A stretch of DNA of 64,000 nt, taken from the NCBI GenBank assembly GCA_033816765.1, contig CM066287.1, forward strand, positions 3,968,001 through 4,032,000, in the 5' to 3' direction. Source of the DNA: Nothopassalora personata. Taxonomy: Eukaryota > Ascomycota > Dothideomycetes > Mycosphaerellales > Mycosphaerellaceae. The position numbers were made by a program, and so were the translations under genes. Under the pieces are notes generated by a model. That model saw only the letters and a program-made list of their open reading frames with translations. It ran no database searches and had not been told where the DNA came from. This document shows, one piece after another, positions 1 through 64,000 of this stretch. Numbering within the stretch: the first letter of the stretch is position 1; each line of letters starts with the position of its first letter.

Positions 1-1045
1 GAACACCCGCCCCTAGTAAAGCAAGTAGAGCCCGACGACCTTAGACCGCGAACGATGCTATTAATGCCTTAGCTACTTATATAGGTAACGACACCCTTAA
101 GGTTAGTAAGCTAGAATACTACTATAGCGACCGAGACAAGTTCGACACTTAGGTCTCTTAGATAGATATGTACTTCTTATTTAACTCTATGCCTAAGAAC
201 CTTAAGCCTGTCTTTACTACTACCTTCTTAAGAGGACGAGCATAGCATTAGGTTAAACTATTCCTTAGGAAATACCTAGACAGTAACGGAGAAGACAATG
301 CCGACGGAATCTTTAGGTTATATAACTATCTTAAGCATGCTATAAAGAGCGTCTTTAGTATCTCTAATAAGATCGCTACTACCGTTCGTGTCATTTAGCA
401 TTTAACCTAGAAGACATCTACTGCCGAATATGCTACTAAATTCTAGGAATACGCGTAACTTACCGATTAGGACGATAAAGCACTTTAAGTTATGTACCGA
501 AGAGGACTAAAGGAGCATGTTAAGGACGAGTTAATAAGGGACGGTCGGAAGATCGATAGCTTAGGCGACCTCGTTAGAGTTACGATCGATCTTAACGATA
601 AGCTCTACGAGAGAGCTATAGAACGACGATACGACTCTAAGGTATCCGGAAAAGCTAGATATACACTAGGCTACGACAACCGTAATAGAGGCTTCTACGA
701 CAACTATAACAATAAGCCTAGGGATAAACTATACTACGGACTATAGCTAATAGAGCTCGACGTTACCGAGAAAGGTCGCAAGATTAGAAATAGTAACGGG
801 AATAGAGCATCCCGGAGTTCGAAAGAAACACGAACTTGCTACGGATATAGTAAACCTAGCCACCTAGTAAGGGACTGTCGCGGTAAGAATATAGTACGCC
901 GCGAACAGTTTAACATAATGCAACCCCGAACTAGTAAATCTAAGAGTAGCGTTAGATCTCGAGGAGATACCGACTATACTCGGAGAGTAGGGGAGAGAGC
1001 TAGTAATAGAAGCACGACGCCTCTCCTAGACCCCTTAGAAGGATA
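1..1045 (+). pseudogene. gag of element A, RIP-inactivated
   Basis: A capsid-like (retrotransposon gag) reading frame is broken by many TAG/TAA codons. The longest surviving piece (492-746) aligns with the capsid C-terminal region of the intact gag of element H (60371-61363), for example GLK.(H/N)VK.EL and the RRYDSK/LRYDRH stretch. A zinc knuckle remains at about 834-880, where C-x2-Y-x4-H-x4-C shows the second cysteine changed to Tyr as expected from TGC to TAC/TAT. There is no functional product. Confidence 0.8.
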
Positions 1046-2029
1046 AGGAGGATACTATAGGCAGCAAATAGTAGTTATTTCATTTAATACGAAGAACCAA
1101 CTACGACAGTTTAACATAATAGCACGAAGAGTCGACTACGAGATCGAATCCGAATCTCGAAATAGTTATAGAAGCCTTCATTAGCGATTCTATTACTAAG
1201 ACTCGTGTTAAGTTTACTACGCCGCGAAGTTAGGCGTAGGGTATTAGCCTTAGTAACTAAGAGGAACCCTAGGAGCGACGTATAGGTAAAACGCCACGCT
1301 CCGAGAAGTAGATATCGACGAATCCTGCTTTAACGATAATAGAAGCGATAAGGAAAACCAAGACCTAGGATAGAACGGATCGTAGTTACCGGAACCATAG
1401 GAAGAAAGTTAAGAAACTACCGGGCTAGATACTATCGAGGAAGACTAGGATCCGGAAGAATTAAGCGAAGAAGATTCCTCCGAAGGAGAAGAGAGCGATA
1501 CTAACGACGATAACAAACAACTAATCTTTACGATTAATACACCTAAGAAATTATACGATATAATCGTACACCTATAAAGAAGGCACGAAGAATTCCTACC
1601 TAAGATAGGCGGACGAAGAATGCTACACTCTATTGAGTTTAATAAGACACTCGACACCCTACGAGACATAGCCTAGGGATACCTACTTATGGAAACAACC
1701 GAGAATCTAGCAACCGCTATTATAGAACGACTACCGATAGGAAGCCGAATAACAGGTACCGGATACCTTACACCGTTAGGAACATTTATATTAAATGAAT
1801 TGCGAAACATAGTACAGTACGTACGCGCACTCTACTTAGGAACGTAGAAGATCTAGGAACGTTACTAAATATAGATGTAGACATAGAAAGGCTCGCGCTA
1901 GGTTTAAGCGGAGGCCTCGAGATACGAAGCACAACGTTCTATATACGAATAGGGAAAAGGATTAACTCCCTAGGAATAAGCGACCGAAGGGAGTTATACA
2001 ACATAGAGAAGGCTTAAGCATTACTAACG

Positions 2030-4876
2030 ATAATAGTGTTTCGAACTAAGATTATCGTTAACGGGCATAAGATAGATGCTATAATAGATTCCGGAGCGAG
2101 CTGGAACTTTACCTCCGAATCATTTGTTATAAGACATAGGATCGCTACCTATAAGAAGAAAGAGGGTTATAAATTAATCGCGGTAGACGGATTATCCTTA
2201 CCTAGTATAGAGCGCGAGACGATACCGCTACCACTTACTATCTAACGGCACTACGAGGAGATTATCTTAGATGTTACTAATATAGCTAGTTATAACATCG
2301 TACTAGGTATGCCTTAGTTAAGAAAGCATAATCTAGTAATCGACTAGAGAAGAGGAGTACTTACATTTAGGGAATGCGATTGCGTTATCGACATTTAGCC
2401 TACGTAGCGGTAGCGTTCGCTAGTAGATAAGGTAAAGAGACAGCTAAATAGGATATAGCTTACGCCGACTAGAAGGATAGAAGAACTACCTTCGACCGGG
2501 ATAGACACTAGCGTAGGGCCGCCGGGTTACGAAGTTACTAGTAGTAATAGAAGTAACGCACTATCGAAGGATACTAACATCTTAGAGTTAAGTATTCCTA
2601 AGGAGTATCGTAAGTAGTCGCGACTCTTTAAAGAGGAAAGAGGTAAGGATGCCTTACCTAAGCACTAACTATAGGATTATAAGATAAACATTTAGCTAGG
2701 GAAAGAGCCTCTATAGGGACCCCTATATTAAATGTCTAAGAAAGAGCTATAGACCCTACGAGAATAGCTAAAGGAGAAGCTAGCTAAAGGATAGATAAGA
2801 AGATCTACCTTAAGTGTAGGAACTCCATACATGTTCGTTCTAAAAGTAAACGGGAAGTTACGACTCGTACAAGACTATAGGAAGTTAAACGAGATTACAA
2901 TTAAGAACCAATACCCGCTACCTAATATCGAAGAAGCATAAGACAGATTAACCGGATCGGACTAGTACACGAAGATTAACCTACGAGATGCCTTCTATGC
3001 TATACGAATGGTAGAAGGAGAAGAATGGAAAACCGCCTTTAGAATAAGATACGGACTTTACGAATTCTTAGTTATGCTAATGGGATTAACTAACGTACCC
3101 GCATCCTACTAGGACCTTGTTAACGAAACACTTAGAGACCTACTCGACGTATACGTTATCGCTTACATAGACGACATACTAGTCTATACGAAAGGATCCC
3201 TACAGGAGTACATAAAACAAGTCTAGGACGTATTCGAACGACTTACGCGTTTAGGATTCAAGACAGCACCCGAGAAATGCGAATTCTATAAGAAAGAAGT
3301 TAAATTCTTAGGCTTTATTATTAGTACTATAGGGATAACGATCGACCCTACGAAGACACAGTTAATTAGAGAATAGCTAGAACCGAAAACAGTTAAGGAC
3401 GTACAATTATTCCTTAGACTAGCGAACTACAACCGGAAATTCATTAAGGACTACGTAAAGATAGTAGCACTAATAACGATGCTTACGAGAAAAGACGTTA
3501 CCTAGAAATAGGGAAAGGAACAGATTAAAGCGTTTAAGAAACTTAAGGAACAATGCGCTTTAGCCCCTACGCTTCGACTATTCGATAGTAGTAAGGAAGT
3601 CTACATCGAGACCGATGCGTCTAATATAGCAATAGGCGCGTGTCTAACATAGACACACGATAGGTAGAGACACCTAGTAGCCTATTACTCCCGGAAAATG
3701 ACTATAGCGGAATAGAACTACGACATCTATAATAAAGAGCTTCTAGCCATTGTTGCTACTATGTAACATTAGAGAGTATATATCGAGGGCCTACCGAAGT
3801 TAACGATTCTTTCTAACTATAAGAATCTTACGTACTTCACGACGACGAAAGAACTTACCCGAAGGCAAGCCCGCTAGTCGGAGCTGCTAGGGCAGTACAA
3901 GTTCGAAATTAAGTATACTCTAGGAAGAGAGAATAGCCGCGTAGACGCGCTAAGCCGAAGAAGCGACTACATAGAAGGAAAAGAACTAGTGTAACATAAG
4001 ATACTTAAAACGAACCCCGACGGAAGTCTTAGTGCTAACACGAGAGAATTTAATAACATCGTACGGATATTAGGCGACAAGGACGAGTAATTCCCTATAT
4101 CGTAAGGAAAATACCAAGTACCGAAGGATCGAGAAGAAGAGTGTATACGGCAACATTACGACGGACTAACTTACGGACACCCTAGAACTAAGCTATTTAC
4201 ATCGAACTACTAGGAAACGCTTATAGGAACGATTAGAATAAGACATAAGCTATTAATAGTATATTATCCGGAAATAGACGGATAAACGGAGAGGATAAAT
4301 TAAACACTCGAGTAATACCTACGACACTACATTAACTACGTATAAGACAACTAGGTTTTATTACTACTAATAGCGCAGATTGCACTAAATAACTATAAAT
4401 TGGAGACAACTTTAACGACACTATTCTATACGAACTTTAGTAAAGATCCTAACCTATTTAGAACACCTAGGTCTTACCTATAAGCCAAAAGAGCAATCGT
4501 AACGACGAATACTCTTAAGGAAGTGCATAAAGAAACACGTAAGGCGATCGAAGATGTATAATAAAAACTATCTTAATAACGGTAGGACATAAGAAAAATA
4601 GCACCTCTACTAAAAGAGGGGGATAAGGTCTATCTCCTTATAAAAAACTTAAGAATAAGAAGATAGACTAAGAAACTAGATTACGTTAAGGTCGGACTAT
4701 TTTTCATCGATAAAGTTATAGGACTAGTTAATTACCGCCTACGACTACTACTAGACGTAAAAATCCACCTAGTCTTCTACATCTCTAAGTTAGAACCCGT
4801 AGACGCCGAAACACCCTACTAGGAGAGCTTCTATTTCGAACTAGAAGTAGAAAACGAATTTAAAGTCGAAAAAATC
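2030..4876 (+). pseudogene. pol (PR-RT-RH-IN) of element A, RIP-inactivated
   Basis: The protease fragment at about 2036-2245 keeps the retropepsin signature IIDSGASWNF. Reverse transcriptase spans about 2812-3330 with YIDDILVY, the catalytic Asp pair, near 3160-3185. RNase H follows (about 3580-3980: IETDASNIAIGACL, then YTLGREN...VDALSRR). The integrase is interrupted: the part corresponding to B 9546-9929, which holds the start of the catalytic core, is missing at 4189/4190. Numerous in-frame TAG/TAA codons remain, so this is a dead copy. Confidence 0.85.
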
Positions 4877-5296
4877 TATTACCGGTTAGATTAGGCTGAT
4901 GCTTAGTAACTAATTAGAGCCTCTACAGTTGAGTGAGCGCCACTATAGCTAGAAGGGCACAGCCACCGTAGAGTAATCTGTTGCTCTACGAGACCTACAA
5001 GACAGATTAATAGATTAGATTAGAGCACGACAGCAATTGATCTATTGCTCTATATAATCTGTAAAACAGATTAACAGATCGAAGTAGATTAATAATGATT
5101 TCCTTTGTATTTAGGAACGCTAGAAACCCTTATGGTTCTAATGCGTTCAACTTATGTTACTATCTCACTAATTGGAATACAACTCTTATTCCTATTATTC
5201 ATCTTCGCTTAGCTTACTTCAGCCTCTCTAAAGAATACCGCTACGTGACTTAACTTATCTCTCCTTTAAGGCTAGCCCTAGAACGAGATAATAACA
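4877..5296 (+). repeat. 5' LTR of element B (420 bp)
   Basis: The start is TATTACCGG, a RIP variant of the TGTTACGGG that opens the 3' LTR, and the end is TAACA. A TATA-like TATTTAG lies at 5108-5114. The octamer GCGTTCAA at 5143-5150, about 35 nt further on, is complementary to the bases just after the LTR (5299-5306). Confidence 0.92.
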
Positions 5297-5306
5297 CTTT
5301 GAACGC
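5297..5306 (+). promoter_or_regulatory. candidate primer-binding site of B, complementary to its own LTR
   Basis: The first bases after the 5' LTR are CTTTGAACGC. TTGAACGC (5299-5306) is the exact reverse complement of GCGTTCAA at 5143-5150, near the expected transcript start. No TGG-starting tRNA-type primer site is evident. This fits self-priming as known for Tf1/sushi-type elements, but it is an inference. Confidence 0.5.
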
Positions 5307-5339
5307 CCTTAGGATAAGCGCTACTTAAGCAGCAAGTAG

Positions 5340-6430
5340 GGGAACACCCGCCCCTAGCGAAGTAGGAAGCATCCGCCGTGCGCTACTATAACAGACCACC
5401 ACGAAGGACGATGAGTCTAATGACGATAACGAGCCTACTCTAAGAAAGAATGACGTTAAGGCCGCTAAGCTAGACCTCTTCTATAGAGACAGGGCCAAGT
5501 TCGACGACTGGATCAATTAGATAGATATGTACCTTATGTTTAACCTAGTCGATGCCGATAAAAGAACTATCTTCGCTATTACGTACCTTCGCGGAAGTGC
5601 GCAGAACTAGATTAAACCTTACCTTAAGGAATACCTTAAAGGTATAGGACGATTAGACCCTACTAGAATGTTTAGGAGCTATACCCTTTTTAAAGAAAAG
5701 ATGAAGTTAATCTTTAGAACCTCGAACGAAGTCTAACAGGCTATACGAATCATTTAACACCTAAAGCAAAAGACGTCTACTTTAGAGTATGCCGCCAAAT
5801 TCGAAGAATACGGACAAATTACCGGATGGGACTAGACGGCGTTAATAACTATGTTCCGACGTGGACTTAAAGACTCCGTTAAGGACGAGTTAATGAGATA
5901 CGGGGGACGGATTACTAACCTCGAAGAGCTAATAAAGGCGTTGATTAACATCGATAACTAGCTCTAGGAACGACACTAGGAGAAGAAATACGACTCTAAA
6001 GTAGGAGGAATAGTAGGATACGCTCCGGACCATAGACCCTTAGGAGGATACGTTACGAAGGGAGAATTCTCACGACAAAGCTAGCCCTACTATAGACCAT
6101 AGCTAATGGAACTAGACGTTACCTAACGAGGACGGAGGATCGACAAGAGTAGGGGCTACGGAAAGAAGCCCTTTAAAGGAAAAGGAAAACTCACATACTA
6201 TACCTATAGTAAGGAAGGTTGCATAGCGCGGGATTGCCGCGGTAAAAATATAGTGCGCCGCGAGCAATTCAATATAATGCAACCCCGAACTAGTAAATCC
6301 GAGAGTAGCGTTAGATCTCGAGGAGATACCGACTATACTTAGAGAGTAGGGGAGAGAGCTAATAATAGAAGCACGACGCCTCTCCTAGACCCCTTAGAAG
6401 GACAAGGAGGATACTATAGGCAGCAAATGG
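5340..6430 (+). pseudogene. gag of element B, RIP-inactivated
   Basis: The reading frame is homologous to the gag of A and H. It has many TAG/TAA codons and a degraded zinc knuckle near 6195-6240 (Y-x2-Y-x4-G/C-x4-C followed by RGK). The region after the knuckle (from about 6245) is almost the same as A from about 895. No function remains. Confidence 0.75.
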
Positions 6431-7389
6431 TAGTCATTCCATTTAGTGCGAAGAACTAACTACGACAGTTTAACATAATAATACGAAGAGTCGACTACGA
6501 GATCGAATTAGAGTCTCGAAATGGTTATAGAAGCCTTCATTAGCGATTCTGTTACTAAGACTCGTATTAAGTCCACTACGCCGCGAAGTTAGGCGTAGGG
6601 TATTAGCCTTAGTAACCACGAGGAACCCTAGGAGCGATGTATAGGCAAAACGCCACGCTCCGAGAAGTAGACATCGACGAATCCTACTTTAACGAAGATA
6701 GAAGCGATAAAGAAAATCAGGACCTAGGATAGAACGGATTATAGTTACTAGAACCATAGGAAGAAAGTTAAGGAACCACCGGGCTAAATACCATTAAGGA
6801 AGAACAGGATCCGGAAGAATTAAGCGAAGAAGATTCCTCCGAAGGAGAAGAGAGCGACACTAACGACGATAACGAACAACTTACCTTCACGGTAGATGCA
6901 CCTAAGAAACTGTACGACATAATTATCTACCTATAAAGAAGGCACGAGGAATTCCTACCTAAGATAGGTAGACGAAGAAGGCTACATTCTATTAAGTTTA
7001 ACAAGACACTCGACACCCTACGAGGCATAGCCTAGGGATACCCACTTATGGAAACGACCGAGAATCTAGCAACCGCCGTTATAGAACGACTACCGATAGG
7101 AAGCCGAATAATAGGAACCGGATATCTTATACTGATAGGAACATTCATATCGAATGAATTACGTAACATAGTACAGCATATACGGGCTCTCTACTTAGAA
7201 ACGTAGAAGATCTAGGAACGCAATAGACTATAAGTGTAGACATAGGGTAACGGGCTATAGGTTCTAGCTGAAGCCTCTAGGTACGAAGTATAGCGAACCA
7301 CATACCATTCGGGAAAAGGATTAGCTCCCTAGGAATAAGCGACTAAAGGGAGTTATGCAATACTTAGGCTCATGTATCGACATTAAACA

Positions 7390-10300
7390 CAGTTTTCTAG
7401 ACACAAGTAATCGTTAACGGACACAAGACTAGTGTTATGATCGACTTAGGAGTAGCGGGGAATTTTATCTCCGAGTCTTTCGTAAGAAGAAACGGGTTCG
7501 CTACCCTAAAGAAGAAATGGGGTTACGAGTTAATCGCGGTAAACGGATTATCGTTACCTAGCGTAGAATGGGAGACGACACCATTGCTACTAGCTATCTA
7601 ATAGCACTACGAGAATATTACCTTAGATGTTACTAATATAGCTAGTTATAACATAGTATTAGGTATGCCTTAGTTAAGAAAGCACAATCCAGTAATCGAC
7701 TAGAGAAGAGGAGTACTTACATTTAGGGAATACAATTGCGTTATCGACATTTAGCCTACGTAGTGGTAGCGTTTACTAGTAGATAAGGCAAGGAAACAGC
7801 TAAACGAGATATAGCTTACGCCGCATAGAAGGATAGAAGAACCACCTTCGACCGGGATAGACACTAGCGTAGGGCCGCCGGGTTACGAAGTTACTAGTAG
7901 TAATAGAAGTAACGCACTATCGAAGGATACTAACATCTTAGAGTTAAGTATTCCTAAGGAGTATCGTAAGTAGTCGCGACTCTTTAAAGAGGAAAGAGGT
8001 AAGGATGCCTTACCTAAGCACTAACTATAGGATTATAAGATAAACATTTAGCTAGGGAAAGAGCCTCTATAGGGACCCCTATATTAAATGTCTAAGAAAG
8101 AGCTATAGACCCTACGAGAATAGCTAAAGGAGAAGCTAGCTAAAGGATAGATAAGAAGATCTACCTTAAGTGTAGGAACTCCATACATGTTCGTTCTAAA
8201 AGTAAACGGGAAGTTACGACTCGTACAAGACTATAGGAAGTTAAACGAGATTACAATTAAGAACCAATACCCGCTACCTAATATCGAAGAAGCATAAGAC
8301 AGATTAACCGGATCGGACTAGTACACGAAGATTAACCTACGAGATGCCTTCTATGCTATACGAATGGTAGAAGGAGAAGAATGGAAAACCGCCTTTAGAA
8401 TAAGATACGGACTTTACGAATTCTTAGTTATGCTAATGGGATTAACTAACGTACCCGCATCCTACTAGGACCTTGTTAACGAAACACTTAGAGACCTACT
8501 CGACGTATACGTTATCGCTTACATAGACGACATACTAGTCTATACGAAAGGATCCCTACAGGAGTACATAAAACAAGTCTAGGACGTCTTCGAACGACTT
8601 ACGCAATTAGGATTCAAGACGGCACCCGAGAAATGCGAATTCTATAAGAAAGAAGTTAAATTCTTAGGCTTCATTATTAGTACTATAGGGATAACGATCG
8701 ACCCTGCGAAGACATAGTTAATTAGAGAATAGCTAGAACCGAAAACAGTTAAGGACGTAGAATTATTCCTTAGACTAGCAAACTACAACCGGAAATTCAT
8801 TAAGGACTACGTAAAGATAGCAGCACTAATAACGATGCTTACGAGAAAAGACGTTACTTAGAAATGGGGAAAGGAACAGATTGAAGCGTTTAAGAAACTT
8901 AAGGAACAATGCGCTTTAGCCCCTACGCTTTGACTATTCGATAGTAGTAAGGAAGTCTACATCGAGACCGATGCGTCTAATATAGCAATAGGCGCGTGTC
9001 TAACATAGACACACGACGGGTAGAGACACCTAGTAGCCTATTACTCCCGGAAAATGACTATAGCGGAACAGAACTACGACATCTATGATAAAGAGCTTCT
9101 AGCTATTGTTGCTACTATGCAACATTAGAGAGTATATGTCGAGGGCCTACCGAAGTTAACGATTCTTTCTAACTATAAGAATCTTACGTACTTTACGACG
9201 ATAAAAGAACTTACCCGAAGGTAAGCCCGCTAGTTAGAGCTACTAGGACAGTATAAGTTCGAAATTAAATATACTCTAGGACGAGAGAATGGCCGCGCCG
9301 ACGCGCTGAGCCAAAGAAGCGACTACATAGAAGAAAAAGAACTAGTGCAACATAAGATATTAAAGACGAACCCCGATAGAAGTCTTAGTACTAACACGAG
9401 AGAATTTAATAACATCGTACGGATATTAGGCGATAGGGACGAACAATTCCCTATATCGCAAGGAAAATACTAAGTACCGAAGGATCGAGAAGAAGAATGC
9501 ATACGACAACATTACGACGGACTAACTTATAGACACCCCGGAACTTCGAAAACAATGGACCTAATATAACGCAGTTTCTCATTCCTATAGATGAGACTTA
9601 AGGTGTTACGCTACATTAAACAATACGTACACTGCTAACGAAACAAGGCTACGAGACATACAAAATACGGTTACCTACAGTTTAGGACGCTACCGATAAA
9701 ACCATAGGACGAAGTTATAATGGACTTTATTACGAAACTCCCACCGTTAAAGGATTAAGTTACGAAATAACTATACGACATGATACTAGTTATGGTTAAT
9801 AGACTCACGAAATACGCACACTTCATTCCTACATCGGAAACGTACAATGTAGAGTAGCTCGGATACCTCGTACTAGATAGACTTATCCGATACTACGGAT
9901 TCCCCTAAGCGTTTATAACGGACAGAGACAAGCTATTTACATCAAACTACTAGAAGACGCTTATAGGAATAATCGGAATTAAACATAAGCTATTAATAGC
10001 ATATTATCCGGAAATAGACGGATAGACCGAAAGGATAAATTAAACGCTAGAACAATACCTACGACACTACATCAATTATGCATAAGACAACTAGGTTTCA
10101 TTACTGCCAATAGCGTAGATTGCACTAAATAACTACAAATTAGAGACAACTTTAACGACACTATTTTATACGAACTTTAGTAAAGATCCTAACCTATTTA
10201 GAACACCTAGATCTTACCTACAAGCCGAAAGAGCGATCGTAACGACGGACACTCTTAAGGAAGTACATAAAGAAACACGTAAGGCGATCAAAGATACATA

Positions 10301-10745
10301 ACAAAAACTGTCTTAATAACGGTAGGACACGAGAAAAATGGCACCTCTACTAAAAGAGGGGGATAAGGTCTATCTCCTTACAAAAAACTTAAGAACAAGA
10401 AGATAGACTAAGAAACTAGATTACGTTAAGGTCGGACTATTTTCTATCGACAAAGTTATAGGACTAGTTAACTACCGTCTACGACTACTACCTAACGCAA
10501 AAATCTACCTAGTCTTCTATATCTCTAAGTTAGAACCCGTAGACGCCGAAACACCCTACTAGGAAAGCTTCCATTTCGAACCGGAAGTAGAAAACGAATT
10601 CGAAGTTGAAAGAATCCTAGATAAGAAAGGTTAGCAATACCTTATTAAATGGAAAGGATACGACGAATTAGAAAATATCTAGGAACTAGAAAGAAACCTT
10701 AAGAACTGCCGGCTACTTCTAATAGAGTATTTCTAGCGCCGGAAG
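7390..10745 (+). pseudogene. pol of element B with chromodomain, RIP-inactivated
   Basis: Protease is at about 7400-7610; its DSGA-type catalytic motif now reads DLGV, consistent with TCA to TTA and GCA to GTA changes. RT (about 8180-8690) keeps YIDDILVY near 8518-8544. RNase H is at about 8930-9340. Integrase (about 9480-10260) shows MDFITKLPP, ITDRD and TER(I)N.TLEQYLR, which cover the D, D, E catalytic region. The C-terminal chromodomain (about 10600-10740) reads QYLIKWKGYDELEN.(W). TAG/TAA codons interrupt every domain. Confidence 0.88.
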
Positions 10746-10818
10746 AACCTCGAAGAGAAGGAGGACTATACAACCAGAAATCGGAGGAGACATTATAACC
10801 TTAGTCGACAAGAAGATT

Positions 10819-11259
10819 CTAAGTGTTAGGAGCTAGGTGGAAGTCCGCTAACCCCTCCTACTCTAGCTCTAACAGGTCCACCGACTCTACGGCAATAGCC
10901 TCGTTAGCTCTCTAATCCACGAGCTCTATCTACCTACGTAACCGTTCTTCCTTCGCATACGTAGTATTTAGGGCCTCGCGGGCACGCTCTTAAGCCTCGC
11001 GGGCTTCCTTTATCTACCGCTGCAGTTTCTTCTTTTCACTAATAAGGCGATCGAACTCGGAACGCGATACCTTTACATTATAACGGATGTTTCGACGAAT
11101 ACACTTATTGCACCGCCCCGATAATACATGCACCTTGCACACCCGCGAATGCGCCCGACAGTTAGAACAGGACCGTACCATTATTTCTCTAAAGTTGTCG
11201 ATAGTTTCCGCTAACTTAAGACGACGAGAGGTACTCGAGGAAGAAGGAGCCTTTAGCAT
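10819..11259 (-). pseudogene. antisense Cys6-cluster / coiled-coil ORF in element B
   Basis: On the strand opposite to pol, between the chromodomain and the 3' LTR, an ATG at 11259 opens a frame of 147 codons ending at 10819, with several TAG/TAA codons in its second half. The first 81 residues are open and contain C-x2-C-x6-C-x8-C-x2-C-x6-Y. That is the Zn2Cys6 binuclear-cluster spacing with the last Cys turned to Tyr, as RIP would do. A charged, helix-prone part follows (EKKKLQR...IKEAREA...AREALN). It is homologous in position and layout to the intact ORF at 61476-62093. The function is unknown; DNA or nucleic-acid binding is only suggested by the Cys spacing. Confidence 0.65.
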
Positions 11260-11322
11260 ATTAAGGACGACATAAACAAAAAAACACTAAACGAAGGAAC
11301 AAGGCGATAGAACTATAACCTA

Positions 11323-11355
11323 AGCTCGGGACGAGCTAAGCTAAGAGGGGGATAG
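11323..11355 (+). promoter_or_regulatory. hairpin plus polypurine tract before the 3' LTR of B
   Basis: AGCTCG-GGA-CGAGCT (11323-11337) forms a 6-bp stem with a 3-nt loop. After it, 18 nt containing the polypurine tract AAGAGGGGGATAG-like run directly into the 3' LTR at 11356. The same arrangement and spacing occur in elements A and H. Confidence 0.7.
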
Positions 11356-11775
11356 TGTTACGGGTTAGATTAGGCTAATGCTTAGCAACTAATTAGAGCC
11401 TCCATAGTTGAGTAAGCGCTACTATAGCTAGAAGGATATAGCTACCGTAGAGTAATCTATTGCTCTACGAGACCTATAAGATAGATTAATAGATTAGATT
11501 AGAGCACGATAGCAATTGATCTGTTGCTCTGTATAATCTATAAAACAGATTAATAGATCGAAGTAGATTAATAATGATTTCCTTTGTATTTAGGAACGCT
11601 AGAAACCCTTATAGTTCTAATACGTTCAACTTATGTTACTATCTCACTAATTGGAATATAACTCTTATTCCTATCATTCATCTTCGCTTAGCTTGCTTTA
11701 GCCTCTCTAAAGAATACCGCTACGTAACTTAACTTATCTCTCCTTTAAGACTAGCCCTAGAACGAGACAATAACA
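11356..11775 (+). repeat. 3' LTR of element B (420 bp)
   Basis: It begins TGTTACGGGTTAG, ends ACAATAACA, and is followed by the duplicated target AAATC. It is the same length as the 5' LTR. The differences that I see between the two are mostly C/T and G/A transitions, as expected for RIP. Confidence 0.92.
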
Positions 11776-11947
11776 AAATCCTAGATAAGAAAGGTTAGTA
11801 ATACCTTATTAAGTAGAAGGGATACGACGAATTAGAAAATACCTAGGAACCAAAATAAAACCTATAAAACTGTTAGTAAAAGATCCGACAATACTAAAAT
11901 AGGTCCGCCGATATAACTAACGATAATCGATCTATCGGCCGACGAGC

Positions 11948-12020
11948 GACTAGGGTAGGAATCGAACCTACGACCTTAAGAGTATAGATAGCTTACGCTC
12001 TACTACTAAGCTACCTAGCC
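11948..12020 (-). tRNA. tRNA-like pseudogene (isotype uncertain)
   Basis: On the minus strand 73 nt fold into most of a tRNA. The acceptor halves GGCTAGG and CCTAGTC pair over 7 bp with one G-U. The T arm GTAGG-TTCGATT-CCTAC is perfect. The D arm reads GCTTAGTAGTAGAGC, which is the usual GCTCAGTGG form with two RIP-type changes. The anticodon arm does not close properly: 25 nt lie between the D and T arms instead of about 23, and only TAAG/CTTA can pair, leaving an 11-nt loop. I therefore treat it as a decayed tRNA or tRNA-derived sequence inside element A. Confidence 0.5.
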
Positions 12021-12116
12021 GATTAATAAGAATAGGGACACAACTTATAAATAAATACCCTAATAAGTCTCTACCCCTAGGGACTCGCCCTAAGGCTCCG
12101 CTCTAGAAAGCGCCGC

Positions 12117-12599
12117 CTAGTCGTTTACGGGCATCTCTAGGATATCCGAGAAAGAAACTAGCGAAGGCGACACCTCTACCCCCGACGCCCGCTTAAGAGA
12201 CGCTAGCTCCTCGCGCGCCTCTTCCTCCTCGAGCTCCTCTAACTCCTTAGCGACGGTATCGTCGGTACGACGCTTAGCTAATCGTAGCTGTTTATGAAGA
12301 CGGATCTTACGTATCTTTAGCCGCACCTCCTCCTCTTTAATCCTCTTAAGCTCTAGCTTAAGATTATCGCGCGAATCGCGAAGACGTTCCTACTCCGGAC
12401 GAGAAAGACGTATATCGCAATCCTTATAGCCTTTTCGAATATAGACCGAACACTTTCTAGACCGAGAACCTACGATATACTTTACTACTGCGCCCGAGGA
12501 TCGAGACTTCTAATAATTCGTGCATAGAGCTATTTTAATACTAGAAAATTTAGTATCCTAAGCAAGTCGTTAACGGCGTTTATAGGAGGAAGAAGACAT
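12117..12599 (-). pseudogene. antisense Cys6-cluster / coiled-coil ORF in element A
   Basis: The ATG at 12599 opens a 161-codon frame on the opposite strand with four TAG/TAA codons in its first half; the last 69 residues are open. The cysteine pattern is C-x2-Y-x11-Y-x8-C-x2-Y-x7-C, where each Tyr stands at a Cys position of the H homologue. The stretch KQLRLA(K/E)RRTDD is nearly identical to the H protein, as is the C-terminal ILEMP motif. It lies just before the hairpin and polypurine tract, exactly as in B and H. The protein family is unnamed here; the role is unknown. Confidence 0.7.
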
Positions 12600-12637
12600 A
12601 GTTAACTATTACTATAAGAAATGATAACGGCTTAAGA

Positions 12638-12672
12638 AGCTTCGGGACGAAGCTAGGCTAAGAAGGGGATAG
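12638..12672 (+). promoter_or_regulatory. hairpin plus polypurine tract before the 3' LTR of A
   Basis: AGCTTCG-GGA-CGAAGCT (12638-12654) gives a 7-bp stem and 3-nt loop. It is followed by 18 nt (with AAGAAGGGGATAG) to the LTR start at 12673. It is identical to the hairpin of H, and one base pair longer than that of B. Confidence 0.7.
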
Positions 12673-13408
12673 TATTACGGAATGATTCCTATAGACCCTA
12701 GAATTATAACGATAAGACAAACACGTAACTTATCCTACCTAAGCGCTTAGACTTAGAGCGATTAGACTGCTTATACTTAGACTAATTAGACTGCTTATGC
12801 TTAGAATGATTAGACTAATTACCGAGATCTACGAATCTCCTTTATATTTAGGAACGCTAAGAACCCCTTATGGTTTCGGCGCGTTTAACTTACTGTTTAA
12901 GATTACTATTTAGAATACACTATAACCTAACCTCTACCTTACTACTACTTAGTCTTTATAAGACAAGATAGCTACTACTTTATTACTCTCCCTCGACTTC
13001 CTATCGGCCCGAGAACAAACCCAATTAAGCTTATCTTCTTAACTTGTAATATTATTAGGTTATACTAAACCTAAGCGCTTAGACTTAGAGCGATTAGACT
13101 GCTTATACTTAGACTAATTAGACTGCTTATGCTTAGAATAATTAGACTAATTACCGAGATCTACGAATCTCCTTTATATTTAAGAACGCTAAGAACCCCT
13201 TATAGTTTCGGCGCGTTTAACTTACTGTTTAATATTACTGTTTAGAATACACTATAACCTAACCTCTACCTTACTACTACTTAGTCTTTATAAGATAAGA
13301 TAGCTACTACTTTATTACTCTCCCTCGACTTCCTATCGGCCCGAGAATAAACCCGATTAAGCTTATCTTCTTAACTTGTAATATCATTAGGTTATACTAA
13401 ACCTAATA
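12673..13408 (+). repeat. 3' LTR of element A with a 332-bp internal tandem duplication
   Basis: The sequence runs from TATTACGGAATG to CTAAACCTAATA over 736 bp. That equals one 404-bp LTR (the exact length of the related solo LTR at 58541-58944) plus a second copy of 332 bp. The repeat unit restarts at ACCTAA (12737, 13069 and 13401), so the duplication joins the end of the LTR (AAACCTAA) to an internal CTACCTAA site. The two copies differ at a few transition sites. Confidence 0.88.
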
Positions 13409-15906
13409 AGAAACTTAGTAACCGTCTTAGAGCTAGGAGGTGCCCTCGTTACTCTAGCCTCGATCTAGTTACTAAGTGCTTCGCGCGTAACTAGGAGGTA
13501 TCTATTTTTATGTACCTAGACGGGGTCCGAGTACCACTTCTTACTAATAACCTAAGGGCTCGATAAGTGAAGCTTACTAGCGCGCTAGTTGCCTTCGTAA
13601 AACCTATAGGGAGTATAACTTCGAACCTACGTAGAGACATTAGCGAAGTATCCGTCCTAGTAATATCGATCGGAAATAAGGTTATATACGACCTTAGCGC
13701 TACGGTAACCGTGTCTCTTATAGCACTCTATAACGATCTCCTTCTAAGCCTTATTATCGTTAATTATAAGTTGTAACGGTGCTCCTTAGCGCTTCTAGAA
13801 GAATAGTAATTAGTCCCGGATAAAGAAATTGATGCTCTTCTTTACTAGCCGCCGGTACTTAGTACGGGTAATACTATCGGGCCGTGTTCTAGTTTCTATA
13901 ACCTAAGTAAGTTACTAAGAGCTTTTAGAATATCGGTCTCCGAGATATCGTGTTTTCTAGATTTTAACTAGATAGGTATCGACCGGCTCCGGGTACCCGA
14001 ACAGCTTATTATTAATTATCCGGTCGACTTTGTCTTCGTTAGCTTCTCTAGGTTCCTAAGGTATAGAGGGCCTACGAGATAGGGCATCCGGGCTAGTGTA
14101 CCTAGTCCCCGTAACGTGCTTTACTTCGAACGTAAATAGCCTAATCTATACGACCTACCGGGCTATTACCGAGTTCGGCAGGTCCGAAGCCGGCCGGTTA
14201 AGCTACTATACAAGTGTCTTAGTATTAACCTTAAGGACAAAATTAACGCTAGTAACATATCTCTAGATCTTCTTAAGCCCCTTAAGGACCCTAAGGCATT
14301 CCCGCTTACTAGCATTATATCTAGATTCTAACGCGTTCTAGATTCTACTCTTATACCGCACCGGGTAACGCCGTCGGGTACTGTCTATTAATTCTTAAGA
14401 AACGATACATCCCTATCTAGTGCCGCTAGCATTAACCAAGATAAAGATAGACCTAGCACTAGGTAAGTAGTAGAGGGTAACTAAGGCTAGAGCCTATATA
14501 AGGTATCTAGTAACCTCTTCTTTTAAGAACTGCTTATTTTCTATCTAGGTAAACTTGGCGTCCTTCTTTAGTAGTTTATACATTAGTCGAGCGATAATAA
14601 CGAACTAGGGAATCCATATCCGGAAGTATATACATAGCCCTACATAGGTGCGGACCTCCTTAATATAGGTAGGCGTAGGCTAATCTAGGATCTTAGCTAC
14701 AACCTTTAGGTTAGGATAGCGACTATCCGGGCTAGTAACGTACCTAACAATCTTAAGCTTTTCGTATAACTATTAGGATTTGCCTCTAGCAACTACCGCA
14801 CTAGCTCTTTCTAGGTTAGTAAGAACTAGATCTAGTGAAACAATGTGCTTAACGACCTATTTCCTTAACCTAGGCTCTACTTCTACATTCCTATAATCCT
14901 TAGTTAGTCCCTTAATACCGATGTCATCGAGAAACGGCTTCGCTCGATGCGAGATATAATTAAGTAGAATCTTTATTACCGCACGTACGAACTAAGTAAC
15001 TAAATTAGTAGCTCCTTAAGGTAGAGTCGTGTTACGTACTAGGCTAAGAGGGGTCATGAAGGCTATTAAGTCCCGATAGGACTTATCTAAAGTGATCTAA
15101 TTATAACCTAAAAACAGGTCTATAAGTGAAGCGACTCGGCACCCGGTAAAATTCTCTAAGAAGCTATCCGTGTCCGGTGGAATGTTAGCATCGCGTATAG
15201 TAACCTCATTTAGGAGCATAGCTAAGTTAATTAACCGATATAGCACATCGCTTCTAGAGGCATTAACCTTCTTTACGACTAGGAACTAGCTATTAGAATA
15301 TGCCCCTTATAAGTATTCTAGGATGTTGTTCTTAATCCGGGCTCTAATTATGCGCTTAACAATTACCCTAAGACTTAGGTACAACCGGATAGGGCGTACC
15401 TACCATAGCCTATAAGGGACCGTGTTAATCTTCTAAGGTGGCATAACGTCGTGCCTAATTTACCTTATGTAACTAAAATCCTAAGTAAGGACTACCTCCC
15501 GGTTGTAGAGCATCTTATCGAATAAGGCCCTTTCTATTAGTAATAGCTTAATACTAACCTTAATTAAGGTAAGTCGTTCTAGAGTAATCCGGCTACCTCG
15601 CTTAATACTTGAGAATTTCTTAGTTAAGTACTTCCTATCGAACGGACCTTATCCTTTAGGCATCTTAGATTCTAGGTATAGTGCCCTACGCTTCTATTCT
15701 ATATCTCCCTTAACTCGTGATTCTAGGCGTTCGTAAACGCTCGCGTCTACTAGCTTCTTCTTGTCCGCCTTACGCTTATACATCGTAAAGACCTACGGTA
15801 TCCTAATGTTAGCTATATATTAGCCTACTTATTACTTCCGTGCCTAAGCATTTAATGTAGATTGCCTTAGGATCTCGGAGGGCTAATCCCCTTAAACTAA
15901 ATAAAC
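13409..15906 (-). pseudogene. F pol: RT, RNase H and start of integrase, RIP-inactivated
   Basis: On the minus strand the RT core is recognisable: DLF.GY(N/D)(Q)ITLDKSYRDL, FMTPLSLVRNTTLP, then KPFLDDIGIKG (about 14905-14940), whose Asp pair is the catalytic one. Further left (about 13900-13650) is the integrase zinc-binding part (KEIVIECYKRHGYR.AKVVYNLIS..YY.DGY). Stops are frequent and coincide with TGG, CAG or CAA positions. The frame is cut at 13408/13409 by element A. Confidence 0.75.
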
Positions 15907-16153
15907 TGTTAAGTTAAGACCTAATAGGATACGTAGTTAGTAGCGGAGTGGAGTAAGAGATTAATCTTTAACTAGCTAATAGCTACAGGGCATGCAGTAA
16001 TATATTAGGAACTAATGCGTTAATTGTGTTAGATGTCTATCTAAGCTAAAGGGGAGAGAAGGTGTCTTCCGATAAGCTAAGTTATCGTAGATGCCTTAGG
16101 CTATTAGATTACAACCTAACTGTTAGCTCCCCTTAAGATGCTACATCTTAACA
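15907..16153 (-). repeat. LTR of copia element G (3' in coding sense)
   Basis: This 247-bp repeat matches 21273-21519. About ten differences are visible between the two, and all are C/T or G/A transitions, consistent with RIP acting after insertion. Confidence 0.92.
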
Positions 16154-19100
16154 CTCCTACTTATCTTACATAGGAGGTTACAGTCTACTCTTCTCCTATT
16201 AGTAGTATTTGGACCTCTATAATAGGTTAAGCTAGCTTATAAACCTCTAGAAGTGTAGACTAGTCTTTAGCTTTGTAAACCTATCTATAATTATCTTAGA
16301 TGTTAGGGTATACTTAATAGCAATAAGCCTTTTCTACTAAAGTTTCCTAACAGTATTGTAGGCAATGTTAATGTGCTTTAACTTATTATAAACATGTACA
16401 TCCCTTACTAGGGTGAGGGCAGCTTAGTTGTTACCTCTTAATTGGACTAGTCTTAAGCTTAATATAGTCTCCTAGTTTCTAGTGATCCTTAGTTAATAGG
16501 AACAGTCTCCTACTAACTCTAGACAGTCTATCTCCCTTAGTAGTAAAGCTAGGAATTAGGATTGCTTTACACATGCATTTATAGCTATGTATTTAGCTTC
16601 TATTGTAGATGTTACTATAGACTTTTGCTTCTTGCTTATCTAGGAGACTAGTGCCCTATAGAGGAAGAAGACATACCTAAGGATAGAGACTCTATCTACT
16701 TTATCTATTACATAATTAGAGTCACAGTATCTAACTAGGCATCCTTCTCTATACCTAGAGAAGACAAGGCTAAGATTAGGATATAACCTTAGATATCTTA
16801 TAATCTTCTTTAAAGCCTTTATGTAGTAGGTAGATAGGTCACTTATAAATAAGCTTATCCTTCCTAGGGCAAAAGCAATGTCTAGCCTTGTAATTGTTAC
16901 TAGCTACATCTATGTACTATTAATACTCTAGTACTCTACCTTGTTACACCTCTTATCTATGTAGCTTAAAGGTTTAAGAGCCTTATAGCTGTCTATAGGT
17001 AAGTGTGTAGGTGCTGCCTTCTTATAGTTTATCCCTATCTTAGTAAGGTTGTCCCTAACAAAGTGTCCCTAGTTAAGTTTTAGGATTCCTCTCCTCCTGT
17101 CCCTTATAACTCTTATACTAAGGATCTTTTTAGGTTTACTAAGATCTTTAATCTTAAAGACTTTGCTAAGTTCTCTTTTAAACTAGAGAACATCTATTAA
17201 CTTTAGTGTAGCAATTGGAATGTTATCTATATGTGTAAGAATTATAATCTCTTTTTCCTTATGAATAAGTAGGCATGGATCTACCTCTAACTGTGTAAAT
17301 CTAATCTCTCTAAGCTTTAACATATAGAGTTAATTCTAATCTCTAGCTGCTTGCTTAAGTCTATATAAGCTTTTAAGGATCTTAAACACTATGTTTAGTA
17401 GAAGCTTAACTCCTAGTAGTAGTAACATAAAGATGTCTTTATAGAGGGTGCTTTCTATAAACGCATTGTTTACATCCACTTAGTGAAGGTAGAGATCCTT
17501 CTTACACATAATAGCTATAAATACCCTAAGGGTGTCCTATCTAACTATAGGCGCAAATGTCTCTATAAAGTCAACACTAAACTTCTATAAAAAGCCCCTT
17601 ATAACTAGCCTAGCCTTGAACTTTTTAATAGCTCTACTAATGCTTCTTTTAATATTAAAGACCTATCTTAACGTAACTAAGTTTGCTCCTTTTAGTGGAA
17701 TAGCATTCTCCTAGGTGTTGTTGCTCTATAGAGCATCTAGCTCCTTCTAGATTACTTTCTTCTAAAGGTGTCCCTATTTCTTGTTATTTATAGCATCCTT
17801 ATAGGACTTTAGAATTAGGATCTCTTACTTATATACAATAACTTCTATAGTTGCTACAAAGGCTATCTCCTTAACTTCTTCTAGGAATTCACTATCCTAT
17901 AGTACTAAATTATCTACTAATTGCATAGCTGTAAAGAAAGCTTAGTAGTAAGTAGTAAGGTTCTCTAAGAGGTCTATTGCTTCTCCTACTTTAGTAGCTA
18001 GTTTAGGTATAGGGACTATAGATCTTAGGGCTTTCTATTTCTATTTATAGCCCTTAACATTATGGTTAGCCCTCCTCTTACTAAGGGATGATCTAAGAGT
18101 AGTCACTTGTGTCCTAGTAACATTCTTTTCCTAGAGATCTAGTAAGCCCCTAATTAGCTTATCGATTTTCTGAAATTCCCCTAGATCCTTTAGAGGCTAG
18201 GGAAGTTGCATAAACAGCTTTCTTAGCTAGGCTATTACTAGGCTACTCTACTGAATGATTGAATAGTGAATAGGTTACTCTAAGGATATGTCCTTCCTTA
18301 GCCTCCCTAAGGGTCTCCTAGCTAGTGCATTGCTTAATAGATTCAATTTTGTAACATTAAGATCTATATTACCTCTAGGTTAGTCCTTAAAGAAGTCTAT
18401 ATATATATGTGTTGTTTAACAGCTTTTATGTCTAGTTCCTAAAAGAGCTAGGCCTTAGCTGTGTTTTTAACGTATCTAATAAACACTACTTCTTTACCTC
18501 TATTTATTAGTTTATTACTTCTTGCCTATTAAGGCTAGGATCTTATGTCTATGTAGACAATAGCTTTATATCCCTAAACCTTTAAATAGTTAATAGTTGG
18601 CTTAATACCATTAAAGGCTTTATCTAGTAAAACCTTAAACCCATTATAGTCTAGACCATTTAGTAGTTTATTCCTTATGTAGGTTTAGGCTTCTAGTGCT
18701 TTAGGCTAGAATTCAATTAGTATCTTAGCCTCTTTAAGTATTGCCCTTATAGAGTCTTCTAAGGTTTGTATTAACCTTTTAACTAGTCCATTTTAGAGCG
18801 AGTTGTATGCCTTAGTATGCTCTAGCCCAATTCCCAAATCCTTCTCCTACTGCTTCACTAATGTAATAAGTTCCCTTGCATTGTTAAGCCTAACTGCTTT
18901 TAACTATACTAATGATTTCCTCTCTACCTTAATCTTCTAGTTCTAGAGAGTAACTAAAGCATCTTCTCTTTTCTTAAGAGGATAGGTCCACTTTTTTCTA
19001 GAGAAGTTGTTAATAATCTTAAGCTAGTATTTAAACCCTAGCCTTAATGTTAGTAGTGGACTATATATGTTAATAGATACAAGGGCAAGTCTTTTAGGTC

Positions 19101-21272
19101 TTCTCTTAGTAACTTTGCCTTTATACTTCTTTATCTTTACTATTAAACACACTCTACACTAGTGGAAGCTATCCCTAGGAACAGGAATAGGTTCTTTTAA
19201 GTCTGTTACCTTATAAAGATTCTAGAGCAAGTTCTTCCTAAAGTGTGCAAATCTTCTATGCTAAAGCTCCTACTATTTTAGGTTAGTCTCTAATTTAGCA
19301 GTTACAAAGGCATTCTCTATTAGTAGTACATATAATAAGTAATGTACCCTTTCTTACAGTAGAGGAGAAATCTTATTAATGAATAGAACCCCCCTAAGGA
19401 GCCTTGTCTAGACAACAGTTTAGCTAGAGGGGGATACAAGAGAAAATAAAGGAGGTTAGACACTAAACTGCTTACTAAACTAGTTCTAAGAAACTAGGTT
19501 CACCCCTAGCTTAGGTATAAGTAGAACATCTTCTAAAACAACTTTCCTACTAGATCTCCTACTTATCTCTATAGTCCTAATATAAGTGGCTAACAAATGC
19601 CTACCTCCTACTTTGATCTATTTCTTCTTTATTAAGGGAGTTATAGATCTAAAGAGGCAGTTCTAGTTAGTTATATAGGATGAAGCATAAGAATTAAGTA
19701 ACTACTCTAATAAGGGGAACTTGCCTTAGACTTCTATAGTTAAGTGAGCCACTTTATTATACTTATTATTATTAGACATTGTCTTCTAGGATGAGTTGCA
19801 TAAGTTAGGTAGCTCTTAGGTAGAGAAACCTTTCCTAGTCTTCCTTATTTTAGAGGAAAGAGACTGGGCCTAGTTCTTCTAGAGTAATAGTATGTTAGAG
19901 CTGAGTTTCTTCACCATTTTCTTAAGTTCCTCTATAGAGGACTTCTCTCTTAGTGTTCTTCTTAAAGATAGTAGTAGAGATCTTCTCTTTTTAATATATG
20001 TTGCATTCTAGGAGGATAGTGCTTAGGAATGAGATCTAAGGACCTTCTTTGCCTTAGAGAGACTAGGGCAGTCCTTAATAAGATAGTCCTTCTTATAGAG
20101 AAGGCAGGAAAGTAATCTTGCCTAACCTAAGGGCCTAACCTAGGTAGCTGCTATACTATACTTAGCCTTAGAGGGATTTAATCTAGCCTCTTAAGCCTTA
20201 AGGATCTTTAAGGTCCTTTTATGATCTATCTTTAGCTAAGCTATAATAGTATCCCTAGCCACATAGTAGTTAGGTAGTAGTGAGCTTAAAAGCTAGGTTA
20301 TTCTTATATTAGCTTTCCTATAGTACTAGCCCTCTAGGTTAACATTAGCAATCCTTCTTCTAAGAGACACTAGGTGTGCCTATGTAGATCTAATAGTGAA
20401 CTCTTTACTTATCTTAAAGTTCATAAGCTGTTTTATAAGCTTATGTGTATAGGTTAGTAACACCTAGCTATACTTATTCTAGAGATGCACCTATATCTTA
20501 GTAGCTTTTCTAGATTCGCAAGAGCCCTTAAGCTTAAACTTATCTTCTTCTATAATCCTACTTAGGATACTAAAGTTGCAAGCTACATTTTGTTTTATCT
20601 ATGTTAGTGTATTAAGAATCTCTTTAATCTTAGTCTCTTCCTAGAGTTTTAGGTTCTTGCCCTTAATGTTGTTAAATAACACTTCTAATAGGTCATTAAT
20701 TGCAAAGAATGCTAACTAGCTCTCTATCTTATATCTCTAAAGGTTAAACTATCTCTTCTAGTTGTCTCTCCTAAGAATTGGGATTTTAGTTCCCTTCTCT
20801 TCTCCTTTCTCTTAGTGTAAATCTATAATAAATTGAATGTAATGAAATAAGGTGTATATGCTTTAAAGTCGTAGCTTAGGTCCTACTAAGGCTTTTAGTG
20901 TAGAATAGTAAGGTTCGTAGGTATAGATACTAAGGCCTACTTAGTAGGGTAAAGAAAGAGCGGTATAGTCTCGGAGCTAGGACATAGGTCTATCTCTCCT
21001 AGTAGAGTTCTAAATAACTTACTTAAAGTCCTTCTTAATAGTATCTCGATGCAGTTCTGCCTATAGAGTGTCTTTAAGGTATTAGCTTATAGTAAGCCGT
21101 ATAGAGTCCTTTTCTAGATTACCTATTACTTAGTATTAAACTAAGCTCCTTAATAGAATAGATGGGGTAGACTTCTGCTTCCTAGATGTTTTCTACTATA
21201 ATAGTAAGGGATACAAGTAACCCGTACTAATATAGGTTGCTCTTACTCCTACACAAACCCGGGCTCATAACC
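16154..21272 (-). pseudogene. copia gag-pol of element G, RIP-inactivated
   Basis: Read on the minus strand: a gag with a zinc-knuckle remnant near 20040-20110 (C-x2-Y/C-x4-x-x4-C, then PSLSKAKK); integrase about 19250-18400; RT with ETFAPIV, DVNNAFIES and SLY.LKQAARD (about 17600-17330); and HIDN near 17205-17290, where the second catalytic Asp of the (Y/H)(V/I)DD box has become Asn. RNase H occupies the left end. There are many stops throughout. Confidence 0.82.
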
Positions 21273-21519
21273 TGTTAAGTTAAGACCTAATAGGATACGT
21301 AGTTAGCAGCGGAGTGGAGTAAGAGATCAATCTTTAACTGGCTAATAGCTATAGGGCATGCAGCAATATATTAGGAACCAATGCGTTAATTGTGTTAGAT
21401 GTCTATCTAAGCTAGAGGGGAGAGAAGGTGTCTTCCGATAAGCTAAGTTATCGTAGATGCCTTAGGCTATTAGATCATAACCTAACTATTAGCTCCCCTT
21501 AAGATGCTACATCTTAACA
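21273..21519 (-). repeat. LTR of copia element G (5' in coding sense)
   Basis: This is the second 247-bp LTR copy. It is followed on the plus strand by the target repeat TAAAC at 21520-21524. Confidence 0.92.
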
Positions 21520-21650
21520 TAAACGTTAGTGATAGAATCTCCCTCGAACGCGCCTATTCCAATTTCTGTAACTCGTTCCTTTATTCTAGTAGTCCTAAGT
21601 AATCCTAATAAGTGAGCTAAATAGTTACTAGGCGTTAGAGCCTTACCGGG

Positions 21651-21713
21651 TTCCTATAGATACGTCGTGTCTTCCTATAGATGCGTCGTGTCTTCCTATA
21701 GATGCGTCGTATC
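21651..21713. repeat. 21-bp tandem repeat, three copies
   Basis: TTCCTATAGATGCGTCGTGTC is repeated three times without gaps, with two single-base variants. The unit length is a multiple of three, so it would add a 7-residue repeat (DTTHL.E) in the minus-strand gag-pol frame of F. Confidence 0.85.
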
Positions 21714-21743
21714 GTAGTCGTATCCGTTTTTCTTACTATAGCT

Positions 21744-21769
21744 ATTTACCGGTCCCGGGACCGGTAAAT
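21744..21769. repeat. 26-bp perfect palindrome (copy 1)
   Basis: The half-site ATTTACCGGTCCC is followed by its exact reverse complement. The same 26-bp motif, perfect or with one or a few changes, recurs at 26230-26255, 27045-27070 and 34344-34369, in a repeat unrelated to F outside the palindrome. Confidence 0.8.
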
Positions 21770-22821
21770 TAAAGTCCGAGGTTTCTCCGAGATAGTGCGA
21801 GAACCTTACCGATTTAGTTAAATCCGGCTTTAGTAAGTCGGTAGGTTAAGCGCCGTAACTTAACCTACCCTTCCATTTCCCGACGCTTTTAATAGTTCTT
21901 AAAGGGTCTTATACCTATCCGAGCTAACTAGGGTAGTAAACATAACACTTTCACCTTTACGGCTAGTAATAGTCCCCTCCTATAAACCATTATCGTAGTT
22001 ACGGGCAGTAAGCCGCACCTTACGGGCCTACGGACGTCCTAGGATTGTTAGTAAGTTTAGATCCGAGGAGATGAACATGTCTACTTAGTAGTAAACCCTA
22101 AATACCTAAACATCTAAATTGCCTATAATACCTTTAAACTGGGTCCGCCCTCTAGTACCTCGAAAGGTAAGCTAAGCACTCGACATTACTAGTAACCTAA
22201 ACCTATAAGCGTTCCTCTAGCCGATGATATTTACCTCGGAACCCTTATTAATTAGGCACCTAATCTAGTTCTTATTTATTCTAAACTCCGCTACTACCTA
22301 AGGACTAGGGACTATAGTAAAGTTATTAAGGACACTAGAGAGCCCGATTTTCTTAACGTCCTTATATAGCTTAGTAGTAGGGACCGCACCTTTAGAGCAA
22401 AGTATAGTTAAATACACTCCGACATACTAGGCCTAACTATCTTCGCGGAAGACCTCCTTATTATACTTAGGTTTATCTTTATAGGTAACTACTTATCTAG
22501 TACGAACCTTAGGGTCCTTTCCTACAAGACGTCGTACTATAGTAAGCTTCTCCTAAAGAGCGGGGGTGTTAGTAACGCGACCGAAGAGGGTAGCCTCGAA
22601 CTAGCGACTATATCGAAACTAATCTTAGGCGTTCACATTAGGAAACGTTGTCTAGAGGATCTAATTAATCTAGTAGATAATACCCTCTTCCTTTATAACC
22701 GGACCATTACTAGCTAAACTATATTGTCGGACGTAGTTATTAATCCTTATAGTCTTAGTATTCTATATACGCTTCCTTTATACAAAGGGGGCGTTTACGG
22801 GACTAATAGGTATATCCTTAG

Positions 22822-23151
22822 TGTTAGGAACCGCTGTACGTTATCACAACTCGGACTTGGATCTTTGCAGGGATGTCTCAATCAGTTATGAAGGTAGTGG
22901 TTCCAAACAGTATATAGTGTATACTTAAAATGAGTTGAGCACGAGGCTCCTATCTATACTCGTAAAGAAGCGTCGTCTATATAGTGCCATGTCTTGGCGT
23001 GACTGATCAGTCGGATCAGTTGATCTGTCCTGCTCTCTCTGCTCTGTTACAGAGCACGCAGATCGGAGAGAGCACTCTGCATATCGGATCCTTCCACTAG
23101 TGTGTAGGCATCGATTGGTTGGCTGGAGCTTCTCCGGATTGATCCGTAACA
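22822..23151 (-). repeat. solo LTR of the H family, nearly RIP-free
   Basis: This 330-bp LTR is in minus orientation (TGTTACGG...CCTAACA when read on the minus strand). It is flanked by CTTAG on both sides (22817-22821 and 23152-23156). From the AGAGAGAGCAGGACAG stretch onward it is almost identical to the H LTRs at 60010 and 62171, including the TATATA box and GTGCTCAA. The first 120 bp or so are different. The lack of RIP suggests late arrival in the already mutated element F. Confidence 0.9.
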
Positions 23152-23156
23152 CTTAG

Positions 23157-24393
23157 GCAGTCCTTTATTAGTATCGTTCCCTAATCTATTTACTTAGGCA
23201 TTATTTCCCCTTCCTAGGGTTACCCCGGATTTAGCTAATAATTGAGTTTCGCTTATTCAAGTACTAACTTCGTTAATCATTTCAACCTCCTACTAGTTAA
23301 TCTTAGCTTACCGGATCTCCTATTCCAATTATAGGCGAACTTTCTTAGTAGCCTTAGCTCGGGCTCGTAGATCCTAGGCTAAGGACCGGGTCCTCGGGTA
23401 CGGATTCTTTAGAATGCCTACGGGTGCCTTCCCTTTCACTTTATTAGACTACATAGGATAGGTAGATACCTCGTTAAGCTCGCCTAAGTCGACCGCCTAC
23501 TCTACTTTACTTTCTCCGAATAAGACCTAATATGTCCTAGTAGCCTTCTCCGTTTAGCTAGACCGTACGTCCTAAGGGCTATACTCTATTAAATGCCTAA
23601 AGTTAGGAGGGGGCTTAGAATAATTAGGAGGCGTAACCTTTATTACCCTAGTATAGTCCCTACCTATCTATTACTTACGTAGTACGGGAATCTTATACTA
23701 GTTATTAAACTCGATCGGCCTATAATGTTCTTCGAGTAGAGGGAGTATATAGAGTAGTTTCGGCTTACTATAGTCCCTACGAAAGTTGAATTTAGTAGGA
23801 CGCGGATTGCCTTCTTTTCCTAGATACTACTAGTTATTCGGGGCGAGGTATACGTAGCCCCGGGATATTAAGGACCTTATCGCCCTACAATTGCTAGCCT
23901 AGTGCTTCAAACTGCTATAGTTATAGTAACAACTATCTATTACTTTAGACTATTCGCGATTCTAGGATAGGGGACGCTATATTGCGTAAACCTACAGTTT
24001 AGTATCTAGGTCGTACCTCTCCGGTTATATAGAGCGTTAATTCTCGCTCGGGTAGAAGGCACCCGCGTCCGCGACGCGACCGCGCTAGTATATACGTATG
24101 CTTATTTTAGCTACCTTCTAGATTAGGTCATTATTAATAATAGTCCTAGAGGTAGCCTTCTTAAGCGTATTAATCTTAGGCTTAAGGCGCGGCATTTACT
24201 TTACGACTAAGCGGTATAGCTAAGGTAAAGTAAGAGGGAAATCTATATATAGAGCTTTCTATCCCTCCTTACTATCTACGATACTAGTAGCTTTATCGAG
24301 AATCCTCTAAAAGTCCCTAAACTTCTTAGGTTACTTTAGGTAAAGCCCGTAAGCCTTATAGACCGCTTTTACGACTACCTCTAGTAATCCCTA
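23157..24393 (-). pseudogene. gag of element F, RIP-inactivated
   Basis: The minus-strand frame contains KKFRDF.RILDKATSI, MPRLKPKINTLKKAT and, near 23890-23950, a zinc-knuckle remnant CYYNYSSLKH.ASNC (C-x2-C/Y-x4-H-x4-C). There are multiple TAG/TAA codons. At 24393 it is cut by low-RIP DNA that starts with a TTGA microsatellite. Confidence 0.65.
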
Positions 24394-25120
24394 AAGGATT
24401 GATTGATTGATTATTCCATTAACGTGCTATTTGAGTCAAAGACTATGCAACACGGGTCTCGAGAACGAGACCAAAATTTGAGAGAAGGAGAAAAGCCCCG
24501 TCGTACCCCGGACGTAAAAACTCCTTAAAAGATGCGAGCAACGCTCGCTATTCGAACCGTAAATCGAATATATTGCGGCGTAGTACGCGCGTACCCGGTA
24601 GTCGTGTCTTGTCGAGAATTGCGGTTTGTCGCCTTGCCCCGGGCGAGACAAGTTTTGCGCCCGTGTCTCGTTCTTGTTTTAAAAAGCCAAGCCGGCCGTA
24701 CCCGTACGCACCGAGCAAAATCCCAAGAAACACCCGTTGCCTCTGTTTCAATCCAGTCGCGTTCTCCGGTCTCGAGTGTAGCTCCTCGGTCGCAGTGGCC
24801 TCGCTGTCGTCCCCCCCTCGGCCTCTCTTGGTTCCAGCCGTGCAGTATACGTGGTTTGCGCCCCTAAACGCCTCTCTTGGTTCCAGCCGGCAGTTTACGT
24901 GGTTTGCCGGGACGACAGGTAGACAGCGCCTTCGTTGTTCGAGCGACGTGTACGCTATGTACGTCGCTTTCCCTTCTCGCAGTTCCGGAGTTCTTGTTTG
25001 TAGATTTTGAGCGTATCTCGTTCGTTCGGTTCGTCCGACCTGTCTTTTCTTGTTTCGAGTCGAGTAGGCTTGTATTTTTCGAGAGAGAGAGTCTTAGTTT
25101 CTCTTCGTCGTAACGAAGAT
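24394..25120 (-). other. low-RIP insert of unknown class with (TTGA)n edge
   Basis: About 0.7 kb keeps many CpA/TpG dinucleotides, in contrast to both neighbours. The left edge is TTGATTGATTGATTATTCC, so on the minus strand it ends in (TCAA)n. This might be the tail of a non-LTR element or SINE-like repeat. Inside are two direct copies of about 50 bp sharing CCTCTCTTGGTTCCAGCC (about 24820 and 24871) and CTGTCGTCCC/GGGACGACAG inverted motifs. The open frames overlap on both strands and none resembles a known protein. The class is not established. Confidence 0.3.
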
Positions 25121-25914
25121 ACTTACGTCGTCCGCCGCGTGAAGGCGCTCTCTATAGGACGACTTAACGAAGTATAGGAGGTACCGTATATATATGTTAA
25201 TCCTCTACGAGAGCTTAGTCGCGGGCGAGGGCGTTAGTAGCTACGAGGGGGATGCTAGTCGCTTACGACTACTAGGCGTTCTAGGTACGTCGCGTACTAG
25301 AGCCGCCTAGCGGCGCTCGTCTTCTAAGGTGCTAGTAGTAGTAGTGCTATCGCTACTAATGCTACGGAAGGAGGCGGAGCGGCTAGAGGATAGAGGCGAG
25401 GAGGGCCCGTTAGACATAATAATAATAATGCTAGCGAGGCGCTTACGGTACGGGTGCGGTACGGGTACGTAGTAGTAGTGTAACGAAGGTAGTGCGCTAG
25501 GGAACGTACTAGGAGAATAGGGCTAGGTTAGGCTAGAGTTTTATGCCCCTAACTAGCTACGTCGGTATAGTAACTAAGCCTTACTTACCTACACCTACAT
25601 AACGACACGCACGTAACCCGTATATAGGCCGTATAGTAACTATAATTCTAGAAGTACGTAGGAACCTCTACGTAGTAACTAGCGAGCTAAGGACAGCTCG
25701 TACGGGAGGGGAGGCAATTATAAGGGGTAGCCTAGTAGCTAACCCTTACATATAGCCTTATATATAATATGCGGTCGCGACCGGCTACTAAGCCGTACGT
25801 GACACGCATACGTACACCTTACGACGCGCGATGCGTCTTAAACAAAAGGTAAGAATTAGTTTATCTACGACTAGTAGGTTATGGGCGTACTATACATTAC
25901 GACATCCCTTAATA
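25121..25914 (+). mobile_element. 3' end of a D-family gypsy element (D'), truncated
   Basis: It matches the 3' part of element D (about 33230-33980) along its length, including the hairpin CGAGCT-AAGGAC-AGCTCG (25683-25700), the polypurine stretch, and a 196-bp LTR at 25719-25914. The left part is missing. The five bases after the LTR, GTCGC, equal those before the 5' LTR of element D at 27414-27418. Confidence 0.75.
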
Positions 25915-26229
25915 GTCGCTATAAGCTAAGGTAGTATTAACGACTAATTAGTTATGTCGACCTTAGGTTTAGATTATGTCGACCTTAGGTTTAGAGGGGG
26001 GGTCCCTTAGGTCTAACTTGCCCCTATTTCATTTAGGTTTAATTAGACATTTAGGTAAGCTAGCGGGACCTAGTATAGCTATTAAAGATATATACTACGT
26101 AGCTAAGCATTATAAGCGTAGCATTAAGGCAATAATTCAATTTATATCTCTCGAGTAGAGGGTATAGGGGTTTAGGTCCGCTAATCCTATTATTTTATCT
26201 AGCTACTACGCTACTCGTTACGTGACCTA

Positions 26230-26255
26230 ATTTCACGGTCCCGGGACCGGTAAAT
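26230..26255. repeat. 26-bp palindrome (copy 2, one mismatched step)
   Basis: This is the same motif as at 21744, with TTTCAC in place of TTTACC in the left half. It lies inside the left arm of J. Confidence 0.7.
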
Positions 26256-26734
26256 ACCCCTACTTACGTAAGCACCGCTCCATACTACCACAACTCGGAT
26301 AGGCCTACATAGGGTAGTTAGTAGACTTTAGTAGTCCTATAGTAGTATAGTAGCTTACCCTACTATTTAGCTTAATATATAAGATATTAGGCATTCCTAG
26401 GGCCTACTAGCGACAGTTTATAAAGATCGAAAGAATCCTTCTAATAGAGACCGTAATAGTAACGTTAATAATCCGCGACTCGCGCCCGTTATACTACGTT
26501 AACGTATACTACGAAACTAGCGAGGGATTAGGTAGCTATGTTAGCATTAATCGAACGGGCTAGATAGTTAAATAATATAAACGCTATTTATGAGATAAGT
26601 AAGTATTAGTACTAGTAACCTAATAAATCTAAAGACGAGTCTATCGCGTAGCTAGAAAGTGAGTTAAGGGAAGATAAGTAACTATAAGAAATAAGTAAGA
26701 TCTAAGGACTAGAAGCACCCGTACCCGAAGCATT

Positions 26735-26802
26735 AACTAGAATTAGAACTAGAATTAGAACTAGGATTAGAACTAGAATTAGAACTAGAATTAGAACTAG
26801 AA
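26735..26802. repeat. 12-bp tandem repeat (about 5.7 copies)
   Basis: AACTAGAATTAG is repeated from 26735, with one variant unit (AACTAGGATTAG). If translated on the plus strand with TAG restored to Gln or Trp, it would give an alternating Asn-X repeat. Confidence 0.85.
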
Positions 26803-27044
26803 ACCTATAGGCTATAGCTATAGCCGGAATTTCAACTAGAAACTAGGAGCCTATAAACCCGCACTAACTACTTAGTTCTACTTATTCTTATATAACTCCT
26901 TTATCTAGACCTACTTATTATCGTAGCTAACACTAGTCTTACTAGACGCGTCCCTAAGTAGCTAGCTAGTAATGTCTACTAACTACCCTATGTAGGCCTA
27001 TCCGAGTTATGGTAGTATAGAGCGGTGCTTACGTAAGTAGGGGT

Positions 27045-27070
27045 ATTTGCCGGTCCCGGGACCGGGAAAT
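27045..27070. repeat. 26-bp palindrome (copy 3)
   Basis: The core CCGGTCCCGGGACCGG is intact. The flanks read ATTTG and GAAAT, so the outer bases still pair less perfectly than in copies 1 and 4. It lies inside the right arm of J. Confidence 0.7.
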
Positions 27071-27418
27071 TAGGTTACCTAACGAGTAGCGTAGTAGCTA
27101 GATAAAACAAGAGGATTAGCGGACCCTAAACCCCTATACCCTCTACTCGAGAGGTATGAATTGAATTGATACCTTAATGCTACGCTTATAATACTTAGCT
27201 ACGTAGTATATATCTTAATAGCTATACTAGGTCCTACTAGCTTACCTAAATGTCTAATTAAACCTAAATGAAATTAGGGCAAGTTAGACCTAAGGGACCC
27301 CCTCTAAACCTAAGGTTAATATAACCTATTAGTCGTTAATATATCCTCCCCTATTACGAACCTATCCTTAGGTTCTAAAGTAGTAAGCCCGGGTACTATA
27401 GGTAGCGTAGTTAGTCGC

Positions 27419-27614
27419 TATAAGGGGCAGCCTAGTAGCTAACCCTTACATGTAGCCTTATATGTAATATACGGTCGCGACCGGCTACTAAGCCGTACGT
27501 AACACGCATACGTACACCTTGCGACGCGCGATGCGTCTTAAACAAAAGGTAAGAATTAGTTCATCTACGACTAGTAGGTCGTAGACGTGCTATACATTAT
27601 AACATCCCTTAATA
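27419..27614 (+). repeat. 5' LTR of element D
   Basis: It begins TATAAGGGG, a RIP form of TGTAAGGGG. AAGAATTAG within the LTR is complementary to CTAATTCTT just after it (27618-27626), a third possible case of a self-complementary primer site, though AT-rich and so weaker. Confidence 0.85.
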
Positions 27615-27619
27615 GTTCT

Positions 27620-28760
27620 AATTCTTCTCTTCGTTACAATCTATACATGCTATAGAGTCCGAACGCGACGATAGTAGCGCTACGTCTACGGCTCCCCTAA
27701 GCCCTAGGGCCTAGTAACAAGCAAGGCGTGTAGCCTTAGTCGTAAGGAGGGATGCCCTTCGGGTAGAGGTTAAGGAGAAGGAGATATAGAGGGAGATTAA
27801 ATAGTTAGAGATCTTACGGGACGTAAGCGTACCGCCGGCGGACCCTTAGGGCGAATCCGGCGGAGAACTATCCCCTACTCCCCCTCCCCCTCCTCCATCT
27901 ATAGTAACTAACGATAATATCGTAGCTCGAGGCGCGGTCGTATCGTATGCGACACGTTTACGTCTTAAAGAACCTACGCCTTTTAGAGGGGACTCGATTA
28001 AGAAAGCACGGGTATTCCTAAGGGAGCTCTCTCTTATCTTTACCCTCTTAGGCGGTACGTATGCGACGAACGAGTTAAAGGTCCTATATAGGGTTATGTA
28101 CCTAAGCGGAGAGGTAAGTAAGCGATAGTACGCTAACTATAGCGTCCTTAACCTTAAAGGGCATATATACTAGGACTTTAAGGAGTTCTATCGAGACGTA
28201 TACGGTAACCCTATAAACCGCGTACTTAACGTAATGTTAGAGTATAAGGCGGTAAAATAGAAGGATAACTAGATAGTGCGTTAGTTTACGACTAAGCTAG
28301 ATGTTATAGAGGATTAGTTAGGGGACTATACGGAGGCGTAACGCGTACGACACATACTCGCTAAGCTTACGCCTAGCCTACGGTCCGTAATCGTTAAGTT
28401 TTATAACATCCTAACAACTAGAGAGGAACTAGTGATCCTAGCTTCGCGTATTAAAAGCACGGAGCGTAGTAGCGGAGGGCACGACCGCGGGCAGTATAGT
28501 CGCCGTAGGCGAGAGACTAAGGGCGACTAAGGGCGAAGCGATCGTAACTTAAAGTAGTAGAAGCATAGTTAGGCGTCGCGCGACCCGGGTACGAGTTACT
28601 AGCGGGATGCCGGCGGATCGTCTATAACCTTCGATAGGACTAAAGCGGAGTGCTATAGATACTATAAGAAGGGTTACATTAAGACGGATTACCCGAATAG
28701 GCACCTATAGAAGGACCGTAGCGCGTAAGCGGTTCGTAGGGTAGACGCTACGAAGGCTCT
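27620..28760 (+). pseudogene. gag of element D, RIP-inactivated
   Basis: A capsid-like frame with many TAG/TAA codons. The zinc knuckle at about 28648-28695 reads ECYRYYKKGYIKTDYPNRH, where three Cys/His positions have become Tyr as RIP predicts. It is unrelated at sequence level to the gag of A, B and H. Confidence 0.7.
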
Positions 28761-28859
28761 AACTAAGAAGGGTAGCGACTAGGGAAAAGGTAGAGGACTA
28801 GAAGTGGGTCGCTCCTAAGTCCGAGTTTTCCTAAAGTCGACCCCTTAAGGCGAGTAGAT

Positions 28860-31800
28860 GCGTGTCCAGCGCGTCACTTACGAGGCGTAGTCGAGACTCG
28901 TAAGGGCTTTCGCGAGGCTACGTTTCTCCTAGATAACTATACGGATCTTAGCCTAGTGTCGTATAAGCATATACTCCGACATTAAATGCAACCTATTAAT
29001 AGGGTAAGGCTACCGAAGTTAGAGTCGTATACGCATAACCTAGGGTATTGCTACGGCGCCTTTACGGTTCGGCTGCGACTCGCTAATAACGCGGGAGTAG
29101 AGCGCGTAAGTAACGCTATCTACTACGCGGTACCTATAGGTAGGCCATTAGTAATTTTAGGTAGACCCTAGCGGCATCGTAATCGGATAGTGAAGGCCGA
29201 TAAGAATAACTAGTAGTACTACGGTGTAGAGACGCCTACGGTTTAGTAGCGTAACGCACGCAAGTTCCTTAAGGATCTCGAGAGCTTAAAGTAGGTTTAT
29301 ACGATAAGTGTTCGGGCTATTACTGTAGTAGTACCTAAAGGAGAGGGCCCCTCGTAGCCTAAAGAATTTGTAGACTTCCGAGATGTATACGCACCTAATA
29401 AGTAGGCGAAGCGTAAGATGCCCGACGGGGTTAAGTATGCGATTAATCTCGTTAAAGGAAAGAAACCCCCTTTTAAGCCGCTATACTACTAGTCCTTAAC
29501 TAAGTTAGAGGCCTTAAAGGAGTACCTTACGTAAGCAATAGAGAAGGGGTAGATTAGGCGGTCCGTAAGCGAGGCGGGTGCGCCTATCCTATTTGTACTA
29601 AAGAAGAATAGCACTCTTAGGCTCTATGTTAATTATAGAGGCCTAAATAAGATTATAGTAAAGAACCGATACCCCCTACCCCTAATTAGCGAGACGCTAG
29701 ATAGGCTATTAGGTTCTAGGTTCTTTACTACAATCGATTTAAAGGACGCCTACTATCGTATCCCTATTAAGCGAGGCGATAAGTGGAAGACTACGTTTCG
29801 CACGCAATACGGATACTACGAGTACCTAGTAATGCCGTTCGGGTTAACTAACGCACCGGCAACCTTTTAAGGGTATATTAACAAGGCGCTAACCGGCTTA
29901 GTTAATAACATTTACGTAGTCTACCTAGATAATATCCTTATCTACAGCGAGACGCGTAAGGAATACGTGCGAGCCGTACGCGCGGTACTAGAGAGGCTAC
30001 GAAAGTTTGCCCTATTCGCAAACCCTAAGAAGTGTCACTTCTTCTAGGAGAGTGTAGAGTTCCTTAGGTTTGTCGTAAGCGCCGTAGGCGTGTCGATAGA
30101 TAGGAGTAGGGTAGCCGCTATCGAGGAATAGCCTACACCTACGACCTTTTATAAGGTCTAGTCCTTCCTTAGGTTTTGCAACTTCTACCGGCGTTTTATA
30201 GAAGGATACTTAAGGGTCTATAAGCCCCTAACGGACCTACTAAAGGAATCTAAGGACGGTAAGAAGCACGGCCCTCTTACGTGGACCTTAAGTGAAGAGT
30301 AGGCGTTTCGATAGCTTAAGGCTGGATTCTTAGGTACACTAATACTTAGGCACTTCGATCCTACGCTACGCACGCGAGTCGAGACGGATACCGTAGGTTT
30401 CGCGATCGTAGGTATTATATCCCAATTATTTAGTACTAAGTAGCATCCTATCGCGTTCTATTTACGTAAGATGATACTAGCTAAGTATAACTACGAGACG
30501 CACGATTAGGAGCTACTTGCAGTAGTTAAGGCTTTTCAGTATTAGAGGCTATACTTCGAGGGCGCTACGTATACGGTGCGAGTACTAGTCGACTACGCTA
30601 ACCTATAGGGCTTTATAACAGTAAAGTAGCTAAATAGACGGTAAGCTCGATAGGCTACGTTCCTATAGTCTTTTAATTTTATAGTAGAGCATCGGCCGGG
30701 TAAGACTAACCTAGCCGACGCGCCTTCGAGACGTAGTAACTACGTAGCTATAACGTAATAAACTTCGAACTTGCTGCCTACCTTATAAAGTAAGCTATCT
30801 TTCTAGAAGGAGTCTCTAGAAGGGATAAGCGAGCCGACGGTAAAGCGCGTACTTACTACCTACGAGGCGATATAGGGCGACATAGGCGCGGCGATAGCAG
30901 TACGGAGAGGTAACCTTCCCTATTAAGATAAGCCGTCTTTACTAGTAGTAGTGTACGCTGTAGTGATATAGGGTTAAGCTTATAGCTCGACGGGTAAGTT
31001 AATCCTACTCTTAATAAAGATCGCGTAGTAGTAAGACGACTAGTATATCGTATACTTAGCGTAGGCGCTAAGCGCGAGGGACGCTAAGGGATAGCATGTA
31101 AAGGATAACCTTATGTACTACGGAGACGCGATCGTAGTACCTAGGGATTACGTAATTAGGTCGCATCTAATTCGTATACACTACAACGACGTCCTCGCGG
31201 GTTACTTTAGAAGGACTAAGACTAAAGAGCTATTGCGACGTAATTATTAGTAGGACTCACTTAGTACGGACGTGAAACAATACGTCTAAGCCTATAGAAC
31301 CTACTAGGGTTCGAAGGCGAGGCGCTATCGACCCTACGGCGAGCTGTAACCGCTTCCTAGACCGGAGCGGCCGTAGTAGGAAATCACTATAGATTTCATC
31401 ACGGACCTACCTCTAAGCACGCGAGCCGGTTGCGTGTATAATGCGATCCTAGTAATAGTCGATCGCTACTTAAAAATGAGCTTATACATCCCGACGACGA
31501 AGACTTATATAGCCGTAGAGCTTACGAGGCTCCTACGAGACGAAGTCGTGCGACACTATAGTGTCCCGTTAGGTATAGTAAGCGACCGAGGTCCGGTCTT
31601 CACTAGTTAGTTTTAGAGTGACTTCTACTTCGAGGCGCGTGTAAAGCGTAAGCTATCTACGGCCTTTTACCCTTAGACTAACGGCTAAACTAAGAGGGTA
31701 AACTAAACCCTCGAACAATACCTTCGTTATTACTATAGTAACAATTAAACTAAGTAGGCTAAGTGGCTTGTAGTTGCTAAATTCGTAGCTAATAATAGCA

Positions 31801-32410
31801 TCTACCTAATACTACGGATAAGTCCGTTCAAAATAGCGCACGGTTAGCGACCTAAGATTACCCCTACACTAACTGGATCTCGAGACGAGACCTAGGGGGG
31901 GGAAGTACTAGTAGCGGTAATAGCTACGAGTCGCATACGAAAACTACGCACTACACTCGAGGAGCGATAGAAGGCTACAGTAGAAAGCTAGGCTCGCTAC
32001 TACAATAAGACCTACTAAGCTAAGACCTACCGCGTAGGTAACTTAGTCCTATTGTTAACGAAGAACCTTAAGTTAGCAGTACTAAAGAAGAAGATAGGTC
32101 CGAAGTTTATCGGCCTATACCGCATTACGGACGCTGTCGGTTCATAGGCGTACCGCCTAGCGCTACTAGCCGACTTAAGGCTCTATAACGTCTTCTATGT
32201 CTCTCTCCTCGAGCCGTATATCGGTAGCGATAAGGATGGACCCGTACCCCCTCTAGCTAATGCTAGATAGGCGTAAGCGTAAGGGTAAGCTACAGTATTT
32301 AGTCTAGTAGAAGGACTAGCTAGAGGAGTATAATAGCTAGGAACCGGCGGAGGGCCTCGCGAATGCGGATCGCATAGTAGCCGACTATAAGGCGTTAAGG
32401 AGAAGTAAAT
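28860..32410 (+). pseudogene. pol of element D, RIP-inactivated
   Basis: The protease C-terminal part (28986-29171) ends in the conserved LVILGRP. RT (about 29560-30050) shows [33 protein letters not shown] and YLDNILIYS near 29920-29945, the second catalytic Asp replaced by Asn. RNase H is around 30350-30720 and integrase about 31150-31900 (ITIDFITDLPLS). The tail to about 32410 resembles the region after integrase in gypsy elements with a barrel and chromo-like end. In-frame stops occur throughout. Confidence 0.82.
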
Positions 32411-32489
32411 AAGACTAGTACTAGAGTATAAATAAAACTTTTCTTAACTATAAACAAAACAAAAGCTAAAGAGTAGCGCGCCTACTAGG

Positions 32490-33210
32490 GGCTACGTAGA
32501 GTAGTAGTAGGCAAGGAGCCCGCGAGCAGCGTGTGAGGCGAGCGCCTCAGTTGTCGTTACGTAGTAACTTAGGTAAGAATGCCTAGTTGGCGGCGGTAGT
32601 GTCGATGTTCTACGCCTATAGGAACTAGGACTACGGTTAGTAGGGTACACGTAGGCGAGGAACATGCAACTTACGGCGCGGCCGAGTTCGAATAGCCTAT
32701 TAAGGGCGCGGTTCTACTCCTACTAGAGCGCGAGGGCTTCGGCGGCGGGGGCGGCGGCAGTAGTAGCGGCGGCGGCGGAGGCACGTATACGGGTCTCCCC
32801 GGCACGCTTATGCTTATAGGCATTAAACTGCCTAATAGCCTATAGGAAGGGTTAGCCGAAGCATAGGGGACGTACTAGAGCCCTCCCCCGCGAGTAGCAG
32901 TCGACTCGCACGAGCGAAGCAGCGACTTACCTCCTTAATGTCGTTACCTAGCTAGGTACATAGACGGATCTGCTCTACTAGCTCCTACTGCTAGAGGTCT
33001 ATAGGCGCCTAGCCTATTATAGCCGTAAGGAAGTCGCGCTGGACCGCGCGGCGCGTAGGCGGCTTACTAGCGAGGCGATAGCGTAGCTAGTGTTAGGCAC
33101 GTAGCTGTGTTTACTACGCCTATAGCGGCTACACTTCTTTAGGAGCTCGCCGGTAGTAATACTATTACAGTTATCGGCCTCGTCTAGTAAGTAGTTAGCA
33201 TACAAATCGT
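32490..33210 (-). pseudogene. antisense ORF in element D (second family)
   Basis: On the strand opposite to pol, between pol and the 3' LTR, a conserved frame can be followed although it contains stops. The first part (33205-33017) is open and includes NSITTGELLKKCSRYRRSKH. The middle (about 32828-32768) reads QFNAYKHKRAGETRIR, and further on NRALNRLFELGRAV. Element E has the same blocks in the same order and strand. C-x2-Y-x6-Y in the first block may be a damaged half of a Cys cluster. I cannot name the family. Confidence 0.5.
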
Positions 33211-33746
33211 AGGCGACGCGCGTAGAGACTTACCCCTAACGAAGTACGGGAGGTACCGCATGTACATATTAATTCTCTACGAGAGCTTAGTAGCTAGAGA
33301 GGGCGTTAGTAGCTACGAGGGTGATGCTAGTCGCTTACGACTACTAGGCGTTCTAGGGGCGTCGCGTACTAGAGCCGCCTAGCGGCGCTCGTCTTCTACG
33401 GCGCTAGTAGTACTGTCGCTACTAGTACTACTAGAGGAGGCGGAGCGGCTAGAGAATAGCGGCGAGGAGGGCACGGTAGACATAATGATAATAATAATAC
33501 TAGCGAGGCGCTTACGATAATAGTGCGGTACGGGTGCGTAGTAGTAGTATAGCGAAGTAATAAGCTAGGGAGCGTACTAAGAAAGGGCTAGGTTAGGCTA
33601 GAGTTTTATACCCCTAACTAGCTACGTCGGCATAGTAACTAAGCCTTACTTACCTATACCTACATAACGACACGTACGTAACCCGCATGTAGGCCGTATA
33701 GCAACTATAGTTCTAGAAGTACATAGGAGCCTCTACGTAGTAACTA

Positions 33747-33783
33747 GCGAGCTAAGGACAGCTCGCACGGGAGGGGAGGCAAT
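33747..33783 (+). promoter_or_regulatory. hairpin plus polypurine tract before the 3' LTR of D
   Basis: GCGAGCT-AAGGAC-AGCTCGC (33747-33766) forms a 7-bp stem and 6-nt loop. It is followed by ACGGGAGGGGAGGCAAT and the LTR at 33784. D' (25683-25700) and E (37027-37044) have the same hairpin with minor loop changes. Confidence 0.65.
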
Positions 33784-33980
33784 TGTAAGGGGTAGCCTAG
33801 TAGCTAACCCCTACATGTAGCCTTGTATGTGACATGCGGTCGCGACCGGCTACTAAGCCGCACGTGACACGCATGAGTACACCTTGCGACGCGCGATGCG
33901 TCTTAAACAAAAGGTAGGAATTAGTTCATCTACGACTGGTAGGTCGTAGGCGTGCTATACATTGCGACATCCCTTTAACA
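33784..33980 (+). repeat. 3' LTR of element D
   Basis: 197 bp, TGTAAGGGG to TTAACA. It is less RIP-mutated than the 5' copy (for example GCACGTGACACGCATGAG). Confidence 0.87.
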
Positions 33981-34440
33981 ACTACCTTAGCTTATAGCAA
34001 CTAACTACGCTACCTATAGTGCCCGGGCTTACTGCTTTAGAACCTAAGGACAGGTTCGTAATAGGGGAGGATATATTAACGACTAATAGGTTATGTTAAC
34101 CTTAGGTTTAGAGGGGGTCCCTTATGTCTAACTTACCTAAATTTTATTTAGGTTTAATTAGACATTTAGGTAAGCTAGTAGGACCTAGTATAGCTATTAA
34201 GATATATACTACGTAGTTAAGCATTGTAAGCGTAGCATTAAGGCAATAATTCAATTTATACCTCTCGAGTAGAGGGTATAGGGGATTAAGTCCGCCAATC
34301 CTCTTATTTTATCTAGCTACTACGCTACTCGTTACTTAACCTAATTTACCGGTCCCGGGACCGGTAAATACCCCTACTTACGTAAGTACCGCTCTATACC
34401 ACTATAACTCGGACAGGCCTAGATAGGGTAGTTAGTAGAC
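33981..34440. repeat. single arm of element J (third copy)
   Basis: It starts ACTACCTTAGC immediately after the D 3' LTR and ends GTAGTTAGTAGACTTTAG immediately before a D-type integrase fragment. It is homologous to both inverted arms of J and carries a perfect copy of the 26-bp palindrome at 34344-34369. Confidence 0.7.
34344..34369. repeat. 26-bp perfect palindrome (copy 4)
   Basis: Identical to the copy at 21744-21769, here inside the single J arm. Confidence 0.8.
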
Positions 34441-35789
34441 TTTAGTATATAATACGATCCTAGTAATCGTCGACCGCTACTCTAAAATAAACTTATACAT
34501 TCCTACGACTAAGACATATATAGCGGCGGAGCTTACGAGGATCTTACGAGACGAAGTCGTGCGGCATTATAGTATACTAGCGGGTATAGTAAGTAACCGC
34601 GGGTTAGTATTTACAAGTAAGTTCTAGAGTAACTTCTACTTCGAGGCGTAGGTAAAGCGTAAGCTATCTATAGCTTTCTACCCTTAGACTAACGGCTAGA
34701 CTAAGAGGGTAAACTAAACCTTAGAATAGTACCTTCGTTATTACTATAGCGAGAACTAGATAGAGTAGGCTAAGTAGCTAGCTATTACTAAATTCGTATG
34801 TAATAATAGCGTCTACCCTACGCTACGTATAAGCGTATTCGAGATAGCGTATAGTTAGAGACCTAAGATTACCCTAATACCTATAGGATCTCGAGGCGAG
34901 ATCCGGGAAGGGGAGGTACTAGTAGCGGTAGACTTAGTTAACCGTATACGAGAGATGCGCGCTACGCTTACGAAGCGTTAGGAAATCGTAGTAGCCGATT
35001 AGACTCGCTACTATAATAAGACTTAAAAGGCTAAGAGCTATTACGTAGGCGATATAGTCTTATTATCTACGAAGAATCTAAGGTTAGCATTACCGAGGAA
35101 GAAGATAGGTCCGAAGTTTATTAGACCGTACTGCATTATCGATACTATCGGTTCGTAGGCGTACCGCCTAGTACTACTAGCCGACTTAAGAATTTATAAT
35201 GTATTCTATATATCCCTCCTCGAGCCGTACGTACGTAGCGAGAAGGATAGAGGTACTATAACCCTCGCGAATAAGGACGGGGAATATAAAGTAGAGGTAG
35301 TGCTAGGAAAGCGTAGGTATAAGGGTAAAGTATAGTACCTAGTGCGATAGAAGGGCTAGCTAGAAGAGTATAATAGCTAGGAGCTAGTATAAGGATCCGC
35401 GAAGGCTACGCGTATAGTAGTCGAATATAAGGTACCTACGAAGGCTATATAAGGCGCTAAAATAAGGGTATAGGTTATACATTTAGGCCTTAACCCTTCG
35501 GTAGCTAGATATAAGGACCTCTACCCCCGATAGTAAACTTAGCTATAACTAGTATATAAGACACTAACCTATAGTATGTTCTATCGGACTAAAAGGCTCG
35601 CTTACTTAGTTAAGCGAACACCCCCGATAGTAATAATATTAGAGAGGGAGGTAAGGAGAGAGAAGAGTAGAGAGAAGAGTATTTATTTTAAAAATAAACT
35701 TTTATAGGGCGCGCTACGGCGCTACGTAGATAGAAGATAGGCGCGTAGTAGGCGGCTAACATACGCGGAGCGCGCGATTACTCGTTATT

Positions 35790-36486
35790 ATTATCCTTAT
35801 TATCCTCCTTATTATACTCGCCCCGTAGGGCTAGTAGTAAGAAGGCTCTATCGGCCGTAGTAGTATTAATGTTTCTAGCCTATAGGAACTATAACTACGG
35901 TTAGTATAGAACACGTATACGACACGTATATTACTTACCGTACGGCCGAGCTCGAAGAGCCTATTAAGAGCCCTATTCTACTCTTACTATAGAACTACGG
36001 ACGTAGTAGCGGCGGCGGAGGAGGGGGTAGTAGTAGTAGAGGCGCCGGCGAAGCATACGCGGGTATCGCCTATACGCTTATTCTTATAGGTACTAAACTG
36101 CCTCTTAGCCTAGGAGGAGGTTAGCCGATTTATATAGGGAGCGATAGTACGCCGTACACGGCGAGCGTAGGGAGCGCTAGCGAGGCGTAGTACTTACCTC
36201 TAGGATCTACTCGCCTAGCTAGGTATAGACCTCGTACTACTAGTCTAGAGCATCCTACTCTTATTTAGTAATAGGGTTACTAAGCCCCTAGATAAGCTTA
36301 TCGCGCTAGGCGCGAGCGGCGCGTAGGCGAGCCACTAGCTACGCGATAGCGACGCTAGTGTTACTAACGTAGGGGTGCCTAATGTCTCTATAGCGCCTAT
36401 ACTTCTTAAGTAACTCGCCGGTAGTAATACTATTATACGTATCCTACTCGTCTACTATACTATTAGTAAGCGTATCGTAAGCGAAG
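35790..36486 (-). pseudogene. antisense ORF in element E (second family)
   Basis: The minus-strand translation matches the antisense frame of D block by block: NSITTGELLKK(Y)RRYR then NTS.AIA.LVARLRAARA; QFSTYKNKRIGDTRV; NRALNRLFELGRTVS. Stops are more frequent than in D. Conservation of these peptide blocks between diverged elements argues that the antisense protein was under selection before RIP. Confidence 0.5.
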
Positions 36487-37063
36487 AGCGTAGCGAATAC
36501 TTACTAGCTATAAAGTACGGTAGATAACGTATATATATCTTAATGTCTATACCTAGGTACCTAGCTAGTAAGGACTTAGGGGTCTACGGCCCTAGTACGC
36601 TAAACTTACGCTTCGCTAGCGTATCTAGTACGCCGAGCGCGCTAGACATCTATACTAGTAGTACTAGTAATAGTGTTAGTAGTACTAATAGGCCCCCTAT
36701 AAGGGTCTCCTAGCGGAGCTAGTCTTAGATAGCTTCCTCTAAAGCTATAGTAGTACTAGCGGGTCGCTAGATAGTCGCTAGCGAGGAGCTAGTAGATCGC
36801 TAGTAGTACGGGTGTAGTACGCTACGAGAACGTAGTATAAGGGAAAAGAAGGAAAAGGAGGGAGAGGGTACGCTTCTTAAACCCTCGAGTTAGTTAACCT
36901 AGTAACTATAACTTTGTACCTACCTACACTACGATAACGACACGCACGAGACCTATAGGCGGGTTGTATAGTAACGGAATCTACGAGAAGTAGATAGATT
37001 ACTTATATAGAAACCTCCTAAAGCCGCGAGCTAAGGGTAGCTCGTCCTAGAAGGGGAGGTAGT

Positions 37064-37244
37064 TATAAGGGTAGCCTATAGCTAACCCTTATATATAATA
37101 CGGCTATACCCGGCTTATTATACCGCACGTAACGCGCATACGTACACTAGGAGACGCGTACGGCGTCGATAGAAGAAAGTAAGCTTTAGTTTATCTACGA
37201 TTAGAAGATCGTAGGCGTGCTATACATTGCGACATCCCCTTATA
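37064..37244 (+). repeat. 3' LTR of element E
   Basis: TATAAGGG to CCCCTTATA, 181 bp, preceded by AGAAGGGGAGGTAGT and by a hairpin CGAGCT-AAGGGT-AGCTCG at 37027-37044. Confidence 0.8.
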
Positions 37245-37543
37245 GCCTTACGGCCCTTATAGATAGATACTAGTATAGGGCCGCTAGGTTATAAACTTAG
37301 TAGTAGTAATAGAAATAACGTACTATTAAAGGATACTAATATCTTAGAGTTAAGTATTCCTAAGGAGTATCGTAAGTAGTTACGACTCTTTAAAGAGGAG
37401 AGAGGTAAAACCGCCTTACCTAAGTACTACCTATAGGATTATAAGATTAATATTTAGCTAGGGAAAGAGCCTTTATAGGAACCCCTATATTAAATATCTA
37501 AGAAAGAGCTACAGACTCTACGAGAATAGCTAAAGGAGAAGCT
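37245..37543 (+). mobile_element. fragment of an A/B-type pol at the edge of the gene island
   Basis: About 300 bp match A from about 2495 to 2795 and B from about 7845 to 8140 (for example AAGGATACTAATATCTTAGA). Homology ends at GAGAAGCT (37543). From the next base the sequence is RIP-free genic DNA, so this is the exact boundary of the island. Confidence 0.8.
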
Positions 37544-38772
37544 TAGTAACACTGCCAAAAGCTTGAGTAGTCAGACGAGTGAGGTCAAGAATTGCTAAGG
37601 AGAAGTCAGGCTGCCTAGGAGCGCGGCATGCGTCTCAAGTACACCTCGAAGCTGGAGAGCTACATCTCCAGAGACGGCACTTCTACGCGAAGAAAGAACC
37701 CGGCCTTTCTTCAGCACTCCACAATGCCCGTCGTGCAAGTTACACTGCTACCCCGTGTGGAGCACAAGGATGCGCGAAGGACAGGATCAATGCTACCGCC
37801 AAGTTTGCCAAGGGCAGCTACCTCCAGTTCGGCAGTGAAAACATGAGCTGAATGGTTAGCTTTGGGCTGGGCGTGGAGCAAGGGCAGCGGTGGTATCGAG
37901 TTTGTACGCTGGTGAGAACAAAGGCCCAGGCGGAGATTGACGATCCAGCTGGTGACTCTATCACGCGTCTCGAGGCTTCACCGTGAAGAATCCGTCACTT
38001 GCCATGCAGCCGGCGTTGAGCTGCGGGAGTTGTGTTTCGCCATCACGAGAGGCAGCCGGTGAGAGCGGGAGTCCAGATTAGGTATTGGATCGGGGCGATG
38101 CGGTCAAGGTCGCGCATAAAACCACGTGAAAGTGGAGTAAAGTAGGGTTCCCCATGATGCCCTCTCCACTTCCCCGGGCACTACTTCGCCGCGCCCGAGC
38201 ACCACTTCCTGAAGGAATCTCAATCAAATCTTATCAAATACACCAACATAATAACAACCTTCGTTTTGAATGGTTTAGGGTGCACAAAGTAGGCCTGCGG
38301 TCCGCTCGTACTTCGCTCCTTGCCTCATAGGTCTCGGGGTTGGGAGGTGCGATTTGAAGTGTTTGGGCCATCAAATTCGTCGGCAATAGGTGGTGCTGAG
38401 GCGGCTAAGTGGTGCTCGGGGAAGTAGTTCTCTGACGGGGGCAGAAACATGCTGCCCGAAGCTTGGCGAAAGACTAATTGCTTGAACAGGCATGACAGGC
38501 TTGTTGGGCTGGTGGATAAAGATCTGCTGAGCATCCACCTGCATCCGATCCTCGTCTCGTGGGATGCTATCGACGGCGTCGGTGCCAATGCGATCAATAG
38601 CGGTGGTCACTGGTCCGAAAAGCGAGATATGCTGGCCTGCAGAAACATGTAGAGCATATTCGCCTCAAGTGCCGATGAAGATTGTTCTCATTCGAGACTT
38701 GCCATCTCCGACAGTATCGACTCCAATAGCCATGACCGTCTTGTAGAGCATCATGGCGAAGCAGTTCTGTGC
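37544..38772. other. island margin with possible gene remnants
   Basis: This is RIP-free DNA downstream of the dehydrogenase gene. A minus-strand frame (about 38740-38371) reads GVDTVGDGKSRMRTIFIGT, a TGA, then LHVSAGQHISLFGPV and DSIPRDEDRMQVDAQQ. It looks protein-like but has an internal TGA and no family that I recognise, so it may be a remnant or contain an unseen intron. Two short plus-strand frames (37628-37846) are not convincing. Nothing else is visible. Confidence 0.3.
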
Positions 38773-40154
38773 TCATCGGCGTGGCGTTGTCTTGATGTGC
38801 TCCGAGCCTACCTTATCTGCTTCCGCATTAAGCGCATCGATCTCCGCCGAATGGTATGGAATTCCGGATTGTCGTCGGCTCTCCTCTGTGAGTTGTTCTA
38901 TCTCTCCAGGGAAATAGATACGATCGACGCCGACCATCTTATCAGAATCCAGGACTCGTTTGTACAGATAGTCCATTCGCTCTGTGAACTCGTCCAGAGA
39001 CATGAAGAGGTCGGGCTTGATTGCCATTAAGAAATGGCCAACATCCGCAGGCTTGCTGGGATCGTACGGATTAGTAACATGGCCTGCGAACGCGCTACCT
39101 GACAGAACTCCCGAGAAGACGTCCATCACTATTGGGTGTTGTAGCGTAAGCCGATGCTGGCCATGTGTACAAGCTCCACACAACTCACTAATTGAGAGAG
39201 CTGAGCCTTTAGGCCCGCCCATTGGCAACATGACCTAAACAGAAGGGCGTTAGCCATACTCGAACACCACCTGGCAATGCAATGTCTAAGCAACTGCTGC
39301 TGAGCTGGGAATGCCGCGCGCAGGTCTCAGACAGCGGATGCCTTCTGTCCTTCAAATTGACTGACACCGTCGAGGGCTGCCGCCGGGTCGTCAGTTTGGT
39401 GGCCTTCGGCATCGAGCGCCCAGTCCTTCGGGATCTTTTCTCCTCGTCTCTTGGCCTTGTAGATCTTGCCGCGCGCAGCTACTGAGGGCGCCATGTCCAG
39501 TATGAATGGCTTTGCTTCGCCTCCAGGGGCGCCGCAGGCGATTGGGCTCACGCCCATTAGCTTGTTTTTACCACCCCAGACAGGTAACGCAGGAGAGCTG
39601 TTGGTGAAGACCAGGCTCATCATGCCGGCATCGATGGCTTGCTGGACGATCCAAGCTAAATTTTGGTCAGCGATGTTGATTAATGTGTCGACAGGCTTTA
39701 TAACTCTCACCACTCATTCCAAAATGGTTGCTTGAACTTTTGTTAGTGATGTCAATCGGGTTGTACATCGGACCCATGAAACTCACCTGTGCTTGACACT
39801 CACCATTCCAATGCCGTAGACCTTGGCCATATCGATAGCCTTGCTCATGCCAAGGTGTGCCGCAACGAAGCCGAAGGTATTATGTGCGTCCACCTGTGCT
39901 ACCACTGGTGTTATCTCATTCAACGTCGGTTGGACTTTGGCATCGAGTACACCTTCCCTGATACGTGCCATATACGATGGTATGCGATTGACACCATGAG
40001 TATCGACTCCTCTCAAATCAGCTGCAACCAAGCACTTTGCTACGATGGCCGCATTCTCAGCAGGAACGCCGTTGCCCTTCAATACGCCTTCCGCAAAGGC
40101 CTGAACGTCAGCTGGCGCGACGCAGACGTTCTGGACTTCTGCTTGGTCAGACAT
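38773..40154 (-). CDS. malate/L-lactate dehydrogenase-like oxidoreductase (Ldh_2 family)
   Basis: The product is an NAD(P)-dependent 2-hydroxyacid dehydrogenase of the Ldh_2 (malate/ureidoglycolate/diketogulonate dehydrogenase) family, probably cytosolic. The gene model has five exons: 40154-39787, 39730-39711, 39655-39366, 39234-39189 and 39128-38773, giving 359 aa in one frame. All introns (56, 55, 131 and 60 bp) are GT-AG. Family landmarks are RGVDTHGVNRIPSY near residue 50 with the catalytic His, SVKHSNHFGMSAW across two introns, FTNSSPALPVWGG, and GPKGSALS then MMDVFSGVLSGSAF. The start is the ATG giving MSDQAEVQ. The length is normal for the family. The exact substrate cannot be read from sequence. 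Confidence 0.9.
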
Positions 40155-40706
40155 GTCGCTGCGAGAAAGGGGTTCGCTGTGGCCAGGAGTGGGTTGTCTC
40201 GGTCGTGATTGGTCGAGTACGCCAATCGGCCGAAAGTTCGTTCCGCTGCACCTTGGGCTTCTTAGCAGATGGTACGGCGTCTTTGGATGTCCAGATACTC
40301 TATAAATTCAATGAGAGATTATCGTCATCGGTCCGACCGGCGACTGAGGTCAGCGATGTCGGAGGTACCGTACAGCAGTGCGTATGGATTGAGCAGCACA
40401 GCTACAGTATGCCATACTACGGCAGTGCTTGAGGATGCGTGCCTGCGTGCCTGAGAGATGAATCCATCCACGTAGCGGTCACATGTCCAGATCTATGTCA
40501 AAGAACCAGGGACTCGGGAATGGTGACCAGGTCACAAACACCACCGCCTTCTATTGGAACTGTGCATCAGGTGGGCAGCAATCGACAGGCCATACTAGCC
40601 ACTGGCACTGCACGTGTGGACTTGTTTGGTCAATCGCGGTTGTTGTTGTTGTTGTTGATGAAAAGGTCGATGGAGGTGGTGTGGTGCTTCGATACGTGTA
40701 TTACGC
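40155..40706. other. intergenic, promoter side of the dehydrogenase
   Basis: No gene is seen. It includes the 5' flank of the minus-strand dehydrogenase and a GTT trinucleotide run (about 40637-40657). It ends at the TA target of the TIR element. Confidence 0.5.
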
Positions 40707-40877
40707 TATGCAATATTCCGCGCCATGCTGGGCCGCATAGCCGCGGTATCACCGTCCTGCCAAGCCCCATAGTATCTTGCTGTAGAACCCGGGAATCCAG
40801 TACTTTATCATCGCTATATCGTCGTGTCGTCGTTATATCGTTACTGTCGCCAGTCCCAGGTGTTGTTGGCGTTATCT

Positions 40878-41465
40878 ATGCCTGCTAGGTTGCCGCAATG
40901 GCAGCAGAACGAGATCCAACGACTATTCGCAGATACTGCGCACAGTAACCAATATATTGCAGAGCTTATGAATATCGCTAGACGCAGTATCGACAAGCAC
41001 CGTAACAACTACCTCCTCTTCGGTCATATCTACCTCGATAAAACGCTCAATGGTGGTGCCGGTCGCCCTCGCTCGCTCTTGCCGATCTTCGAGGAACGCA
41101 TATTCGAATACCTCGCGGACAAGCCGACTGCGTATCAGGATGAAATAGCGTGGTATCTATACGACGAGTTCGGAGTGGTTGTGAGCCAGAGTACTATCTC
41201 GCGTTGTCTCAAGCGGCATAAGTGGTCGAAGAAGGTCGCGTGTCGCCTGGCGAAGGAGCGCAATAAGGAGGTACGCGAAACCTTTCAAAAATATGCACGG
41301 AGTGTTGAGGAAACGCAGCCCAAACTTTTTGATAATCTCCCTCCTACTCACTTCGATCATTCTGCCGGTACGCCGAAGAATGACGGTATTTCTGAATCCC
41401 CTGCCGTAGCTTCGAATATTGTCCCTCCTTCAGGCTGTATGTGTCCACCCATACCGCCTGCTTAA
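40878..41465 (+). CDS. truncated transposase: helix-turn-helix part without DDE core
   Basis: 195 aa from the ATG giving MPARLPQWQQNEIQ; upstream in-frame codons have no ATG. Residues 10-60 look like a first helix-turn-helix (QNEIQRLF...NQYIAELMNIARRSIDKH). GRPRSLL then EIAWYLYDEFGVVVSQSTIS and RCLKRHKWSKK form the second, as in Tc1/IS630-type transposases found in fungi. The expected D...D...E/D nuclease is absent: after about residue 150 the protein runs antisense to the end of the neighbouring ORF and ends in a Pro-rich tail. It may still bind the TIRs, which is inference. Confidence 0.7.
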   Translation: MPARLPQWQQNEIQRLFADTAHSNQYIAELMNIARRSIDKHRNNYLLFGHIYLDKTLNGGAGRPRSLLPIFEERIFEYLADKPTAYQDEIAWYLYDEFGVVVSQSTISRCLKRHKWSKKVACRLAKERNKEVRETFQKYARSVEETQPKLFDNLPPTHFDHSAGTPKNDGISESPAVASNIVPPSGCMCPPIPPA

Positions 41466-42966
41466 TGTTATAGATCTGTTGAAGATCGAAGTCCTTCTCG
41501 TTCACAAGAAGATCGTATATGCTGTCAAGATCGGTCTGTCTGTTGAGCCAGTAGGTACTACTACGTACAAGCCAGTCGAAGCAGGTTCGGACAGTAACGC
41601 TTGGCTCTTCTGTAGCAGGTTGAGAGCTGAACAACACCGGCGGTGATCGTGAAGGTGAGCGTCCACGTGGACTCGAAGACTGGTGGTTACGAGAGCCAAA
41701 GTACTGCTTGATTACAGTAGCACCGACAACACCTTGCTTGGAAGTTGTAGCTGCGTATGGGTTGGTCTTATTCCTCTCCTTCTCTTTCCATAACTTAGCT
41801 GTCAACGTAGAGCCTGGATCCATTAGTGTGCAATGCGGCTTGCTCTTATCCAGCTCATACGCGCGAGCTGCTTTCCACCATCGACGCGTTATCTCTGGAT
41901 ACATCTTGCAGTGGTCTTGAGGGTTATCCGGACCAGTCCACCAGCAAGTGTTGCCGTAGTTCTTGCAGTACTTGTTGCCGCAGCGCCACTGCTTATTGAG
42001 CGAGTTGAGGAAGTCGTCCGAGCCTGTTACTTGAGGCACCATTCGGCCGTCTTCATCCACCTCAATGCCGGTGCGGCGGAGCGGTGATTCTTGCCTCACA
42101 AACAATCCATCATCATCATCAACATCTTCTGCACCACGCTGAGTACCATACGTGCCGGACCGGATCTGTGCCAGCTGCTGATCGGTAGCAGTCCTCTGTG
42201 CGGCGCGTCGCTGACTTCCAGGTGTACGAGCAGGTGCGGCAGTGCGCTCGATCACGGTCGCCACAATATCAATATTGAGGCCCTGCTTCGACATCTCGTA
42301 CCACATCTTCAGTTGTTGTTTGGCGCGTCTCACATCCCCCTCTGCTTCAGGTACGTCGTTCGACATCTCATTGACGAGAGAGCGAAGTCCGGAGCGCTCG
42401 TAGCTGGCGGTGATACGCATGTTGATAACCTTATAGATATCCTCTGAGAGACGACCGCTATTGTCGATGGACTTGAACCACCGGCTCAAGAACTCACTCC
42501 AATTGTCCACCACGAGATAGTCAGTGCTATCGCTCTTCACTACCGGCCACGACTTGACAGCGAGCATCTGTTTACCAAAAACAACGCGAAAGGCGACACC
42601 GAAGGAGAACACCTCAGTCTCGGCGGTGTTATCAGCATCGTCTTCAGCCTCTTCGACCTCCTGTTCTTCGTCGTTATCCGCATCCTCATCTTCAGCACCT
42701 CCACCTGCGCCCATCGACTGGTTTAGGGCGTCGTCGTGAAGACGCGCTTCTTCATCATCATCCTCCTCATTCTCCGGCACGGGCGTGAGAGCTCGTCCTT
42801 TGCCTTTCCGCGACTTCGAGGGCTTCGATCGAGATTGCGACTGCGACTGCTCAAGAGCTTGGAGTGTGTTATCATAAGGCTTTGGACGAGGTGGCTGTCG
42901 AACGCGTTTGGCTGGTCTCGAAGATGGCCCAGCAGTGCTGCTACGACGCTTGGAGCCTGCCGCCAT
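41344..42966 (-). CDS. Cys-rich fungal protein of unknown function, transposon-borne
   Basis: 540 aa, uninterrupted, starting at the ATG for MAAGSKRRSS. The N-terminal 130 residues are basic then acidic and disordered (EDEDADNDEEQEVEE). The middle part is globular, with helices around EFLSRWFKSIDNSGRLS. A compact Cys/His/Trp block follows near residues 325-385 (WRCGNKYCKNYGNTCWW, then DHCKMYPEITRRWW). The C-terminal tail is Ser/Pro-rich then mixed. The block resembles Cys-rich segments that I associate with repeated hypothetical proteins of fungi, but I cannot name a function. It lies wholly inside the TIRs and may have been captured by the element. Confidence 0.7.
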   Translation of the reverse strand: MAAGSKRRSSTAGPSSRPAKRVRQPPRPKPYDNTLQALEQSQSQSRSKPSKSRKGKGRALTPVPENEEDDDEEARLHDDALNQSMGAGGGAEDEDADNDEEQEVEEAEDDADNTAETEVFSFGVAFRVVFGKQMLAVKSWPVVKSDSTDYLVVDNWSEFLSRWFKSIDNSGRLSEDIYKVINMRITASYERSGLRSLVNEMSNDVPEAEGDVRRAKQQLKMWYEMSKQGLNIDIVATVIERTAAPARTPGSQRRAAQRTATDQQLAQIRSGTYGTQRGAEDVDDDDGLFVRQESPLRRTGIEVDEDGRMVPQVTGSDDFLNSLNKQWRCGNKYCKNYGNTCWWTGPDNPQDHCKMYPEITRRWWKAARAYELDKSKPHCTLMDPGSTLTAKLWKEKERNKTNPYAATTSKQGVVGATVIKQYFGSRNHQSSSPRGRSPSRSPPVLFSSQPATEEPSVTVRTCFDWLVRSSTYWLNRQTDLDSIYDLLVNEKDFDLQQIYNIKQAVWVDTYSLKEGQYSKLRQGIQKYRHSSAYRQNDRSE

Positions 42967-43143
42967 GTGAGGCAAACAACACCTGGGACTGGCGACGACG
43001 AGGTTATATCAACGACACGATAATATTCATGAGATTGGGACAGAATATCGCTATTCCCAGGTTCTACGCGTGTTTACTATGAGGAACGCGGGACGGCTAA
43101 TCCACGGACCCACCCCCGGCAGCATGGCGCGGAATATTGCATA

Positions 43144-43507
43144 GCATAGTAGCGGTGTGGCTGAATCTCGCCGTGGCCTGTTTCCTCTGACGCTGCAATG
43201 GGGGGGCAAGAGCTGCATCTCTGCACAGTAATTAAAAGAAAAAACCGGAATCGTGGCCTCGTTGGCTTCCCAACAGCGCAACCCACTACGGGCAGCAGTC
43301 GCGTCATGGCGCAATAGCCGCGCGAAGAGGCGCTCCACTGGTGCTGCTCCCACAGACCCGTCGTCAGGCCTCGAACTCGCCCTCCTCCCACGACCCGCGC
43401 GTGCAGCAAAATCCCACGGCCCTCGTGACCGGCTGCTAGACTTGGAGCCTGCCTCACAGGACGCACTCCGGCGCAGGCGCAAGCTCTGCGACCTCGTCGA
43501 GCGCGAC
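43144..43507 (+). promoter_or_regulatory. upstream region of the phosphate transporter gene
   Basis: Only 364 bp separate the right TA of the transposon from the transporter's ATG, so the promoter lies partly or wholly here or has been displaced. An in-frame open stretch upstream (43253-43507) lacks a convincing start: the first in-frame codon there is not ATG, and SPX proteins begin at the later Met. No further motif is claimed. Confidence 0.45.
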
Positions 43508-46201
43508 ATGAAGTTCTCACACAGCATCCAGTTCAACGCCGTGCCGGACTGGTCGTCCAATTACATATCCTACTCGAACCTCAAGAAGCTCATCTACCAG
43601 CTCGAGAAACAGATTAACCAGCAGAATGGGAAGCCCGCCTCGAGCGGCCAGGACCCTGAAGCCTCTCCGCTCCTGGTAACGAGCTCTGTCGACGATCCGG
43701 ACAAGATCTTCTCCCGGAAACTAGATGACGAACTGGAGAAGATCTGCAGTTTCTACCAGCTCAAGGAACTCGAGATCTTTGGGGAGGTGGATGCTCTGCT
43801 GCGGGAGGTTGAAGAGTTCCAGGCCGAGCACGGCGAAGATGACGAGGACGGTGCACGACGGCAGAGTGTCTGGGCGAGGGCCAGGCAGCAGAGCATATTC
43901 CGCACTTTCATCCAGCAGAAGAGGAGGAAGAGCTCTGCAACCGGCAGTGGTAGTCGAAGGCCCAATCTAGGGGAAGAAGACGAGAGCGAAGATGAGGACA
44001 ACGAGCACACCGCACTCACCAAGAGTCACTCAACACTGGACCGCAGGCCTACCGGTCGCGGCAAAGACTCCGCAACAGGCGATCGAACAGACGGCTTCGA
44101 CCTCAATGCAGGCTATCGCCGCCGTCCTAGCACCGCGTTCAATGATTTCGGCGACGATGCGCTGCAAGCACTTTATGATGAAGGCATCACTCTGAAAAAG
44201 CGCATAACAAACCTCTATGTTAGCATTTGCGAGCTACGATCTTTCATCCAGCTCAACGAGACTGGCTTCAGCAAAGTTCTCAAGAAGTACGACAAAATCC
44301 TGGACCGGAATCTGAAACGTCCATATATCGATGCGAATGTGAAGCCGGCGCATCCATTCCAGCCAAGTACAATTGAGCGTCTGGCAGAATATCTCCTGAA
44401 AGTGGAGGAAGCATACGCGAGCATTGTCACCAAGGGCGATGTAGATGCTGCCCGACAAGAACTTCGATTGCATTTACGCGAGCATGTGGTCTGGGAGCGG
44501 AATACTGTCTGGCGAGAAATGATTGGCATTGAACGCAAGGCTCAGGCGGCGAACCTAGGCATCAGAAATACCATGCTTGGTCAAGACACTGACCCCAAGA
44601 AAGCACGACTTCAAGGCGACCAAGAGGACGGTGCTCTTAAGGAGGTTCGTCTGCCGATTGGCAAGTACAGATGCCCGAAGTTCTTGGTCAGCGGAACCTT
44701 CTGGGTCTTGGTTGCGGTAGTTGCCACATTTGCTGTGCTGCTTGCAGTTCCGATCATGGAAAGGCCAGAGCAGCAGAATTGCCTAGCTTTGGTCATTTTT
44801 GTCAGTCTCTTGTGGGCAACAGAGGTATACATGTCATGGCAAAAGTGCAAGATAGTTGAGTCAATGCTAACGAATGAACAGGCGATACCCTTGTTCGTTA
44901 CCTCACTTCTGGTGCCCTTCCTCTGCGTTGTGCTTCAAGTCGTGCGCGAAGATAACAAGCCTAATCGTCGCCTTTCCAGTAAAGAAGCCGCTGGCTATGT
45001 CTTTGCCTCCATGTGGACACCCGTCATCATGCTACTTCTCGGCGGCTTCACGATTGCCGCTGCCTTGAGCAAGTACAATATTGCAAAGATGATGGCAACT
45101 TTTGTGCTTTCCAAGGCCGGGACGAGACCAAGGACCGTGTTACTCACGAGCATGGGCGTAGCGACCTTTGCCAGCATGTGGATCAGCAACGTGGCCGCAC
45201 CGGTGTTGTGCTTCAGCATCATCCAGCCGATTCTGCGTAATCTTCCATCTGACAGCGACATGTCCAAGGCCTTATTGCTCGGCATAGCGTTGGCATCGAA
45301 CATTGGTGGAGCTGCTTCGCCAATTGCATCGCCGCAGAACCTTATTGCCTTGGAGAATATGGAACCTCAGCCTGGGTGGGGAACCTGGTTCTTCATTGCG
45401 CTGCCGGTGTGCATTATCAGCATACTCTTGATATGGGTAATGCTACTAGTGACCTTTAGACCTGGCCGTAACACCACGATTGTGCCCATTAGGCCTATGA
45501 AGGACAAGTTCACCGGCGTTCAATGGTTCATATCGATAGTGACGCTCGTCACAATTTTGCTATGGTGTGTCAGTCACGAGTTGGAAGGCATCTTTGGGGA
45601 CATGGGAGTTGTCGCTATCATTCCGATAGTCCTTTTCTTTGGTACGGGAATTTTGACCAAAGAAGATTTCAACAACTTCCTATGGACGATCATTATCCTT
45701 GCAGCTGGTGGACTAGCATTGGGTAAAGCTGTCAACAGCTCCGGACTCCTGAGGACTATTGCGATTGCTATCACGAATGAGGTCTCGAGCCTTTCGTTGT
45801 ATGGCGTCACCTGCGCTTTCGCCGCGTTGATCGCAGTCGTGGCCACGTTCATCAGTCATACTGTGGCTGCGCTCATCATCTTGCCGCTGGTTCGTGAAGT
45901 GGGAGCCGGCATGGCTGAGCCCCACCCAAATCTTCTTGTCATGGCTTCAGTGCTGATGGCATCGGCTGCAATGGGCTTGCCAACTAGCGGGTTCCCAAAC
46001 ATGAGTAAGTCTCGTTAGATAGAATCAGATAGTGCTCATGCTAATTTTGTGGCAGCTGCTATCATGATGGAGGATCCGCAGACTGGCCAGAGATATCTGC
46101 AAGTCCGACATTTCTTGACGAGGGGTGTACCGGCCAGCATCATGGCGTATGGGGTCATCATAAGCGTTGGGTACGGATTGATGGTCGCGGTCGGGTTCTA
46201 G
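43508..46201 (+). CDS. PHO87: SPX-domain low-affinity phosphate transporter (Pho87/Pho90/Pho91 family)
   Basis: Takes up or moves inorganic phosphate; in yeast Pho87/Pho90 act at the plasma membrane and Pho91 at the vacuole, and which role applies here cannot be told. Exons are 43508-46004 and 46056-46201 (51-bp intron), 880 aa. The start is the Met of MKFSHSIQFNAVPDW, the canonical SPX N-terminus. The SPX domain covers about residues 1-330, with SYSNLKKLIYQLEKQ and FCQ/ELRSFIQLNETGFSKVLKKYDK-type helices and an acidic insert between. From about residue 390 to the end there are roughly a dozen membrane segments of the divalent-anion/Na+ symporter (SLC13-like) fold, including ASNIGGAASPIASPQNL. 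Without the intron the frame would stop shortly after FPNM. Confidence 0.93.
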
Positions 46202-46447
46202 CGGCAGAAGCACGCTCGTATAGAATAGAAGTTCAGGCAGGATGCCAGTGTCATGCGGACTTGCGACGTTCAAGTACGTCTCATTTCTTGCTCTTGTTTC
46301 CAATATGCCCTGCCGATGCGACCATATACCCACTGCGAGACACTTGTACGCCATAGGTACGTCCGTTGGTGTCGCAAAGCAAAGAGCGCTGTCACTCGAC
46401 TTCTCCGGGCGACTGTGTGCGATGCCTTCGTATGCATCGCATCGCCT

Positions 46448-46738
46448 TCATCCTGCCTCCTCTGGATCCTCCTCGCCATACATCTCTTCCTCCCGCTCTT
46501 CCACACTTTTACTTGTCTTCCCCTTCGCGCTCTCCGCCATCTTGTCTTCCTCCATCTTCTGCGTCAGATAGACGTTCACCTCTTCCTGCAGCTTCGTTGT
46601 GTTGGCACGTAACGTAGCCAGGTAGGTCGTCTTTTCCTTTACATTTCCATCATCTGCAGGCACCGGCGGCAGTTCTGAAGAGAAGCTCTGGATAGCATCG
46701 GGCGAATTGTAATGTGCGACGAGGGTTGAGCCGCTCAT
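46448..46738 (-). CDS. GON7: EKC/KEOPS complex subunit Gon7
   Basis: A small acidic protein (96 aa) of the Gon7 family, part of the KEOPS complex that makes the t6A modification of ANN-decoding tRNAs. The family pattern is clear: an N-terminal MSGSTLVAHYNSP strand, LPP, then EKTTYLATLRANTTKLQEEVN (residues about 40-60) and an acidic C-terminus EEEMYGEEDPEE. The Met at 46738 is chosen as start; four upstream codons from another ATG at 46750 (MGQA) are possible. It is convergent with the phosphate transporter, with 246 bp between the stops. Confidence 0.85.
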   Translation of the reverse strand: MSGSTLVAHYNSPDAIQSFSSELPPVPADDGNVKEKTTYLATLRANTTKLQEEVNVYLTQKMEEDKMAESAKGKTSKSVEEREEEMYGEEDPEEAG

Positions 46739-48661
46739 GGCTTGTCCCAATCGTCAGATTGTGTGAGCCAAGGTGTTGTAATGTAGTGGGGAGGATTTTT
46801 AGGTTTTTGGGCGCAAGTGGAGCCGACAGCTTCTCGTCCCGCGAAGTCGAGTGCCGATCTCTCAGGACGTGACCTTTCTCCCAAACACACTGAGCACATC
46901 TCGTGAACCAGTCCTCTGCAGAACGTGTAGATTGAAATGTCCGATTTCTAGGGCACAGCGAGTGCTGAACATTCGTGGCAGTCTCCACGTTGATCCAGCG
47001 CCCACGACGCAGCAGCACGCGTTGCAAGCAGAGTCCTCCTTCGCGCGCTGATCGACACCCTTTCACGTCTCCGAGCAGCGAAGAACGACATACGTCCGAA
47101 TTAGAGCTCAAGCAGCTGAGCATGAGACGTCGGAGTGTTGGAACATAATCCTTCCAACGGCGCTCCTCGCTTGTGGTACTCGTGCTGTTTTTGACACTGA
47201 TCCACTACGTCCGGTTACCACCTACGGCGGTTATGCATGCACCACGAGTCAGGATGCTGATGGATCTGCTGCGGGCAGGCATACCGGACGATCGCTGAGT
47301 GACGATAATACCTTTGATGAAATCGCCTTTCGCAGAATCCGCCGGCCCCGGTGATCGTTGCAATACTGAGGGCCGGCTCAGTCAGGTTTCATTCTTTCAC
47401 ATCGCTTACATTTTTCGACAATCTTGACTTCCCCTTCTGCATTCTGACAGCCCAAACCCGCTAATCACATCCCGCTGTATACCGAGATATGGGACTTCTC
47501 AAACCCCAGCGCAGCGTAGCGCCACAATCGTCTCTCGAGGGATGGTAGCTTTCCTGCCATGCGGTCTGCCCAACGAGGTTGGAGCTCGTCACGTCACGGG
47601 CGATTGCTGAGCATGTCGACCTTCGACCTGTTGTCAATCAAACATTCAGATCACGTTTGTCTACGAGCACGATGCAGGTGTCAAGGACTATCTCTTACTT
47701 GATCCCTCTCACATCGGCAGCGTTCGCAGAGAACTTCATATGCGTAAGCAATTCATTCTCGCGATCATGACATCCGCTGACACGGAACAGCCTGATGTGG
47801 ATGGGAGTACTACAACCGATGATGGGTGGAGTACAATCCATGGTCGGCTGCTGCGATGACACACAACCACCAAACTCCTTCGACTATATAATAATGGATA
47901 ACTTATGGAATGGATGCTTTACTTCGTGCCGAGCGGCATCCAACTGTGGCAACTACCGTTGTGTACGAGCATCATCAGGCAGACTACGACGTTGCAGCTC
48001 ACAACTGTGGTCCCTACTACTGTGGTAACGACGCGGTTCAGCACTCTCACCCAACGACCACCATCTCGACCACGGTGACTGCCACGATCAATCCAGTGGT
48101 GACAGTCACACCGACCGTGCTGTGGGCTCAAACTGTGACGGTGACGCCCTCGTTTGGCTGATCGCAAGGAGACTGCGTGACGAGGGAGAGCATCGACAGA
48201 CGTTACGGCTGAGGACTCGAATGTTTGCTTTCTAGGGAGAGGGTGGCGAGCCAGAGCCAGAGCCATACGTAGCGTTGGCTAGAGAAGAGAGTGCTGTCGG
48301 CTGTTGATAGAATGAAGTACATTTGCGTCTGTCGAAGTCCCGGTCTTTTCAGCGTAGGATATACGAGTCTCACGTCTTCCTTTGCATGCAGTATTGGTCT
48401 TTCTATTGAACCGTTTCCAGCTGTTGGATGCTGGAAGCGATGTCTGCTGGACCCTTGGTCGCTTGATCCACGTCCCTCGATCTGAACTTGGAGCAGCAGC
48501 CAAGCCTAGACATTCATCGTCAACTGTTTCCTGCCAGGCTCACATTGAAGCGCCCACGACGCCTGCACTACTGCGACATCTGCCATATTACGACATGCTG
48601 GTCGCCCGACGATAGACCAAATCCCCTTGGCGACTGAGCTGGGGTCCTCGCGACCGCCACA
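46739..48661. other. 1.9-kb intergenic region between GON7 and the gamma-adaptin gene
   Basis: It lies between two divergent genes and so contains both promoters. It also holds one possible small secreted-protein gene (listed separately) and a Thr-rich stretch at about 47930-48161. The open frames on both strands at 46650-47123 and 48279-48724 lack family signatures and I leave them out. No RNA gene was recognised. Confidence 0.4.
47672..47859 (+). CDS. possible small secreted protein (weak)
   Basis: The ATG at 47672 starts MQVSRTISYLIPLTSAAFA-ENFIC, a good signal-peptide pattern, followed directly by a GTAAGC donor at 47744 and a CGGAACAG acceptor at 47790. The joined frame gives 46 residues ending at 47859. 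Another frame just downstream is Cys-rich (CCDD...NGCFTSCR...NCGNYRC, about 47848-47960), so the true gene may be longer or broken. Only a prediction; it may be a decayed gene. Confidence 0.25.
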
Positions 48662-51405
48662 ATGAGCTCCCGTACGCAGCACAGGCCTCGTCTCCCCTTT
48701 GCCAGTCACTGCATCTGCTGACATTACCCGTCACACGCAGTCAAGCAGTTCATCCGCAATGTGCGCGCCGCCAAAACCATCGCCGACGAACGAGCCGTCG
48801 TACAAAAGGAGAGTGCCGCAATAAGAGCGAGCTTTAGGGAGGAGTCGCACAACTCCGACTTGCGGTAGGAGCCCATATGGACACATATGGACAGCTACAC
48901 GCTGTACCAGAGGCTCACGTACTCACACTCGACTCCGTAGACGCAACAATGTCGCCAAACTCCTCTACCTCTTCACGCTGGGCGAGCGAACCCACTTTGG
49001 CCAGATCGAATGCCTCAAGCTGCTGGCGTCTCCCCGTTTCGCCGACAAGAGACTCGGCTACTTGGGCACAATGCTGCTGCTGGACGAGAACCAGGAGGTG
49101 TTGACGCTGGTCACCAACTCGCTGAAGAACGACCTGAACCACAGCAACCAATACATCGTCGGACTCGCGCTTTGCACCCTGGGCAACATCGCTTCCATCG
49201 AAATGTCCCGTGATCTCTTCCCCGAAGTCGAAACCATCCTCTCCTCGTCGAATCCATACATCAGACGGAAGGCAGCATTGTGTGCGATGCGCATTTGCAG
49301 AAAGGTGCCGGACCTGCAGGAGCACTTCCACGACAAGGCCAAGCTTCTCCTCAACGATCGCAACCATGGCGTCCTTCTCAGTGGACTCACGTTGGTGGTC
49401 AGCATGTGCGAAGCCGACGAGGAAGAGGGCGGTGAACAGGGAGTCGTGGAGATGTTCAGACCGCTGACACCTGGCTTGGTCAAGGTGCTGAAGGCACTCT
49501 CACAATCCGGATATGCGCCCGAGCACGATGTCACGGGAATCACCGATCCTTTCTTACAAGTCAAGATATTGCGCTTATTACGAGTGCTGGGTAGGGGAGA
49601 CCCTCAGACGAGCGAGCAGATCAACGATATATTGGCTCAGGTAGCCACCAACACCGAGGCATCCAAGAACGTGGGCAACTCCATTCTCTACGAAGCCGTA
49701 TTGACAATCCTGGACATTGAAGCCGACTCCGGCCTGAGGGTGCTTGGTGTCAACATTCTTGGAAAGTTCTTGACCAATCGGGACAACAACATCCGTTACG
49801 TGGCTCTTAACACCCTTCTCAAAGTCGTTGCTATTGAGCCCAATGCTGTGCAGCGACATCGAAACACCATCTTGGACTGCTTGCGAGATCCGGATATCAG
49901 CATACGGAGGCGAGCACTAGACTTGAGCTTTACCCTGATCAACGAGTCGAACATCCGAGTACTCATCCGGGAACTGCTTGCTTTCCTGGAAGTGGCTGAC
50001 AATGAATTCAAGCCCGTCATGACTTCTCAGATTGGTATTGCTGCAGACCGCTTCGCGCCTAACAAACGGTGGCATGTGGACACTATGCTTCGCGTGCTGA
50101 AACTCGCGGGCAACTATGTGAAGGAGCAAATATTGTCTTCTTTTGTCCGTTTGATTGCAACCACACCTGAGCTGCAGACGTACTGCGCGCAAAAGCTTTA
50201 CGCGGCTCTGAGAGAAGATATCAGCCAAGAAGGTCTGAATCTCGCTGGAGCTTGGGTCATCGGCGAATACGGTGACGCACTCCTCAGAGGCGGCTCTTAT
50301 GAAGAGGAAGAACTCGTGCGCGAAGTCAAAGAGAACGAAATTGTGGATTTGTTCACCACCATCCTCAATTCCAGCTACTCTGGCACCAGCGTGACCGAGT
50401 ATATCATCACTGCAGCGATAAAGCTGACAACGCGCTTACAAGACCCGGCCCAGGTCGATCGCCTCAGACGATTGTTGATCAGCAGACAAGCAGATCTGAA
50501 CGTTGAAGTTCAGCAGCGCTCTGTCGAATACGGCAACCTCTTCGGCTATGACCAAGTACGCAGAGGTGTTCTGGAGCGGATGCCACCTCCAGAGATACGG
50601 GAAGAACAAAGAGTCCTCGGCGAGGCGACTAAGAAGCGTCACAGCAAGCTACCTGCGAAGAAGAAGCCAAGCCAGATTACAGAGCAGGATATGCTGCTTG
50701 ACCTAATGGGAGGAGACTCGGGTCTTCCAACAGGCGGTGCAGGTGCAACAATGAATGGCTCACAGGCCAACAACGCTGATCTGCTCGCTGACATTCTTGG
50801 CGGTGGTGGCGCTGTCTCCTCGCCAGTGCAACAGAGCGCATCTTCGCTTAATGGATCAGTGCGACCTCAAAGCAACATGGACTCGATCATGGATCTCTTT
50901 GGTTCTCAGCCGTCAGGACCACCGGCATCGTCAACACAGCCTGCGCAATCTGCTGCTTCGAATGCCATTCTAGGTGGATTTGGAGGCGCAATAGCACCGT
51001 CCCAACAGCAAGCGCACACCGCATACAACAAGAACGGCCTCTTCGTCGCCTTCAATGTCCAGCGTAGCACACAAGCTGTGCAGGTCACGGCTCGATTCCA
51101 GAATACTAGCAACTTTGAATCGATCAGCTCTCTCAACTTGCAAGCGGCAGTGCCAAAGACACAAAAACTACAGCTGCAGGCTATCAGCTCATCCGAGCTT
51201 CAAGGAGGACAGGAGGCCACACAACAAATGCGGATCACGGGGGTCCAAGGAGTAAGTCGCTCGCAAGAATTTGCGCATGATGTCAGGATGTTAACCACAA
51301 TCACAGGCGCCTCCAGCAAAGCTACGATTACGTTTGAAGATCACATACGCCAAAGACGGCGGTGCCCCGACTACAGAACAAGTGGATTGGAGCGAGCCCA
51401 CATAG
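48662..51405 (+). CDS. APL4: AP-1 adaptor complex gamma subunit (gamma-adaptin)
   Basis: Large subunit of the clathrin adaptor AP-1, which sorts cargo at the trans-Golgi and endosomes. Exons are 48662-48671, 48741-48864, 48941-51251 and 51307-51405, with introns of 69, 76 and 55 bp; they join to 847 aa in one frame. The tiny first exon gives MSS plus one base, and the joined N-terminus reads MSSLKQFIRNVRAAKTIADE. The adaptin N-terminal solenoid (residues about 1-600) contains RNNVAKLLYLFTLGERTHFGQ-type helices and GLALCTLGNIAS. The hinge (about 610-735) is Ser/Gly/Gln-rich with acidic dileucine-like DLL and MDLF motifs that may bind clathrin. The gamma-ear is at the end (GLFVAFNVQRS, then KLRLRLKITYAK, ending VDWSEPT). 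Without the last intron the ear would be lost. Confidence 0.95.
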
Positions 51406-51722
51406 ATGATGGCGGAGAGTATGGAACTGTGCTGAGCGTTCAATGTGCTGCATGCGAGCATCCTGATAGCGGTCAGTGTAGGACTGAATCATATGGCCGA
51501 AACGTGTCCCAACGCATGTTCGAGCAAGCCGTCTTTGATACCTTGAAGCATCCCGTAAGGTACCGCGTCTTCCAGTTTCTTCACGTTAGCGCGGAGACAG
51601 GTGTCTTGTTGGACACCTTCTCTCGTCTCCTGGTGGCAGCATCCATCTGGAGACTGTGCCGCAGTCTATACTTCATCCATGCCATGACTCGATTCTTCAT
51701 GCCTTTTCCTGCAATCAATTGC

Positions 51723-52532
51723 TCAAGTTCTACCGCTACCCTTCCCTGCCCACTTTGCGGGCGCTTCCTTGACTACCTCCCCATCCTGCAACAGCACTCC
51801 CTCCCCAGTCCTGTCCTCAACCAGCTTGAAGTACTCCAACGGCAAAATCCCATCGGCATTTCCTTCACTGAGAATAACTCCGTTATCGCTGAGCCAGAAC
51901 TTAATCCCGGCCTCCATCGCTTTCGAGATATCAAGGAACATGAGCACCGTCGAAGATTTCCGCATTCCAGAGATCACAGGCGCTGCTGCTGCTGCTGCTG
52001 CATCGTCCGCCGTCTTGTCCTTTTCCACAATCGACGTGAACCCTGCCGGTAGTCCTGAGGCGAAGTGAACATGATTCCGAGTCATCGGTCTGAGACCTCC
52101 CGTCGCGACGATTTGAGGCCATGCGGCGTGGGTCGTGCCGTGGATTGCTGCGTCGGGTAGATTCTCCGCGGTGACGGGCTTGAGTAATCCTTCGCTGTCG
52201 ACTTTAAGGCTGTGGCCTTGGTTCGCTCTGATCAAGTAATCTTTGGGATCATTCGATGTGCAGTCGGTTGGGCCGGTGGGGTCTGCATTGCTGTGTAGCG
52301 AGGAGGCCGGGACCATTGTGAAGCGTTGTTTGTCGTTGTCGTGGACGATGGCGCGGAGCTCGGCAAAGGTGACTTTGAGGGATTTGATATTGCGGTTGGT
52401 GAGGACGTCGGAGACGTTGATGAAGCCTCCGGGGCTGAGGTGGAGGCCTTCTTTTTCGGCGCCGTGGCGGAGGAGCCAGGCGATCTTTTTGGAGACTTGG
52501 ACGTCTCGTGGGAGGGGACCGCGGCCGGGCAT
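51723..52532 (-). CDS. TPT1: tRNA 2'-phosphotransferase
   Basis: Removes the 2'-phosphate left at the splice junction of ligated tRNAs, passing it to NAD+ and giving ADP-ribose 1'',2''-cyclic phosphate. 269 aa, no intron. The Tpt1/KptA landmarks are all present: KKIAWLLRHGAEKEGL near residue 15-30, LIRANQGHSLKV around 100-110, AAIHGTTHAAW around 133, and a later Arg-x-HVHFASG block. These supply the conserved Arg-His-Arg-Arg active site. An Ala run of eight (GCT/GCN repeats, about 51975-52000) is a local oddity. It ends 318 bp from the convergent gamma-adaptin gene. Confidence 0.93.
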   Translation of the reverse strand: MPGRGPLPRDVQVSKKIAWLLRHGAEKEGLHLSPGGFINVSDVLTNRNIKSLKVTFAELRAIVHDNDKQRFTMVPASSLHSNADPTGPTDCTSNDPKDYLIRANQGHSLKVDSEGLLKPVTAENLPDAAIHGTTHAAWPQIVATGGLRPMTRNHVHFASGLPAGFTSIVEKDKTADDAAAAAAAPVISGMRKSSTVLMFLDISKAMEAGIKFWLSDNGVILSEGNADGILPLEYFKLVEDRTGEGVLLQDGEVVKEAPAKWAGKGSGRT

Positions 52533-52969
52533 TTGGGAGAGGAGGAGTCCTGTTGATGATCGGATTATTATGCTCGTGGGACTGAGGAGTATTTTCGCTC
52601 TTTGTGTTGTAGTATGCAGGTGGTTACGTTAGTGCTGAGTGGAATATTCGTTGTTGTGGTAGAGTAGTGGCTTTGAAGATCAAAATTCGAGGTGAAGTGC
52701 GGGCTTTGCTCCAGACATGAAAGCTTCACATGCAAGCACAGGACGGAGCGACTGAGCGAGAGTCACTCTGACAGCAAGTACAGCCTGGGGAACGCAGAGC
52801 ATAGATCATACGTAGCTGTACATTCGACTCCCGAGAAAGCATCTGTACTTGAAGTTGGCTGATACTACAATCTAACTAGTCCTTTCTCTGGTGTCATCAC
52901 ATCTGCTGTATGTGCCCAAATCATCATCGTGACAGTCATCATCATCAATTTGTATCTTCAAGCCTTCTT
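52533..52969. other. intergenic, promoter of TPT1 and 3' flank of the next gene
   Basis: 437 bp without a coding feature that I can support. It contains CAT-rich AT stretches and no recognised RNA gene. Confidence 0.4.
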
Positions 52970-53642
52970 CTACTGAGCCTCGCCTTCCTTCTTACCACCA
53001 CCGAACATTCCACTGACATATCCTCCAGCACTCTTTGCCCCCGACAGCACGGTACTGCCAGCGCTCGAAGCGCCACTAGCGACAGCCTGTCCGCCAGCCT
53101 GTGCGTTGTTGATGACAGGATCGGTCACAGACGCAGCTGCACCGCCATACGAACCGTCGCTGTCCTTGCCCTTGCGTTCAGCTCGATTGATGCCTTCCTT
53201 GGAGAAGGTGTCGCCAACAGGCTGCAAGATACCTCCTTTGCCGATTTGCTGGCCAACAGCGTTGTTGACGCCGTCCTGCAGAGTATCGACCTGCTCGATG
53301 CCAGTAATCTTGGATTTGTTGAGCGTGTCTGTGGTTGAGTCAGCGCCCTCATCGACGGAGAATCAAGGACGAGATTCTCTTACCTTTCGTGGCGTAGCTA
53401 GCCTTGTTGTCGTTTGTGAACCACTTCAAGTACATGTCTTCGATCCATGGCATCCAGTTCTCCTTTTGATGTTGGTAGCCCTCGCTGATCCATTCCATAT
53501 ACGTCTTGCCCTTCTTCTTATCTTCAGGAAGAGAATCGTATGCCTGCTTCTTCTGGTCTTCGGTCATCGCGTTCCATTTCTCTGTCCCTGCTCCAGCGGT
53601 GCTCTGCGTCTTCTCACCGGCGTGTTTGAGCTGGTCTGCCAT
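52970..53642 (-). CDS. conserved hydrophilic fungal protein, function unknown
   Basis: Two exons, 53642-53384 and 53328-52970, around a 55-bp GT-AG intron, giving 205 aa. The start is the Met of MADQLKHAGEK. The N-terminal half is charged and amphipathic with Trp (TYMEWISEGYQHQKENW, then MYLKWF). The middle carries TLNKSKITGIEQVDTLQDG, and the end is Gly/Ala/Ser-rich (GGQAVASGASSAGS, GGYVSGMFGGGKKEGEAQ). The overall composition recalls stress-related hydrophilic proteins, but that is only a composition argument. There is no enzyme motif, signal peptide or membrane segment. Confidence 0.7.
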
Positions 53643-54400
53643 CGTGAAGAATGATGGTGTAGCTATCTTGAGTGTCTGCCGCTTGTAAGCATGGGTATTA
53701 CATCTATTCATTGTCTATACCCACATATTGGGCCTGCTAGGTTGAAGAATTGGAAGTCAGAGAAATGGGTCACGAGAGCGAGTCTACTTGTTGTTCTGCT
53801 CTGCGTTGTACGAGCCGGTTTATACTGCACCCACCACGGGCGCGACGCGTCTGCTGCCCTGTTCATGCTCACATACGTGCAACAGACGTGGGCCTTCATG
53901 ATGGTATGTACGTCACAAGGCGCAAAGATGAGAGCATTGCTGTGTGTGAAAGAAATCTGGTTGGCTGTTCCAGCTGCTAGACCCCCTGCCGCAGATCATG
54001 CAGAAGCCTGTGGCGCAGGCGTCTTTCCCAGGTCTTCCAAGTTTTGCGACTTGGCCTGACGCAGCAACGCGCCTTCAGTCTTTGGGCAAACGATAAGCTT
54101 TGATCACGTTGACAGTAAGTGAGAAGTTCGTGCTTTGTCTAGAACTTCACCCGTATTACTCGTATCATGTTGCGACTACAAGCATCTAAGAGGCTTGGTG
54201 CACCGCGAGGTTGCCCATTGGAGCATACCCACACTTAGAAATCGTAAACCATTCCGTCATTAGAGCATGTAGAAAATCGCCTTTGGGGTGTATCATCATC
54301 TTGCAGTAAAACAATGTCGTCTCTCAATGCGCCGTGAGTAAGAGTAACGCCTCCCTGATATACGAGAAAGCGACGATGAGTCCATCGTCTCCATCGAAAC
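53643..54400. other. intergenic region
   Basis: 758 bp between two minus-strand genes. Short frames on both strands have no family features. No RNA gene or repeat was recognised. Confidence 0.4.
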
Positions 54401-56935
54401 CTATTCGACAATGAATTGACGCCTCTGCATCATGCTTGTCGTTCTTCCAGGGACCTCGGACTTTCGTAAAGTATAGTCAGTCCTATAGTGACCAGCTGAA
54501 GTAATTCGTCGTCGTGGCTGAGAAGGTGTGTGATATTCTGAAGGACCAGCTTCTTCCTCCGGAACGGGTGGCGTAGATTCCTTGTCGAAGAGTCTCCGGC
54601 GGCGCCCGGAAGATCCGATTGAAGCTATGCGTGAGATCTCACGGTTGCGCTCAAAAGCTGCTTCATTGGTCCTGCTGGTGAGCGTATCTCGTAGACTGGG
54701 TGTTCGATAAGTTACCAGCGTTCTATTCTCGTTCGCGATGCGCAATTTGCTGCAGAGAGCTCCGAAGTCTGTCATGGCGCGAGAAGGTGGCCGGGAAGTA
54801 TTGGCATCCTCGTCACCGCTGACATCGTCATGTCGCTGGCGGCTGCTGAACACACTGCTTGGTGCTTTGCTGACACGGCGTGGCTGCTGTAAGTAAGCTG
54901 GGTTCTGTGCGGGTTCCTGCTCTCCTGAAGAAATTTCTCCCACGTTACCACGCGGGCTGGCATTTCCAGCAAAGGGGAGGGCGTTCCCACCCAGAATGCT
55001 GCTCTTTCTGGCTTCTAGACGACTCATCGGCCGACCAACGCTGCTAATTTTCGGAGGATTGTCGGTCGACGAGTATCTAATCAATGGAGAGTCCAGGCCA
55101 GAGTTCCCCATGATTGGAGCAGGAGATGAGACTATGGATGGAGCCTCATGCTTGCCCTCGCATAGAGCCAAAGTCAGTTCCGTGAGATTGCGACACATGT
55201 TGTCAACCTTTCGTCTCACATGACGATCAGAGACGGTAAGACCGTTGATGATAGACGCGGCTGAATAATTGGTGCCTTGAGGACCAGCGCTACTGGTGAT
55301 GGCAGCCAGCTGCAGGGCGTCAGACGCTGTCGCATCGAGAGTCCGCATCAGGCTAACATTGAGCAGCGAGCGCGCCTTCTCCAACGCCGTGTGCAGCGGA
55401 GGATGGATGTCAGCGATTGTTTTGGTGGTAGAAGCCGTCACCAGCGGCGTTGGGGTGGCTTTCTTGCGGTCTGATTGTGACTTTTGCACGTTCTTTGGCG
55501 ACGAGTCGATGGTAGTTGGTGCTGTTGTCGCTGTACGTGGTCGGTCGCTGGAGTCTCTAGATGCAGCGGCGCTCGAAGATGTTGGAGCCTGGCCATTGAA
55601 CTCAAGGCTCTTGATGCGTGACTTCAGATCGTCCAGCTCCTCCCACACGCTCTCCGCAGGCTGGGACTCGTTGGAAGTGGAATCAACCTGCTTTTGGTCT
55701 GAGTCTTCTGCTGGGGACTCCTCTTCAAAGAACCCCATTGTGTGGCTCGGCGTGACGGCAGTTCCAAACGATGGCCGTCTGCGCCCATAGCCCGGCAGCT
55801 CTGGGGATTGCAGACGATCGCGAAGTCGTGAGGTTGATGCTGGCGAACGGTCGGCAAGCACGGAATAGCAACGCGGCCGGCCAGAGTTCGATCGTGCTGA
55901 GACGGAGGCGTTGTCCCCGAACGTGAAGGTGGTGCGGTCGGTGGGACCCTTGTACTGGTCCATGTGTCGCAGCGGATCGGCGGATGATCTGGTGGTGTGC
56001 AGAGACGATGAGGGCCGCGAATAGACGTGGCCGCTGGTACTCGGACGGCGGTCGGTTCGATTGTTAACCAAGATGTCGGCAGGCAAGGACCTACGCTTGT
56101 CAGCGTACGAAGTGCGGCTGGAGGACCTCAGGCGCTGGGCAAGCTCGTCGTCTGAGACCATGTTGTTGTCGTCGTCGTCGTCGTCGTCGTTGAAGTCGTT
56201 GTCTGCTGCGACTTGGAGAAACAAATCTCCGTTCCTGCTCTGGCCGGCGCGCGACATTGTTGTTATTCGACGCCCCTCTTGCGACGGTGCGCGTCTCTCT
56301 AGCGTGTACAAGGTGCGCACGTCCACCTGGGCTATGGGTGTCGTGGGCAGTGATTCTGGCCGCTGTTTCTCCGAGTGCAAGCGATCCCGGACGGCGGAGT
56401 GCAGGTTGATGGCGGATGTTCTCGCATGCGCATACGCATTGTAATGATGGGGGGGACGGAAGCCGAGGCTGGTGCTGCTGCGCTGTCGTGATGTTGAGCG
56501 CGCCTTGCTGCCGGGAATGCAACTCGTTTGCGATGGTCGTGACGCTGACTCGGCTGCTGCGCCTGCTATCGTCCGCTCATCAGAGACCAATGCAGGAGGC
56601 GCGTTGCGCTCGTCAGCAATAGTACCATGCAGGGGCAGCCGCGCTGGTGATACGATCGACCCAAGCCGGCTGTCCTTCAAGAATCTCGCTGGGATCGCTG
56701 GCGTCGGCGGCACGTCCGTCTGAGCAGCTGAGCATCGCGGTCGCACCCAGATCTTGTCCGCTGATGAAGCTCGACGCGACCGCGAACCTGCTGCAGCTGC
56801 AGAGAGCCGTTGCCGTTGTCGCTGTCCTGCATGCTGCACTACTTCTGATTGGTCGACTTTCCCGTCAGCCGTTTCAGAAATCTCATCTCCGGCCTTGGCG
56901 TCATAGAACTCCGTATCACTGTCAGTCGAGGACAT
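54401..56935 (-). CDS. large disordered fungal protein with a coiled-coil segment, function unknown
   Basis: 844 aa, single exon, starting at MSSTDSDTEFYDA; the reading frame upstream has no ATG. Most of the protein is Ser/Thr/Arg-rich and probably disordered, with an Asp run (GAC/GAT repeats, about 56165-56190). A structured part lies around residues 445-620: ESVWEELDDLKSRIKSLEFNG (a helix suited to coiled coil), then IHPPLHTALEKARSLLN and RKVDNMCRNLTELTLALCEG. This layout matches a Pezizomycotina protein often labelled LPXTG-domain-like in annotations, a name without functional meaning here. Expression and role are not evident. Confidence 0.8.
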   Translation of the reverse strand: MSSTDSDTEFYDAKAGDEISETADGKVDQSEVVQHAGQRQRQRLSAAAAGSRSRRASSADKIWVRPRCSAAQTDVPPTPAIPARFLKDSRLGSIVSPARLPLHGTIADERNAPPALVSDERTIAGAAAESASRPSQTSCIPGSKARSTSRQRSSTSLGFRPPHHYNAYAHARTSAINLHSAVRDRLHSEKQRPESLPTTPIAQVDVRTLYTLERRAPSQEGRRITTMSRAGQSRNGDLFLQVAADNDFNDDDDDDDNNMVSDDELAQRLRSSSRTSYADKRRSLPADILVNNRTDRRPSTSGHVYSRPSSSLHTTRSSADPLRHMDQYKGPTDRTTFTFGDNASVSARSNSGRPRCYSVLADRSPASTSRLRDRLQSPELPGYGRRRPSFGTAVTPSHTMGFFEEESPAEDSDQKQVDSTSNESQPAESVWEELDDLKSRIKSLEFNGQAPTSSSAAASRDSSDRPRTATTAPTTIDSSPKNVQKSQSDRKKATPTPLVTASTTKTIADIHPPLHTALEKARSLLNVSLMRTLDATASDALQLAAITSSAGPQGTNYSAASIINGLTVSDRHVRRKVDNMCRNLTELTLALCEGKHEAPSIVSSPAPIMGNSGLDSPLIRYSSTDNPPKISSVGRPMSRLEARKSSILGGNALPFAGNASPRGNVGEISSGEQEPAQNPAYLQQPRRVSKAPSSVFSSRQRHDDVSGDEDANTSRPPSRAMTDFGALCSKLRIANENRTLVTYRTPSLRDTLTSRTNEAAFERNREISRIASIGSSGRRRRLFDKESTPPVPEEEAGPSEYHTPSQPRRRITSAGHYRTDYTLRKSEVPGRTTSMMQRRQFIVE

Positions 56936-57869
56936 CCTCTCTCTCGTCAACACAGTGGGCCTGATTTGGGGACGATGGGAAGAGCGCGGGGGCGTGAGGC
57001 TCCGCTGTTATATTCCTATCCATCATACTCCAACACCTTCACCGCGCAGGCTCCGCACGGTGCCCTTCATTACTTGTACCTTGCGTCCAGCACAAACTTA
57101 ACCCGGGCTAGCCTTCATTAGCAGGGGACTTTAGTACATGGTTTAAAGAGCAAAGACCCCCATCTTGACTTGCGGCCCTTCAACCGACCGCTCTATCTCC
57201 CGCAGGCAAGTCCTTGAGCGAATCATCACATGTTTGCAAATTGCGAACTTGTTAAGAGTCGTTCTGGCGGCTCTTGTGAGCGACATCACAGGAGAGATCA
57301 GCACCACCTTGACGGCAGCAGACTCCATCACAGCTTCCAACGACAAACTTCACACGACGTGCAATGGTGACCGAAAGGCTCCCTTCGTTCCCCTCCTTGC
57401 GTTGCGCGTGAATCGAATCGAAGCTTGTGAAGCTAATTCCAGCTCCGCAATGTAGCACGCCACGTGCGAGACTATCTCCAATGGCGTGCTTCCAACACAC
57501 TATCAGCCCGGTGTCATGAAGATTGTCAGGTCGTATCCGTGTAAGATGCCCAGCGCCTACTACTGGCCTACAATCGAGCAAGCGGCGCGGCCTCACCAAT
57601 CATGGCAGATGCAGAAGGTGTAGCACTTAGCACGTATACAGATTTGGAACAAAGCCCCAAAAACTAGCACACCCGCTGGCGGGTCGCTGTCGATCCGACA
57701 TCCTGAGCGACCAGACGACCTTAGCGAGCCCAGACGCTTCTACCTCCGAGGTAGTATAGCCAATACAATGCGACCAATCAGGCTGGCTCGCTTACAGCGA
57801 GCCTTGGCGAGCAGTCTAAGATTGAATGGGGCACGTTTGAAATCGCTATTATAGCGCAACAATAACGCG
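56936..57869. other. intergenic region up to the right edge of the gene island
   Basis: Holds the promoter side of the 844-aa gene. Short frames at 57143-57599 on both strands look like chance. RIP signs begin only at the Tc1-like element. Confidence 0.4.
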
Positions 57870-57924
57870 TACAGGAGGAGGCAATAATTATACTAATCCC
57901 TACTAGTATAGATCATTTATCTAA

Positions 57925-59360
57925 CCCAATATATCTAGTATCTACCACCTTGTATGGCCACCCTCTGCTTTAATGACTGCTTTGCACCTCTCTCTTATAC
58001 TTTAACAAGCCCTCAATATATTAGATGTAGTTAGTTTTGCCTACTTAGCTTAGATTGCTGTAACCACTTTAGCCTTTGTAGTTGGAAAATGAAGCCCAAT
58101 CCTATACTTTAATAGGCTCCAGATATTCTTAATTAGATTGAGATCTAGTGAGTTAGCTAGCCACTACAATAGCTCTAGGCTATAGGCCTTAAACAAGGTA
58201 ACTGTCGCCTTAGCCTTATAGGCTGATGCGTTGTCTTACATAATAAGGCTAGGCTGCTAAAAGATAGACTTAGCTTACTGCTTATAACTGCCCTCTTGTA
58301 TTAGGGGTAATATCTTCTCGCGATAGGACTCCCTAGTTATAGACCTATTATCGAATATATAATGGATCTTTAGTCTACTAGCTAATATCCTACCCTATAT
58401 CATATAGGCTAAGTACTTCCTAAAGCGAGTGATTAAGCAGTCTTAGTTATAAGCCTCCTGTACTGTCCGTATAACATAGACCTAACTAAAATATCCGTAT
58501 CGAATAGAGGCTTTATCTGTCTAGATAATGCGCTCCTACTTGTTAGGTTTAGTATAACCTAATGATATCACAAGTTAAGAAGACAAGCTTAATCGGGTTT
58601 GTTCTCGGGCCGATAGGAAGTCGAGGGAAAGTAATGAAGCAGTAGCTGTCTTGTCTCGTAAAGACTAAGCAGCAGTAAGGCAGAGGTTAGGTTGTGGTGT
58701 ATTCTAAACAGTGATATTAAACAGTAAGTTGAACGCATTAGAACTATAAGGGTTTCTAGCGTTCCTAAATATAAAGGAGATTCGTAGATCTCGGTAATTA
58801 GTCTAATTAGTCTAAGCATAAGCAGTCTAATCAGTCTAAGCATAAGCAGTCTAATCGCTCCAAGTCTAAGCGCTTAGGTAGAATCTAGTCACGTGTATGT
58901 CTTGTCTAATGATTCTAGGGTCTAGCGGGAATCATTCCGTAACACTACTGTCGATCTAACTAGTCGATATACTCCCTTACCTAGCGAAGGCGATTAGCCT
59001 TATGTTTCTCGGTGAGTAATGGCTTCTTTATTGCTTTATAGCGACTATAGCCTTCTTTTACAAAACTAGCTCGTATCGTACGGATATCGAAGGGTAGGTC
59101 CTCTTTAACTATAATCTAGTTAAACCGAAGCCTCCTATAGAAGGCATTAGCAGTCGCTCTTTCTATAAGACGACGTCGCTTACGGGTAGTGAGTACGGGA
59201 GGTCGTCCCCTTCGTAGTAGTGTGCGTAGGTCTTGTTCTATGCGTAATATAACCTAAGAGATAACCCCTTTTGTAGTATTAAGCTTTTTAGCAATACGCT
59301 AAAGTAACTAGTAGGCGTGCTTATAAAGAGCTTATATCTAGCCCTTCTCGAAGGTTGTAA
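57925..59360 (-). pseudogene. Tc1-family transposase, RIP-inactivated and split by a solo LTR
   Basis: From the N-terminal side (right): a helix-turn-helix region (about 59340-59200) with RRGRPPVLTTRKRRRLIE, then KPLLTEKHKANRLR (about 59000). After the solo LTR comes the third catalytic region NSLDLNLIKNIWSLLK (about 58155-58110), a RIP-altered form of the family's SPDLNPIEN-W motif. The end is ERCKAVIKAEGGHTRW near 57960. TAG/TAA codons are frequent. Not functional. Confidence 0.8.
58541..58944 (-). repeat. solo LTR of the A family (404 bp)
   Basis: Inserted in the Tc1-like element with target repeat CTACT on both sides (58536-58540 and 58945-58949). Read on the minus strand it runs TGTTACGG to CCTAACA and matches the 3' LTR of element A without that copy's 332-bp duplication. 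It contains TATATTTAG and, 38 nt further, GCGTTCAA. Mildly RIP-mutated. Confidence 0.93.
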
Positions 59361-59524
59361 ATAGGGGACCTCTAGCTATAATAATAAGCGTGTATATGTG
59401 TATGTATATAGTAAGTGTGTTAATAGAGTCTACTGTATATAGGACACTATTACCCCTATATCTATCGGGTTAGATAAATGATCTACACTAGTAGGGGTTA
59501 GTATAATTATTGCCTCCTCCTATA

Positions 59525-59722
59525 GCTTATGTAGTTTCAAAGTATAACGCCGTCTTTATAGTATATATTAAAATAGTTTATATGTGTTTATATATACATA
59601 GATATATACTAGTTCATAACAAAGTACGAAATCTATAAACGTCGAACTCGATCTAATATATCCTAGAGATATATATACCGATAGTTTTCGTGTTATTTAT
59701 ATTATCTATCTTTCTTTTATAC
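59525..59722. other. AT-rich RIP-marked spacer
   Basis: About 200 bp rich in TATATA stretches, no coding signal and no assignable repeat. Confidence 0.4.
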
Positions 59723-59904
59723 TGTAAGCGTAGCTAGGGGCTGCCCTTACATGTAATATACGGTTACGCCCGGCTTAGCGAGCCGCACGTGACACGTATA
59801 CGTACACCTAGCGACGCGTAGCGCGTGAACAATAAGAGGCAATGATTATTTCATCTACGACGGGTAGGTCGTGGGCGTGCTATACATTGCTACATTCCCT
59901 TACA
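59723..59904 (+). repeat. solo LTR of the D/E family (182 bp)
   Basis: TGTAAGCG to CCCTTACA, flanked by TATAC on both sides (59718-59722 and 59905-59909). It supports the LTR limits used for elements D and E. Confidence 0.9.
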
Positions 59905-60009
59905 TATACTATCTCTTTATACGCTAACCTTTTATTTCTTAAAAATCGGCATTCGTTATGTTGTTTCTATCGTTATGTTGTTTCTTTAAAAAGGGTCGAT
60001 GTATCGTAA

Positions 60010-60338
60010 TGTTACGGTTTGATTCGTGGAGAACCCACAACCACTCGTTAGGCAAACGAGAGCAAGGAAACCTATGGGACGAGATCGCTCTCTGAGCTCT
60101 AGGGTGATCTCTGAGGGAGCAGAGAGAGCAGGACAGATCAACTGATCGGACTGATCAAGTCGCGCCAAGACATGGCACTATATAGACGACGCTCTTTTGC
60201 AAGTAGATAGGAGCTTCGTGCTCAACTCATTTTAAGTATACACCATATACTGTTTGGAACCACTACCTTCATAACTGATTGAGACATCCCTGCAAAGATC
60301 CAAGCCCGAGTTGTGATAACGTACAGCGGTTCCTAACA
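60010..60338 (+). repeat. 5' LTR of H
   Basis: TGTTACGG to CCTAACA. TATATA at 60179-60184 is followed 39 nt later by GTGCTCAA (60218-60225), which is complementary to 60342-60349 just past the LTR. Confidence 0.95.
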
Positions 60339-60350
60339 ACTTTGAGCACC
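60339..60350 (+). promoter_or_regulatory. candidate self-complementary primer-binding site of H
   Basis: ACTTTGAGCACC directly follows the LTR. TTGAGCAC is the reverse complement of GTGCTCAA inside the LTR. The equivalent site of B is TTGAACGC, matched by GCGTTCAA in B's LTR. Confidence 0.5.
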
Positions 60351-60370
60351 ACCACCAGGGCCCTTTGCAT

Positions 60371-61363
60371 ATGTCTGGGAGAGACGCTACCCGGAGTCCG
60401 TCACGACAACAGCCACAGTCAACTGGCATCACGGAACGAATGAGCGAAATGTCGATTACAGGAAGCAGCAAGAACAACAACACTCCTATGGGTATGCTGA
60501 ACCCATTGGACCACCACCGTGCACCTAAGGTGTCTACGCCGGAGACGTTCGACGGGACCAAGGACAAACTGGAGGCTTTTCAACTGCAGGTTCAGTTGTA
60601 CCTTCACTTCAACGCACACCAGTTTCAAGGCGAGGCCTCTAAGGTCTTGTACGCCGCATCCTTCCTACGAGGAAAAGCAGCTAGAGGATTCCGACCATAC
60701 CTCAAGGACTGGCTACACAACCAGGGCGAGGGAGAAACACCGAAGACGGAAACTCGAAAAATTTTCCACGACTACGACGAGTTTGAGACGAAACTCGATG
60801 ATCTATACGGGATACCAAATGAGGAGGTATACGCCGACCGACATATCCGACAACTTCGACAGACTACTTCTGTAGCGCTGTACGCCTCAGAATTCCAAGG
60901 ATATGCCGCCGACCTGGAATGGAACGACGCAGCTTTGCGATCGCAGTTCTACCTCGGGCTGAAAGACAACGTCAAAGCCGAACTATCCCGAAACGCCAGC
61001 GTCGTTACGCTAGGGGCGATGATCAAGGCAGCAAAGGAGATCGACGAAAGGCTCCAGGAGTTGAGGTACGACCGACACGTACAGCCTGGATACCAGAGAC
61101 CCGCCGCGGGCGGAAGAGGGGGCTTCAAGGCCAGAAGTCAGGACCCTAATGGTTACGGAGACCCAATGGAATTGGACGTAACGGAACGTAGGACAGGAAG
61201 GGGGCTGAAGAGCAAAGGTTCCACCTGCTACGTATGTGGCGAGCAAGGCCATTATGCAAGGAACTGCAAGAAAAAGAACATAGTTAGCCGCGAGTTCAAC
61301 GCAATGATTCGCGAAGAGAATGCATACCAGGAATGCGAGAGCTTTCTCTCGAAATCTGCCTAG
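60371..61363 (+). CDS. retrotransposon Gag protein of H
   Basis: 330 aa, intact, from the ATG for MSGRDATRSP. It forms the particle that packages the element's RNA. A disordered N-terminus is followed by a capsid-like helical domain (residues about 55-235; YLHFNAHQFQGEASKVLYAA, then EEVYADRHIRQLRQTTS and FYLGLKDNVKAELSRNAS), a basic Gly/Arg linker, and one zinc knuckle CYVCGEQGHYARNC near residue 295. It is homologous to the broken gag frames of A (1-1045) and B. The stop at 61363 ends it with no pol frame after, unlike autonomous relatives. Confidence 0.9.
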   Translation: MSGRDATRSPSRQQPQSTGITERMSEMSITGSSKNNNTPMGMLNPLDHHRAPKVSTPETFDGTKDKLEAFQLQVQLYLHFNAHQFQGEASKVLYAASFLRGKAARGFRPYLKDWLHNQGEGETPKTETRKIFHDYDEFETKLDDLYGIPNEEVYADRHIRQLRQTTSVALYASEFQGYAADLEWNDAALRSQFYLGLKDNVKAELSRNASVVTLGAMIKAAKEIDERLQELRYDRHVQPGYQRPAAGGRGGFKARSQDPNGYGDPMELDVTERRTGRGLKSKGSTCYVCGEQGHYARNCKKKNIVSREFNAMIREENAYQECESFLSKSA

Positions 61364-61475
61364 CAGAAACAACCTGAGGACAGCAAGGCATCAAACAGCG
61401 GCTTCTTGATTTGATGACCTAAGGAAAAGAAGTCAACACAACGACACGGAACAAATGACTACTGGGTAACACGAC

Positions 61476-62093
61476 TTACGAAGATTGAGATGCCAAGACG
61501 GGAGGAAAGAGAAAATCCAAGGGATCGTCCAGCGGGACGTCCGACAGAGAACTCCAGTCTTGAGGAGGCATCTCGAGAATGCCATGGAAAGGGAAAGGAG
61601 GTTCAGGGACCTCTACACCGGACGGAACAGAGAAGGGGAGATCGACAGGAGGGTCGTCCAGCTCGAGTTCGTCGAGGGCCTTCCCGGTCGCATCATCGGT
61701 ACGACGCTCAGCAAGACGAAGCTGTTTCCGTACACGAACTTTCTTCATGCGCTTCTCAGTAAGACGCTGGAGAAGCTCAATCTCCTCCTCTTCTAAGGAT
61801 TCCAAGTCGCGACGAAGCTGTTCCCGGACGGAGCGAAGTTTTTCCCATTGGGGGAAGGCCAGAGAAACGTCGCAAGTCTTGCGGTTGTGTCTAACGCACT
61901 CGGAGCACTTCGAGGACCTCGGACCAACGATGCAGGCAGGACGACTGCCATCAGCCAAAGGTTTCAGGGAACGACAATAGGAGCAGGGAGCCATTTCGTA
62001 ACCGTTCTCTTCAATATCTTCGACAAGGCGCTTGCGACGAAGGGTTGATTTTGCTTGAGAAGGACCAATGGTGATAGATGAAAGAGAAGTCAT
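61476..62093 (-). CDS. antisense ORF of H: Cys6-cluster and coiled-coil protein
   Basis: 205 aa, intact, on the strand opposite to gag. Residues about 37-77 contain C-x2-C-x13-C-x8-C-x2-C-x7-C, similar to a Zn2Cys6 cluster with a longer first loop. Residues about 80-140 are a charged heptad-like helix (LRSVREQLRRDLESLEEEE, then KVRVRKQLRLAERRTDD). The rest is acidic and Pro-rich. Broken homologues sit at the same place in A and B. In fungi Zn2Cys6 domains usually bind DNA as dimers through a following coiled coil, so a DNA- or RNA-binding accessory factor is possible, but this is inference. Its start lies 77 nt from the 3' LTR, so that LTR may act as its promoter in reverse. Confidence 0.75.
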   Translation of the reverse strand: MTSLSSITIGPSQAKSTLRRKRLVEDIEENGYEMAPCSYCRSLKPLADGSRPACIVGPRSSKCSECVRHNRKTCDVSLAFPQWEKLRSVREQLRRDLESLEEEEIELLQRLTEKRMKKVRVRKQLRLAERRTDDATGKALDELELDDPPVDLPFSVPSGVEVPEPPFPFHGILEMPPQDWSSLSDVPLDDPLDFLFPPVLASQSS

Positions 62094-62135
62094 CGTTGCA
62101 TGACAGGATTGACGAAGAAAACGCCGGACCCTATA

Positions 62136-62170
62136 AGCTTCGGGACGAAGCTAGGCTAGAAGGGGGATGG
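62136..62170 (+). promoter_or_regulatory. hairpin plus polypurine tract before the 3' LTR of H
   Basis: AGCTTCG-GGA-CGAAGCT at 62136-62152, then 18 nt containing AGAAGGGGGATGG, then the LTR at 62171. The polypurine tract would prime plus-strand DNA synthesis. The hairpin has no known role. Confidence 0.75.
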
Positions 62171-62499
62171 TGTTACGGTTTGATTCGTGGAGAACCCACA
62201 ACCACTCGTTAGGCAAACGAGAGCAAGGAAACCTATGGGACGAGATCGCTCTCTGAGCTCTAGGGTGATCTCTGAGGGAGCAGAGAGAGCAGGACAGATC
62301 AACTGATCGGACTGATCAAGTCGCGCCAAGACATGGCACTATATAGACGACGCTCTTTTGCAAGTAGATAGGAGCTTCGTGCTCAACTCATTTTAAGTAT
62401 ACACCATATACTGTTTGGAACCACTACCTTCATAACTGATTGAGACATCCCTGCAAAGATCCAAGCCCGAGTTGTGATAACGTACAGCGGTTCCTAACA
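62171..62499 (+). repeat. 3' LTR of H
   Basis: Identical to the 5' LTR over all 329 bp as read. Followed by the target repeat CGTAA. Confidence 0.95.
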
Positions 62500-62504
62500 C
62501 GTAA

Positions 62505-64000
62505 TCTATAGTATCGCAATTTAGAAAATCGAAAATCGGGTACTTTAATAGTAATAAGCGATTTTAAAATCTAGCATTATTACATCCTAAGGTTTTAAGG
62601 AATCGTAGTCTTCGATTGAATATACCTTCGAGTGTTTATAATAATAGGTAACGAATGCGCACGAGTTTAAAGTATTGTATCGCGTTCGAAGTCACGTCTT
62701 TAACAATTTAGGTGTACTAAAACAGCTCTATTTATTACGTTACAAGTAGTTAGAAGTCATGAAATGGGCTTATAAAGGTGTTTTAAAAGCAGATAGTAGA
62801 TTACATGTGTCTAAGCTAGAATTGAAGGGGCTGCTTATAAAAAGGCTGTAGGTAACTAATTAATGTCACCTAATTCTTAGCGGCTGCTACCTTAGGTTTA
62901 ATTAGGCTATAGCGCCGGTACACGCTTAGATCGTAACACACCCCCTTAGCTCGTACGGCTTATAGGTAAATAAGCTAATCGTATGTAATCGCGTGCACCC
63001 TATCTATTACCTATTACCCTACCTACCCACCTTATGACGTTAGGCTTCGTTACTACGTGCTTATTAGAGCTCCATTATAAGCTACATAGTAGGGCGCTAA
63101 GTTAGCGTTTTAGGTAAGGCTATTGTCCTAGCCTTACATCCCTATTCATAATCTTACTAAGTCCCTTATACTATAGTTAACCTATATAATAGGTTCTAAA
63201 CGATGTGAATCTTGTCCGGTGGGGTGGCTAAGCTATTCTTATAGTACTGAACGGTAAGGCGTGCTATCTCCCTACATTTTAACGGACATATAAGGTTATA
63301 GGTTCGAGTCCTAGGGGTTATTATATCTACTGAATTTATTGCTTAGCCTATCGTCCGCTTTAATGTCCGCTCCATTATTCTTAATTAAAATCCTAGGTAT
63401 CATAGTACGCTATTGCTTCGGCAATTAGGGTGCCTTACTACTATCTAATGACCGCGCACATATGACTTCGGTCACGGTCTTAGAGAACTCCGCTTCCTAC
63501 CTTAGGTAGAGATTACTATTTAGCTACGTCCTAGTAGGAACTCTTTTGCCTAATAAAAGGTCTTTATAGCTTATAAAGGCCTTATCTTTTTACTTAGGGC
63601 AAGGGTGATCCTAGCGACGGTAGTGCTATAGGTGCTGTACGCCTAGCGGGTAGAGATGCTATCTCTAAGTGAGGTAAGGACGATAATAGAGGCATCGATG
63701 ATGTTATAACGATCGTTATAATATAGTAACGGAGGTAGTAATAGTAATGCTGCTAGTAGCGAGGTTAATAGTGTTTCGGCGCCTATAATTAGCTACGCCG
63801 TTATAGGTGCTTATACGCTACACCGCTACTAGTAATAGGGGCGTTTCCGGTCCTTTTACTATAGGCTAATAGGAGTCCGAGAAACACCTAGTAATAATAG
63901 TGCTAGGGCAGCGCCGGTGAATAGTGGACGCTTACTCTAGCGGTAGCGGCGCTAGCGGCGCTAGGCGGTAGTACGGAGCTAGTAGAGGAGATAGTAGTAC
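62505..64000. other. unassigned RIP-marked repeat DNA
   Basis: CpA-poor, TpA-rich sequence without a recognisable protein. The last 400 bp are rich in GTA/GCTA-type triplets and CG, similar in texture to the 3' regions of elements D and E, but I could not align it. A tRNA-like T-arm near 63298-63320 is discussed among rejected items. Confidence 0.4.

Follow-up and report, generated by a model that had tools for sequence, protein, structure and literature searches.

An antisense gene under purifying selection beside the 3' LTR of retroelements in Nothopassalora personata, with variable U3 motif arrays

Retroelements with an antisense gene next to the 3' LTR are already known, as in the Botrytis element Boty with its gene brtn and in the plant Retand elements. 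The source of brtn in the Boty-like elements of Botrytis cinerea is reportedly Zhao et al. in 2011. As described in the available excerpts of later papers, brtn is found in antisense, adjoining the 3' LTR, in a fungal element of the Ty3/gypsy type that has gag, CCHC, protease, RT, IN and chromodomain, and these descriptions, on which the present comparison is based, contain neither a Zn2Cys6 reading nor a linked U3 array (PMC7264820; PMC8365987; PMC4227169). In Retand elements, some of them non-autonomous, the antisense ORF lies between pol and the 3' LTR, carries a TRP28 domain with predicted DNA binding and has tandem repeats nearby; according to the accessible part of the source, these elements belong to a non-chromovirus plant lineage (PMC11963269). 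Reports of antisense genes at this position exist for plants and fungi, and reviews, in the portions available, call their function unknown. HBZ of HTLV-1 is an antisense-encoded nuclear bZIP protein. It is named in the excerpt of one of these sources (PMC11963269). The likeness, drawn by description only, lies in antisense coding by a retroelement, the bZIP nature of HBZ being the difference. VANC proteins of Arabidopsis VANDAL transposons are described, in the text available, as binding short motifs repeated in tandem within the element that encodes them (PMC5735166). For the Tnt1 superfamily, modular U3 evolution has been reported, with diverging U3 regions and coding parts that stay alike; an antisense gene is not mentioned in the excerpt available (PMC1838419). 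A literature search, mainly of openly accessible papers, returned no case in which common backbones carry a Zn2Cys6-like gene in antisense together with a linked U3 array.

The window, i.e., the whole stretch of 64,000 nucleotides analysed here, contains the gag-only LTR element H at 60010-62499 (2.49 kb). Its 329-bp LTRs at 60010..60338 (+) and 62171..62499 (+) are identical and the flanking sequence shows a 5-bp target-site duplication, CGTAA, at 60005..60009 and 62500..62504; the insertion is young. The gag gene at 60371..61363 (+) encodes 330 aa with a Retrotrans_gag domain and a CCHC knuckle and has no pol downstream. Between gag and the 3' LTR, the antisense ORF (aORF) at 61476..62093 (-) encodes a 205-aa protein with a six-Cys cluster, a long helix and an acidic tail, and it is confirmed as a real, selected gene. 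Unlike what the brtn excerpts describe, gag-only elements too carry the antisense gene here. The polypurine tract follows at 62158..62170 (+), and 77 bp separate the aORF start codon from the 3' LTR, the gap being 72-103 bp in 17 of 19 types. Host genes elsewhere in the window comprise an SPX/citrate-type transporter (43253-46018, +), an adaptin subunit (49062-52052, +) and a Tpt1/KptA phosphotransferase (51723-52532, -); the adaptin frame ends within that of the phosphotransferase.

Two damaged relatives of the gene lie at the other end of the window, where element A (5266-11259) is inserted in the pol region of element B (3-4876 and 11775-12599), both being RIP-damaged. The aORF relatives found by tblastn at 10705..11259 (-) in A and 12096..12599 (-) in B are on the same strand as the H aORF, antisense and after + strand pol pieces, and are broken by stops. 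They are copies of two other types of H's antisense gene, namely an x6-spacing type like that of locus L068 in A and an x11-spacing type like that of L032 in B. The first-pass annotation had described a six-Cys frame common to A, B and H, opposite to gag-pol and with RIP-type Cys-to-Tyr changes in A and B. The orientation was borne out, and at least 150 scored relatives in the genome, together with homologues in other assemblies, place the shared frame beyond chance. The substitutions were confirmed by eye against intact relatives: in A the sixth motif Cys of L068 is a Tyr, and in B four L032 cysteines, including three of the motif, are Tyr, as RIP would give. The spacing C-x2-C-x6-C-x8-C-x2-C-x6, credited to B, in fact fits A, with B belonging to the x11 and H to the x13 type.

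The consensus spacing of the Zn2Cys6 cluster (Zn_clus) is C-x2-C-x6-C-x5-12-C-x2-C-x6-8-C. It is found in 11 of the 19 aORF types compared; in H (C-x2-C-x13-C-x8-C-x2-C-x7-C) and seven others, x11 or x13 replaces x6. Searched against Pfam Zn_clus, the aORFs of L045 and L053 score 10.4 and 10.1 bits, both below the cut-off of 21, and the H aORF has no match; the predicted model of the latter likewise gave no Zn2Cys6 match in two structure comparisons. For a relative whose spacing is canonical, the predicted model leans towards a Zn2Cys6-like reading. In a PDB sequence search with the aORF alignment, no Zn2Cys6 factor appeared among the best 60 matches listed, which were mainly coiled coils plus weak Sequestosome-1 rows. 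The proteins contain a coiled coil and a basic N-terminus, and the acidic aromatic tail lacks basic residues in most types. They resemble Gal4-type Zn2Cys6 proteins in the Cys spacing of the eleven types, the post-cluster helix and the acidic tail, and differ in the 13-residue loop of H, the Zn_clus scores and their coding by a retroelement. The Zn2Cys6-like regulator proposed in the first-pass annotation is therefore retained in a qualified form: the Cys spacing of relatives, the model of the canonical-spacing relative and the U3 motif arrays suggest it, and the sub-threshold scores and unmatched H model tell against it. The packaging role proposed as an alternative found no supporting observation in the analysis and was dropped.

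The genome searched comprises 54.5 Mb in 40 contigs. Among the aORF matches listed, 14, including the window's own, show 100% identity, several intact groups stand at 41-66% and many copies are broken. The gag of H has at least 121 scored copies at 97-100% identity. The 3' side was read for 40 of the best 121 H-gag matches, picked to span the score groups, and for 13 of 105 scored matches to the pol C-terminus, both counts excluding elements found via the aORF itself. In all 40 gag-only 3' ends an open antisense frame contains the six-Cys motif, and in 34 it is unbroken from the first Cys to the stop; for the pol-bearing 3' ends the corresponding counts are 12 and nine of 13, two of the nine (L062 and L063) having no in-frame start codon. 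The aORF is a conserved antisense ORF between gag/pol and the 3' LTR (aORF-3R), present in most copies. No pol-bearing element with H's gag occurred among the 40 read of the best 121 gag matches or the elements found via the aORF. Homologues in other assemblies number nine, four further and eight further proteins, one of them an NCBI record named Elasticomyces elasticus (P0022).

Several copies have a history of their own. A broken relative of the H aORF (80% identity) is present in 14 copies with the same four TAG and three TAA codons, located on small contigs as well as close to the beginning of C9 (contigs C9, C20, C21, C30, C31, C33, C34, C39 and C40), as if it had been RIP-damaged first and duplicated later. 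Gag-only elements also occur in tandem, with six copies of gag at intervals of 2,056 bp at C12:1356314-1367589 and two element copies at locus L035, and a second LTR pair (94% identical; L034:6287-8789) delimits a similar element size near an intact element. The same truncated aORF is found in three copies on two contigs (L044, L079 and L089), which are deletion derivatives, so elements with a shortened aORF still spread to three places. This suggests that an element does not require the tail in cis, as would be expected of a trans-acting factor, or that the tail is dispensable.

Newly seen here is that the backbones are alike between types whereas the antisense gene and the upstream part of U3 differ. 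The backbones (gag, core promoter and R-U5) are mostly more than 90% identical between types, and aORF protein identity over the 171 pairs of 19 types has a median of 30%. In six gag-only elements, gag DNA is 94.8-99.1% identical and the aORFs are 49-65% identical, which for most of those pairs is about the alignment background, with one pair at 81%. Followed from end to end, the elements agree closely in gag and, for the most part, in R-U5 and lose identity in the aORF and upstream U3, the drop lying approximately 70-110 bp past the gag stop, near the aORF end. Compared with H, the core-R-U5 region is 91.8-100% identical in nine of ten gag-only types (66% in L033). The pol-bearing elements show the same arrangement: at the integrase end, L062, L065, L066 and related elements match L032 at 96-98% identity, and five pol-bearing types share 93-100% of core-R-U5, with aORFs at 27-40% and upstream U3 at 39-50% identity; the sixth, L068, has a separate backbone. 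Template switching during reverse transcription would be a simple mechanism for this mosaic.

The upstream U3 parts usually hold an array of short repeated motifs. In H, eight GA(G/T)CA sites (1.8 expected) lie at 62221..62318, ahead of a core promoter with TATATAG at 62336..62353 (+) that is common to the gag-only types, and the 5' LTR has the same array. Tandem repeats of AGAGAGCA are found in L031 and of GACGAGCA, with 17 GAGCA sites, in L092; GCGACG is repeated in L069, CTGATCA in L032, L033 and L065, and CGACC in both the gag-only L037 and the pol-bearing L062. Of 18 U3s, among them two with an identical LTR, 13 have more self-repeats than dinucleotide shuffles (z>3), vs. 0 of 15 control pieces; by exact 7-mer repeats, H's own U3 is not singled out (z 1.3). 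The motif GA(G/T/C)CA, picked post hoc after inspection, is in excess (at most 1/500 shuffles) in 12 of 19 types including H, whose own U3 this count does set apart, and in none of the gag, pol and aORF controls. Candidate host factor sites were also seen in the 18 distinct upstream U3 parts, with CACGTG in nine (0.8 expected) and CCAAT/ATTGG in 11 (4.2 expected).

From one near-identical backbone to the next, whether gag-only or gag-pol, the aORF and the array tend to travel as a pair. The U3 matches the copy's own aORF type in 19 of 20 copies, which are not independent within a type, and the remaining copy is a new type. Array and aORF similarity, calculated without L036 because its LTR equals that of L042, are correlated by Pearson (0.26, p 0.003 for all pairs; 0.31, p 0.007 across backbones) and not significantly by rank (Spearman 0.04, p 0.20; 0.12, p 0.18 across backbones). 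Upstream U3 is 73% shared between H and L047 and 76% between L045 and L047, their aORFs being 33% and 38% identical, and L036, which has no Met upstream of its MAP, carries the LTR of L042 beside a different aORF. These cases indicate that exchange also happens inside or beside U3, which makes the joint cassette a tendency and not a rule. Furthermore, neighbouring sequences are co-inherited anyway, which counts against coupling as evidence of function.

The aORF is a coding sequence under purifying selection. The natural intact copies L033 and L034 differ at codon positions 1, 2 and 3 by 13, 16 and 72 changes, corresponding to dN 0.07, dS 0.85 and a ratio of 0.08, the best of all pairs; for H and L031, pN/pS is 0.34 at dS 2.5. 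Most other intact pairs are saturated (pN/pS 0.40-0.72), H/L037 being weak at 0.65, so that the between-type evidence comes from L033/L034 and, to a lesser degree, H/L031 only. In a six-frame test of four pairs, the aORF frame alone was without stops and had the lowest pN/pS each time (0.14, 0.33, 0.65 and 0.48), followed by one sense frame (0.19, 0.45, 0.69 and 0.60) with 5-8 stops. The aORF might reflect a conserved gene on the sense strand, or be open by chance, given that in some types the sense strand is also open over long stretches of this DNA and that one sense frame shows a low pN/pS; stops and ratios refute this for the four tested pairs, including the sense-strand constraint that the earlier reading had named as the counter-explanation to a selected product, and its probability is next to nil. 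That the antisense RNA rather than the protein matters, through double-stranded RNA and silencing, would suit the location of the aORF, opposite the element's 3' end on the antisense strand, and has been proposed for other antisense ORFs, according to the excerpt available (PMC7264820), but the codon-position pattern and dN/dS reflect selection on protein. As a sole function it is largely refuted and very improbable.

Among the roles of a protein, we give roughly even chances to a Gal4-like or VANC-like self-regulator binding its own U3. The aORF product would be a sequence-specific DNA-binding protein that the element itself encodes, Gal4-like in build and composed of a putative zinc-binding six-Cys cluster, a dimerising coiled coil and the acidic aromatic tail. 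It would be expressed by transcription running leftward, most likely from an antisense promoter in the U3 of the 3' LTR, would bind the short-motif array there as well as the same array before the gag promoter in the 5' LTR, and would activate or de-silence transcription of its own family. This is the most economical account of a variable gene and an array upstream of a shared core promoter; the Zn_clus scores below cut-off, the H model without a match, the null rank correlation and the arrays shared by types with distant aORFs speak against it. VANC offers a possible mode of action by analogy, as an element-encoded protein whose own-element motifs differ between related elements; it stems from a plant DNA transposon and, in the text available, its binding and anti-silencing are demonstrated, whereas here arrays alone are seen. 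If the protein instead repressed its own U3 class and limited copy number in trans, the types would behave like phage immunity groups. Many diverged types on common backbones and arrays in U3 would fit, and a repressor would favour new specificities, but the tail probably resembles an activation domain, favouring activation or anti-silencing over repression, and some arrays are common to types with distant aORFs; we consider repression quite unlikely. An accessory DNA-binding or structural factor, acting in nuclear entry or integration choice while the arrays serve host transcription factors, would agree with the coiled coil, the basic N-terminus, the CACGTG and CCAAT/ATTGG sites and the weak array-aORF coupling. 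It leaves unexplained why the gene lies beside arrays and why both differ together between near-identical backbones, and is judged unlikely.

Returning to the self-regulator, the Zn2Cys6-like antisense gene and the U3 operator array may tentatively be regarded as exchangeable cassettes on common gag(-pol) backbones, with the 19 types forming separate control groups comparable to phage immunity regions or VANC anti-silencing, a possibility made less likely by the partial sharing of arrays among types whose genes are distant. The genome constitutes a natural experiment, in which near-identical backbones are combined with antisense genes that differ and with U3 arrays that may or may not match them. 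If the reading is true, LTR retroelements would carry their own exchangeable gene switches.
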